From: a virus
Direction: 5' to 3' (one strand)
Virus record (IMG/VR): IMGVR_UViG_3300025030_000028
Span: 1 to 42,546 of that record
DNA: 42,546 nucleotides
Below, piece by piece: positions 1-42,546 of this stretch. How positions within the stretch are numbered: the first letter of the stretch is position 1; the number at the start of each line of letters is the position of its first letter. A model generated the notes under the pieces. It was given only the letters and a program-made list of their open reading frames with translations, ran no database searches and was not told where the DNA came from. The position numbers and the translations under genes are program-made.

Positions 1-73
1 GCGGGGTATAGGTGCCGAGCGTAATTTGCAGGTCGCGGAAGATTTCCACGGTCAAGGGTTTGCCCGCGTTCCG
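1..73. repeat. 73-bp terminal direct repeat, left copy
   Basis: Bases 1-73 are identical to 42474-42546. The VRR-NUC gene reads continuously only when the two copies are merged, so the repeat marks the point where a circular or permuted sequence was opened, probably an assembly overlap. It falls inside coding sequence, which argues against a dedicated terminal repeat. Confidence 0.95.
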
Positions 74-100
74 GTTGAACCATTCGTGAAGGTCGTTCAT
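1..100 (-). CDS. VRR-NUC nuclease, N-terminal fragment cut by the window edge
   Basis: Start codon ATG at 100-98 overlaps the stop of the helicase gene (TGA at 99-97) in an ATGA junction. The frame encodes MNDLHEWFNRNAGKPL and runs off base 1. Bases 1-73 duplicate the right end, where the same gene continues to 42079. The complete protein, counted across the joined ends, is 164 residues. See the entry at 42079-42546 for function. Confidence 0.85.
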   Translation of the reverse strand, partial: MNDLHEWFNRNAGKPLTVEIFRDLQITLGTYTP

Positions 101-1836
101 GCTGGGATCACTCCATGCTTATCAAGTAGGGTTCGAATCTTGAGGGTAAGGGCCTCGGCGTCGGGCCGCCCGAGGGCTTGCGCGCTCATTACGTCGAGGC
201 CGAACGTATGGTAAAAAATCCGGTAGCTTTGCGAGTCGTCGCGGCCTTGGTGCGCTTGCCAGCCCGCCCAAAGTGCGATCATTTCGCGCAAAGCGTGTTG
301 CGCTAATTGCCGCTCGTGGTGCCGATTCATGAGGCCCCGCGCGGCCATCGGGTCGAGCGATTGCGGTATGCGCGGCGCGCCGTCGATATTGGCGACCTTC
401 CCGCGCAAGGCGGCGAGCGCCTCGGGGGTCAGTTCGTGCAAGTCACCATCAACGAATTCGGGCGCGCTACGTTCGGGCGGCTCGGGGTAGAACCCGCAGT
501 ACGGGCACGTCTTGAGGAACCGGGGGTATATCGAAGCGCAAGGCGTGCCCATGCCGTCGGCGTTCTCGTTCGCGCACGCGCGAAGCGGCACGGCGTCGGA
601 AGGCCCCGAGCTACGGCGTTCGCGCCGGTCGAGCGTATCGTTACGCGGGGCGTCGGGCAGGCCGTGGCGTATGACGTTGCCCACGTGGTCGATAATGATA
701 CCGAAGGGCTTCGCGCTCGCGGCAATGTGGCCGAGGCGCTCGTCGTCGGTCAGGGTGCCCCATAGCGCGGATAATCCCGCGTCGATAAGCAAGCGCAACA
801 CCCGGCCGAATTGCTGCACGAACAGCGGCCAAGACTCGGTTTTGCGTACCATCGAAACGATTTCACACGCGGGAACATCGACGCCTTCGCCGAACAAATC
901 CACATTGACCAATTGCAGCACGTCGCCCGCCTTGAATCGGCGCATGATTTGCGCGCGTAGTAACGGGGGCGTCTTGGCGGTCACGATTTCGGCGGGCACC
1001 CCGGCGGCCTTGTATGCGGCGGTTATTTCCTTGGCCGCCTCAATATCGACGGCGAAGGTAATACCCCGGCCCAAGCGACCGAGAAGGCGCATTGAAATTT
1101 CGCGGTAGTGCCGCACCACGTCGCCCACGATCTTGTCGGAAGCATGAACGGCGGCGCGCAACTTGGCGGGCGAATAGTCGCCCGAGGCGGTCACGGTCAC
1201 TTCGGAATAATCCACGTCGGAAGGCGGCACGAACACGCGGTACGGCGTCAAATACCCGGTGTCGATAAGCTCGCGAAGCTCGGGGCCTTGCACGATACCC
1301 TCGAAAACCCCGTCGGCGTGCGCCCCCAGCCCGCGACCGTCGGCACGGGCAGGCGTGGCCGTGACCCCCAGCCCGTAGGCATTCGGGAACATCGTACAGG
1401 CTTCGCCCCATTTGTTATCGCGCAAGACGTGGTGCGCTTCGTCCATATCCCATAGGCCGACTTGATGCAACCAAGGGTCATTTTTGCGACCGATCAGCGT
1501 ATCGACCGAGCATACGCCGACGCGGCCCCCGGGGTTGTAGAACGACCGCCGGAATTCTTCCATGTGGAGGGCGACGCAATCCCGCCGCAAAGAGTCGGGG
1601 CCGATTACCCGGTGCGCTATGCCTTCGCGGGCCAGCGCTACAGACTTTTGCGTTACGAGTTCCGAGCGGTGCGCAATACTCGCGACGGCGCAATTCATGT
1701 CGCGCACAATGTCGGCAGTAATCACGGTCTTACCCGAGCCGGTCGGCGACTTGACGAGAACGTTTCTTTTTCCGTCGTTCCAGTGTTGGAAAACGGCGGC
1801 TTTGATACCAAGTTGGAAGGGGCGAAGGCGGCTCAT
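97..1836 (-). CDS. SF2 DEAD/DEAH-box helicase
   Basis: A 579-residue superfamily 2 helicase, probably acting in phage DNA replication or recombination. Walker A PTGSGKT is at residues 31-37, DEAH at 132-135, motif III TATPAR at 159-164, motif V around 311-322 (GEGVDVP) and motif VI QQFGRVLR at 341-348, so all core ATPase motifs are present. Four cysteines downstream (C421, C433, C444, C447, the last two as CPYC) could bind zinc. It starts a leftward operon that continues through the genome ends into VRR-NUC nuclease, methyltransferase, HTH protein and primase/helicase. No convincing Shine-Dalgarno precedes the ATG at 1836. The paired VRR-NUC gene is typical of phage helicase/nuclease modules; exact role unknown. 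Confidence 0.93.
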   Translation of the reverse strand: MSRLRPFQLGIKAAVFQHWNDGKRNVLVKSPTGSGKTVITADIVRDMNCAVASIAHRSELVTQKSVALAREGIAHRVIGPDSLRRDCVALHMEEFRRSFYNPGGRVGVCSVDTLIGRKNDPWLHQVGLWDMDEAHHVLRDNKWGEACTMFPNAYGLGVTATPARADGRGLGAHADGVFEGIVQGPELRELIDTGYLTPYRVFVPPSDVDYSEVTVTASGDYSPAKLRAAVHASDKIVGDVVRHYREISMRLLGRLGRGITFAVDIEAAKEITAAYKAAGVPAEIVTAKTPPLLRAQIMRRFKAGDVLQLVNVDLFGEGVDVPACEIVSMVRKTESWPLFVQQFGRVLRLLIDAGLSALWGTLTDDERLGHIAASAKPFGIIIDHVGNVIRHGLPDAPRNDTLDRRERRSSGPSDAVPLRACANENADGMGTPCASIYPRFLKTCPYCGFYPEPPERSAPEFVDGDLHELTPEALAALRGKVANIDGAPRIPQSLDPMAARGLMNRHHERQLAQHALREMIALWAGWQAHQGRDDSQSYRIFYHTFGLDVMSAQALGRPDAEALTLKIRTLLDKHGVIPA

Positions 1837-1855
1837 AAATTTAATTTCGTATCAC

Positions 1856-1884
1856 TTGACAAGACGGACAAGACGAAGAATAAT
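1856..1884 (+). promoter_or_regulatory. Sigma70-like promoter for the rightward DNA metabolism block
   Basis: TTGACA at 1856-1861, a 17-base spacer and AATAAT at 1879-1884. It lies in the divergent gap between the helicase and the gene at 1923, which has a GAAAGG Shine-Dalgarno. The spacer region holds two copies of ACAAGACG (1859-1866 and 1868-1875), a possible operator. Confidence 0.7.
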
Positions 1885-1922
1885 CGAATCTCCTTCACAA
1901 CACAACCTCGAAAGGTTAAATC

Positions 1923-2789
1923 ATGAAATTAGAAATCGACCTCGCCGACCGCGAAGAAATCGCCGCCGCCGTGCCGCTCTTGCAATTGATCCTCGACAAC
2001 ACGCCGAAGACTTGCGGCGGCCAGTGTAGCCACACGGTAGCGCATACCGTCGGCGACGTGAGCGTTTCCCATACTGTGACCGGCAACCCGGCTACCGTTG
2101 CGGCCGCCGTTGCGGAAATTTCGCAAGATCCGGCCGCCGTCTTCGGGGGAGGTGCCGCCGTGCCCGCCCCTTTGGCCGCTTCCATCCCGCCAATTGCAAC
2201 GCCCGCTATCGTTGCCCCGCCCGCCCCGGCGACTACTGCCCCGATTACGACGACGCTTGGGCCTGCCTCTTTGGGCGCGGGTGCCGCTTCGGTCGAATTG
2301 GATAAAAACGGCTTGCCGTGGGATGAACGCATTCACGCGGGCACGAAAACCAAGCTCAAGGGCGGCGAATGGAAGGCGAAAAAGAACGTCGAGGCCGCGT
2401 TGGTCGTGCAAGTCGAAGCCGAGTTGCGCGCCCGTATGGCCGCTACCCCGGCCGCCGTGCCTGCCGCCCCGGCCGTTGATCCTGCCGCCGTTTTTGGCGC
2501 GGCGGCCCCGGGGGTGCCGCCTGCCCCCGTCCTCCCTACCGTTCCCCCGGTTGCGCCCTTAGCGCCTGCCGCAACGGTTGCGCCTTCGGTAAGTGCCGAC
2601 CCGGCGACGTTTGAGCAACTCATGCCGCGCATTACCGCCGCCGTGACCGCCGGTATCATGCCGCCGACCGCCGTAGGGGCCGCGTGCGCCGCGCATGGCG
2701 TGGCCTCGGTCGTGACCTTGCAGCAAAGCCCGCAATTCGTGCCGCTCGTTTGGGCAACCCTTCGTCAGCAATACCCCGCCCTCGTATGA
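1923..2789 (+). CDS. Pro/Ala-rich early protein with conserved PWDERIHA motif
   Basis: 288 residues, first gene of the rightward DNA metabolism operon. The N-terminus has a Cys/His patch (CGGQCSHTVAH, residues 31-41). A central block (about 125-156) carries GLPWDERIHAGTKTK, a motif I recognise from many phage early proteins of unknown function. A C-terminal domain (about 228-288) includes a conserved helical-looking segment. The blocks are joined by long Pro/Ala linkers. The motif DPAAVFG occurs at 69-75 and 186-192, and a related DAASVFG occurs in the ssDNA-binding-like protein encoded at 3978. That suggests the two proteins share a docking or linker element. Shine-Dalgarno GAAAGG precedes the ATG. 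Stop overlaps the next start (ATGA). Function unknown; an accessory replication role is inferred from context only. Confidence 0.8.
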   Translation: MKLEIDLADREEIAAAVPLLQLILDNTPKTCGGQCSHTVAHTVGDVSVSHTVTGNPATVAAAVAEISQDPAAVFGGGAAVPAPLAASIPPIATPAIVAPPAPATTAPITTTLGPASLGAGAASVELDKNGLPWDERIHAGTKTKLKGGEWKAKKNVEAALVVQVEAELRARMAATPAAVPAAPAVDPAAVFGAAAPGVPPAPVLPTVPPVAPLAPAATVAPSVSADPATFEQLMPRITAAVTAGIMPPTAVGAACAAHGVASVVTLQQSPQFVPLVWATLRQQYPALV

Positions 2790-3946
2790 GCGCCCACGCC
2801 TTTCTAGCGCCGTCCTCGGCTTTCCGTTGGGTGCGTTGCGCCCTCTCGGCAAGCCTTGAGGCGGCCTACCCCGAAACCGAGGCCAGCCCGTCGAGCCTTG
2901 AGGGAACGGCGGCGCATTGGGTCGTGCAAATGCTCTTGCAGGGAACGCCCGTTGCGCTCGACATGCAAGCCCCGAACGGCGTAGCGGTAACGCAAGAAAT
3001 GCTCGAAGCGGCCGAACTTGTTCGCGACGACATTCTCGCAACGCTTGGGCCGGATTGGGCGAAGTACCTCGTAATCGAACAGCGCGTACAAATTCCCCGC
3101 GTGCATCCGACGCACAATTGGGGAACGCCCGACTATCGCGCGTGGTCGCGGCTCAACAATGGCCGCCTTTGCTTGCACGTATGGGATTTCAAATACGGGC
3201 ACGGGATCGTCGAGGCGTTCGAAAACTGGCAAATGATTGACTATACGGCGGGGCTACTCGACGAAGCCGGTATCGACGGTTTGACCGACCAAGAAACCGT
3301 CGTCGATATGATCGTAATCCAGCCGCGAGCGTTTCACCGCGAAGGCCCCGTGCGTCGTTGGCGCGTGGTCGCCTCAGACTTGCGGCCGCATATCAACCGC
3401 CTTGCAAACGCGGCAGGCGTCGCCCTTGGCACGAACCCCCCGGCAAACCCGACGCCGGAAGGGTGCGAAAACTGCCTCGGTCGCCACGCTTGCGAAGCGT
3501 TGCAGCGCGCCGCCTACGCCGCCGCCGACAAGGGCGAGCATTACGGGGCGCTTGACCTCTCGCCGCACGCCTTGGGGCTTGAATTGCGCGCCTTGAAACG
3601 CTCGCAAGCCTTGCTCGAAGCGCGCGTATCGGGTATCGAAGCGCAAGCCGTGGCCGCCATCAAAGCTGGTACGCTCGTGCCGTTTTGGGCGATGGAGTCA
3701 GTACCCGGCCGCCTCGCTTGGACAAAGCCCGCCCCCGAAATTTTCGCACTCGGCGAAATGCTCGGCCTCAAGTTGCAGAAAGACCCCGAGCCAATCACGC
3801 CGACGCAAGCGAAGGCCGTCGCCAAGGTCGCCAAGATTGACGGCGCGTTGTTCGACGCCTACGCAACCCGACCGGCAGGCGCGGCAAAACTTGTCGCCGA
3901 CGACGGCGCAAAAGCCCGCTTGACATTTTCGACAAGTAATACATAA
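2786..3946 (+). CDS. DUF2800 family PD-(D/E)XK nuclease (Cas4/RecB-like)
   Basis: 386 residues. I chose the ATG at 2786 because it overlaps the previous stop and gives the conserved N-terminus MSAHAFLAPSSAFRW. Features of the RecB/Cas4-like nuclease fold are visible: an early glutamate/GTAAH block (39-44), E99, GTPDYR at 113-118, the catalytic-type WDFKYG at 133-138 and QPRA at 179-182. Cysteines at 18, 227, 230 and 236 match the one-plus-three arrangement of Fe-S cluster nucleases such as AddB and Cas4. In other phages DUF2800 proteins are encoded beside an ssDNA-binding protein and a family A polymerase, as here. A role as exonuclease in recombination or DNA processing is likely but not proven. 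Confidence 0.88.
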   Translation: MSAHAFLAPSSAFRWVRCALSASLEAAYPETEASPSSLEGTAAHWVVQMLLQGTPVALDMQAPNGVAVTQEMLEAAELVRDDILATLGPDWAKYLVIEQRVQIPRVHPTHNWGTPDYRAWSRLNNGRLCLHVWDFKYGHGIVEAFENWQMIDYTAGLLDEAGIDGLTDQETVVDMIVIQPRAFHREGPVRRWRVVASDLRPHINRLANAAGVALGTNPPANPTPEGCENCLGRHACEALQRAAYAAADKGEHYGALDLSPHALGLELRALKRSQALLEARVSGIEAQAVAAIKAGTLVPFWAMESVPGRLAWTKPAPEIFALGEMLGLKLQKDPEPITPTQAKAVAKVAKIDGALFDAYATRPAGAAKLVADDGAKARLTFSTSNT

Positions 3947-3947
3947 T
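3920..3947 (+). promoter_or_regulatory. Class II promoter for the ssDNA-binding protein gene
   Basis: TTGACA at 3920-3925, 16-base spacer and CATAAT at 3942-3947, overlapping the end of the DUF2800 gene. The segment CGACAAGTAATACATAAT (3930-3947) recurs with one change at 36589-36606. It gives a ~25-base leader with the GAAAGG Shine-Dalgarno of the next gene. Confidence 0.65.
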
Positions 3948-3977
3948 TGCAACTCCACTAACTGAAAGGTTCAAACC

Positions 3978-5051
3978 ATGAAAACCGATTTCCTTACCCC
4001 CGTCGGTCGCCTCGTTCAAGGCGACCCGTTCGAAGCCCAAACCAAAAACATGCAAGGGCAACCGCTCGTCACCATGAGCGGCCAGCCGACGCAACGTTTC
4101 TTTATTGCCGTTGCTTTCCGCAAAGACGACCCGTTGTTTCCGGCCTTTTATCAAAAGCTCGTCGAGGTTGCCCGGGGTTCGTTCCCGACCCTGTTTAACG
4201 CGCAAGGCCAATGCTCGCACCCGCGCTTCTCGTGGAAACTGGCCGACGGCGACGGCATGGACGACAACGGCAAGAGCAACGCAACGAAAGAAGGTTTCGC
4301 CGGTCATTGGGTTGTCAAGTTCTCGTCGTCTTTCGCGCCGCGTTGCTTCCACGCGGGCCACTATCAACCGCATGAGCAAATCCAAGACAAAAACGCCATT
4401 CAGCGCGGCTATTTCGTGCGCGTCGCCGGTACTATCGAAGGCAACGACAACGCACAAAAACCCGGCCTCTACGTGAATTTATCTATGGTTGAACTTGCAG
4501 GCGTCGGCCCCGTGATCACGAGCGGCCCGGATGCGGCGAGCGTCTTCGGCGGTGCGGCCCCGGCCCTGCCCCAAGGCGCGCAACCCCTGCCGATGCACGC
4601 GGCGGCCTCCCCTGCAATGCCCGGGATGCCTGCCGCGCCCGCCATGCCGGGAAACGCCTACCCCGCCGCCCCTGCCCCTGCGGTTCCGGGCTTGCCGCAA
4701 ATGCCTACGGGGGTGCCGTCAATGCCGAATGGAGTTGCCCCCGGTGCGACGATGTACCCTTCTAACCCCGCGCCTGCCCCGGTCGCCGTGCCCCCGAACC
4801 CCGCTTTTTTGGCGGGGCCGGGAGGTGTTCCCGGTGCGGCCGCCCCGGCAGTTGGGATGCCTGCGCCAGCAATGGCCCCGGGTGTTGGTGCCCCGATTGC
4901 TTACCCTTCTAACCCTGCCCCGGTAGCGCCCGCCCCCGTGGCCCCTGCGGTGCCGCAAATGACGGCGGCGGCAGGCGGCGCGACGTATGAGCAATTCCGC
5001 GCCCAAGGTTGGAACGATGAGCAAATGCGCGCCCAAGGTTACCTCGTATGA
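3978..5051 (+). CDS. ssDNA-binding-like protein (DUF2815-type) with long Pro/Ala tail
   Basis: 357 residues. Residues 1-175 form a compact beta-rich domain (TPVGRLVQGDPFEAQTK; FFIAVAFRKDDPLF; GLYVNLSMVELAG) resembling the DUF2815/phage ssDNA-binding proteins normally placed between DUF2800 and polymerase genes. Residues 185-335 are a low-complexity Pro/Ala/Met linker, with related PSNPAPA segments. The protein ends with TYEQFRAQGWNDEQMRAQGY, a C-terminal peptide I know from other phage SSB-like proteins, probably a partner-docking tail. It carries DAASVFGGAAP near 185-195, echoing the protein at 1923. It has its own promoter (3920-3947) and Shine-Dalgarno GAAAGG. Stop overlaps the next start. 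SSB function is inferred from context and weak similarity. Confidence 0.75.
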   Translation: MKTDFLTPVGRLVQGDPFEAQTKNMQGQPLVTMSGQPTQRFFIAVAFRKDDPLFPAFYQKLVEVARGSFPTLFNAQGQCSHPRFSWKLADGDGMDDNGKSNATKEGFAGHWVVKFSSSFAPRCFHAGHYQPHEQIQDKNAIQRGYFVRVAGTIEGNDNAQKPGLYVNLSMVELAGVGPVITSGPDAASVFGGAAPALPQGAQPLPMHAAASPAMPGMPAAPAMPGNAYPAAPAPAVPGLPQMPTGVPSMPNGVAPGATMYPSNPAPAPVAVPPNPAFLAGPGGVPGAAAPAVGMPAPAMAPGVGAPIAYPSNPAPVAPAPVAPAVPQMTAAAGGATYEQFRAQGWNDEQMRAQGYLV

Positions 5052-5236
5052 CCAAGCGGGCCGCCTCTACCAAGAAAGCCCCCACGGGGGCAGGGCGGCC
5101 CCGTCTTGGCGATGAAGCCATGAAGCCGCGAACCATTCGCATGACCGACGCGCAAGCCGAGAAGCTCGACCGGCTCGGCGGCGGCGCATGGGTTCGCGAC
5201 CGAATCGACAAAGCCAAAGACCCGGCCGAACAGTGA
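5048..5236 (+). CDS. Small ribbon-helix-helix-like protein
   Basis: 62 residues, start overlapping the preceding stop (ATGA at 5048-5051). A basic N-terminus (KRAASTKKAPTGAGRPRLG) is followed by RTIRMTDAQAEKLDRLG and GGAWVRDRIDKAK. The pattern is one short strand plus two helices, as in CopG/Arc-type ribbon-helix-helix DNA-binding proteins. It could regulate the operon or bind DNA with its SSB-like neighbour. No direct evidence of the target. Confidence 0.7.
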   Translation: MTKRAASTKKAPTGAGRPRLGDEAMKPRTIRMTDAQAEKLDRLGGGAWVRDRIDKAKDPAEQ

Positions 5237-5246
5237 TCAACCGCGC

Positions 5247-5260
5247 GCCCCTTCGGGGGC
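5247..5260 (+). other. Short intergenic GC hairpin
   Basis: GCCCC-TTCG-GGGGC, a stable tetraloop hairpin between the genes ending at 5236 and starting at 5284. It lacks a clear T tract (CGCTTTACTC follows), so it is more likely a processing or attenuating stem than a full terminator. Confidence 0.35.
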
Positions 5261-5283
5261 CGCTTTACTCTTGAGGTAGGAAG

Positions 5284-5454
5284 ATGGACAAGGAAACTTT
5301 TGATTTTGATACGTGGTTCGAAACACTGGCAATTCACGTACTCGAACGGGCGGGCGTTGAGTTTCGCGACGAAGACGCCGTGCGCGCCGACTACGACAAC
5401 GGCCGCGACGTGTTCGACGTTATCGACGAAATCGTGGCAGAGTACGGCGAATGA
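5284..5454 (+). CDS. Small acidic protein upstream of DNA polymerase
   Basis: 56 residues, beginning MDKETFDFDTWFETLAIHVL and ending VFDVIDEIVAEYGE. It has a GAGGTAGG Shine-Dalgarno just upstream, and its stop overlaps the polymerase start (ATGA at 5451-5454), so the two are translationally coupled. It is strongly acidic with predicted amphipathic helices. I do not recognise the family. A polymerase accessory role is possible from position only. Confidence 0.7.
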   Translation: MDKETFDFDTWFETLAIHVLERAGVEFRDEDAVRADYDNGRDVFDVIDEIVAEYGE

Positions 5455-7826
5455 CGCACCCCGCCGACATGCGCGCCGGTACGCAACTCCCCGCCGGTTT
5501 GGGGGTTGCGACCGTTCTACCCGATATAGATTTTGAAAGCTATAGCGAGGCCGGTTGCATCTTCGACTATGCGACGCAAAAATGGGTCGGGCCTCCCGGC
5601 GCAATGAAGGGCAAAAAGGGTTTGCCTATCGTGGGCGTCGCCGTGTATGCCACGCACCCGACGACCGAAGTTCTCTCGCTTGCCTATAACCTGAAAGACG
5701 GCCGAGGCCCCCGGCGATGGATACCGGGCGTCGGTTGCGAGCTACCCCCCGACCTCGTGGCTTGGATACTCGCGGGCGGTATCGTGGAAGCGTGGAACAG
5801 TGCTTTCGAATGGTGGATTTGGAATTATGTTTGCGCGCCGAAATATGGGTTCCCGCCGTTGCCTATCGAGCAAACCCGGTGCGCAATGGGCAAGGCGCGG
5901 GCGAGCGGATACCCGGGCGCGTTGGAAAAGGCCGGGGCCGTTATGCGCTTGACAACCCCCAAAGACGAGGGCGGGAAAACCCTACTCACGAAACTATCGG
6001 GGCCGCGCAATCCGACCAAGGGCGACAAGCGTTTGCGCCTCACGCCTGCCGATGCGGCCGAGGATTTCGAGGCGCTCTACAAGTACAACGACCGCGACAT
6101 TATCGCCGAGGCCGAAGCGTCGGCCCGGTGCCCCGACCTCACGGGGGAAGAATTAGAATTTTGGCTCGCCGACCAACGCATTAACCGGCGGGGGGTCGGT
6201 GTTGATGTTGAATCGCTCCACGCCTGCGCAAAGCTCGTCGAAATATGCTTGAAGCGGTACGACGCCGAGTTGCACCAATTGACCGGCGGGGCCGTCGAGC
6301 GGGCAAGCCAACTCGAACGCCTGAAAGGTTGGCTCGCGGGGCAAGGCGTGTTCGTCGGTAGCGGCCCGGGAACGATGGACGAAGACGCAATCGACGCCCT
6401 TATCAAGACCCTGCAACCGCACCAAGCCCTCGCGAAACGCGCGCTCGAAATCCGGCAGGCCGTCGGCTCGGCGTCGGTTAAAAAAGTCTTCGCGATGCGC
6501 AACCAGCTTTCACCGTGGGGGCGATTGCACGACCTGTTCAACTATCACGGCGCGCGCACGGGGCGGCCGACCGGCGAAGGCCCCCAGCCGACCAACTTAC
6601 CGAAGGCAGGCCCCGCCGTTTTGAAGTGCGCGTGCGGTCGCCACACGGGCGCGCATTTGACGGCCTGCGCATGGTGCGGCCTGCCGTTCCCCCCGGGCAA
6701 GAAAAAAGCCGAATGGGGGCCGGATGCGATGGAAGACGTTTTAGAGGTCATCAAGACCGGCGACCTATCCTTGGTCGAGCGTGCCTACGCCGACGCGATG
6801 CTATGCGTTTCCGGGTGCCTGCGGGGCCTGTTTTGGGCGGCCGAAGGGTGCGACCTGATAGCGTCGGACTTTTCCAGTATCGAGGGCGTCGTTACCGCGT
6901 GCCTCGCGGGCGAAGATTGGCGCGTCGAAATGTTCGCCACGCACGGCAAAGCCTACGAGTTGAGCGTCGCCAAAATTACCGGCATACCGTTTGCCGAAAT
7001 CATGGCGCACGCGGGCTTCGACGACGTAGAGCGGCCGGAATGGTGGAAGCACCGCGCCGACAAGACCAAGCCGCACCACCCCATGCGCCAAACGCTCGGC
7101 AAGGTCGCCGAACTGGCCTCGGGCTTCGGGGGTTGGATCAACGCTTGGAAGCGCTTCGGGGCCGATGCGTTCATGAATGACGACGAGATAAAGAAAGCGA
7201 TTCTCGCTTGGCGCGACGCCTCCCCGGCCATCGTCGAATTATGGGGCGGCCAAGAGCGGCGCGTCGGTTGGGAGCGCGTACCCGAGTTTTACGGCCTCGA
7301 AGGCATGGCGATTTCGGCCGTTCTCGCGCCCGGTCAATGGTTCCACGTCATGCGCAAAGACGGCACGCATTCGGGCGTGTCGTACATTTGCCACGGCGAC
7401 GCGCTCTATTGTTGGTTGCCCTCGGGCCGTGCGCTCACTTACCACGCCCCGCGCCTCTCGGCCAATCAACGGGCCTTCGGCGGCCAATACTCGCTCAGTT
7501 TCGAGGGCTACAACACGAACCCCCAGCAAGGGCCGGTCGGCTGGGTTCGCATTGATACCTATTCGGGCAAGCTATGCGAAAACGTCGTGCAAGCCGTCGC
7601 CCGCGATATTCAACGGTACGCAATCGTCAATCTCGAAAAGGCGGGCTATCCGGTCGTGTTGCATGTTTATGACGAGGATGTGGTCGAGGTGCCGCACGCC
7701 TTCGGCAGTATCGAGGAAGTCGAGCGAATCATGGGCATGATGCCGGATTGGGCGACCTACAAGGGCAAGCCGTGGCCGATCAGGGCCGCCGGGGGTTGGC
7801 GCGGCCGCCGCTACCGCAAGGAATGA
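5451..7826 (+). CDS. Family A DNA polymerase with 3'-5' exonuclease domain
   Basis: 791 residues, the replicative polymerase. Proofreading domain: exo I DFES (D27, E29), exo II WNSAFE (115-120), exo III YNDRD (212-216). Polymerase domain: GRPTGEGPQPTNLPK (371-385), motif A ASDFSSIEG with D473, motif B RQTLGKVAELASGFGG with R546 and K551, motif C HVYDED with D741 and E742. All catalytic residues are present. An unusual insert at 393-409 (CACG, then CAWCG) puts four cysteines (393, 395, 406, 409) between the GRPTGEGPQPTNLPK block and motif A, which looks like a zinc knuckle. This is the phage-type polymerase lacking a 5'-3' exonuclease domain. It is coupled to the small acidic gene upstream. 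Confidence 0.96.
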   Translation: MTHPADMRAGTQLPAGLGVATVLPDIDFESYSEAGCIFDYATQKWVGPPGAMKGKKGLPIVGVAVYATHPTTEVLSLAYNLKDGRGPRRWIPGVGCELPPDLVAWILAGGIVEAWNSAFEWWIWNYVCAPKYGFPPLPIEQTRCAMGKARASGYPGALEKAGAVMRLTTPKDEGGKTLLTKLSGPRNPTKGDKRLRLTPADAAEDFEALYKYNDRDIIAEAEASARCPDLTGEELEFWLADQRINRRGVGVDVESLHACAKLVEICLKRYDAELHQLTGGAVERASQLERLKGWLAGQGVFVGSGPGTMDEDAIDALIKTLQPHQALAKRALEIRQAVGSASVKKVFAMRNQLSPWGRLHDLFNYHGARTGRPTGEGPQPTNLPKAGPAVLKCACGRHTGAHLTACAWCGLPFPPGKKKAEWGPDAMEDVLEVIKTGDLSLVERAYADAMLCVSGCLRGLFWAAEGCDLIASDFSSIEGVVTACLAGEDWRVEMFATHGKAYELSVAKITGIPFAEIMAHAGFDDVERPEWWKHRADKTKPHHPMRQTLGKVAELASGFGGWINAWKRFGADAFMNDDEIKKAILAWRDASPAIVELWGGQERRVGWERVPEFYGLEGMAISAVLAPGQWFHVMRKDGTHSGVSYICHGDALYCWLPSGRALTYHAPRLSANQRAFGGQYSLSFEGYNTNPQQGPVGWVRIDTYSGKLCENVVQAVARDIQRYAIVNLEKAGYPVVLHVYDEDVVEVPHAFGSIEEVERIMGMMPDWATYKGKPWPIRAAGGWRGRRYRKE

Positions 7827-7884
7827 AAAATAACGCTTGACATTCCGTATTTCGTATTACATAATTCAGCCATCAACAACGAAC
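7827..7884 (+). promoter_or_regulatory. Class I repeated promoter plus leader, copy 1
   Basis: TTGACA at 7837-7842, 17-base spacer, CATAAT at 7860-7865, then the conserved leader TCAGCCATCAACAACGAA. It matches 35404-35461 at 55 of 58 positions and the core of 38085-38132. It drives the small genes from 7897. Confidence 0.75.
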
Positions 7885-7896
7885 GGGGGCAACATC

Positions 7897-8043
7897 ATGA
7901 ACATACGCGGCGCGCTCTACCGGCTCGCTTCCTTGCTCGGCGACTTGAACGCCGTAGCGAAGGGGCGCATTGTGCAAAGGATCGTGCGCAAGCAAGCGAC
8001 GAAAGCCGCAATGCGGGGCCTCGCCTCTTTCTTCCGGCGGTAA
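7897..8043 (+). CDS. Small basic protein, unknown
   Basis: 48 residues, ATG at 7897 chosen because it lies just after the class I promoter and a GGGGGC ribosome site. The sequence is Arg/Ala-rich and helical (MNIRGALYRLASLLGDL at the start, RGLASFFRR at the end), net positive, no cysteines. I do not recognise it. It is the first gene of a small-gene run (7897-9023) behind a repeated early-type promoter, so an early host-takeover or regulatory role is possible. Confidence 0.55.
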   Translation: MNIRGALYRLASLLGDLNAVAKGRIVQRIVRKQATKAAMRGLASFFRR

Positions 8044-8047
8044 GGCC

Positions 8048-8242
8048 ATGCAAAGCCCGCTTGCCCCCGCCAACGTCGCGAACCATATCGGCCAGCCGGT
8101 CGGCTTGTCTTGCCGGTATGAATACGACTCGACGAAACAAAAATTTATGTACCGCTTCTTTCGACGCGGCCGCTATATCGGGGCCGTCAGTGACCCGAAA
8201 CGGGTAGTCGCCAAGATGGAACGGTACGCCTCAACCACGTAA
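8048..8242 (+). CDS. Small protein, unknown
   Basis: 64 residues, ATG at 8048, five bases after the previous stop region. It contains GLSCRYEYDSTKQKFMYRFF and RGRYIGAVSDPKRVVAKMERY, a basic, aromatic-rich beta pattern. Not recognised. Gene order and tight spacing place it in the same transcript as 7897. Confidence 0.6.
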   Translation: MQSPLAPANVANHIGQPVGLSCRYEYDSTKQKFMYRFFRRGRYIGAVSDPKRVVAKMERYASTT

Positions 8243-8252
8243 GGAAAATGCC

Positions 8253-8486
8253 ATGCTTAAAAAACTGATTCGCGCCGCGCGCTACCTTGCCGCGACGGCC
8301 CGCGTTCATTCCCTTGAGGCCGAGTTGGCCGAGCGCGACAAGCTAGGGGCCGTCGTGCGCGACCCGGCGACCCTTGCGGCCTTGCACTACCGCCGTGAGG
8401 CGATTAGCCAAGACCTCGCCCGCGCCCGTGCCGAATGGCAAACCTTCTACCCGCCCGGGGTGCGTTTCACGTGGGGGCAGGCATGA
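8253..8486 (+). CDS. Small coiled-coil protein, unknown
   Basis: 77 residues with an AAGGA ribosome site. The N-terminus is basic (MLKKLIRAARYLAATARV). Residues 18-62 are heptad-like and Glu/Arg/Leu-rich, probably coiled coil, followed by FYPPGVRFTWGQA. Stop overlaps the next start (ATGA at 8483-8486). The family resembles small helical phage proteins of unknown function. Confidence 0.6.
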   Translation: MLKKLIRAARYLAATARVHSLEAELAERDKLGAVVRDPATLAALHYRREAISQDLARARAEWQTFYPPGVRFTWGQA

Positions 8487-8782
8487 GATACCCCGACCCC
8501 TGCCCGGAAACCGGCCGCCGCGTCGTGACCGTGGCCGAATGGAACAACCGGCCCGACGACCTTATCGACGAATACGCCTATTGGTTCAGCCCGGAAGCGG
8601 CCGACGTTGGCCTCGACCCTTGGCGTTTGGTCGAAGGTATCGACGCCCACACGAACGAACGCGAGTACGACGTGGATTTCGCGAACGGCACTTTCAAGAC
8701 CGTGACCGGCGAGCAACCGATTTACGTTCGCCCCCGACATTACGAGGCCCTCAAATGCGCCGCTTCTTCGTCCGGTTCCTGA
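8483..8782 (+). CDS. Hypothetical acidic protein
   Basis: 99 residues beginning MRYPDPCPETGRRVVTVAEW. It is acidic and aromatic (DDLIDEYAYWFSPEAADVGL) and lacks recognised domains. Start overlaps the previous stop. Its 3' end overlaps the membrane gene at 8755 in a different frame. Function unknown. Confidence 0.6.
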   Translation: MRYPDPCPETGRRVVTVAEWNNRPDDLIDEYAYWFSPEAADVGLDPWRLVEGIDAHTNEREYDVDFANGTFKTVTGEQPIYVRPRHYEALKCAASSSGS

Positions 8783-8874
8783 TAGCCCTAGCGGTCGGCG
8801 GCGGGTCGCTCGCGGCCCTCTCGATCCTCATTCACTACGACCATATTTGCGAGGTGCGAACATGTGGGAAATGA
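8755..8874 (+). CDS. Small single-pass membrane protein
   Basis: 39 residues, MRRFFVRFLIALAVGGGSL followed by a hydrophobic stretch to about residue 26, then a short tail with two cysteines (HICEVRTCGK). One N-terminal membrane segment preceded by positive charges predicts a cytoplasmic N-terminus. It overlaps the gene before by 28 bases and the one after by 13, typical of packed phage genes. It could be an inner-membrane accessory protein; holin function cannot be claimed. Confidence 0.5.
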   Translation: MRRFFVRFLIALAVGGGSLAALSILIHYDHICEVRTCGK

Positions 8875-9023
8875 TCGTTTGTATTGCCGTCGCTTGGGGC
8901 GGCTCGTGCCAAGAGCAACGGCCGGTAATCTACCCAAGCAAGTATTTTTGCGAGCGGGCGATTCCGGCCGTCAAGGCGGGCAATCCGAAGATTACGGCGA
9001 TTTACTGCCGCCCTCAGTCCTGA
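8862..9023 (+). CDS. Small secreted or membrane protein with cysteines
   Basis: 53 residues, MWEMIVCIAVAWGGSCQEQR then YFCERAIPAVKAG and a C-terminal YCRPQS. A hydrophobic N-terminus and paired cysteines suggest export or membrane location. It is the last rightward gene and converges on the lysis block, overlapping the 3' end of Rz by about 32 bases. Not recognised. Confidence 0.5.
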   Translation: MWEMIVCIAVAWGGSCQEQRPVIYPSKYFCERAIPAVKAGNPKITAIYCRPQS

Positions 9024-9489
9024 GCCTTAATTCGTCTTGGCAGGCGGCAAGCTGGGCGCTTGCTCGGTCGATTCCGTCGCGTAGGGCGAAATAAGCGCGT
9101 CGAGCAGTTGAATCAAGTTCGGCCCCGGTTCCAGTATCCACGCGGGCGGGGCTTGGGGCTTGGGGGCCGAGCCGGGATTCGGGGCAGGTTGCAGCGATGC
9201 GCAACCCGCTAGAGCTATTAGCGAGGCGGTCGCGAAGGCGATTCGTTTCATTTTGGGCGTTCCTCAGCTCGTTGGTATGTTGGTCGTTCGCGGCCGAGAG
9301 TTTCCCCGCCAATGCGTCGCGGTCGGCGGTCATGTCGGCAAGGGCCTTTGCGGCCTCTTGGCTCGCTTCCAGCTTCTCGGCGGTATATTGCCCCGTCAAA
9401 CGCCAATCGGCGACCTTGTACCCCCCGCCAAATGCGACCACGGCCGTAATAAGCGCGACGATTGCCGCCGTTTTAATGTCGGGGATCAT
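8992..9489 (-). CDS. Rz: Rz-like i-spanin
   Basis: 165 residues: N-terminal membrane anchor at about 7-23 (TAAIVALITAVVAFGGGY), then a long Ala/Glu/Lys-rich coiled-coil periplasmic region (about 35-100). This is the architecture of inner-membrane spanins, which fuse inner and outer membranes in the last step of Gram-negative lysis. Start overlaps the endolysin stop (ATGA at 9489-9486). The Rz1 frame lies entirely inside it. Confidence 0.88.
   Translation of the reverse strand: MIPDIKTAAIVALITAVVAFGGGYKVADWRLTGQYTAEKLEASQEAAKALADMTADRDALAGKLSAANDQHTNELRNAQNETNRLRDRLANSSSGLRIAATCPESRLGPQAPSPARVDTGTGAELDSTARRAYFALRDGIDRASAQLAACQDELRLRTEGGSKSP
9027..9251 (-). CDS. Rz1: Rz1-like o-spanin lipoprotein, embedded in Rz
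   Basis: 74 residues in another frame within Rz. Signal peptide MKRIAFATASLIALAGC has lipobox LAGC with the lipidated Cys17, followed by a proline-rich mature part (QPAPNPGSAPKPQAPP). A GAGG ribosome site lies upstream of the ATG at 9251. The fully embedded Rz/Rz1 arrangement is known from lambda-like phages and is strong support for a Gram-negative host. Confidence 0.88.
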   Translation of the reverse strand: MKRIAFATASLIALAGCASLQPAPNPGSAPKPQAPPAWILEPGPNLIQLLDALISPYATESTEQAPSLPPAKTN

Positions 9490-10046
9490 GCGAGTACCTC
9501 CCGGGCTTGGTCATAGCGTGCCAGTCGGTCGGCGTAGCCGTTGAGGCCGCCGTTAATGCGCCTCGTGATCTTCTCGAAGTCGCCCGCGTCGGCCAAGGCG
9601 TTAAGGCCGTGCGCGTTCCAAAAATCGGCGGCGCTCATGGCGGCCCATTCCGGCAGGGCGAGGGCTTCCGGGTCGGCCTCGAAGTCGGGAACCCAAGGGC
9701 CGCTCGCCGCAAACTTGGCGCGCAAACGGTCACGGGCGGCGGCGTGATTGGCGCGGCCGGTAACTTGGATCAGGCCATGCCCACGGAACCGCTTACCGTC
9801 GCCGGGTTGCGTGTTGCCGAGGTCGGCGCGGCCTTCGTAGCGGGCTTGCGTGGGCGTCGGCCCCCAAATCTCCCGGGCGTACTGTAAGCCGCCGGATTCG
9901 TGGCCGACTTGCGCGAGGAACGCGGCTTGTCGGGCGGGGGTGTCGATACCGTAGGCGGCCATTGCGGCCTCGATAGGCTCAAGCCAAGAGGCGGCCAGCG
10001 ATGCACGCGGGCACCCGGTACAGGCGGCGAGTTGCTCAGGGGTCAC
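9486..10046 (-). CDS. Endolysin, glycoside hydrolase family 19 (chitinase/lysozyme-like)
   Basis: 186 residues that cleave peptidoglycan glycan strands. GH19 hallmarks: GHESGGLQYAREIW with the likely catalytic E50, YEGRADLGNTQPGDG with a second acidic residue E71, and RFRGHGLIQVTGRANH at about 86-101. No signal peptide is seen, so it would need a holin. Start is GTG at 10046, overlapping the upstream stop (GTGA). It sits between holin candidates and spanins in the usual lysis order. Confidence 0.93.
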   Translation of the reverse strand: MTPEQLAACTGCPRASLAASWLEPIEAAMAAYGIDTPARQAAFLAQVGHESGGLQYAREIWGPTPTQARYEGRADLGNTQPGDGKRFRGHGLIQVTGRANHAAARDRLRAKFAASGPWVPDFEADPEALALPEWAAMSAADFWNAHGLNALADAGDFEKITRRINGGLNGYADRLARYDQAREVLA

Positions 10047-10342
10047 GGTTCGGCCCTCCTTTCATGCTTGACGGGGGTATGAATGCGCAGGATCGCGCGC
10101 ACTCGGCGTTCGCTTATGAGTAGTAGGGCCATGCCCATAAAGGCCAAGGCCGCGCCCGCCGGGGGCGTGTAGCCCTGCCAGATACGCACGGCGAAGGCGG
10201 CGGCCCCCACGACGAGAAGCCAAAAAGCCAGCCTCACAAGCAAACGGCACCCGGGGGCCATGAGGTTCAAGATAGATTCGGCGCGCCAAAAAATGACGAC
10301 GGCCGCGATGAATCCCAACGTTTGCAAGATAAGGTCGGTCAT
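10043..10342 (-). CDS. Multi-pass membrane protein, holin candidate
   Basis: 99 residues with about three hydrophobic segments: LILQTLGFIAAVVIFW near 4-19, LLVRLAFWLLVVGAAAFAV near 34-52 and AALAFMGMALLLI near 64-76. The tail is basic (RRVRAILRIHTPVKHERR). Size, topology and position directly upstream of the endolysin fit a holin or antiholin. It overlaps both neighbours by ATGA/GTGA junctions. Confidence 0.7.
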   Translation of the reverse strand: MTDLILQTLGFIAAVVIFWRAESILNLMAPGCRLLVRLAFWLLVVGAAAFAVRIWQGYTPPAGAALAFMGMALLLISERRVRAILRIHTPVKHERRAEP

Positions 10343-10707
10343 TTGGCTAACTCCTCGGCCTTTTTGTTGGCAAGGCGCATAAATGCGGGGCCGAGTACGC
10401 GGTGCGAGGTAAGCCCGACCAAGACGGCAACCGGCAGTTGTAGCGCGGTAAGGGTGAAAAGGCCCCGTATAGTTTCAGACGAGGCGGCGACGGCGGCGAA
10501 AGCGGGGGCGAGGTATCCGGCCAAGAGCGACGCAAGCGCGACCAACGCCACGCGGCGATAAATACTCGTCGGCGGGTGATAACTTTGCGCCCAAAGGCCG
10601 CCAGCAAGGCCAGCGATTAGAATCGCCGGGTCGAGACCCGTGGAAATACCGAAGATCGTTAGACCCGTGGCAACCGCTGTTCCTGCGGTAATGCTCGGCT
10701 CGGCCAT
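10339..10707 (-). CDS. Membrane protein, holin candidate
   Basis: 122 residues with hydrophobic segments near 8-20, 27-38, 52-72 and 84-100 and a basic tail (RLANKKAEELAK). AAGGGGG ribosome site before the ATG at 10707. It is the first gene of the lysis cassette proper, ahead of a second membrane gene and the endolysin. Which of the two is the holin cannot be decided from sequence. Confidence 0.7.
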   Translation of the reverse strand: MAEPSITAGTAVATGLTIFGISTGLDPAILIAGLAGGLWAQSYHPPTSIYRRVALVALASLLAGYLAPAFAAVAASSETIRGLFTLTALQLPVAVLVGLTSHRVLGPAFMRLANKKAEELAK

Positions 10708-10752
10708 ATTCTTACCCCCTTATTTGACTGGATTAGCCAATATGGTAACAGT

Positions 10753-10848
10753 TTAGGGGGTGTCGTCGGTAGTGCCAAAATGGATAAAAGCCCCGATCAG
10801 GGGGCTAGTAACCACGGATACGACGAGCCAAGCGGCGAGGTAAATCAC
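10753..10848 (-). CDS. Very small membrane peptide
   Basis: 31 residues from a GTG start at 10848 that overlaps the preceding stop (GTGA). It reads VIYLAAWLVVSVVTSPLIGA then FIHFGTTDDTP, with one membrane segment. The tight junction supports translation, but the size and GTG start leave doubt. Confidence 0.4.
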   Translation of the reverse strand: MIYLAAWLVVSVVTSPLIGAFIHFGTTDDTP

Positions 10849-11420
10849 GATAGCGCCCGACGAAGTATTGGCGAGAACATGAAAATCGCTTTCGGATGCC
10901 GCGATTTGTTCGCATCGTCTTTGACGTAAATATCGAGCAGGTAGCCCGCCTCGAACGAGAATTGCACGGGGCCGACGGTCTTTATCCATCGCAATTGAAA
11001 CGCCCCCCGGTTCGACTTGATCAGGAACCACCCGGCGGCCGACCGGCTCTTGTCGAGGTCGAGGCCGCAACCCGACGAGGTAACGACGAACGTTTCTTCG
11101 GAAGCCACGGCCCAAGCCAAGACCGACCACGAGAAGCCGCAAGCGCAATTGCGCCAAAGCCAAGCGACCATCCCGCGCCAAGTGCCCCACGAGGTCGGCG
11201 CGTGCTTGGTTCTCCATCCGTTATCGCCCCACAAGCTGTTATCGTAGGTCGTGTCGAACCAATAGAGCCACGAAGGCAAGCGAGGTTCGTACCCGTGCCC
11301 GTTGGCGTTGTCGGCGGGGCCGTCGCGCATGACGGCGAACAAAGGCAGGAACGGCGCAAGGATCATGCCGAGCAGGTAAAAAACGATATAGACGACGAGG
11401 AACAAAATAAATCGAAGCAT
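10845..11420 (-). CDS. Membrane-anchored protein next to lysis genes, unknown
   Basis: 191 residues. ATG at 11420 chosen for the AAAGGGG ribosome site. N-terminal membrane segment (MLRFILFLVVYIVFYLLGMI, about 1-30), then a Trp-rich soluble part (SWLYWFDTTYDNSLWGDNGW; WGTWRGMVAWLWRNCAC). I have seen similar Trp-rich proteins beside phage lysis genes, but the function is unknown. It lies between the peptidase gene and the holin candidates in the late leftward transcript. Confidence 0.75.
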   Translation of the reverse strand: MLRFILFLVVYIVFYLLGMILAPFLPLFAVMRDGPADNANGHGYEPRLPSWLYWFDTTYDNSLWGDNGWRTKHAPTSWGTWRGMVAWLWRNCACGFSWSVLAWAVASEETFVVTSSGCGLDLDKSRSAAGWFLIKSNRGAFQLRWIKTVGPVQFSFEAGYLLDIYVKDDANKSRHPKAIFMFSPILRRALS

Positions 11421-11430
11421 GACAACCCCT

Positions 11431-11910
11431 TTACGGTTGAGGAACGGGAACAATCCGCGCCCCGGGCATACTGAGGGCAACGGCCATAAATTGAGCGGGG
11501 CCGAAGGTATCCGGGGAAACCAAGCCGACCGAAGCCCCGACGATTTCATTACAAAACCATCGGTCGCCGTCTTGGCCGCTCAGGAAGACGGTAGCCACGG
11601 CCCCGCGTAGGTCGTACTTTTCGCCAACGTGGGGGAGAATGAAGGCGAGCGAACTTTTCGCATCCCAGCAAGGCACGTCGATAGCGACCCAATTTGCCGG
11701 GTCGAGCGTGGCGTATTTGGCCCGCACGCCGCCGTCGCGAAGGCTCGCCGAGGCGATGCACGCTTGCCCCTCGGCGTTGGCCCCGTAGTACCCCTCGACA
11801 TGCGTTACGCGCGCAAATTGGCCGCGTTGAACGAGGCGCGTCGCGGCCCAGCCTAAGCGAACGGCAAGCGTGTCTTGCGCGTGGTTTCCGACATAGCCGA
11901 GGATGATCAC
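11431..11910 (-). CDS. Permuted papain-like (YiiX/NlpC-P60 type) peptidase
   Basis: 159 residues. The order of catalytic-type residues, histidine first (VTHVEG, H37) and cysteine later (WFCNEIVGAS, C120 with E122), matches permuted papain-fold amidases of the YiiX/YaeF type. It may act as a virion-associated or lysis-associated cell-wall amidase. Start is GTG at 11910 with GGGGAG eight bases upstream. Placement between fibre assembly and lysis genes is common in myoviruses with this baseplate type. Catalytic activity is inferred. Confidence 0.75.
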   Translation of the reverse strand: MIILGYVGNHAQDTLAVRLGWAATRLVQRGQFARVTHVEGYYGANAEGQACIASASLRDGGVRAKYATLDPANWVAIDVPCWDAKSSLAFILPHVGEKYDLRGAVATVFLSGQDGDRWFCNEIVGASVGLVSPDTFGPAQFMAVALSMPGARIVPVPQP

Positions 11911-11915
11911 GGTAT

Positions 11916-12446
11916 TTACTCCCCGAAGATTTTCGGCCAGCCGGTCGAATAGTCGTAAGTCGCCGGGTCGGCGCTTGCTTCCATTGCGACGCGGTGCGTT
12001 TCGGCCGCCGCGAAAATGGTTTGATCGCTTGCCGCTTGTGCGGTGAAGACTTGTTGCGCAAGGGCGGGCGTCATGGTGATAAAGCTACCGTCCATTGTCT
12101 TCCACTGCAAGCCCGCCGGAAGGTTCGCGCCCATCATGACAAGGCCCATTTGCTGAATTCGCGAGCCGTCGTCGGAATGAAACCACTTCTCGCCGACCTT
12201 AACGCCCCCAGCCTTGCGGCGGTCGCGTTCGGCCTTGATGGCCTCCCATACCTGTGCAGCCGTTGCCCTGGGCGCGTCTTGGAGGATCGGGAACCCCCCA
12301 GAGTCGGCAGCTATGTGCTTTCCAGAAGACTGTCCAGCGAGAAGGGACTCGTATTGTTCTGCGGTGATTTCGACCGCATCATCAGGAATGTTGTCCCCGT
12401 GGACGGCGCGATTGTAGAAGCCGCCAGTTGATTTTGCGTAATACAT
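11916..12446 (-). CDS. Tail fibre assembly protein with DUF4376-like C-terminus
   Basis: 176 residues. N-terminus MYYAKSTGGFYNRAVHGD plus AVEITAEQYESLLAGQ is the typical tail fibre assembly pattern (short beta region, then chaperone helix). The C-terminal half (AAQVWEAIKAERDRRKAGG; VKVGEKWFHSDDGSRIQQMG) resembles DUF4376. AAGGGGG ribosome site before the ATG. It probably helps fold or trimerise the fibre encoded next. Codon use in its 5' third differs from that of the rest of the genome, in common with the fibre tip. Confidence 0.85.
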   Translation of the reverse strand: MYYAKSTGGFYNRAVHGDNIPDDAVEITAEQYESLLAGQSSGKHIAADSGGFPILQDAPRATAAQVWEAIKAERDRRKAGGVKVGEKWFHSDDGSRIQQMGLVMMGANLPAGLQWKTMDGSFITMTPALAQQVFTAQAASDQTIFAAAETHRVAMEASADPATYDYSTGWPKIFGE

Positions 12447-12457
12447 TTTTTACCCCC

Positions 12458-13567
12458 TTAGTAGCCAATAGCAATCACAGTCGAGGGGGAGACAGAGCCG
12501 AACGCAATGCTGTTTCCTGTGCACAACATCTGCGCACCAGATAGTGCTCTGCTCACAATTGCTACGTTGTTGTACCCGGCTGCGCTGACTGTGTAGTTGT
12601 CAGCTAAGGCCGCTGCAAAAAAGACATTAGGGAATGCAATTGGGAACGTGAAATTAGTGAATGCGTTGGCGGCTTGAGGGCGCGTTACGCCAGTCCATTG
12701 AATGATTAAGCTACCAAGCCACGACGGGAACTTGATATACCCATTTACTCCGGTATTAAAGACAAAGCCCGCAGCGGTAGCGATAGCCGCCATTGCGCCA
12801 CGAACCCAGCCGGTCGAGGCGGGCTTAACGCTGTTATCGGCGAAGCTGGCGTCGTTCGCTACCGTAACCGCGCCTACCCCGTATGTCGGATTCTGCAAAA
12901 CCCATTTGTCGAGCGTGGCGTCGTACTGTAGTTCGAGCCAATGCCCCGCGCCTGCAATGTCGCCCGCCAAAAGTGCGACGTTATTACCCTTGACGATAGT
13001 TTTTGCCGTGGTGCCGTCGGCCTTGAACGTGGGCGTCGTGGTCGCATTGGCCCCGTTTGCGCGAACAAATACCGAAAGCGTGCCCGGGGCGGCCGGTAGC
13101 GCGGCAATGGCGGGGGTAAAAGCGGCGGTAATAGCATCCACGGTGCCGCCTGCGGTCGCGCTCATGTACGCCGCTTGCTGCAAGAGGGCAGGGGTTGGCA
13201 AGAGCGCCCATTTCGTCGCGTCGCTCGGTAGCGCGGTATTCGCCGCGACGAGCGAGATATACAACGCGCCCGAATATTTGACGATTGCAAATTGCGCGTA
13301 ACTGTACGCCGCGCCGCCGTTGAGGGCCGAGGTAATGTAATCGGGCGCGCCTTGGCTTTGAATCTCGGCAATCGCGGTCGTAATATCGAACAAAACTTGA
13401 TTCATCTTGTCGCGTTCGATGTTCTTCGCGGCCGGGTCAGTCTTTTGGCGTTGGTAGTCGAACCCGTAGCCTTGAGAATAGCTTACGTTGCCGTTCGAAT
13501 CGACCGCATCCGGTACGGCCGTTTTGTCGCCGGTCGCGGCGAACGGAAGTCGAAAAAATTTAAGCAT
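12458..13567 (-). CDS. Tail fibre protein
   Basis: 369 residues from the ATG at 13567 (MLKFFRLPFAATGDK), which overlaps the DUF2612 stop region. The N-terminus is the baseplate-attachment type, followed by GYGFDYQRQKTDPAAKNIER and repeated beta segments. The C-terminal ~100 residues (FNTGVNGYIKFPSWLGSLII; TRPQAANAFTNFTFPIAF) match the receptor-binding tip of gp53-like fibres. The tip-coding DNA (about 12460-12760) is visibly less GC-rich and uses AGA, ACA, TCT and CCA codons unlike its neighbours, suggesting exchange of the host-range domain. Confidence 0.88.
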   Translation of the reverse strand: MLKFFRLPFAATGDKTAVPDAVDSNGNVSYSQGYGFDYQRQKTDPAAKNIERDKMNQVLFDITTAIAEIQSQGAPDYITSALNGGAAYSYAQFAIVKYSGALYISLVAANTALPSDATKWALLPTPALLQQAAYMSATAGGTVDAITAAFTPAIAALPAAPGTLSVFVRANGANATTTPTFKADGTTAKTIVKGNNVALLAGDIAGAGHWLELQYDATLDKWVLQNPTYGVGAVTVANDASFADNSVKPASTGWVRGAMAAIATAAGFVFNTGVNGYIKFPSWLGSLIIQWTGVTRPQAANAFTNFTFPIAFPNVFFAAALADNYTVSAAGYNNVAIVSRALSGAQMLCTGNSIAFGSVSPSTVIAIGY

Positions 13568-14219
13568 GGCTAAAATTCCCGTTTGTGAAGTTTTCGTGAT
13601 ACCGACCAAAACCCCAGCCGTCGGCGTCGCCTATAACAACGTAGTATATCTTAACCCCGGCCGGTCGGGGTAGTAAGTCGTATTCCGTCAAGACCATTTC
13701 GAGGCCCGACGAAAGCGGAAAATTGAACACATACCGCGCCGTCATGTCGTACCCGTCATTCACGTAGGCAAGGCCGAGCGGCGCAAAAAGGTATGCGAAA
13801 AATTCGTTAATCTCGGGTATGGTGCCCCGGGTCACGAGTTGGAAATATCGCAGGCGCAACACGAGGCGCTTTTGCTCGGTCGAGAGTTGCGACGACGAAA
13901 TGCTCGCGAAATTGCCGTTCGTGAAGTTCTCGTGATACTGCCCGAAACCCCATATCGGTTTATTCGAGTCGTCACCTTGCGAGGCCACGGCGAGCGGAAT
14001 GTCGAGGATGATCGCCCACACGGCCAAGCCGAAGTCGTTCGCGGTGCGTAGGTCGAAAACGTCGCGTATCCAATCTTCCCAAAAGGCTTTTTGGTTCTCG
14101 TCGTACCATGCTTGCTTTTGCCGCACGAGCGATTCAAGTCTCGCCGCGTCGTTGTACTGCCAAAGCAACGCCCGAAGCAAATCGACGGAAAAATCGAAGG
14201 CTTGGATTTGTTGGCTCAT
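13560..14219 (-). CDS. DUF2612 baseplate protein (fibre attachment)
   Basis: 219 residues, recognised as DUF2612 family from FDFSVDLLRALLWQYNDA and the LVLRLRYFQLVTRGTIPEIN block. It follows the baseplate J-like protein and precedes the fibre, so it probably links fibres to the baseplate. Odd feature: the 15-residue segment WGFGQYHENFTNGNF (90-104) is repeated at the extreme C-terminus (202-216) with one residue changed, although the codons have diverged synonymously. Confidence 0.88.
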   Translation of the reverse strand: MSQQIQAFDFSVDLLRALLWQYNDAARLESLVRQKQAWYDENQKAFWEDWIRDVFDLRTANDFGLAVWAIILDIPLAVASQGDDSNKPIWGFGQYHENFTNGNFASISSSQLSTEQKRLVLRLRYFQLVTRGTIPEINEFFAYLFAPLGLAYVNDGYDMTARYVFNFPLSSGLEMVLTEYDLLPRPAGVKIYYVVIGDADGWGFGRYHENFTNGNFSHA

Positions 14220-15412
14220 AGCACGACGACCTCAATAGCCCCCGAGGCAATTGTGGCCTTTTGATTGAGGGCGATTGCAATCTCGGCCGTACTCCAAGAG
14301 ATAACCGAGGCGAGCGAAATTTCGCATTTCTGCACGTAGATACCCGGGGCCTCGCGATTGACCGCGCCCGCAAGTTCGAACGTGCTTACGCTACCGCCGA
14401 CAACGAAGCCCGGTTCGCCTTCGAGAAGGCCCGCCGCGTAGTCGAGAATCGCTTGGCGAACGGCGGTCGGTACGTCGGTAAGGGCGCTACCGTTGCGCAC
14501 GGTCACGCGCGCCGCAAGGGCTACGCTCGTCGGGCGGTCGAACTTGACCGGGTACGTTTGGCCGGTTGCAGGGTGCGGCATATTAACCGTTACGGCCCCG
14601 TTCCAATTGGCCCCGAGGCTTTTACTTGTGAGCAAGGCGGCGGCCACTTCCGCGTCGGTGCCGCCATCAACACACGCCCACACGGAATTAGCGAGTAGAA
14701 AAATGCCGTCGATTGTGGCGTCGGCCTTCGTGTAGTTCTCGCGGTACTGCAAGCTCTTGACGTTCGGAATATCGTAGAGGGCCGAGGTCGCGGCAAGCGG
14801 CAAGGCGACATTTTGGAGCGAGAGGGTATTTTTCCGACGTTGGCGGCTTGCGAGGTCGCTTTCTTCGCCCCGGCCGACCGTGGCCGCCGTTGGGTTCGTG
14901 ACTTGATCCCAGCCGAGAACGGCCGTTACGATTTGGGTAAGTGCGCCCGGGTTGGCCGCCGTCGGCCCCGCCTCGACCGCTTGAAAATCGACCGTACCAT
15001 TACCGCCCGCGTCGAGCGTAATGGCCGAGATACTCGCAAAGAGCGTGCCGTCGGCGAGCGAGGCTTGCGACCCTGCCGGTATGAGCGTACCGGGCAGGCC
15101 GAGCAGTTGAACGGCCGAGCATACCGAGTACGTCGCGTCGTAGCGTTGGCCGCCGGTAAGCGCCCAAATCGCATCAAGGAAGACGCCCCCGGCGAGGTTC
15201 GGGTTAATTTGGTTGGCGACCGTCGCGTTATTGCGCAACACGCCCGAGCGAGCCGTCGTTTCGGCGGTAATCAACACGCCTTGCGGGGTGTTGGCCGTCG
15301 TGATCAGGTCTTGGCCTAGCGCGGCCTTAAATTCGCTTTCGACCGTCGCTTGAACGGTTCCAGTGTCGGGAACAATAACGCCCGTCGTGTCGAGGTATTG
15401 GTAATCAGCCAT
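14216..15412 (-). CDS. Baseplate J-like protein
   Basis: 398 residues, a baseplate wedge protein of the P2 J/T4 gp6 family. Typical blocks include VQATVESEFKAALGQDL, a TPQGVLITAETTARS region, the beta-rich GTLIPAGSQASLADGTLF, and SDLASRQRRKNTLSLQ. It overlaps both the gp25-like and DUF2612 genes by a few bases, so the cassette is translated as a coupled unit. Confidence 0.95.
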   Translation of the reverse strand: MADYQYLDTTGVIVPDTGTVQATVESEFKAALGQDLITTANTPQGVLITAETTARSGVLRNNATVANQINPNLAGGVFLDAIWALTGGQRYDATYSVCSAVQLLGLPGTLIPAGSQASLADGTLFASISAITLDAGGNGTVDFQAVEAGPTAANPGALTQIVTAVLGWDQVTNPTAATVGRGEESDLASRQRRKNTLSLQNVALPLAATSALYDIPNVKSLQYRENYTKADATIDGIFLLANSVWACVDGGTDAEVAAALLTSKSLGANWNGAVTVNMPHPATGQTYPVKFDRPTSVALAARVTVRNGSALTDVPTAVRQAILDYAAGLLEGEPGFVVGGSVSTFELAGAVNREAPGIYVQKCEISLASVISWSTAEIAIALNQKATIASGAIEVVVL

Positions 15413-15752
15413 TCAGCACTCCCGGGCCGTAATCGGTTTCAATTGTTGCCGTATATGATAGCTTGTTGTCGGCTCGCGCGATGGACAAATCGCGAATGCC
15501 TTTCACATGGGCGACGCCGAGAAGGGCGCGCCGCAAGTAGGCGTCAAACTGCGAAATGTTCGGCGAGCCGTTCCACACGACGGCGAAGTTCGGCAAGCCT
15601 TGATCCACGGCATATTCCATTTCGGCGAGTTGCGTTTGGGCCGCTTGTTGGGCCGCCTGCAAGGTCGCTTGTAGCGCGGTCGCTATCGCGAGCGAACCGT
15701 CGGTGCCGATATAAAGGTCGTTGTTTGAATCGACCGCTAGGGTTCGCGTCAT
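15405..15752 (-). CDS. Baseplate wedge protein, gp25/GpW-like
   Basis: 115 residues. LYIGTDGSLAIATALQATLQ and MEYAVDQGLPNFAVVWNGSP are the characteristic blocks of small gp25-like proteins that connect baseplate to sheath and help nucleate sheath assembly. It sits between the spike and J-like genes, as in related contractile tails. Confidence 0.9.
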   Translation of the reverse strand: MTRTLAVDSNNDLYIGTDGSLAIATALQATLQAAQQAAQTQLAEMEYAVDQGLPNFAVVWNGSPNISQFDAYLRRALLGVAHVKGIRDLSIARADNKLSYTATIETDYGPGVLNG

Positions 15753-16465
15753 GCCGTAGGCCCTCCCGATGTGCCCGCCCCGGGTTGCACGTTCGTATGC
15801 TTATGGGTTCCGAACTCGATACCGCCGATGCTTGCGCCGTTGGGGAACGATACGTGCCCGGTAAAAGTCGTCGCCGTGGGCGTCATAGACATGCCCGCGC
15901 CGCCGTTCGAAAGGGTGATATTTGCGGGGCCAAATTCGGCCGAAAGCGAACCGGCGGTAATCTTTACGCGGTCGGGCCAGATAGCCACACGAACCGCGCC
16001 GTCGAGGGTTTGGAGTACCGCGTGTTCGGCGTCTTCGGCCGCAACGGTCAAGCCTCGCATTACGTCGGGGATAAAAACCGCGTCTTGAAAGGTATGCTTT
16101 CGAAGGGTGTTCGGCGCGCTATCCGCGTAGCCCTGAGTAATGAGCGAAATGTCGCGGTCGTTCGCCTTGATCCATCCAAGATCGCCCGGTTTCAGATTGA
16201 ACGAGAGGGCCACGCCGTCGCCGCCGAACATCATAACGGGCACGCTCGCAACTTGGGCGCGGCCGACTTGGCGGTTATCGGTCGTCAGTAGCTTGACCAT
16301 AGGAACGACCGTTGCGCGGTTCTTTACGCGGTCATATGACACGACCCGGGCGGGCAACATGTCGTCAATTTGGCTCAAAAACTTGTCGAGGATTTGGCGC
16401 GCCATCCCGAGCAACGAGTCGTCGTTGGCCGGATCGCGGGAAGGCGTCGAGTGTTGTTCGGTCAT
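15749..16465 (-). CDS. Baseplate spike/puncturing protein (gpV/Gp138-like)
   Basis: 238 residues from the ATG at 16465 (MTEQHSTPSRDPANDDSLLG), preferred over an upstream GTG because it sits three bases after the hub stop. The OB-fold N-terminal part (ARVVSYDRVKNRATVVPMV) is followed by a beta-helix region and the apex peptide GIEFGTHKHTNVQPGAG. The HxH of THKH is known to bind an iron ion at the spike tip in P2-type spikes. It pierces the outer membrane on contraction. Confidence 0.92.
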   Translation of the reverse strand: MTEQHSTPSRDPANDDSLLGMARQILDKFLSQIDDMLPARVVSYDRVKNRATVVPMVKLLTTDNRQVGRAQVASVPVMMFGGDGVALSFNLKPGDLGWIKANDRDISLITQGYADSAPNTLRKHTFQDAVFIPDVMRGLTVAAEDAEHAVLQTLDGAVRVAIWPDRVKITAGSLSAEFGPANITLSNGGAGMSMTPTATTFTGHVSFPNGASIGGIEFGTHKHTNVQPGAGTSGGPTA

Positions 16466-16467
16466 GG

Positions 16468-17307
16468 CTAGGCCCCTGCCGCGCGGGTACATTCCGCGAT
16501 GTAATAAAACGGCGTGTCACGGCTCGCAAGCTCAAACCCCAACTTGAAAACGGTATAGAGGCCGTTCGCCGCCGGATTAAGTTTGCTCGTAATGCGAATG
16601 CCGCCGCCGAGCGTGGTCGAATTGTCGAAAAGCATTTTTACCTTAACGCCCTGTTCGGTAAATTCGGGAATGCCGATCATGCCCGAATCGAGGTTCAAGT
16701 CGCGCACCCGACGTTCGAGCGCGGCGTTAAAGTTTTTCACGACGAGGGTTTTATCGTCAATGTAGGCATTCACCCGGCCCATGTTGCCGAGGTGTTCGAC
16801 TTGCTTTACCGCGCTTCCGGTGTATGAGTAGTTCGAAATTTGCTTCGGCGTGGCCTCGAAGCTCAGGCCCAAGCCTAAATCCTTGGCGACCTTGGCCGCG
16901 ATGTTTTTCAAAGGGGCGACGGCCGGTTGCGAAGCCGCAATGATTACGCCTTTCGCATAGTCGCCGGTCGCGGCCTTTAGCGTCAAGGTAATATCGGGCG
17001 GTTGCGCGCCGACGGCGTTCGTAATGTCGCCCGCGAAGACGAGCGAATACCCGGTACTCACGCGGCCCGCTTCCACGGTCAAGAGTTTGCGTTTCTTGTT
17101 TTTGTTGAACGGCGAAGTCTCGGTGAGCAGGAAATCGCGCGTCGCTTGGTCGAGGTTGGTGATCTTTACCTCGCACTCGTTTTGATTGGCGTTCGCGTAC
17201 TTGGTGCCCGAGGCCGTCATGGCGAGGCCCTCGTATAGCTTCAATTGGCCGTTAATCTCTATGCCAATGCGAAGCAAGCGCGGGTCGAGTTCGGGGGTAT
17301 CGGCCAC
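16468..17307 (-). CDS. Baseplate hub protein
   Basis: 279 residues. GTG at 17307 chosen because GGGGAG lies seven bases upstream and the start follows the plug-gene stop directly. Contains LRIGIEINGQLKLYEGLAMT, NECEVKITNLDQATRDFLL and SKLNPAANGLYTVFKLGFEL, the pattern of the Mu gp44/gp27-like hub ring. Context between plug and spike genes supports the call. Confidence 0.82.
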   Translation of the reverse strand: MADTPELDPRLLRIGIEINGQLKLYEGLAMTASGTKYANANQNECEVKITNLDQATRDFLLTETSPFNKNKKRKLLTVEAGRVSTGYSLVFAGDITNAVGAQPPDITLTLKAATGDYAKGVIIAASQPAVAPLKNIAAKVAKDLGLGLSFEATPKQISNYSYTGSAVKQVEHLGNMGRVNAYIDDKTLVVKNFNAALERRVRDLNLDSGMIGIPEFTEQGVKVKMLFDNSTTLGGGIRITSKLNPAANGLYTVFKLGFELASRDTPFYYIAECTRAAGA

Positions 17308-17309
17308 GG

Positions 17310-17621
17310 TCAAGCTCCCCGGTATGCGGCCAGTTCGTCGGCGCTCAGATAGACGAGGAATTGCGTAACGTTGAATTGATCCCAATACGGGATCGCCTCG
17401 CCGTCGGCCGTCATGATGAAATTGCCCGCCTCTTGGTAGCGGTAGGGCAAAAGCGGCGTGCCTGCGGTTACGCGGATATTCGAAACGAGCGTTACCCCGT
17501 CGCGAACAATCGAAGCCGACATGACCCCGTTTGCCTCGCGCAATTCGATTTCGTAAAAGCGCTCGTCGAGTTGAATCGAAAGCGCTTGATTCGGGAGGGT
17601 TGCGATACCTACGTCAATCAT
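17310..17621 (-). CDS. Baseplate plug, cyanophage Pam3 gp18-like
   Basis: 103 residues. DVGIATLPNQALSIQLDERF, YEIELREANGVMSASIVRDG, and the tail YWDQFNVTQFLVYLSADELA fit the small DUF6983/Pam3 gp18-type plug protein that closes the central baseplate channel. It overlaps the Dit-like gene by ATGA and abuts the hub gene. Confidence 0.85.
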   Translation of the reverse strand: MIDVGIATLPNQALSIQLDERFYEIELREANGVMSASIVRDGVTLVSNIRVTAGTPLLPYRYQEAGNFIMTADGEAIPYWDQFNVTQFLVYLSADELAAYRGA

Positions 17622-18136
17622 TTGAAGAACCCCGAGAGAACGGAACTTTTACGCGCCGGGGGCGATTCGGTCGGTTGCTTTTGGCCCCCTTTTACCGTCG
17701 TGGAATTCTTCGGCTTCTCTACCTTGACCGTCGAGAACTGCGGTTGCACGAATTGCGCCTCTTTCAACGAGAGGGCCAAGGCCACGCCGTCGAACATTTC
17801 GGGCGTTTCATCGTGCGGCATTTTCTCAATGAGCATAGACGAGAACGAATCGACGCGGGTTTGTACCGTGAGCAACTCCCCGGCGATAAACAGGTCGCGC
17901 ACTTGCTGATAAACCGCCCGATAATCCGCACTCGAAAGAATCAAAGCGAGTTCGATATTCACGGGCAAAACGATACGATGGTCGGTAATGGTCGCGCCCG
18001 TTTCCAAGGGATGCTCCATTGCCTTTGAAGCCCGCATAATCGTTGCTTTGATCGCGCGGGCGTCTTCGAAGACTTGTTCGAAACTCGAATTCAGTACGGC
18101 GACAACATCTTGCGCGCCGGTCGGTGCGTCCATCAT
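17618..18136 (-). CDS. Dit-like baseplate/tail protein
   Basis: 172 residues. The N-terminal two-thirds (ITDHRIVLPVNIELALILSS; YRAVYQQVRDLFIAGELLTV; DSFSSMLIEKMPHDETPEMF) resembles the Dit-like domain that forms the tube-proximal hub ring in E217/Pam3-type contractile tails. The C-terminus is a basic, low-complexity tail (KPKNSTTVKGGQKQPTESPP). Start overlaps the tape measure stop. Confidence 0.8.
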   Translation of the reverse strand: MMDAPTGAQDVVAVLNSSFEQVFEDARAIKATIMRASKAMEHPLETGATITDHRIVLPVNIELALILSSADYRAVYQQVRDLFIAGELLTVQTRVDSFSSMLIEKMPHDETPEMFDGVALALSLKEAQFVQPQFSTVKVEKPKNSTTVKGGQKQPTESPPARKSSVLSGFFK

Positions 18137-19881
18137 GCCAATACCCCGTCGTCGAAGTTGTTCGCGGCCTGCCGCATTTGTGCTTGCATGGTGCCGCCTA
18201 TGGCCTTGCTGATACCTTGCGCGTCGGTCGCCTGAGTCTTGACCTCGACTTTACCGACGGTCACGGTAGTATTTTTCGTTTTCGTCGTGTTGGCGAGGCT
18301 GTTCGACGTTTGCGACGCGAGCGGCGACGCCCCGGCCGCCCCGATTTGCTCTTTCCCGCGCCCTACGGCGGCGCGAATCTCGGCCGACATAGGCGAGGTA
18401 GGGGAACCCCCGGCCGCCCCCGTGGGCGCGGTTCCTGCCCCATTGGCGGCCCCTTTTTCATCGCCGCCGATCCCGAGGAAGGCTTTCGCCTTGTTGAACC
18501 CGGTTACGACGGTGTTTATCCCGTCCATGACGACGGCAATAGCGGCCTTGATCGCGGCCACGATTGCATCCCACACGCCCGTAATTGTTTCCCCGGCCGC
18601 CGTGAAAGCGTCGGTAATGGTGCCGACTACTTCTTTCAGCCCGGGGAAAGTCTCGATAAGGCGGTCGATACCGGCGGCAACATCCGACTTAAACTTTTCG
18701 AACGCGGCGGCCGGATCGTCGAACATGCCGACGAGGAAGTTAAAAACCGCCTTCGCAATATCCCAAAGAAACACGAACTCGGCCCCAAGGCCCTTCAAAA
18801 TCTCGCCGATGATAGGCCACTTATTGACAATGTTCCCGATCATCGAATCGCCGCCTTCGATGAAATTCATAATGTCATCGTAGAGCAGGGCGAAGGCGAT
18901 ACCGACGGCGGCCACGGCCAAGCCGATCAACGCGAACGGGGCAATCATCGCCCACACGGCTATCGCGCCATTGATCGCGGCAGGGATCAGGAAATAAGCA
19001 ATCGCGCCCGCAATGGCGATAAACACGCCCTCGGTAAATTTGCTATGTTTGAGCAGGAAATCGACGAACATTTTTACGTACTTGGTCGCGGTTTCCATTG
19101 CCTTCGTGAAGATAGGAAGCGCGGCGACCTTGAAACCCTCGGTCAGCTTTTCGAGGTACATTTTCAAGGTATTGACTTCGAGCGAAAGACCCTTGCTTGC
19201 CTTCGTGTATTCGGCCGACCGCTTAACGGCTTGGTCGAGGTTAAAGCCGCTCGCCCGATCAATATCGGCCATGCGCTTTTGAAGTGCCACGAAATCGGCG
19301 TTAAACAGTTTCAGCATGGAAGGGTCGAGGCCGAGGCGCTCCATTACGCGAATTTGCGTACCCTTCTCCATGCCGTGCAACTTCTCGGCAAGCTCGCCCA
19401 TTACCTGAGTTGTCGGCTTAATTTTGCCGTTTGCGTCGGTGATCGTTACCCCGAGTTCCTCGAATACCTTTTTCGCCCGACCCATGCCGAGGAAGGTATC
19501 TTGAATCGCGGTATCTAGGGCCATGAGCGCCCCGGTTGATTTTTCTTCGCTGATACCCAGCAAGGCCGAGGCGTCGCGGAATTCATCAACGGCTTCGGTC
19601 GTCGAGCGGAAGCGGGCGGCCAGCTTGCCGAGTTCGTCGTAAGCCGCCGCCGTTTCCTTTACCCCCGCAACGAGTGCCCCGATAGACATACCGAGGCCGA
19701 GAAGACCGGCCGCCTTACCCACGAGGCCGAACAGTTTTTCGCCCGCTTTGCTACCTTCTTTATCGACGCCCTTTAGCTTGTCGATAAGGCCGTCGGCTTT
19801 CTTTTCAGTCTCGCCGAGGCCCTTGTCGAGTTTCGAAGCGTCCGAATCAAAGAGGATATAGAAGGTATCAAGGATGCTCAT
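18133..19881 (-). CDS. Tail tape measure protein
   Basis: 582 residues: helical N-terminus (MSILDTFYILFDSDASKLDK; TEKKADGLIDKLKGV), Ala/Gly-rich and coiled-coil parts, a hydrophobic block near 285-340 (AIAGAIAYFLIPAAINGAIA) and a Gly/Ala/Thr-rich linker near 490-540. It sets tail length; at roughly 1.5 angstrom per residue, a tail somewhat under 100 nm is expected. Start overlaps the chaperone frameshift-product stop (ATGA at 19881-19878), which supports translation of that extension. Confidence 0.94.
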   Translation of the reverse strand: MSILDTFYILFDSDASKLDKGLGETEKKADGLIDKLKGVDKEGSKAGEKLFGLVGKAAGLLGLGMSIGALVAGVKETAAAYDELGKLAARFRSTTEAVDEFRDASALLGISEEKSTGALMALDTAIQDTFLGMGRAKKVFEELGVTITDANGKIKPTTQVMGELAEKLHGMEKGTQIRVMERLGLDPSMLKLFNADFVALQKRMADIDRASGFNLDQAVKRSAEYTKASKGLSLEVNTLKMYLEKLTEGFKVAALPIFTKAMETATKYVKMFVDFLLKHSKFTEGVFIAIAGAIAYFLIPAAINGAIAVWAMIAPFALIGLAVAAVGIAFALLYDDIMNFIEGGDSMIGNIVNKWPIIGEILKGLGAEFVFLWDIAKAVFNFLVGMFDDPAAAFEKFKSDVAAGIDRLIETFPGLKEVVGTITDAFTAAGETITGVWDAIVAAIKAAIAVVMDGINTVVTGFNKAKAFLGIGGDEKGAANGAGTAPTGAAGGSPTSPMSAEIRAAVGRGKEQIGAAGASPLASQTSNSLANTTKTKNTTVTVGKVEVKTQATDAQGISKAIGGTMQAQMRQAANNFDDGVLA

Positions 19882-20419
19882 TTTTTCGTCTTCGCGTGTT
19901 CAATGGCGAGGTGTTCATTCCAACGTGTGACCATGATTACCTCCCAAAGATTAAAGGCGTCCTCGACGCTGTAGATAGTGCGCAACTCGTTTAACGTTGC
20001 TTTCCCTTCGGCGACGATTGCCCCGATAAATCCATCAACGTTTGGGAAAGAAACGCTTGGGCCTTCTTGGTGATAGCTTCTAAGAAAGTCGAGCCTTTCC
20101 CGTTCCCGAAAAAACTTACGTTGTACTCCATCATCGCGACCTCGACGCGCGCGAGGGTTTCCCAATCGGGCACGTGGTTATCGACGAGGCCCCGGGTCGT
20201 CAGGCAAAGCGGCTCGGCCCCTTCCCGGGGCACGGCCACGAATGCCATTAGCTTGAGCATCGTTTCTTCATTTACCGCATAGTCGCCGAGTTTCGGCATA
20301 GCCGATAGCGGATACTTTGCGATAATTTCGCGGCCTTGAACGGCCGGGAATTTTGAGAGGATATAAACCCGCTTCTCGCCCTTTTGGGTTTCGACGGTAA
20401 TCTCTTTCGGTTCAAGCAT
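19878..20419 (-). CDS. Tail assembly chaperone, long frameshift form (G-T type)
   Basis: Predicted -1 frameshift product of about 180 residues: residues 1-140 of the short form joined to a 40-residue extension starting ATLNELRTIYSVEDAFNLWE and ending AIEHAKTKK. The shift would occur at GGGAAAG (20006-20000), the same heptamer used by lambda G-T, in the right frame (G GGA AAG) two codons before the short-form stop. The extension has no credible start codon of its own, and its stop overlaps the tape measure start. The long form is expected to load the tape measure with tube subunits. Confidence 0.82.
19991..20419 (-). CDS. Tail assembly chaperone, short form (G type)
   Basis: 142 residues, MLEPKEITVETQKGEKRVYI at the start, with KFPAVQGREIIAKYPLSAMP and MLKLMAFVAVPREGAEPLCL. 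It sits between tube protein and tape measure, the invariant place of tail chaperones in myo- and siphoviruses. It is made when ribosomes do not shift at 20006-20000 and terminates at TAA 19993-19991. Confidence 0.85.
   Translation of the reverse strand: MLEPKEITVETQKGEKRVYILSKFPAVQGREIIAKYPLSAMPKLGDYAVNEETMLKLMAFVAVPREGAEPLCLTTRGLVDNHVPDWETLARVEVAMMEYNVSFFGNGKGSTFLEAITKKAQAFLSQTLMDLSGQSSPKGKQR
20000..20006 (-). promoter_or_regulatory. Programmed -1 ribosomal slippery site
   Basis: GGGAAAG on the minus strand, read in zero frame as G GGA AAG and re-paired after slipping as GGG AAA. The zero-frame stop follows two codons later. A second possible slippery heptamer, T TTT TTC, lies upstream at about 20109-20115, also in frame, but is less likely because of its position. 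Confidence 0.8.
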
Positions 20420-20431
20420 CCCGGCCCCCTG

Positions 20432-20875
20432 TTACGAACGATTGACGTTTTCGAAGGCAAAGGCGTAAGCCTTCGACTTCAAGCGGCCGGAACTTTGCGT
20501 GCTGTTCGCGGGTTGGCCGTCGGTGATCACGCCTTGCGAGAAGGCGGCCACGCTTCCGTCGGGGTACAGGGCTACGATGCTGATAACATCGCGCGCCCCG
20601 AACTTGCCTTTACCGACGCGGTTCGCCTCGAACAAGACCGACAAATTCAAGTCGTCTTCGCCGCCCGGTACGACGTTGAGCGTAACCGGAATCGGGTTTG
20701 CCTTGCTCCACGAAATCAGGTCGCCATTGACGCCCATAGCCTTGTCGCGGATTTGCATACTCGGCGCGTCGAACGGGTCGGCGTCGTCGGCAAATTGGGT
20801 AATGCTGATACCCGAGGGGAAGGTTTCGGAAGCGATAACCTGTACCCGGATACCAAATGCGCTAATGTCTTGCAT
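20432..20875 (-). CDS. Tail tube protein (DUF3277)
   Basis: 147 residues forming the inner tube. Recognised as DUF3277 from [20 protein letters not shown], the [14 protein letters not shown] block and [26 protein letters not shown] ribosome site before the ATG at 20875. Directly follows the sheath gene in transcription order, as expected. Confidence 0.93.
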
Positions 20876-20893
20876 GGTTTTTTCTCCTTAACC

Positions 20894-22399
20894 TTAAATC
20901 AGAACGTGCGAGCCTTCGACCTTGCGGATTGTGTCATCCTTGGAATAGATCAGGGTATAAACCGCTTTCCATTCCGTGCGCCCGTCGGTCGTGACATAGC
21001 TTTGCATGACGCAATCAATCCAGTAGCCGAGGCGATAGACTTGCTGCCACGCCACGGCGTCGCCGGTCAGGTTGGTAATGTAGAGTTTTTGCGTCACGTT
21101 CAACGGCTTGCCGATGCTGATAGTACCGTTAAACGCCGCACTCTCGATAACCCCTTGCAGCACGGCGAGCAGTTGGCCCCGGCCGGTCGTGTTGGCCGAT
21201 ACGCGCGCCATCGACAAGAGCAGGCCCATGATTGCCGCCCCGGCCGCATCCTTGAACCACATTTCGTTAGCGTAGGTGTTCATATCAACCGGGTCGGTTG
21301 CTAGGCCCATCATGACGCCACGTTGGAAAAAGTCGAGGAATTGGCCCGCCGTTTGCGTGCGACCGTAGTAATTGACGCGGTTGTTATCCATCGTCGTAGC
21401 GGTCGGGTCGTCTTGAACGCTGGGGGTCAAGGTCGCTTGTTGGTACATGTAGTTTTGTACCGAGTTCCGGGCGGCGTAGTCGGTCGCGGCGAGGATCATT
21501 GCCGGGAACAACTCGGGGTATTCGGTAGCCAGCGGCGAAAGGATCGTCGCAACGCCCGAGAGGCCCGACAACGCGCCGTAGTACGCGGCGGCGTCGGTTT
21601 GCGCGATGCCGATCAGGTACATAAATTTCACGTTGTACGTGTCGTTTTGCGTGGCGACGGCGACGGCTTGCGCTTGGGTAATGGTCGGGATGAAAGCGAA
21701 GGAACCGAAGTTGTCGGAAACTTGCACGCTCGCGAGGAAAGCGTCGAGCGGCTCTTGCACGGCCACGCCCGGGGAGAATACGGCGGTCGCATCCCAGCCC
21801 AGCAAAGTGCGAACGTCAGTACCGGAAGCGGGGGCGGCAGTCGCCACGGCTTCGGCATCTACGACGCCGCCGACAAGCTCGAAGCGGTTCGCGGTCGCGT
21901 TGTACGTAACGCTCGCGGCCGTCCAATCGGCCCCGCCTGCGACAATTGCGCGGATCGCGGTTTGAAGGATCGTTGCAACGTTCGAGAGGGTCGTCGCACT
22001 CGAAAAGTTGATGCCCGTAACGTCGGCGGTGTATGCGCCAAGCGTCAGTTTGAAAGCGCCCGTCGTGATCCCGGTAAAGGAAGACACGGCGAACGTTTTC
22101 GTCGCGCCGTAGATACGACCGGCGGCGGCCGCGTTGGCGTAGCGAGAGAACGAAATTTTTCGCGGGGCCTTGATCAGTTTGGAGATAAAGCCAAAGTAGA
22201 AAACCGCGCGAAGGTACTCGGGCGAGGTCGTGCCAAAATACGCGCCTACGTCGCTTGCGCTTGTCATTTCAATGACGGTATTTGCAGGCACGCGCGTATC
22301 GGTTGAGAACAGGCGCAAGATAAGGTCGCGAAGGCGAACCCCCGCGCCGCCGCCGACGCCCGAGGTAATATCGACGTAGCGTTTGAAAGAGATAGCCAT
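20894..22399 (-). CDS. Contractile tail sheath protein (DUF3383)
   Basis: 501 residues, the sheath subunit that defines this as a myovirus. N-terminal KRYVDITSGVGGGAGVRLRD and RLFSTDTRVPANTVIEM, the central variable domain, and the C-terminal WIDCVMQSYVTTDGRTEWKA region match the DUF3383 sheath family of E217- and Pam3-like phages. It lies between the terminator and tube genes. Confidence 0.95.
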   Translation of the reverse strand: MAISFKRYVDITSGVGGGAGVRLRDLILRLFSTDTRVPANTVIEMTSASDVGAYFGTTSPEYLRAVFYFGFISKLIKAPRKISFSRYANAAAAGRIYGATKTFAVSSFTGITTGAFKLTLGAYTADVTGINFSSATTLSNVATILQTAIRAIVAGGADWTAASVTYNATANRFELVGGVVDAEAVATAAPASGTDVRTLLGWDATAVFSPGVAVQEPLDAFLASVQVSDNFGSFAFIPTITQAQAVAVATQNDTYNVKFMYLIGIAQTDAAAYYGALSGLSGVATILSPLATEYPELFPAMILAATDYAARNSVQNYMYQQATLTPSVQDDPTATTMDNNRVNYYGRTQTAGQFLDFFQRGVMMGLATDPVDMNTYANEMWFKDAAGAAIMGLLLSMARVSANTTGRGQLLAVLQGVIESAAFNGTISIGKPLNVTQKLYITNLTGDAVAWQQVYRLGYWIDCVMQSYVTTDGRTEWKAVYTLIYSKDDTIRKVEGSHVLI

Positions 22400-22411
22400 T
22401 TTCGAAGCCCC

Positions 22412-22954
22412 TTAAACCCGGCTCATGTTCAGATCATACGCAGCTACGGCCGGAATCGTAGAAACGCTCGTTCGTTTGTGTGTCAAGATCACGTCGAAGC
22501 TAGGCACCGCCTCGAATTGGTCGTGATCATCCACGATATACGGGTTCCGAACATCCGTTACCCGAAGAATGCCGACCTCTTGCGCCCGGAATGCGGCCAA
22601 GATTGAGTCGCTTTGAATGATACCCGAAACCGTGTTCAGTATGTCAGATTCGGTTAGCCCCGTCACGTCTTTGGGGTCTTGCGGAATCCATGCCGAAAAC
22701 TGATACGTCGATTCGTATTGCTGGATTTCGGTATGGGTAAAGGCGTTCGCCTGAGTGTCGAAAACGTCTTTCCTTTCGGGATGCCCGTACCGATGGTCGC
22801 CAATCTTGAAAAAATAGACATAGGGCGAACTACTCGCACCCTGTTGTCGGCTTTGGAAACTGCGGGCCATCTTGACCCCGGAAAGCCCCGAGGTCGCTTG
22901 CATGGCGGGCAGTAGTTGCGCCATGAATAGCGCGGCCAATTGTTTGTCATTCAT
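22412..22954 (-). CDS. Tail terminator / neck terminator-like protein
   Basis: 180 residues. Contains VYFFKIGDHRYGHPERKDVF, YESTYQFSAWIPQDP and FRAQEVGILRVTDVRNPYIV plus a terminal FEAVPSFDVILTHKR, the usual pattern of the terminator located just before the sheath gene. It caps the growing tail and joins it to the neck. Start overlaps the collar stop. Confidence 0.8.
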   Translation of the reverse strand: MNDKQLAALFMAQLLPAMQATSGLSGVKMARSFQSRQQGASSSPYVYFFKIGDHRYGHPERKDVFDTQANAFTHTEIQQYESTYQFSAWIPQDPKDVTGLTESDILNTVSGIIQSDSILAAFRAQEVGILRVTDVRNPYIVDDHDQFEAVPSFDVILTHKRTSVSTIPAVAAYDLNMSRV

Positions 22955-23321
22955 TGCCGGGAGTCTCCACGCAAAGCATTTTCGTAAAGCCGTCGATTGC
23001 TGCCCAACTTTGATCGCTTTCGCATTGCCACGTCTTGCCGCCGAACGAAACCAAGTCGCCCTCGCGGTCGCGCGAGGTCGGCGAGATAGTGGCCGAGGTG
23101 TAGAGCATGACGTAATTTTTCGTCAGGTTTAAGCCTAGCTCTTGATAAAGCCGCTTGTTAATCGGTTGCACGCTTCCTTGAATAGCCACGGGGGCGGCAA
23201 AGGTCGTAACGGTATCGCCCGCCGCATTCTCGGCACGCGAAACAAACGCGCGGTGCTGTAGGGTTTGCATCGAAATGACTCGCGCCGCGATGCTCAAAAG
23301 GTTAGCGCCCGGGATGTTCAT
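22947..23321 (-). CDS. Head-tail collar protein (E217 gp28-like)
   Basis: 124 residues. QTLQHRAFVSRAENAAGDTV, VQPINKRLYQELGLNLTKNY and GDLVSFGGKTWQCESD fit the small beta-barrel collar proteins of E217-type necks. Its place between the HK97-gp10-like and terminator genes supports this. The exact family assignment is from memory of the gene order. Confidence 0.78.
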   Translation of the reverse strand: MNIPGANLLSIAARVISMQTLQHRAFVSRAENAAGDTVTTFAAPVAIQGSVQPINKRLYQELGLNLTKNYVMLYTSATISPTSRDREGDLVSFGGKTWQCESDQSWAAIDGFTKMLCVETPGNE

Positions 23322-23809
23322 TTTTTCGTAGTCTCCGAGGTCAGGGTATTAAGCAAAATGCCGGTATCGACGAGCGGTTTCGCGATAGAGGCTTGCGCCC
23401 CCTTGCCGCCGTTCGCGAGGCGGCGTTTCCGTGCGTCGATTGTCGCTTGTTTCAGGGCGGGGGCGGTTACTTTCGTGATCGTTTTGCGCACGTGGCCTTC
23501 GGCGGCCATCGCTACGGCCTCCATAACGCGGTCAGGTTCGATTTTTCCTTGGGCGGCGGCCCTCGATATAGTCTCGGCGGTCTTGGCCCATTCCTGCCGC
23601 TTCTCCGTGGCCGTGGCACGCATCCCCAGCCGGGGAGGAATGCCCCGCGAAGGGCTTCCAAACTCTTGCACGTGGGCGACGCCTGCGACGGGTGCCCCGC
23701 TTTCATAGACGGCCGAGGGAAACCACCCGACTTTACTTTGCGAGCCGTCGAGGGCTTTTACCGTTTGGCGTAGGGCTTCAATCTTGCCCGCCTTGCGAGT
23801 TATTCGCAT
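23318..23809 (-). CDS. HK97 gp10-like neck/tail completion protein
   Basis: 163 residues, basic. VGWFPSAVYESGAPVAGVAH, VQEFGSPSRGIPPRLGMRAT and RKPL-like VDTGILLNTLTSE resemble the gp10/tail completion fold, in which an E-F-G/IP-PRP-F-like motif precedes a helical stretch and a C-terminal DTG-x-L strand. Overlaps the collar gene by four bases. Confidence 0.8.
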   Translation of the reverse strand: MRITRKAGKIEALRQTVKALDGSQSKVGWFPSAVYESGAPVAGVAHVQEFGSPSRGIPPRLGMRATATEKRQEWAKTAETISRAAAQGKIEPDRVMEAVAMAAEGHVRKTITKVTAPALKQATIDARKRRLANGGKGAQASIAKPLVDTGILLNTLTSETTKK

Positions 23810-23811
23810 GG

Positions 23812-24255
23812 CTAGAAAATCCCGCCGACCTTGCGGAAGGCCGAGCGCTCAGGCAGGCCGCCCACGTAGAAGCCGCCCGCCGCTTGCGCTTGGAGCAGGC
23901 CGAGCAATTGCGCGCCGTAGGGGGTCGTATTGAGCCACCATTGCCATTCGGATTTGACGGGCGGCGGCGTGAGCGTGATTTGCACGTGATCAACGACGGC
24001 CCCTTGCACGATGCCGACTTGGCCCGTGTAGTTGTTTTGCGCAATGATCACGCCGAGCGCCAAGAGGTGCGCAGTCATGAGGTAAAGCGAATTCGTTCGA
24101 ACGGCCAACGACATGTCGCCGTAAGTGTCGGCCGAAACGTAGCCCGTTGCCATGCCGAATTGAATCGAGAGGGCCGCGTCGGGGTATTTGGCCGGGTCGG
24201 CGAACTGCGGGAACAGTGCGCGGAATGCGGCAGGGTCAAGCGTAATCGTACTCAT
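23812..24255 (-). CDS. Head-tail adaptor / gateway protein (DUF4054)
   Basis: 147 residues. [20 protein letters not shown], the [20 protein letters not shown] helix and [20 protein letters not shown] are the typical DUF4054 blocks. These proteins sit under the portal and connect it to the collar. Ribosome site is weak, and the start lies only 19 bases downstream of a terminator hairpin, suggesting reduced expression relative to capsid genes. Confidence 0.88.
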
Positions 24256-24273
24256 GGTCAGCTCTCAAAAAGA

Positions 24274-24305
24274 AAAGGCCGGGGCGTCGATAGCTCCCGG
24301 CCTTT
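24274..24305 (-). terminator. Hairpin terminator between capsid and neck genes
   Basis: Perfect 10-bp stem AAAGGCCGGG/CCCGGCCTTT with a 12-base loop. On the minus strand it is followed by TTTTCTTTTTG, so it terminates or attenuates leftward transcription after the gene ending at 24330. Confidence 0.75.
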
Positions 24306-24329
24306 GCGGTCAGACAAAGCCCGGGGGGC

Positions 24330-24746
24330 TTACTTGCGCTTGCGGCCGCCGGTTGCGGGGGCGGCGTCGGTTGCGACTTCTTCCCCCCCGACAACGGTTT
24401 GCGCGTCGGCGGCGATATTGTCTTGCGGCACGATAGGCGCGGAATTGTCGCGGCCGGTCATGTCGGCGGCCACGGTATCGGGGTCGGCGTAGGATTCGGA
24501 AACCATGACGAAACCGTTTTTCTCGTGCATCTTGAAAACGTCGTTTTGGCGCAAGTATTCGACTTGTTGCTCGGTAACTTCGGTCGCGACGCCGCGCGGG
24601 GTAACGATGCGGTCATTTGCCACGCCTGCGCCGCCCTTGACGACGACCGACGGCAGGGAGATAGGCATATCGCCGCCGCCTTGCTCGTGGTTCGTATAGG
24701 CAACGTCGCTTGCGAGCGTCGAGAAGATAAACAGTTTTTTGGACAT
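24330..24746 (-). CDS. Hypothetical protein next to major capsid
   Basis: 138 residues, MSKKLFIFSTLASDVAYTNH at the start, with EVTEQQVEYLRQNDVFKMHE and a disordered acidic/Ala-rich C-terminus ending TGGRKRK. AAGGAG ribosome site. Similar proteins follow DUF2184 capsid genes in related phages, but I know no function. It is bracketed by two terminator-like hairpins (24274-24305 and 24801-24834), so it forms its own transcriptional step. A minor head or decoration role is possible. Confidence 0.75.
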   Translation of the reverse strand: MSKKLFIFSTLASDVAYTNHEQGGGDMPISLPSVVVKGGAGVANDRIVTPRGVATEVTEQQVEYLRQNDVFKMHEKNGFVMVSESYADPDTVAADMTGRDNSAPIVPQDNIAADAQTVVGGEEVATDAAPATGGRKRK

Positions 24747-24800
24747 GGGGAGAACTCCTTAAACGATTGATGGAGAGAAAGCAAGTTGCATCATAAAACA

Positions 24801-24834
24801 AAACGCCCCCAAAGTCGAAACCGAGGGGGCGTTT
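24801..24834 (-). terminator. Hairpin terminator after the major capsid gene
   Basis: Perfect 10-bp stem AAACGCCCCC/GGGGGCGTTT with a 14-base loop. On the minus strand it is followed by TGTTTTATG, a moderate T-rich run. It would trim or attenuate leftward transcripts just downstream of the capsid gene. Confidence 0.7.
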
Positions 24835-24856
24835 CCTTGCGACTACCGACCGAGCA

Positions 24857-25978
24857 TTAAACGCCGGTCAGACGTTGCACCGCAAACGGGCGCTTGACGA
24901 ACAGGCCCGCCGTAGCGTTCGAAAAGTCTTCGATATAGCCTTTCGCGTTCTTCTCGGTGCCGAGGGCTTGGAACTTGGCAGGCACGATTTGAGCAAACGT
25001 TGCGCCGCCATCGCTACCGCCATCCTCGACCGAATCAGCGTACAGGTACGCAACGTTCGCGCCGCCGTTCGCCAAGTTCAACTCGGGAGCGGAAACGACC
25101 CGGCATTTCGGGTAGGTTTGTGCGAGCCATTGGCGAACGCTGATACCGAAGTCGCTTGTAACGCTCAGGTATTGATAAACGTTCGTCGCAAGGCCGAGGG
25201 TCGTCGGGGATTTCTCCACGTCGATTTGGTCTTGCGAGGCGGCTTGCAGGCGGGCAAACATGCCGCGAATGTCGGCGGTGATTTGCAGGAAGGTTTTAAC
25301 CGCCCAAGTCGTGCCCGAGCCGGGGTTGGCGGCGGTCACGTAGGCGGGCAACGACGGGTCGTTGAGGAAACCGTAAGTACGGTTCGCGCCGCCGTTGTAG
25401 CCGTAGAAGCCGACACGGTTACGGGCAATGTCGAGCGCCAACGCGGCGGCCGAACGCTTCTCGGCGGCGTTGTTGATGCGAACACGGGCCGAGCGTGCAT
25501 CTTCCAGCAAACCGACCTTGATACCCTTTTCCCAGCGGATCACGGTACGGCGCTCGAAATTGACGTTCCACGAGGAAAGCGGAACATTCGAGTAATCGCC
25601 ATAAATGGCGGCCTCGCCGAGCGGTTCGAGAATGCCTTGAATCACTTCCTCGTCGTCCCACTTGCCCGCCGTGGTCACGCCCACGAGTTCGTCGATTTTG
25701 CGAGCGGCCGACAAGACGCGCACGAAACCCGGCAACCAGCTTTGCAGGAATTGCACGGGGTTGGAAATGCTCGCCGTGGTGATCAAGCCTTGGTTATCGT
25801 CCATCGCCATGCCGTCGAGGCCCATCGAGCGGATTTGATCGCGCACGAAAGACGGCGGCAGGTTGATGCCGATTTGAGCCAACGCGCCATAGTCGGCGCA
25901 ATCCTCGGCCACCATCGCGAGCGGGCGAATATCGCGCCCGAAAACGTGGCTCAGGACTTCGGTTTGTTTCTTTGCCAT
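24857..25978 (-). CDS. Major capsid protein (DUF2184)
   Basis: 373 residues, HK97-fold capsid subunit of the DUF2184 family. Typical parts are INLPPSFVRDQIRSMGLDGM, the FLQSWLPGFVRVLSAARKID helix, GKWDDEEVIQGILEPLGEAA (E-loop region) and the C-terminal QALGTEKNAKGYIEDFSNAT / LFVKRPFAVQRL. Strong AAGGAG ribosome site. Followed by a hairpin terminator, in line with high expression. Confidence 0.95.
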   Translation of the reverse strand: MAKKQTEVLSHVFGRDIRPLAMVAEDCADYGALAQIGINLPPSFVRDQIRSMGLDGMAMDDNQGLITTASISNPVQFLQSWLPGFVRVLSAARKIDELVGVTTAGKWDDEEVIQGILEPLGEAAIYGDYSNVPLSSWNVNFERRTVIRWEKGIKVGLLEDARSARVRINNAAEKRSAAALALDIARNRVGFYGYNGGANRTYGFLNDPSLPAYVTAANPGSGTTWAVKTFLQITADIRGMFARLQAASQDQIDVEKSPTTLGLATNVYQYLSVTSDFGISVRQWLAQTYPKCRVVSAPELNLANGGANVAYLYADSVEDGGSDGGATFAQIVPAKFQALGTEKNAKGYIEDFSNATAGLFVKRPFAVQRLTGV

Positions 25979-26005
25979 TTGGTTATCTCCTTGAAATAGC
26001 GTTAA

Positions 26006-26719
26006 TTAAGCGTCGGTCAGGGCGATAACGGCAAGACCGGCCGCCGCGTTGGCGTAGCGAACTACCTTCGCGCGGGGGATGATCACTTGCCCGGAAGCGG
26101 CCACGGAATCGCCGGAAACCGCACCGCTCGCGGCAGTTTGCGAAACGCTCACGTTATAGGTGCCCGTGCCGCCCGTACCCGTGCCGTTCGAAATGATCAC
26201 AGTGCCCGGTACGATGTTCGGGCCGGTAATCACGGTACCCGGGAGCAGGGGAGCGGAACCGGAAGCGACGGCGGTTACGGTCAGAACCGTAGTCGTAATC
26301 GAGCCGGTCATGCTCACTTGTTGCGGCAGGGCCGAGAGTTGGCCGTCGGCGGTTGCATACGTCACCTTGTCGCCGATGTTCGCGGCGTTGAGCAGGGCGA
26401 CGACGAGCAAACCCATATTGACGAACTCGCCGACCGTACCGGCAGGAACGAGCAGGGTCGGGGCGAGAGGGCCGTTTGCGCTCGTGCCGATGGATTGAAG
26501 CTCTTTCGGGTTGGCGAGAATACCGCCGAAGTTGGCCGCACCCAAGACGCCCGGTTGGTACTGGCCGTCGGCCGGGTCAATGGTGAATGCGCGACCGACT
26601 GCGATATTCGCGGCGGTGCCCTTGAGAACGCCGGGGGTCGAACGCAACGGCCCCTCGAAAACGATTTCGCCGACAACGCCGAAACCTTGGTTCAGTGCGA
26701 CGGAAGATTGAAAGCCCAT
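26006..26719 (-). CDS. Structural cement / head decoration protein with inserted Gly-Thr domain
   Basis: 237 residues. MGFQSSVALNQGFGVVGEIV and the ending AKVVRYANAAAGLAVIALTD are the ends of phage cement proteins that stabilise the capsid. Between about residues 133 and 205 lies a repetitive beta module (SITTTVLTVTAVASGSAPLL; NGTGTGGTGTYNVSVSQTAA) of a type found scattered in phage structural and surface proteins. This looks like an added Ig-like or adhesive domain exposed on the capsid. AAAGGAG ribosome site. Confidence 0.85.
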   Translation of the reverse strand: MGFQSSVALNQGFGVVGEIVFEGPLRSTPGVLKGTAANIAVGRAFTIDPADGQYQPGVLGAANFGGILANPKELQSIGTSANGPLAPTLLVPAGTVGEFVNMGLLVVALLNAANIGDKVTYATADGQLSALPQQVSMTGSITTTVLTVTAVASGSAPLLPGTVITGPNIVPGTVIISNGTGTGGTGTYNVSVSQTAASGAVSGDSVAASGQVIIPRAKVVRYANAAAGLAVIALTDA

Positions 26720-26722
26720 GAT

Positions 26723-27298
26723 TTACTCCTTTGCGCCCGAGAGGTGCTTGGTTACGAAGTTGCCGCCCTTGGAAACGGTAGCGCCATCCATACCCGACAC
26801 GGAAGCGGCGGGAGTAGCGGCGGGCTTGGCTTGCAAGTAGCCTTCGAGCATTGCGGCTTGAACGCCCTTGTCGGCTTTGATGCCGAGTTTATCGCAACCG
26901 TAGCTCACCACGTCGTCGAGCGTCATTGTCTTGTGGTCGAAGGTGCCCACGTGTTGCGAAATCTTCGCGGCCAGTGTGTCGCGCTTGGCGATGCGGCCCA
27001 GCACGCTACGCTCGATTGCGGCGGCGTCCATGCCTGCGCCTGCGGGGGTGCCTTCGCCGCCTTCGCCTTCTTTCTTGGCTTCGGGGGCGGGGGTCGCCGG
27101 GTCGGTTGCGGCGGTTGCGGCCGGGGGTGCGCCTTTGTCGCCTGCGGGTTCGGCGGTAACGGCCGGGGCCGCCATCTTGCCGAATGCTTCGGTCAGTTTC
27201 GCGACTTGCGGGGCAAGCTCGGAAACCACGGCGATACATTGTTCGAGGGTCATAGAACCCGCGCCGCCGCCTTCGCCGCCTTTGTTTTCTTCTGCCAT
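26723..27298 (-). CDS. Scaffold protein from internal in-frame start
   Basis: An ATG at 27298, codon 353 of the protease fusion, is preceded six bases upstream by a perfect AAAGGAG (27311-27305). Translation from it gives 191 residues, [18 protein letters not shown] and onward, ending KHLSGAKE, corresponding exactly to the scaffold part. Nested protease/scaffold genes of this kind are established for lambda C/Nu3. Expression here is inferred. Confidence 0.65.
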
Positions 27299-28354
27299 TT
27301 CTAGCTCCTTTGCATCAAAAGTGAAAGTGAAGTGATCCATAACGGCCACGTCAGGCCCCATGCGCCCCTCAGTTACGAGGGCTAAATGGTTGCCCCTTAT
27401 CTTACGCTGTATTGCGTCATAACGTAAGCCGTTCCAAACGCCCGCCGTCATGTCATAAATACAACGATAACCGGCCGAAAGCTCGCGCTTTCCTGCCTGT
27501 ATCAAAGCCGCTAGTGTAGAGGAAAACGCTTTGATGTTGGCGTACAACACGCCGTCTTTGAAGAAAACTTCTTCGCCGATAACCCCTTGTACGCCCTTTT
27601 TCTCGGCAGGCAAAGCCCGGTCGGTCATTTCTTGCGCTACCGGCCCGAGCATTACGTGTTCGTCGATCCAAGGCAATAACTTGAACGACGCGACGCATTC
27701 GGGGTCGGCCAATTCTTCGGGCGGCCGCAACACTTGAAAGATGCGGTCAGCATCCGGGCCAGTGAGGCCGAGTTGCCGCCCTGAGTACGGGAAAATCCCC
27801 GCCTTGCTGATAGGGTTCGCCTTGAGTTCAAACCAGCCGTTACCGTCGTACTCGCGCGCATCCATGCCAACGCCGAGGGCGGGCAGGGCGGCAAGCGTGG
27901 CCGCGACGCCCGGGTGCAACGGTTGCGGCAGGGCGGCCAGCGGTGCCCACACGAAGCCCAAATGCTCGGGGTTAAGCGTAGGTGCGAAAGGTTCGGCAAC
28001 GTTGAGGCCGTAGGTCGTAAAGCCCCCGTCGTAGTCGAGAATGCAAAGCGGCTCGGTCGGTGCCTGCCCGATTTCCTCTTGGCTTTCACGGATCGCGGCT
28101 TGCTCGGGGGTTTCCCCTTCCTCGATATGCCCGCCCGGGAGGCCCCAATGCAACGGGAAGTCGGCCGTATTACCCGAGCGAAGCAAGAGCAAGACCGAAT
28201 CGCCCGCCCGGTAAAGGATACCGGCGGCAACGTCAGTACCCCCGGCCGCCCGGTAAGCAATGGCCGCCGCCCGTTCGACCGAGTGCCCCGCGCGAAGTAG
28301 CTCGGCGAGGTTTTGCGAAATGTTCTCGGGCGATGATCCCTTGGCGAGCGGCAT
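26723..28354 (-). CDS. Nudix hydrolase - prohead protease (DUF2213) - scaffold fusion
   Basis: 543 residues from the ATG at 28354 (GAAGGAG eight bases upstream). Residues 1-40 are a small helical domain ([16 protein letters not shown]). Residues 41-165 form a Nudix domain with a complete Nudix box from G75 to G96 (E81, R89, E90, E93, E94 present). Residues about 166-345 match DUF2213 prohead protease, with candidate catalytic S293 in LSAGYRC and H323 in NHLALV. The rest is a disordered Ala/Glu/Gly-rich scaffold-like tail. It probably processes the prohead and scaffolds assembly. The role of the Nudix part is unknown. An internal start at 27298 can make the scaffold alone. Confidence 0.9.
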
Positions 28355-28359
28355 GTCGA

Positions 28360-28653
28360 TTACTCCTTCGGAACGAGGGAGGCGAAGACGCCGACGTTCG
28401 CTTGGGTCAGGTCGGTAATCGTGTTGCCCGGTGCCCACGTGCCGCCGAGCGAACCATTCACGGAAACTTGCACGTCTTTGGTTTCGTCGTCTTTCAGGAA
28501 ATCAACGAAGGCGAAGGCGGCGGCTTGCGCGGCGGGGCGGTCGGTAACGTGGCAGGCTTGCGCAACTTCCACGCGGTCGAACTCGGCGGCGATTTTCTCG
28601 CGGGCCTCGGCCTTGGTTGCGGCACGTACTGCGAAAGAGTAAGACATTTTCAT
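28360..28653 (-). CDS. Hypothetical protein between MuF-like and protease genes
   Basis: 97 residues. Start [20 protein letters not shown] overlaps the MuF-like stop (ATGA at 28653-28650); a second ATG two codons later is also possible. It is a compact alpha/beta pattern ([20 protein letters not shown], then [17 protein letters not shown]), reminiscent of small phage proteins associated with head morphogenesis. No firm function. Confidence 0.75.
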
Positions 28654-29519
28654 TTTTCCTTTTCGAAATCAAAAACGGGCGACATGGTGCAACGACAATT
28701 CGGGGCCTGCCCGGGTATGCCCCTCTCGCCCGTGCGTGCGTCAATGACCGGCAGTTTATCAAAGCTGAAAATTTCGCCGTCCATATCGACATGATCCTCG
28801 CGCGGGTGCGCGCCGCCGCCGCTATGGTGCCACATAAATTTTTCGACGCCTAGCGCTTCCATCCGGCCGCGATTGATGGAATTGTACGCTTTGCGCGTTT
28901 GGTCGAGCGCGATATTCTTCGCCCTGCGGTGCGTTTGGCCTTCGTACTGTTCGAGCGCGGGCACGAGGTCTTGCAGGCCGTTACCCGTGGTAATCGAGCG
29001 CATTACCGCGCCCTCGACTTTCTGTAGGTACTCGCTCGCAATCGACTTTATCAAGCTCACGTTTTCGGCGACCGCCGCTTTCGTTATCTCGTTGAGGGTC
29101 GGATTACTGAGCGAGGTTTTCAAGCTCATGCCGCCCGAGAGTTTTTGCAAGCTGGCGTGCAAAGCCTTGGTGCCTGATTTGTCGGCGTCGGCCACCATGC
29201 CCTCGGCGAGCGGCTTCGCTTTCTTGGCGAACAGGTCATTAAACCGATTGCCTAGCGACGACATGAGCATACGCGATTGACTCGCGATTGTCGCATCTTC
29301 CCCGAAGTGCGAGGCGGCCGCGTCGGTCTTGAACAGGCGCAAGACTTCGCGCGTTACTTGCGCCGTCATTTGCGCGGTAAGGGCTTGCACCGCCCCCACG
29401 TAGCGAACCGCGACCGCCGCGTTATGTTGCAGCGGATCGCCCCGGAAGGTAGGCGCGGCCGATTGCTTGGCCGCCCATGCCTCACGCTTGGCCGTTAATC
29501 GAATCTTCTTCTTGGTCAT
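28650..29519 (-). CDS. Minor head protein, Mu F-like
   Basis: 289 residues. The C-terminal half has the MuF signature: [51 protein letters not shown] and the cysteine block [14 protein letters not shown]. The N-terminal half is helical and may contact the portal. Its start lies 38 bases inside the end of the portal gene, a common coupling. MuF-like proteins are few-copy head proteins that may be ejected with DNA. Confidence 0.9.
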
Positions 29520-31041
29520 GGCTCGGGTCTTCGTCGGTTAGGGTCGGCAAGCCGTTGAACCCGCTTTGCTCGTCGGCCGAAATTTTCGCGCGCACCTCTT
29601 GACCATCAACCGCGCCAATATCGACCGCATAAATCTTGTCGGCCTCGGCGTTGAGTTTGCGAACCTCGGCCGATTCTTTGCTACTCATGGAGTCGATAGG
29701 CTTCCAAGTGCAATCAACGGCGAACGGTTGGCCCCCGAAGCGCGGCACGATTTCGGAACGGATCAGGCAAACCATGTGCCGATCAATGAGCGGTTCCATG
29801 TCATTGACTTGGATACTTTCGAGTTCCTCGTGGTAGCTCTCGGCCTCGTACTCGCCCGTCGCGTTGAACCCCTTGGGCGTCGTGCCGAGTAGCTTCGTTG
29901 CCGGGATGTTGGCGGCGGCCGCGACGAGTTGGTATTGGGTCATTATGACGGTATCGAGATCGCCCAAGCTCGTGTCGTGCTGTTCGATCTTGTCGGCCTC
30001 GGCGTCGGCAATCTTGACCCCGTAGTTATCGCGGAATTGCGCCCACACGGCCAAGCGTTGCTCGAACGCGCCTTGATTGGCGAGGGCCTTCGCTACGTCG
30101 GTATAAAAAACCATCGCCCGTTTTGTGAGCGCCAGTTGGGGCGCTTCGTTGGCCGTGCGTTCGGAAGCATAGACGCGCTCGTAAATCATTTGCGGCACGC
30201 TCAACCCGCCGTAGAGGTACGCCGGTTTCAGAATGTCGGCGACCTCGGGGCCGCGCAAAATGACAAGGTGCGATTTGTGATACCGCTTGTTGTTGATAAG
30301 CCAGTAAGTCGGCTCGTAGAAGTCGAGGCCCGACGGATCGCTCGCGCTTGCGCTCGTCAATTCGGGAACGCACCAATAGGGATCAATTTGGGCAATGCCG
30401 CGATAGCTCCCGGGCGTTACGGCGTCGGGGTTGAACGGCTTAACGTAGAAATCGGGGTCGTCGCTTTCGATCTTGAACAGGGCGACGCGGATACCGAAGA
30501 CGCGGCCCATTTTGACATACTCGACGAGGGTACGATTCAGGCGGTAACGCTTGTTCGCTTTGTCGAGCGCGTCGAGTATCTCGGGGGCGACGGCCGACCC
30601 GTCATTGACCGTAAAGGAATAGCCCTTGCGGATCGCGTCGCGGGCCGGGATCAAGCACGCTTTGTTTATGAGCCAGTGTTGCGCCATGAGGGCGCACATT
30701 TGATAGCCGATGAAACTTTGCGAGCCGTACCACATGGCTTGCGCTTCGGGGATGCCGACTTGGTTAAGCGAGAAAATCGCTTTCAACGAATTGTCGTAAT
30801 TGTTCGCGTCTTGGGCGAAGGTCGTAACGCTCTTGCCGTCGCCGGTCAGCACGTAGGTATCGCCCACGGTTCGAGGAAACGCGCGCTCGGTCAAACGCAT
30901 GAGCCGCTCGTCGCGGGTCAAGGTATCGTCGAGGTCGATTTCGGTCGAAAAGAAAGAGTCGCGCCGCTTGAGGGCGGGCGGCTCGGGCGCGGCCTCGGGC
31001 TTGTTGGTGCCGAGCAACCATCGAAAAAAGCGTGCGAACAT
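29482..31041 (-). CDS. Portal protein (DUF1073)
   Basis: 519 residues from the ATG at 31041 (AAGGGG upstream). Recognised as the DUF1073 portal family by [57 protein letters not shown] and the [20 protein letters not shown] / [20 protein letters not shown] region. It forms the dodecameric packaging and ejection vertex. Upstream lies the HNH gene, then terminase. Confidence 0.95.
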
Positions 31042-31068
31042 TTCGTACCCCTTACGGTAAATCAAAAA

Positions 31069-31713
31069 TTAAGCGTAGCCCTTGGCCGCCGCCCATTCGT
31101 GCATATCCTTGGTTCCCTTGCTCGTATTGCAAGTCGGGCAAAGTAATTGCAGGTTTTCGGGGCCATTACTGCCGCCAATGGCGACGGCCCGAACGTGATC
31201 AACATGGTATCCGCTTTCGGCCAAGTTGCAACGACAACCGTTGCACTCCCCGTTTTGCTCGTGGTACATCCGGGCAATATCGGCGGGGCTATGCTCGCCG
31301 GATACCTTGAGTTTTGCGCGTCGGTTTCGGGTGATCGTGCGTTGCTTCTCGGGGGCGGCCTCGTGCCGTGCTTTGGCCGCTTCCCGCACACGCTCACGGT
31401 TCGCCTTGCGCCATTCAATCGACCGAGCATTGACGACGGCCGCGTTCTCGCGCACCCAACGACGGCTCGTTTCGTTCATGCGGTCTTTGTTGGCCGCCGC
31501 GTATTCCCTTGCCCGCGCTTGGTATTGCTCGCGGTTTTCTTCGCGCCATTTCGAATTTCTCGCCTGTATCTGTTCGGCTCGCTCGGGGTACTTCTCGCGT
31601 AATTTCGCATTGCGGCAGGCGCGGCAAGAGGTACGCGGCTTTTTCGTATCGCTACGCACCTCGAAATCGGCGAGGGGCTTTTCGGTTTGGCAGGTTCGGC
31701 ATATTTGGCGCAT
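31069..31713 (-). CDS. HNH endonuclease
   Basis: 214 residues. N-terminal zinc knuckle with CRTC (C5, C8) and CRAC (C30, C33), a long basic Arg/Glu-rich helical region (40-130), then a C-terminal HNH domain: NGECNGCRCN, YHVDHVRAVAIGG (H173), PENLQLLCPTCNTSKG (N187, C192, C195). It lies between large terminase and portal. HNH proteins at this place can assist terminase cutting, or be homing-type selfish elements. No ribosome site is visible; the ATG comes six bases after the terminase stop. Confidence 0.88.
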   Translation of the reverse strand: MRQICRTCQTEKPLADFEVRSDTKKPRTSCRACRNAKLREKYPERAEQIQARNSKWREENREQYQARAREYAAANKDRMNETSRRWVRENAAVVNARSIEWRKANRERVREAAKARHEAAPEKQRTITRNRRAKLKVSGEHSPADIARMYHEQNGECNGCRCNLAESGYHVDHVRAVAIGGSNGPENLQLLCPTCNTSKGTKDMHEWAAAKGYA

Positions 31714-31719
31714 ACGCGA

Positions 31720-33336
31720 TTATAGATCAAAAAACCCGCGACGCTTCGGCTCGGTCGGGGCGTAGGCAATCATTACCGAGTCGGCGAGGTTTGGCGACTT
31801 CGAGCCGTCGGGTTGCTTGTTAATCAAGAGTTTGCCCGCGCCGTTTTCCGAGTAGGTCGGTTGCGAGAGTTCAATCGTCAATTTCGACAAAGCCGGTAGC
31901 TTACTCGAAATCGAGATAAGGGCGTCGGGATCGCCGACCGGGTGCCCCTGTACGACGGCCCGGTACGTGCGAAGGAACCGCATACGCAACGACCACCACG
32001 CTTGCGCCTTGGCGTTCGCGAAGTAGTCTTTATTCGTGCGCTCGTCTTTGTCGCGCGAGTCGTCGCCGTCGAACTGCGGAATCTTGCCGTCAGGATCAAC
32101 GACCCCGGCCGAACCTTGGAACTTGCGAACGTCGATTGCCTTTTCTTTGCGTTGCTCCCGGCCCTCGTTGAGTTTGCGCGCGTCGCCCTTGGTGCCCGCC
32201 CCCAGCCCGTCGCCGTCGTAGGCAAATTCGGTATATCCCTCGTCTTCGCAAATCTCGAAGGCGCGTTCGACGGTCGCGTAAATGTCGGCCCCCTTGCCGC
32301 TCCACGCTTCCACGTATTCGAGCAAGATACCGTAGCGACCGGCGAAGGCGTTCAAATCGCTACCCTCGTCGGCAACGTCGAGGCCGCCTTGCCGCTTGCC
32401 GGAAATGTCGAGGCCGAGGCGCACGTGGGCGTCGATAGCCGCTTGCACCCATTCGGCCGGGATCACTACGCCCGCGACGCTTGCGTTCTCGTCAATGTCG
32501 TATTCTTGCGCGATAACCTGCGGGTCTTTGGTCAGCTTGAGATTTTCGTACCATGCGTCATCTTTGCGCGGGTCGTCGCGCCAATGGAAAACGAAAACGT
32601 CGTCGGGCGACCACGACCGCCGCTTGACCGAGAAGGGCGTCGCGCTCCCCTTGACCGAAGACATATCAATGCGGCAATTCGTGGTCGCGCTCAATGCTTC
32701 TTCGGCAAGCTGGGGGCGCTCAAGGTGCGCGGATTCATCAACGAAGTAGAGCGCGGCCCGGTCGCCCCGGCCGATGTTGTCGCCCGCCTCGCCGGTCATT
32801 ACCGAGCCGGTATCGGGGAACGTCAAACGCATGAACGCGCCGTGCTTTTCCCGCGTCCATCCCCCGCGAAATTCTCGCGGCAGGTTTTGCATGAACACGC
32901 GGGCTTTGTAGAACAAGGATTTCGGCGAATCCAGCCTATCGACGTATTCCTCTTTCCGCGACCCGAAGCCGATAGCCATACCCTCATAGAACAGGCAAAG
33001 CGTACAACTCAGGGCGATAGCGACCCAGCTTGCGCCCGTGTCGCGGCTCTTGGGAACGAGGCCGTCTTTCGAGGCCCGCCAATGCGCGACGATCCATTGC
33101 ATAAGCTCGGTTTGTCGGTCGAAGGGGATAAACGGAATCGTCGCGGGCAAGCCGCGCTCAATGTTCCGGGGGTCGTAGGTCATGCCCCAATCTTCGACGA
33201 ATTGCCACGGGTTCGCCTTGTAGTACGCCCGCATAACGTGAATCAACGAGGGGTCGGCGCGTAGCTTCCCGAGGATGCGCAAGCGACGTTGATACACGGC
33301 GGCATAGTCGGGGGCCTTGAAATCGAAACCTTCCAC
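31720..33336 (-). CDS. Terminase large subunit
   Basis: 538 residues, the DNA packaging motor and headful nuclease. ATPase: Walker A variant KSRDTGASW at 96-104, Walker B ALYFVDE at 195-201. RNase H-like nuclease: GLDVADEGSD with D320 and D327, further acidic positions in the FAYDGDGLGAG region and near the DADKDERTNK-type segment before the C-terminus. Overlaps neither neighbour and follows the small subunit by two bases. Confidence 0.95.
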   Translation of the reverse strand: MEGFDFKAPDYAAVYQRRLRILGKLRADPSLIHVMRAYYKANPWQFVEDWGMTYDPRNIERGLPATIPFIPFDRQTELMQWIVAHWRASKDGLVPKSRDTGASWVAIALSCTLCLFYEGMAIGFGSRKEEYVDRLDSPKSLFYKARVFMQNLPREFRGGWTREKHGAFMRLTFPDTGSVMTGEAGDNIGRGDRAALYFVDESAHLERPQLAEEALSATTNCRIDMSSVKGSATPFSVKRRSWSPDDVFVFHWRDDPRKDDAWYENLKLTKDPQVIAQEYDIDENASVAGVVIPAEWVQAAIDAHVRLGLDISGKRQGGLDVADEGSDLNAFAGRYGILLEYVEAWSGKGADIYATVERAFEICEDEGYTEFAYDGDGLGAGTKGDARKLNEGREQRKEKAIDVRKFQGSAGVVDPDGKIPQFDGDDSRDKDERTNKDYFANAKAQAWWSLRMRFLRTYRAVVQGHPVGDPDALISISSKLPALSKLTIELSQPTYSENGAGKLLINKQPDGSKSPNLADSVMIAYAPTEPKRRGFFDL

Positions 33337-33338
33337 GA

Positions 33339-34103
33339 CTAGCCCCCCACGATTTGCGAATACAACGCGCCGAGCGCTTGCGGGTCGTTCGGTAGATCAA
33401 CCGGGGGCGCTTCGGGGATCAGGGGGCGGCCATCCTTGCCGGTTATTTCCTTCCGTTCGATCAAGAGGCCGACGTACTGAGCGAGGATTTTTAAGGCCCC
33501 GTCTTGATCGCGCAATTTCACTTCGAGGCCGTCTTTCGTGCGCTTGATACCGGCAATCAATTTGCGCTCGGGGCCGCTAAGGCCCTCGGTATCGCGAAAG
33601 AAAATATCCTCGTGGCCTTCCCCGTTGCACTCGGGGCAATCGGGATGCGGCTCGCCGTTATGACGGAAGCCGAAGCCGCCCGAGCAATCGGGAAACAGCA
33701 ACGGTTCCTCGCCGCGCTTGGCGGGCTTGCTGGCCGCGTCGCACGCCTCGGCATACTCCCGGGCCTTCCATTGGTATTGATGCCCGACGCCGTGGCAGTA
33801 CCGGCAATTCACGCGGCGCACGTGCATGATTTTGGAAGCGTCGGCCGTAGCGAGTGCGAGATATTCGCGCAAGATTTCGGCGGCCTCGACGGTCGCCTCT
33901 TGGGCTACGAGGGCCATTTGTTCCTCGATTAGCGCTTGCACTCTAGCATCGCTTAACAAACGCGCGGCCGTAACCCCGGCGGCTTCCACGTTCGACGTGT
34001 AGCCCGCCCGGATAGCGGCTTGGGTTCCGTTCCGATCCTTGCAATATTCCTCAACGAACCGGGGAACGCGCTTTGATTTGATTGGGTCTTGAGCGTTCAT
34101 CAT
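33339..34103 (-). CDS. Terminase small subunit with DnaJ-like zinc motifs
   Basis: 254 residues from the ATG at 34103 (MMNAQDPIKSKRVPRFVEEY); the next codon, also ATG at 34100, is an alternative. The helix-turn-helix DNA-recognition part is at about 13-60 (GTQAAIRAGYTSNVEAAGVT), typical of Terminase_2 proteins. An unusual insert carries CRYCHGVGH (100-108) and CPECNGEGH (156-164), both CxxCxGxG repeats like those of DnaJ, with an extra C140. A strong ribosome site is missing, and a -10-like box sits directly before the start. Confidence 0.9.
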   Translation of the reverse strand: MMNAQDPIKSKRVPRFVEEYCKDRNGTQAAIRAGYTSNVEAAGVTAARLLSDARVQALIEEQMALVAQEATVEAAEILREYLALATADASKIMHVRRVNCRYCHGVGHQYQWKAREYAEACDAASKPAKRGEEPLLFPDCSGGFGFRHNGEPHPDCPECNGEGHEDIFFRDTEGLSGPERKLIAGIKRTKDGLEVKLRDQDGALKILAQYVGLLIERKEITGKDGRPLIPEAPPVDLPNDPQALGALYSQIVGG

Positions 34104-34109
34104 GGCCGA

Positions 34110-34139
34110 ATCATACACACTATGCGCCACCACAAGCAA
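34110..34139 (-). promoter_or_regulatory. Possible late leftward promoter for terminase
   Basis: On the minus strand: TTGCTT (34139-34134), 18-base spacer, TATGAT (34115-34110). Only six bases then separate the -10 box from the ATG at 34103, so a leaderless mRNA would result. The -35 is weak, so confidence is modest. Confidence 0.4.
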
Positions 34140-34145
34140 CCACAA

Positions 34146-34448
34146 TGCGCGACAAGTTGCTACCCGTTTTTTCGGTTATTTACCTCTAGGCTTTGGTTAC
34201 TCTTTCCCCTTGTTTCTATTACGTTTTTCTCTCTTTTATATACTCTACCCAATTTTTAAAGAGTTATAAAATATAGAGAGTAAGAAATATACAGTACGTA
34301 ATACTAGAAACGTATCTTATATTTCTTAGAGAATATTATAGAGATTTTGGAAATTTTCGGGTTAGCTAAAAACCTAGTAACGGCGCGGGTTTGCGGTAAC
34401 TTTGGGGGTTCTATGGGGTTTCGGGTATATCTTAGCTACCTTATACGC
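34146..34448. other. AT-rich non-coding island, candidate origin or packaging/control region
   Basis: The only gap longer than 300 bases in the genome. It separates the leftward late block from the rightward early block. It is very AT-rich (runs such as TTATAAAATATAGAGAG) in an otherwise GC-rich genome and holds inverted repeats (see 34281-34328, and TTTTATA/TATAAAA arms around 34236 and 34265). No credible reading frame uses it. An unwinding element, origin or control region fits; no direct proof. Confidence 0.55.
34281..34328. repeat. Inverted repeat in the AT-rich island
   Basis: Perfect 11-bp arms TAAGAAATATA (34281-34291) and TATATTTCTTA (34318-34328), separated by 26 bases. Could form a cruciform or be a binding site for a replication or regulatory protein. 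Confidence 0.65.
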
Positions 34449-34476
34449 TTGACGCCTACTAGGAAGGCCGTATAAA
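34449..34476 (+). promoter_or_regulatory. Promoter for the early rightward block
   Basis: TTGACG at 34449-34454, 16-base spacer, TATAAA at 34471-34476, followed by a ~30-base leader with a GGAAGG ribosome site and the ATG at 34513. Confidence 0.65.
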
Positions 34477-34512
34477 CTAGATACACTAAAAACAGTACGG
34501 AAGGCTACGACC

Positions 34513-34881
34513 ATGCAACACTCGATAATTTCTCGCGACGACGCGGCGGCCCAAAAACTTACACATTTTTTTACCGGCAAGCCCTGCAAGTACGGCCACG
34601 TCGCCCCGCGTTTCGTTTCGACCGGCGGTTGTTCCGAGTGCAATTCGGCCCGAGCGGCCCGCTTTCGCAAAGACGCCCCCGCCCGCTTTTCCTACGACCT
34701 TCACCCCGACGATGTGGCCGCCGCCCTCGCTTTCTGCCAAGCCCTTGACATTCAACGGGGCCGCGTACCGTCATCGCGCGAACGTTTCGCCGTCGGCAAA
34801 TTCACGGCTACGCCGATCACGCCCGAGGGTATCGAAACCGCCCGCCTTCATGCGTTCGGATTAGCGGGGGCCGCGCAATGA
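34513..34881 (+). CDS. Small zinc-motif protein, unknown
   Basis: 122 residues. The N-terminal half has FFTGKPCKYGHVAPRFVSTG followed by GCSECNSARAARFRK. This C-x-x-GH...C-x-x-C pattern is one I know from the N-termini of HNH-type and other phage DNA-binding proteins; no HNH domain follows here. The C-terminal half is helical (SYDLHPDDVAAALAFCQALD). It is the first gene after the AT-rich island, with its own promoter, so probably expressed immediately after infection. DNA binding is inferred. Confidence 0.75.
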   Translation: MQHSIISRDDAAAQKLTHFFTGKPCKYGHVAPRFVSTGGCSECNSARAARFRKDAPARFSYDLHPDDVAAALAFCQALDIQRGRVPSSRERFAVGKFTATPITPEGIETARLHAFGLAGAAQ

Positions 34882-35165
34882 AAAAGCCGCTCCCTTTATC
34901 CGACCTTGCCGACATGCTCGACGCTTGCGAAAGTTCGCCGGTAATCGAGGCTATTCGAGCGGCTTTTGCGGTGCCCGGGGCCGACTTGGTACAAATTTCC
35001 CGCCAGCTTGCCGCCCTGCCTGATAGCCGCGAACAAATCGCGGTAGTTGCTTTCCGAGCCTACGCGCTCCACGAGTCGGGCGGCCTTGTAACCACGTCGG
35101 CGCGGCTCTACCAACGCGGCGTCTTTAATCGTTGCCTTCGGTACTTACTGGATACCAAGCCATGA
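34878..35165 (+). CDS. Hypothetical early protein
   Basis: 95 residues, MKKPLPLSDLADMLDACESS and further helical sequence with conserved-looking LPDSREQIAVVAFRAYALHE. Overlaps both neighbours by ATGA (34878-34881 and 35162-35165). Not recognised; all-helical, mildly acidic N-terminal half. Confidence 0.65.
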   Translation: MKKPLPLSDLADMLDACESSPVIEAIRAAFAVPGADLVQISRQLAALPDSREQIAVVAFRAYALHESGGLVTTSARLYQRGVFNRCLRYLLDTKP

Positions 35166-35410
35166 ACACTTTTACGATTTGCAGGCACGCGGCGAGCGGG
35201 TGCAACTACCCCGAGGGCGAATGCTTGGGCCTTTGCGCCCGCGACAAATGGGAGGAATGGCAGGGCGGCGAGTGCCCGGAACCCGCCCCCGTTCTCGTCG
35301 AGTACAAGATGCGGTGCGGCTTGATCGTTGCCCGGGGCACGCCTGCGGGCGAGGTGCGTTGGTCACACGCGGGAACAGGAAGCGACGTTGTAGCGTACCG
35401 ACGAAAATAA
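35162..35410 (+). CDS. Small cysteine-rich protein
   Basis: 82 residues from the ATG at 35162, overlapping the previous stop. Cysteines at CRHAASGCNYPEGECLGLCA suggest a metal-binding or disulphide-rich fold. The C-terminal half (VEYKMRCGLIVARGTPAGEV) is beta-like. Last gene before a class I promoter. Not recognised. Confidence 0.6.
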   Translation: MNTFTICRHAASGCNYPEGECLGLCARDKWEEWQGGECPEPAPVLVEYKMRCGLIVARGTPAGEVRWSHAGTGSDVVAYRRK

Positions 35411-35461
35411 CGCTTGACCTTTCGTATTTCGTATTATATAATTCAGCCATCAACAACGAAC
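35404..35461 (+). promoter_or_regulatory. Class I repeated promoter plus leader, copy 2
   Basis: TTGACC at 35414-35419, 17-base spacer and a perfect TATAAT at 35437-35442, then the conserved leader TCAGCCATCAACAACGAAC. 55 of 58 bases match 7827-7884. Drives the gene at 35474 and the methyltransferase region. Confidence 0.75.
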
Positions 35462-35473
35462 TAGGGGTGCCAA

Positions 35474-35704
35474 ATGAACAACCAACGCCGTAAAGAAATC
35501 AAAGCCGTTCTCGATGAACTGGCCGCCCTGCGCTCCCGCGTCGAAGACCTCCAAAACGAGGAACAAGACTACTTCGACAACATGCCCGAGAACTTGCAGC
35601 AATCCGAGCGCGGCGAGAAGGCCGAGCAAGCCGCAAGCCGCCTCGAAGACGCCTTGACCGCCTTTGACGAAATCGAAGAAGCGTTGAACGAGGCCGCCGA
35701 ATGA
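35474..35704 (+). CDS. Small coiled-coil phage protein, unknown
   Basis: 76 residues, MNNQRRKEIKAVLDELAALR and onward, almost wholly helical, acidic and heptad-like, with EEQDYFDNMPENLQQSERGE. I recognise this as a widespread small phage and bacterial protein type without a known function. Placed right behind a class I promoter; stop overlaps the methyltransferase start (ATGA). Confidence 0.75.
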   Translation: MNNQRRKEIKAVLDELAALRSRVEDLQNEEQDYFDNMPENLQQSERGEKAEQAASRLEDALTAFDEIEEALNEAAE

Positions 35705-36598
35705 GCGGGGCGTACTACAACGAATGCGACCCGTTCGCCGCTGGCTGGCTTCGGGAATTGATAAGGGGGGCATATTGCCCCCGGTGAAGTAGATCAAAGG
35801 AGTATTGAAGATGTTAAGCCCGACGACCTTACCGGATTCACGCAATGCCATTTCTTCGCCGGGATCGGCGTTTGGTCGTATGCACTGCGGCGGGCCGGGT
35901 GGCGAGATGATTCGCCAATTTGGACAGGCTCTTGCCCCTGCCAACCTTTCAGCGCGGCAGGCAAAGGAAATGGGTTTGCTGACGAGCGGCATTTATGGCC
36001 CGCATGGTTCCACCTTATCACGCAGCGCGGCCCTGCAAGAGTCGTTGGCGAACAAGTTGCAAGCGGCGACGGCCTCGCTTGGCTCGACCTTGTACAAACT
36101 GACATGGAAGCGGCGGGCTACGCCTTCGGGGCGTTTGATTTATGCGCTGCGGGCGTCGGCGCACCGCACATCCGACAACGCCTTTACTTCGTGGCCGACG
36201 CCAGCGGCGAGGGATTACAAGGATGGGGCGGCCCCGAGCGTAGTATCGTCGAATCGAACCGACAAGCTATCACATTGCGTAATGCTCGCGGGCTACCCGA
36301 CGCCGCTTACGGTGCCGAGTTCGGAAGCGAGCCACGGGCAATTATCGGGGAGCTATCGCAAGGCAATGGAGGCGGCGTTACCCGAACTATTCGCCCCGGC
36401 CCGACTAACGGTTTTTGGCGCGATGCTGATTGGCTCGGATGCCGCGATAGGAAATGGCGGCCCGTTGAACCCGGCACATCCCCGATGGTTAATGGGGCTT
36501 CCCCCCGTGTGGGACGACTGCGCGGCTATGGTAACGCTATCGTCAGCGAAGTAGCCGCCGAGTTCATCCGAGCCTATCTTGACAAACGCGACAAGTAG
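35701..36598 (+). CDS. dcm: DNA cytosine-5 methyltransferase, frame broken at a G6 tract
   Basis: C5 cytosine methyltransferase. The N-terminal peptide MSGAYYNECDPFAAGWLREL begins at 35701 and reaches a stop at 35785-35787. The next frame, open from 35765, continues with GHIAPGEVDQRSIEDV and all core motifs: FFAGIG (motif I), GSCPCQPFS with catalytic Cys (IV), GEQVAS (VI), RQRLYFVA (VIII) and GYGNAIVSEVAAEFI (X), ending at 36598. The two parts meet at GGGGGG (35765-35770): one G fewer or two more restores one frame of about 298 residues. Either the gene is mutated, the base call is wrong, or expression needs slippage. A second gene lies inside it in another frame. Confidence 0.85.
35811..36554 (+). 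CDS. Overlapping gene inside the cytosine methyltransferase, other frame
   Basis: 247 residues from the ATG at 35811, read one base ahead of the methyltransferase frame. A strong ribosome site AAAGGAG (35796-35802) lies eight bases upstream. Features: LPDSRNAISSPGSAFGRM, GQALAPANLSARQAKEMG, GSTLYKLTWKRRATPSGR, SWPTPAARDYKDG and the C-terminal NPAHPRWLMGLPPVWDDCA. From memory, proteins with these signatures (SLxxRLxxxTxxxGSTLY; WPTPxARD; NPAHSRWLMG) are annotated in many phages and prophages at the same place. Function unknown. It may be a methyltransferase partner or an independent product; a non-coding shadow remains possible. Confidence 0.6.
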   Translation: MLSPTTLPDSRNAISSPGSAFGRMHCGGPGGEMIRQFGQALAPANLSARQAKEMGLLTSGIYGPHGSTLSRSAALQESLANKLQAATASLGSTLYKLTWKRRATPSGRLIYALRASAHRTSDNAFTSWPTPAARDYKDGAAPSVVSSNRTDKLSHCVMLAGYPTPLTVPSSEASHGQLSGSYRKAMEAALPELFAPARLTVFGAMLIGSDAAIGNGGPLNPAHPRWLMGLPPVWDDCAAMVTLSSAK

Positions 36599-36606
36599 TA
36601 CATAAT
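36579..36606 (+). promoter_or_regulatory. Class II promoter, near-leaderless
   Basis: TTGACA at 36579-36584, 16-base spacer, CATAAT at 36601-36606, inside the methyltransferase 3' end. CGACAAGTAGTACATAAT (36589-36606) repeats 3930-3947 with one change. Only seven bases separate it from the ATG at 36614, so the transcript should begin at or beside the start codon. Confidence 0.65.
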
Positions 36607-36613
36607 CGCGAAC

Positions 36614-36796
36614 ATGACGCCCCCAACTTTACCCGACGGCTACACGTGCGGCCATTGCGGCCGGTTCGCGAAATTTTCGGCATGGCTCTTTGCCCATTGG
36701 TACGAGCCAGTCATTCACACGTGCGAATGCGGCGCGCGTAGTCAGCTTGTCGAAGGCCGCGCAACTCTCAAACATCAACCCACGAAAGGCAAATGA
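36614..36796 (+). CDS. Small zinc-ribbon-like protein
   Basis: 60 residues. CGHCGRFAKFSAWLFAHWYE and CECGARSQLVEGR give two cysteine pairs (CxxC and CxC), a zinc ribbon pattern. No ribosome site is visible; the promoter's -10 box ends seven bases before the ATG, so leaderless translation is likely. Stop overlaps the ParB-like gene start. Small zinc ribbons of this kind are common in phage early regions, function unknown. Confidence 0.7.
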   Translation: MTPPTLPDGYTCGHCGRFAKFSAWLFAHWYEPVIHTCECGARSQLVEGRATLKHQPTKGK

Positions 36797-37692
36797 TCAT
36801 GACCCCCAAGCCGATAAATTCTCTCAAGGCCCTAGCCGAAGGCAAAACCGACGGTTTCCAAAAGGCCGCCTATTTCAAAGTTCGCCCGGATAAAGTCGAG
36901 TTCGAACAAGGCTTCAATTTGCGCGAGGAAGGCGCGGAATTGACCGAGCATATCGAGCGCCTTTACCACGCCATGAAGGCGGGCGCGTACATTCCCCCGA
37001 TTGACGTTTCGGTTATCGACGGCCGGGTTCTCGTTCGCGACGGCCATTGCCGCACCCGGGCCGCCCTGCGCTTGCTGGGGGAGGGCGTCGAGTACCTCTT
37101 GGAAGCGCGCCAATTGCGCGGCAACGACGCCGACGCCGTGTTTCATATGCTCGGCTCGGGTCAGGGCAAACACTTTACCCCCTTGGAGCAAGGGCGCGGC
37201 TTCCTGCGGCTTACCAACATGGGCCACACGGTCGCCGAGATTGCCGCGCGTACCGGAATGCACCGCTCAACCGTGGAGAACGGCTTGGCGCTTGCCGAGG
37301 CCCCCGTGGCCGTGCAAAAGATGATTGCCGAGGGTAAGGTGGCCTCGCATACCGCACTCAAGGCAGTACGCCAAGAGGGGGCCGCCAAGGCTACCGAGAA
37401 GCTCGCGGCAGGCGTCAAGGCGGCCGAGAAGGTCGGCAAGAAGAAAGCCACGGCGAAGCATATCGACGGCCCCAAGGAACGCGGGCAAACCCTGCCCCCG
37501 AAGGAAACCGCCGCCCCCGTGCCGCCCCCGCCCAAGCGTCGCGCGGCCGACAAGACCCTCGAAGATAAATGCGTCGAGTTCGTTCGCGCCCTCGCCGACC
37601 GTAGCACGCTCGTAACCTACCAATCGCGCGACTTCGTGCAATTGATCGAGGCCGCTTACGATATTGTCAGCCCCGAGGAACCCAAGAAATGA
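36793..37692 (+). CDS. ParB-like nuclease-fold / HTH protein
   Basis: 299 residues. The ParB N-terminal domain covers about 28-120 with the motif RVLVRDGHCRTRAALRLLG (79-96). A helix-turn-helix follows (VAEIAARTGMHRSTVENGL, about 147-165), then a Lys/Ala/Pro-rich linker and a small C-terminal domain (LVTYQSRDFVQLIEAAYDIV). Phage ParB-like proteins bind DNA in replication, partition or regulation. The ATG at 36793 overlaps the previous stop; the ATG at 36799 has better spacing to GAAAGG and may be the real start. Confidence 0.88.
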   Translation: MIMTPKPINSLKALAEGKTDGFQKAAYFKVRPDKVEFEQGFNLREEGAELTEHIERLYHAMKAGAYIPPIDVSVIDGRVLVRDGHCRTRAALRLLGEGVEYLLEARQLRGNDADAVFHMLGSGQGKHFTPLEQGRGFLRLTNMGHTVAEIAARTGMHRSTVENGLALAEAPVAVQKMIAEGKVASHTALKAVRQEGAAKATEKLAAGVKAAEKVGKKKATAKHIDGPKERGQTLPPKETAAPVPPPPKRRAADKTLEDKCVEFVRALADRSTLVTYQSRDFVQLIEAAYDIVSPEEPKK

Positions 37693-37862
37693 GCCAAGCC
37701 CCCCACACTTGCGCCGCCCGACCGGGGGCCGATCAACAAATGCGGTGCGCCCGGTGCGGCCTCGTTTGGGATATTGACGACCCCGAGCCGCCTACCTGTC
37801 GCGACGAGCCGGTGCCGAAACCGAAGGTCAAGAAACCCAGCAAAAGGAAGCCGAAGCAATGA
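37689..37862 (+). CDS. Small zinc-finger-like protein
   Basis: 57 residues. It has HTC near the start, MRCARCGLVWDIDDPEPPTC in the middle and a Lys/Pro-rich tail ending KKPSKRKPKQ. The cysteine arrangement suggests one zinc site. Overlaps both neighbours by ATGA junctions. I recognise the CxRCGLxWDxxDPEPP pattern from betaproteobacterial phages, function unknown. Confidence 0.6.
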   Translation: MSQAPHTCAARPGADQQMRCARCGLVWDIDDPEPPTCRDEPVPKPKVKKPSKRKPKQ

Positions 37863-37945
37863 CGCTCGACACTATCGCCCGCCTCGCCCAAACGGTCGCG
37901 GCCATCGCCACGACGGCGGCTTGCCTCAAGTTCCTACTATCATGA
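37859..37945 (+). CDS. Very small hydrophobic peptide
   Basis: 28 residues, MTLDTIARLAQTVAAIATTA followed by ACLKFLLS. Start and stop both use ATGA overlaps with neighbours, the rule in this operon. A short amphipathic or membrane-associated helix is possible; existence is uncertain. Confidence 0.4.
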   Translation: MTLDTIARLAQTVAAIATTAACLKFLLS

Positions 37946-38052
37946 TTCGCGCATGGCTCGCGGGCTTGTTGGCCGCCCTGTTCCCGCCGAAGCCATTCGA
38001 GGCCCCGCCCCTTAACCGTGCCGAACGACGGCAACGACTCAAAAATAAATAA
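37942..38052 (+). CDS. Very small basic peptide
   Basis: 36 residues, MIRAWLAGLLAALFPPKPFE then APPLNRAERRQRLKNK. A hydrophobic N-terminus followed by a basic tail suggests membrane association. ATGA overlap with the peptide before and a strong terminator immediately after support it as the last gene of the transcript. Confidence 0.45.
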   Translation: MIRAWLAGLLAALFPPKPFEAPPLNRAERRQRLKNK

Positions 38053-38074
38053 AGCCCTTCGGGGCTTTTTTTTT
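38051..38074 (+). terminator. Intrinsic terminator
   Basis: AAAGCCC-TTCG-GGGCTTT followed by further T (nine T in a row, 38066-38074). Textbook intrinsic terminator ending the transcript that contains the methyltransferase and ParB-like genes, just before the third class I promoter. Confidence 0.92.
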
Positions 38075-38084
38075 GCATTTAGGG

Positions 38085-38132
38085 CTTGACATTCCGTATT
38101 TCGTAATACATAATTCAGCCATCAACAACGAA
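38085..38132 (+). promoter_or_regulatory. Class I repeated promoter plus leader, copy 3
   Basis: TTGACA at 38086-38091, 17-base spacer, CATAAT at 38109-38114, followed by TCAGCCATCAACAACGAA as in the copies at 7827 and 35404. Starts a short two-gene transcript. Confidence 0.75.
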
Positions 38133-38145
38133 ACGAGGCCCTAAA

Positions 38146-38364
38146 ATGAAACAGTTCGAAGCCGGTAAGACCTACACGACCCGCAGTATTTGCGATCACG
38201 ATTGCGTTATTTCGGTCACTATCGAGAAGCGCACGGCCAAGACGGTAACGGCCACGGTTCGCGGCGAGTCGAAAACCTTTCGCGTCGGCGAGTATGACGG
38301 CGCGGAATTTATCAAACCGTGGGGGTCGTACAGTATGGCCCCGATCATCCGGGCAGGGGAGTAA
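38146..38364 (+). CDS. Small early protein, unknown
   Basis: 72 residues, MKQFEAGKTYTTRSICDHDC then VTIEKRTAKTVTATVRGE and FRVGEYDGAEFIKPWGSYSM. A small beta-barrel-like pattern. I have seen similar short proteins in many phages and bacterial genomes without assigned function. First gene behind the third class I promoter, so probably highly expressed early. Confidence 0.7.
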   Translation: MKQFEAGKTYTTRSICDHDCVISVTIEKRTAKTVTATVRGESKTFRVGEYDGAEFIKPWGSYSMAPIIRAGE

Positions 38365-38367
38365 ATC

Positions 38368-38592
38368 ATGGCAAAGCCAAAATATGAAGTTGTTGATTTT
38401 ATCTCGGGGGGCTTTTTTATTCACGGCGGCCGCATTGGCGAAACCTACGTAAAAAGCAAAGACGACGCCGAGTTAATTTGCCGGGCACTTAATGAGGTTG
38501 AGGCGCTCAAACTTCGCCGTACAAAAGCCCGGGTCGCCGACGCCCTCTATTCCTTAGAGCTATTACAAAAAGCCCTTGATGCGCAAGAGTGA
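38368..38592 (+). CDS. Small early protein, unknown
   Basis: 74 residues, beta N-terminus (YEVVDFISGGFFIHGGR) and helical C-terminus (DDAELICRALNEVEALKLRR; LYSLELLQKALDAQE). Its composition is less GC-rich than its surroundings. Co-transcribed with 38146; followed by a terminator. Function unknown. Confidence 0.65.
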   Translation: MAKPKYEVVDFISGGFFIHGGRIGETYVKSKDDAELICRALNEVEALKLRRTKARVADALYSLELLQKALDAQE

Positions 38593-38612
38593 TTCGCTAC
38601 CTACCAAAACCG

Positions 38613-38635
38613 AAGGCCCCCGAAGGGGCCTTTTT
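38613..38635. terminator. Bidirectional terminator between convergent genes
   Basis: AAGGCCCC-CGAA-GGGGCCTT with five T following on the plus strand. It separates the rightward early genes from the leftward primase operon and may serve both, though the minus-strand T run (GGTTTTGG) is weaker. Confidence 0.85.
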
Positions 38636-40996
38636 CTATTGGGGCTTAACTTGCTGCGCCGCCGTGTATGCCTTGGCTATCTCGGCCGCGCCGGTCAAGT
38701 AGCGCTCGGGGTGATTGGCGAGGATGTAGAGTTGCGGTTTCCTGCCGTCGGGTTGCACGGGGTTATTTACGCGACCGTCAGGCAAGCCCGGGTGCGGAAT
38801 GTAGCCCATGCCTTGCAAGAGTTCGCGCCGTTTGTTGAGGTTCAACCGGCCGCCCATTTTGAGGGTATCGGTAACGAGCCGGTCGAGCATGATCGAAGAT
38901 ACCCAGCCGCCCATAAATCCGGGCGTGTCTTGCGCGATCACTTCGGCGATTTGTTGCTCGACGCCGCCCCGGCTTTCTTGCATGGCCGCGTCGGTCGTTG
39001 AGGTATGCGGGGCGCGGTGGCAGGCCCCGGCGGGATTGAACTCAGGCGGGATTTGGTAGGTATAGAGGAAATCGGTAATCGCCGCGAAACCTTCGGCCCG
39101 TGCCCATGCGTACAATTTCGGGAAATAGTCGCCGCTCATGCCGTCGCGTTGAATGTCGGCGTAGCTTTGTTGCCCCGTGTAGAACAGGGCGAAGCGGCGG
39201 GCCGTGTCGGGCGTCTTGCGAACGGCGGTTTTATGGTTGGTCGTGGCGATGAAGTTCGCGCAAATTTCCATCGAGAATTGATCGACGCCCTTTTGCTGAA
39301 TCTGCACGCCGAAGCCGCCCGTAATCAAAACCATAAGCCGATTTACTACGTCGTCGCTCGAATGGTCTTGGCCCTTCAATTCCTCAAGGGCGACGAAGAT
39401 TTTATCGGCGATCCATCCGTTAAACTGGCTCGCTATGTCGTCGGCGAGGGGCCAGTGCGTGAAGTGTTGGCCGACGGCCATAGCCACGCACGCCGAGAAA
39501 AAGGTTTTACCGTTGCCCTCGCAACCTTGCAACACGGGGCACCAAGGGAATTTAATACCCTTATGCTGAACACATGCGGCCATGTACGACAAGAGAATTT
39601 GTTGGTCGCGCGGGTTGGGTAGTATCTTCGCGAGGTGCGCGAGGAAGGGGGTAACGTCGCCCGGGGTGCGCTTGACCTCGGCGGGCCAGTAGGTATTAAC
39701 CCGCAAGCGGCCCGCGTCGTTGATCACGGCCCCGGGGGGTTGGTCAGGCTTGAAGCAAATCGTATCGGCTCGGGGGGAGCGCAATACCTGAGACTCGGTG
39801 AAAGCCTCCCAAGCGTTGCGGGTTGTGCGTTCATTTACGGCGTCCATTGCGAACACGTAGCCGCCGAACGCGACTCGAAATTGGTCGGGCTTGAGCATTG
39901 CGCCCCCGGGCACGAGTACGCGGTGCCGGTCTTGGACATACACGCACCCCGCAAAGAGTGTTTTTTGCGCCTCGGGTGATAGGAAGGTATGCCCGGTCAC
40001 GTCGGCTTGCATTGGGGCCGCTTCTGCCGCCCTTGGCGTGGCCGCCGGTTCGAGGGGCTTGTCGATAAGAACGTCGCCCGGTTGCGAAAGTATCGCGGCA
40101 ATCGTGCGCGGTAAGTAGTCGTCGCGGTGCCACTTATCGCGAACGAGGTTCGATTGCAGCATGAGCGCCTTTATCCGCTCACCGTGGCGACCCGTCCAAA
40201 AGGAAAGGTGCGAGGCGAGCGCGGCGTCGGCTTGGCTTGCGTCATAGGCCCGCCCGCCCCCGTCAGGGTACGCCACGGCGAGGGCGTCGGTATTGCCTTC
40301 CCAAAGGTCGGCAAAGCTCGCACGGCCGCCGAAGACGCTCGACGCGCTCTTGCTACGAAGGGCGCGCCGGATCAAGTCGGCGTCGTCGGTCGGCCCTCGC
40401 CATTCAGGCACGGGCGCGTCGCTCAACGTAAAGTCGCCGTCGGCCCCCGAGGAAGCCCCGGCCGGGAAGTATTCGGCGGTAATGGCATGAAGGGCGGCGG
40501 TATGGTCGGTCGCCGCGTCGCCTTGCGCCCCGACGCCGGTAAGGGCGACGAAACGCAACTCGGTATAGAACTCCAAGCCGAGGGCGGTATTTTTCTTGCC
40601 GTGGGCAGGCGCGCGGCCGGTGCCGAAAATGTGCATTCCCTTACCCGATTGGCTCATTTCCATAGCCGCGCCGGGGAACATGGCGGCCAAGCGCAAAGCG
40701 ACCGGCGACCATTGCGAACCGTCGAAGGCATTATCTATGTCGATAAAAAACAGGGGGTCATTTTCGGTAAAGACGAACGCCACGCCGTAGCCCTGCCCCC
40801 ACGCCGTAGCCACACGGCACGCCTCGGCGGCTTCTACCCAATGGCTCGGGTCATGGGCCGAAACGACTTGCCCGGTACGCGGCGACACGGGCAGTTTATC
40901 CAGCTTCCCGGGGATGCGTTGCGAGGGCACGAGGGCATAACAAAGGAATTGACGATAAGCGGCGAACGCGGCTAAAGCGGGGGGCAAACTTTGCAT
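38636..40996 (-). CDS. Primase-polymerase / SF3-type replicative helicase
   Basis: 786 residues from the ATG at 40996 (AAGGGGG eight bases upstream). N-terminal AEP-type prim-pol: FFIDIDNAFDG with D86 and D88, SQSGKGMHIFG (116-125), LGLEFYTELRFVALTG (139-154). C-terminal helicase of the DUF5906/D5 type: Walker A GCEGNGKTF (491-499), Walker B FVALEEL (534-540), sensor ATTNHKTAVR (584-593) and arginines R600-R601. It would prime and unwind DNA at the fork with the family A polymerase. Last gene of the leftward operon. Confidence 0.92.
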   Translation of the reverse strand: MQSLPPALAAFAAYRQFLCYALVPSQRIPGKLDKLPVSPRTGQVVSAHDPSHWVEAAEACRVATAWGQGYGVAFVFTENDPLFFIDIDNAFDGSQWSPVALRLAAMFPGAAMEMSQSGKGMHIFGTGRAPAHGKKNTALGLEFYTELRFVALTGVGAQGDAATDHTAALHAITAEYFPAGASSGADGDFTLSDAPVPEWRGPTDDADLIRRALRSKSASSVFGGRASFADLWEGNTDALAVAYPDGGGRAYDASQADAALASHLSFWTGRHGERIKALMLQSNLVRDKWHRDDYLPRTIAAILSQPGDVLIDKPLEPAATPRAAEAAPMQADVTGHTFLSPEAQKTLFAGCVYVQDRHRVLVPGGAMLKPDQFRVAFGGYVFAMDAVNERTTRNAWEAFTESQVLRSPRADTICFKPDQPPGAVINDAGRLRVNTYWPAEVKRTPGDVTPFLAHLAKILPNPRDQQILLSYMAACVQHKGIKFPWCPVLQGCEGNGKTFFSACVAMAVGQHFTHWPLADDIASQFNGWIADKIFVALEELKGQDHSSDDVVNRLMVLITGGFGVQIQQKGVDQFSMEICANFIATTNHKTAVRKTPDTARRFALFYTGQQSYADIQRDGMSGDYFPKLYAWARAEGFAAITDFLYTYQIPPEFNPAGACHRAPHTSTTDAAMQESRGGVEQQIAEVIAQDTPGFMGGWVSSIMLDRLVTDTLKMGGRLNLNKRRELLQGMGYIPHPGLPDGRVNNPVQPDGRKPQLYILANHPERYLTGAAEIAKAYTAAQQVKPQ

Positions 40997-41009
40997 GAAT
41001 CCGACCCCC

Positions 41010-41318
41010 TTAACCGACGAGCGATTGCAAGGCGCGTTGCCGCAATTCTTCCGGGGCTTTGAGGGCGTGCGAGTCACGCAACGCGAGGCCCTGAGCGATA
41101 ACGGGCAAACATTCAACACGCACCGCCTCGCGCATAATGTCGCGGCGAAGCGCGGGCATGGTGCCGAAATGATATGCGACGAGAGTAGGCGCGCACCCCG
41201 CACGCTCGGCAATTTGGTCGCGCGTCACGCGGGCATAGCTCGCCGTTTCGCAAAGGGTGAGTGCAGTGCTAAGGATTTGCGCCTTCCGCTCCCGGGCTTC
41301 GAGTTTGATTTGTTTCAT
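41010..41318 (-). CDS. TetR-like helix-turn-helix protein
   Basis: 102 residues from the ATG at 41318; a TTG two codons upstream overlapping the methyltransferase stop is possible. RKAQILSTALTLCETASYAR and TRDQIAERAGCAPTLVAYHF form a TetR N-terminal DNA-binding domain. The usual ligand-binding domain is missing: the protein ends about 45 residues later. Such short TetR-like proteins in phages may regulate the operon or act in replication. Sits between methyltransferase and primase genes. Confidence 0.8.
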   Translation of the reverse strand: MKQIKLEARERKAQILSTALTLCETASYARVTRDQIAERAGCAPTLVAYHFGTMPALRRDIMREAVRVECLPVIAQGLALRDSHALKAPEELRQRALQSLVG

Positions 41319-41320
41319 GG

Positions 41321-42082
41321 TCAATTGTCCGTTTCGTCAGTTTGAGAATATACCCTATCCCACGCGATAGCGAAATACTTCGGGTCGCGTTCAATACCGA
41401 TAAATCGGCGGCCCGTTTTACGGGCGGCGACCCCCGTAGTCCCGGCCCCCATCGTGTTATCGAGAACCACGTCGCCCTCGTTGGTGTAGGTACGGATCAG
41501 GTATTCCATTAGGGCGACGGGTTTTTGCGTAGGGTGTAGCGTTTTTCCCTCGCTCGGCACTTCCAAAATCTGCCGGGGGTAGTTTGTCCATTCTTGGAAA
41601 TAATCCGCCCCGCTCCGCAAAGCCCCTTTACCGTTACCCGTGGTTTCCCCTTGTACCGTATTGCCGCCCGCGCTTTTCCCTTTATTCACTACCCGCCCGA
41701 ACGGCTTTAGCCCTTGGGGGTTGTAGGTCGGGGGGCGGTCATAGAACACGGCGACTTCTTCGACGCACCGCAAGGGCTGTTTTTTCGCATTTGCAAAACC
41801 CGTCACCTTTGATTTGTTCCAATACCAACAATAAGAAAAACCCGCCATATTTGAGGCGATTAACGCACTTGTAAAAGGCTGGGCGCAGGTCAGGGCCGCC
41901 GCCGCGTTAGGCTTCATGACGCGCCGGTATTCCGCCCAAAGCGCGTCGAACGGGATAATCGAGTCCCACGGGCAAGCGGTCGTCCCGTATGGCAAATCGC
42001 AGAGTATCAGGTCGACGGATTGCGCGGGGATTTCGCGCATCAATTCGAGGCACTCGCCCATCATTAAATTTATTTTGTTCAT
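41321..42082 (-). CDS. DNA adenine-type methyltransferase (beta class)
   Basis: 253 residues from the ATG at 42082, overlapping the VRR-NUC stop. Catalytic DLPY at 29-32, then a variable target region (WNKSKVTGFANAKKQPLRCV; YNPQGLKPFGR), HPTQKP at 183-188 and the SAM-binding motif DNTMGAGTTGVAA at 208-220. Motif order (catalytic before SAM binding) is beta-class. DLPY is usual for N6-adenine or N4-cytosine enzymes. Likely protects phage DNA from host restriction. Target site cannot be read from sequence. Confidence 0.92.
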   Translation of the reverse strand: MNKINLMMGECLELMREIPAQSVDLILCDLPYGTTACPWDSIIPFDALWAEYRRVMKPNAAAALTCAQPFTSALIASNMAGFSYCWYWNKSKVTGFANAKKQPLRCVEEVAVFYDRPPTYNPQGLKPFGRVVNKGKSAGGNTVQGETTGNGKGALRSGADYFQEWTNYPRQILEVPSEGKTLHPTQKPVALMEYLIRTYTNEGDVVLDNTMGAGTTGVAARKTGRRFIGIERDPKYFAIAWDRVYSQTDETDN

Positions 42083-42546
42083 AGCGACCCCTGCCCGGTA
42101 GCGAAAGCCGCATCGCCGCCGCACGAGTTTATCAAGTTGCACCATGCCAATTGTGCAACCTCCCTACCCGACCCCGTATATTGCCAGTTTGGGGCCTTAA
42201 TTTCACGCGAAACAAATTGCCCGAACGTGTGGCCGACGTGGTGCGGCAGGATCACGAGCGGGCGAATACCGATCAAATCGCCCGATTTTATGACCTCGTT
42301 CATTTTCGGCGAGTCGTTGCCGAGGCCGTAGCGCACGGGGCGGCCGGTCTTGTCTTCCAAGACGCCGACGTTATTTCGAAACAGCTTCACGCCCTTTTCG
42401 CTGGCCTCAAGCCGCACCACGCTTTGCGCCCACGCTTCCGACTTGCCCGCCCCGGGGGCCTCGGCCGGTAGCGGCGGGGTATAGGTGCCGAGCGTAATTT
42501 GCAGGTCGCGGAAGATTTCCACGGTCAAGGGTTTGCCCGCGTTCCG
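42079..42546 (-). CDS. VRR-NUC nuclease (continues at 100-74 across the ends)
   Basis: 164 residues when joined to 74-100; this end encodes all but the first few. VRR_NUC hallmarks: FRNNVG near 65, SGDLIGI with D99, FVSREIKAP with the E124-x-K126 catalytic pair, then EVAQLAWCNLINSCGGDAAF. This PD-(D/E)XK nuclease family cuts branched or flap DNA and in phages accompanies SF2 helicases, as here (ATGA overlap with the helicase gene). It is coupled downstream to the methyltransferase by another ATGA. Confidence 0.9.
   Translation of the reverse strand, partial: RNAGKPLTVEIFRDLQITLGTYTPPLPAEAPGAGKSEAWAQSVVRLEASEKGVKLFRNNVGVLEDKTGRPVRYGLGNDSPKMNEVIKSGDLIGIRPLVILPHHVGHTFGQFVSREIKAPNWQYTGSGREVAQLAWCNLINSCGGDAAFATGQGSL
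42474..42546. repeat. 73-bp terminal direct repeat, right copy
   Basis: Identical to 1-73. See left copy. Confidence 0.95.

Follow-up and report, generated by a model that had tools for sequence, protein, structure and literature searches.

A second gene nested in the +1 frame of a phage cytosine methyltransferase and its probable role as a motif IX subunit

A phage gene encoding a C5-cytosine methyltransferase contains a second long open frame, displaced from the first by one base, which raises the question whether two proteins are encoded by the same stretch of DNA and, if so, what the second protein contributes. The window, i.e., the complete 42,546-nt virus record IMGVR_UViG_3300025030_000028, has a GC content of approximately 60% and contains primase and polymerase genes, as well as tail-sheath, baseplate, capsid, portal, and terminase genes, which identify the virus as a contractile-tailed phage. 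No endonuclease was found among the 20 window ORFs scanned. The methyltransferase frame is designated alpha and the nested frame beta; their coordinates and those of the associated features are given in Table 1.

The two frames and the start signal of beta

Alpha matches the profiles PF00145 (E 1.3e-10) and PHROG_363 (E 3.8e-74), and it carries motifs I, IV, VI, VIII, and X, with motif VI reading GEQV rather than ENV. Motifs I, IV (PCQ), VIII, and X, by which membership of the C5-methyltransferases (PF00145) was judged, are all present in alpha. The sequence match with M.HhaI spans motifs IV-VIII, and the predicted model of alpha resembles M.HhaI and M.HaeIII. The profile of PHROG_1008 matches residues 10-239 of beta, representing most of the protein (E 2.7e-28). 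Sequence and profile searches with beta returned no credible Pfam or NCBIfam family, none of the PDB chains matched its profile, and a predicted model of beta only was of low confidence and gave no fold match in a structure search. The absence of a fold match for beta alone would be expected of a subunit that folds on its partner, which does not amount to proof.

Table 1. Coordinates of the features at the alpha-beta locus of the window.
Feature	Position	Strand	Basis or remark
Upstream gene	35474..35704	+	PHROG_4068; TGA stop overlaps alpha ATG 35701 as ATGA
Alpha N-terminal segment MSGAYYNECDPFAAGWLRELI	35701..35787	+	Translation; frame 1, ends TGA 35785-35787
Alpha, C5-cytosine methyltransferase frame, 277 codons, without N-terminal ~21 residues	35765..36598	+	PF00145, PHROG_363
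Shine-Dalgarno AAAGGAG of beta	35796..35802	+	Sequence; eight bases before ATG 35811
Beta, nested +1-frame gene, 247 aa	35811..36554	+	Open frame; PHROG_1008; selection tests
Alpha motif IV PCQPFS (catalytic Cys)	35936..35953	+	Sequence; invariant in 57 relatives
Alpha motif VIII GAPHIRQRLYFVA	36158..36196	+	+1 frame here is the beta stretch ending SWPTP
Beta motif IX LNPAHPRWLMGLPPVWDDC, near beta C-terminal end	36465..36521	+	Conserved in 54 betas; aligns with single-chain and staggered relatives
Alpha motif X GYGNAIV	36524..36544	+	Conserved columns; weak profile match to motif X of single-chain relatives

An earlier note on this DNA had drawn attention to the Shine-Dalgarno sequence of beta and to the rare AGG arginine codon that it forces upon alpha. 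Both observations hold, AGG making up 1.8% of Arg codons across 14 long window ORFs. Moreover, 40 of 56 relatives have GGAG at this site, compared with 10 of 60 Arg-Ser pairs elsewhere (p 2e-9); the AGG codon is found in 25 of 56 relatives versus 7.9% elsewhere (p 9e-13), p-values that assume independence of relatives that are not fully independent. The translation start of beta and its Shine-Dalgarno sequence are under selection.

Protein-level selection on the nested frame

Eighty viral relatives were fetched, from which a selection set of 57 sequences was composed, including the window and sharing less than 85% pairwise identity in alpha. With stop expectations obtained from within-gene synonymous shuffles of alpha, the beta frame in these 57 sequences was found to contain 16 stops versus 232.6 expected, and all but one of these are located at the start edge or at the natural end of beta, whereas the +2 frame displays an excess of stops (775 observed versus 657 expected). 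Synonymous shuffling of the window alpha itself left the beta frame open in only 3 of 20,000 cases. In addition, the likeness of the beta translations among relatives amounted to 2.23 BLOSUM units per pair versus a null of 0.58 (z 147), compared with z 7.6 for the alpha segment that precedes beta and serves as a built-in control.

Constraint is also apparent at synonymous sites, since the entropy of fourfold third positions is 1.84 bits upstream versus 0.88 bits inside the overlap, where several fourfold sites are frozen in all sequences. The first ~45 codons of beta are nearly free, and constraint sets in at the PCQPFS of alpha. When the substitutions in 18 independent close pairs were classified by what they change in each of the two frames, the dN/dS of beta was 0.34 in the overlap versus 1.60 in the control stretch upstream. 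Midway through the gene, the value for alpha is close to neutral (0.94) whereas beta is constrained (0.38), in agreement with the earlier impression that the second half of the methyltransferase frame resembles low-complexity sequence and the second frame an ordinary protein. Beta is a real coding sequence, the overlap is real and selected, and purifying selection acts on each of the two frames in relatives. The second gene proposed in the earlier note is borne out by the inspection of homologues for stops as well as by the frame-wise analyses of dN/dS and synonymous-site constraint that it had suggested.

These data also bear on two explanations that do without a second protein. An open frame arising by chance from the amino acids of alpha and GC-rich codon usage is extremely improbable: in high-GC relatives few +1 stops are expected (1-2 per gene), and single sequences are thus weak evidence, but the depletion of stops over all 57 sequences, the frozen synonymous sites, and the dN/dS of beta contradict this explanation, as does the register that is unchanged in relatives at 34-51% GC. 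An origin of the synonymous constraint in RNA structure, or in a DNA signal located within alpha, would agree with the +2 frame likewise lying above its null, as expected of any constraint at the nucleotide level. Such a signal, however, would not deplete stops in the +1 frame only, with an excess in the +2 frame, and it accounts neither for the constraint on beta where alpha is neutral nor for the selected start signal, which leaves this explanation with next to no probability. The selection data rule out both. A frameshift fusion of the two frames was also considered and is ruled out, by the own selected start and conserved N-terminal half of beta, and by alpha reading through to its own motif X.

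Motif IX and the proposed two-subunit enzyme

In C5-methyltransferases the target recognition domain is situated between motifs VIII and IX. Motif IX is absent between motifs VIII and X in the alpha chain, and comparison of alpha with the C-terminal halves of single-chain relatives gave a match at motif X only, which was weak. The motif IX with which beta ends (LNPAHPRWLMGLP) is in single-chain relatives found in frame directly before motif X. In the window DNA, the beta-frame motif IX is followed two bases later by the alpha-frame motif X, so that the two frames together preserve the motif order of an ordinary enzyme. The single-chain methyltransferase gp47 of mycobacteriophage Graduation contains the counterpart RVSAEFYEWLMGLPRGWVTD in frame directly before its motif X LLGNGVVPQQAE, which is the place of motif IX, and PHROG_1008 matches residues 187-273 in the C-terminal part of this protein (E 5.3e-30); it also matches gp63 of Paenibacillus phage Lily. 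In the motif IX profile comparison, for which set A3 comprised three sequences, hhalign aligned the betas with the single-chain C-terminal halves at motif IX in a short match (probability 95, E 2.4e-8). Motifs I-VIII and X thus reside in the larger polypeptide and motif IX in the smaller one, which is the division of the M.EcoHK31I type; the division of the M.AquI type, which places both IX and X in the second polypeptide, does not apply, as X is found in alpha.

Judged from the sequence comparisons, beta very probably contributes motif IX to a split C5-methyltransferase as its second subunit, and the locus would accordingly encode a two-subunit enzyme. Of the two functions considered in the earlier note, a methyltransferase partner is retained and can be specified as the motif IX subunit, while a separate inhibitor as anti-restriction product is unsupported. 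Between motifs VIII and IX it is beta that is constrained, alpha being near neutral there, and target recognition may therefore be exerted by beta.

In the proposed mechanism, alpha would start at ATG 35701, in the ATGA overlap with the upstream gene, and be read as a single frame as it is in relatives, supplying motifs I, IV, VI, and VIII for AdoMet binding and catalysis, plus motif X. Beta, with a separate initiation at ATG 35811 directed by a Shine-Dalgarno sequence of its own, would supply motif IX and probably the small domain responsible for target recognition, which motif IX completes. The order of the motifs on the DNA, I-IV-VI-VIII-IX-X, is that of an ordinary C5-methyltransferase, except that IX lies in the +1 frame. 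The two proteins would then assemble into one enzyme that methylates the phage DNA, presumably as protection against host restriction.

A real beta protein could also fulfil another role, e.g., as an anti-restriction factor, a regulator of alpha, or a separate DNA-binding protein. The first 120 conserved residues of beta lack a known fold match and the literature searched shows no biochemical test of beta, both of which leave room for such a role, but beta was never encountered without alpha among the 193 loci checked, it contains the motif IX that alpha lacks, and the beta-like region belongs to the methyltransferase in single-chain relatives, making this reading unlikely. A different concern regards alpha in this particular record. 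The earlier note had assigned the methyltransferase to the frame of 35783, which requires correction: its conserved N-terminus starts at ATG 35701 in frame 1, which terminates at the TGA at 35785-35787, and the remainder of alpha is in frame 2, without ATG, GTG, or TTG before 36104. The N-terminus is in frame with the body in nearly all relatives checked, and the nearest relative (L002, 77% identical) has alpha as one intact frame, with the identical ATGA overlap between upstream gene stop and alpha start. The window alpha is possibly broken, mis-sequenced, or frameshifted, through sequencing error, recent mutation, or low-level frameshifting. That it is a broken gene, with only beta or neither protein made and the pair on its way out, is a possibility we take seriously while leaning against it; the body of alpha is free of stops and has kept its catalytic motifs, and a sequencing error would give an identical picture. 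Among the large structural and replication genes scanned, most are long, intact, and matched by their families, and the contig accordingly shows no obvious sign of low quality. The frame junction in alpha holds short G and C runs, and a pattern scan of viral contigs returned no second copy of the exact junction near 35740-35782. Beta would be translated whatever the state of alpha in the window record.

Distribution and relation to known systems

By tblastn, the beta frame was found in 227 annotated phage records, with a coverage of at least 80% in 209 of these; alpha reaches such coverage in 224 annotated phage records. Most of the phage records listed annotate one feature only at the alpha-beta locus. 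In the loci fetched from bacterial genomes, beta is positioned exactly +1 to alpha in 80 out of 80, and internal beta stops occur in two only, both of which also have stops in alpha. A distant, Paenibacillus-type viral set found with Lily gp63 shows the +1 register in 33 of 33 loci at 34-51% GC, and its beta profile matches the window-type betas (probability 99.3, E 4.8e-20). Hundreds of other phages share this conserved nested arrangement, mostly with one gene annotated.

In the M.EcoHK31I system, the smaller gene reportedly lies in a different frame within the larger one, and the two are similar in size to beta and alpha. M.EcoHK31I and M.EaeI are two-polypeptide C5-methyltransferases of restriction-modification systems (YGGCCR), whereas the alpha-beta pair belongs to a phage. 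The larger polypeptide of M.EcoHK31I is reported to comprise motifs I-VIII and X and the smaller one motif IX (PMC3404938). In this reported layout the motifs are divided as they are between alpha and beta. The Klebsiella aerogenes plasmid LR134256 was considered as a possible EaeI system and rejected, being a fragmented prophage-like region.

Among phages, Lily gp62/gp63 is likewise a C5-methyltransferase with a +1-nested beta (gp63, PHROG_1008), which its authors annotated as 'g62 internal gene'; Lily alpha differs from that of the window in lacking the YYNE N-terminal extension, and Lily beta is shorter (163 aa). ORF29/ORF28 of Escherichia phage K1ind1 ('C-specific methylase' and 'Mte8-like protein') belong to the same family with the inner gene annotated, and K1ind1 alpha, unlike that of the window, is in one frame. 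M.AquI and gp81/gp80 of mycobacteriophage LHTSCC resemble alpha and beta in dividing a C5-methyltransferase over two polypeptides, but they have motif X together with IX in the second polypeptide, and their genes are staggered rather than nested. In LHTSCC (L202:783-1878), gp81 contains motifs I-VIII and is followed by a staggered, overlapping +1 gene with IX and X; this +1 ORF is open from 1144 onwards, whereas the gp80 start is annotated further downstream, at 1291. Graduation gp47 has a beta-type motif IX (EFYEWLMGLPRGW) and then motif X in one frame, and differs from the window in being an unsplit single chain, with only a short +1 ORF that recalls part of beta. This 104-aa ORF (L164:1265-1579; STLF..., LLPTPLARDSKG) is possibly a remnant. 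Literature searches retrieved no described phage case of a nested two-part C5-methyltransferase.

The two-polypeptide kind of C5-methyltransferase is already known, and alpha-beta is a phage member of it; what may be new is the commonness of the nested form, the way in which the frames exchange their selective load, and the variety of arrangements, which comprises nested, staggered, and fused ones. As a tentative generalisation, to which we assign slightly less than an even chance, dual-coded split C5-methyltransferases would constitute a large, old, and mostly unannotated phage class, in which the nested frame is the sequence-reading domain while alpha is a free linker there, and which interconverts with staggered and single-chain forms via the frame that carries IX and X. 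As an example of a long overlap on one strand the locus is clean, since selection acts on both proteins and its burden passes from one frame to the other along the gene. Since beta is absent from most annotations and has no Pfam or NCBIfam model, such phage 'Dcm' enzymes may be scored inactive when alpha only is cloned. With nested, staggered, and fused forms existing side by side, the origin of an overlapping gene becomes reconstructable.

Finally, two observations concern other genes of the window. A ParB-like gene (36793-37692; PHROG_1033, E 2.3e-49) is located directly downstream of the methyltransferase, and the N-terminal part of the head maturation protease ORF (26723-28438, minus strand) also matches MutT/Nudix and other families.
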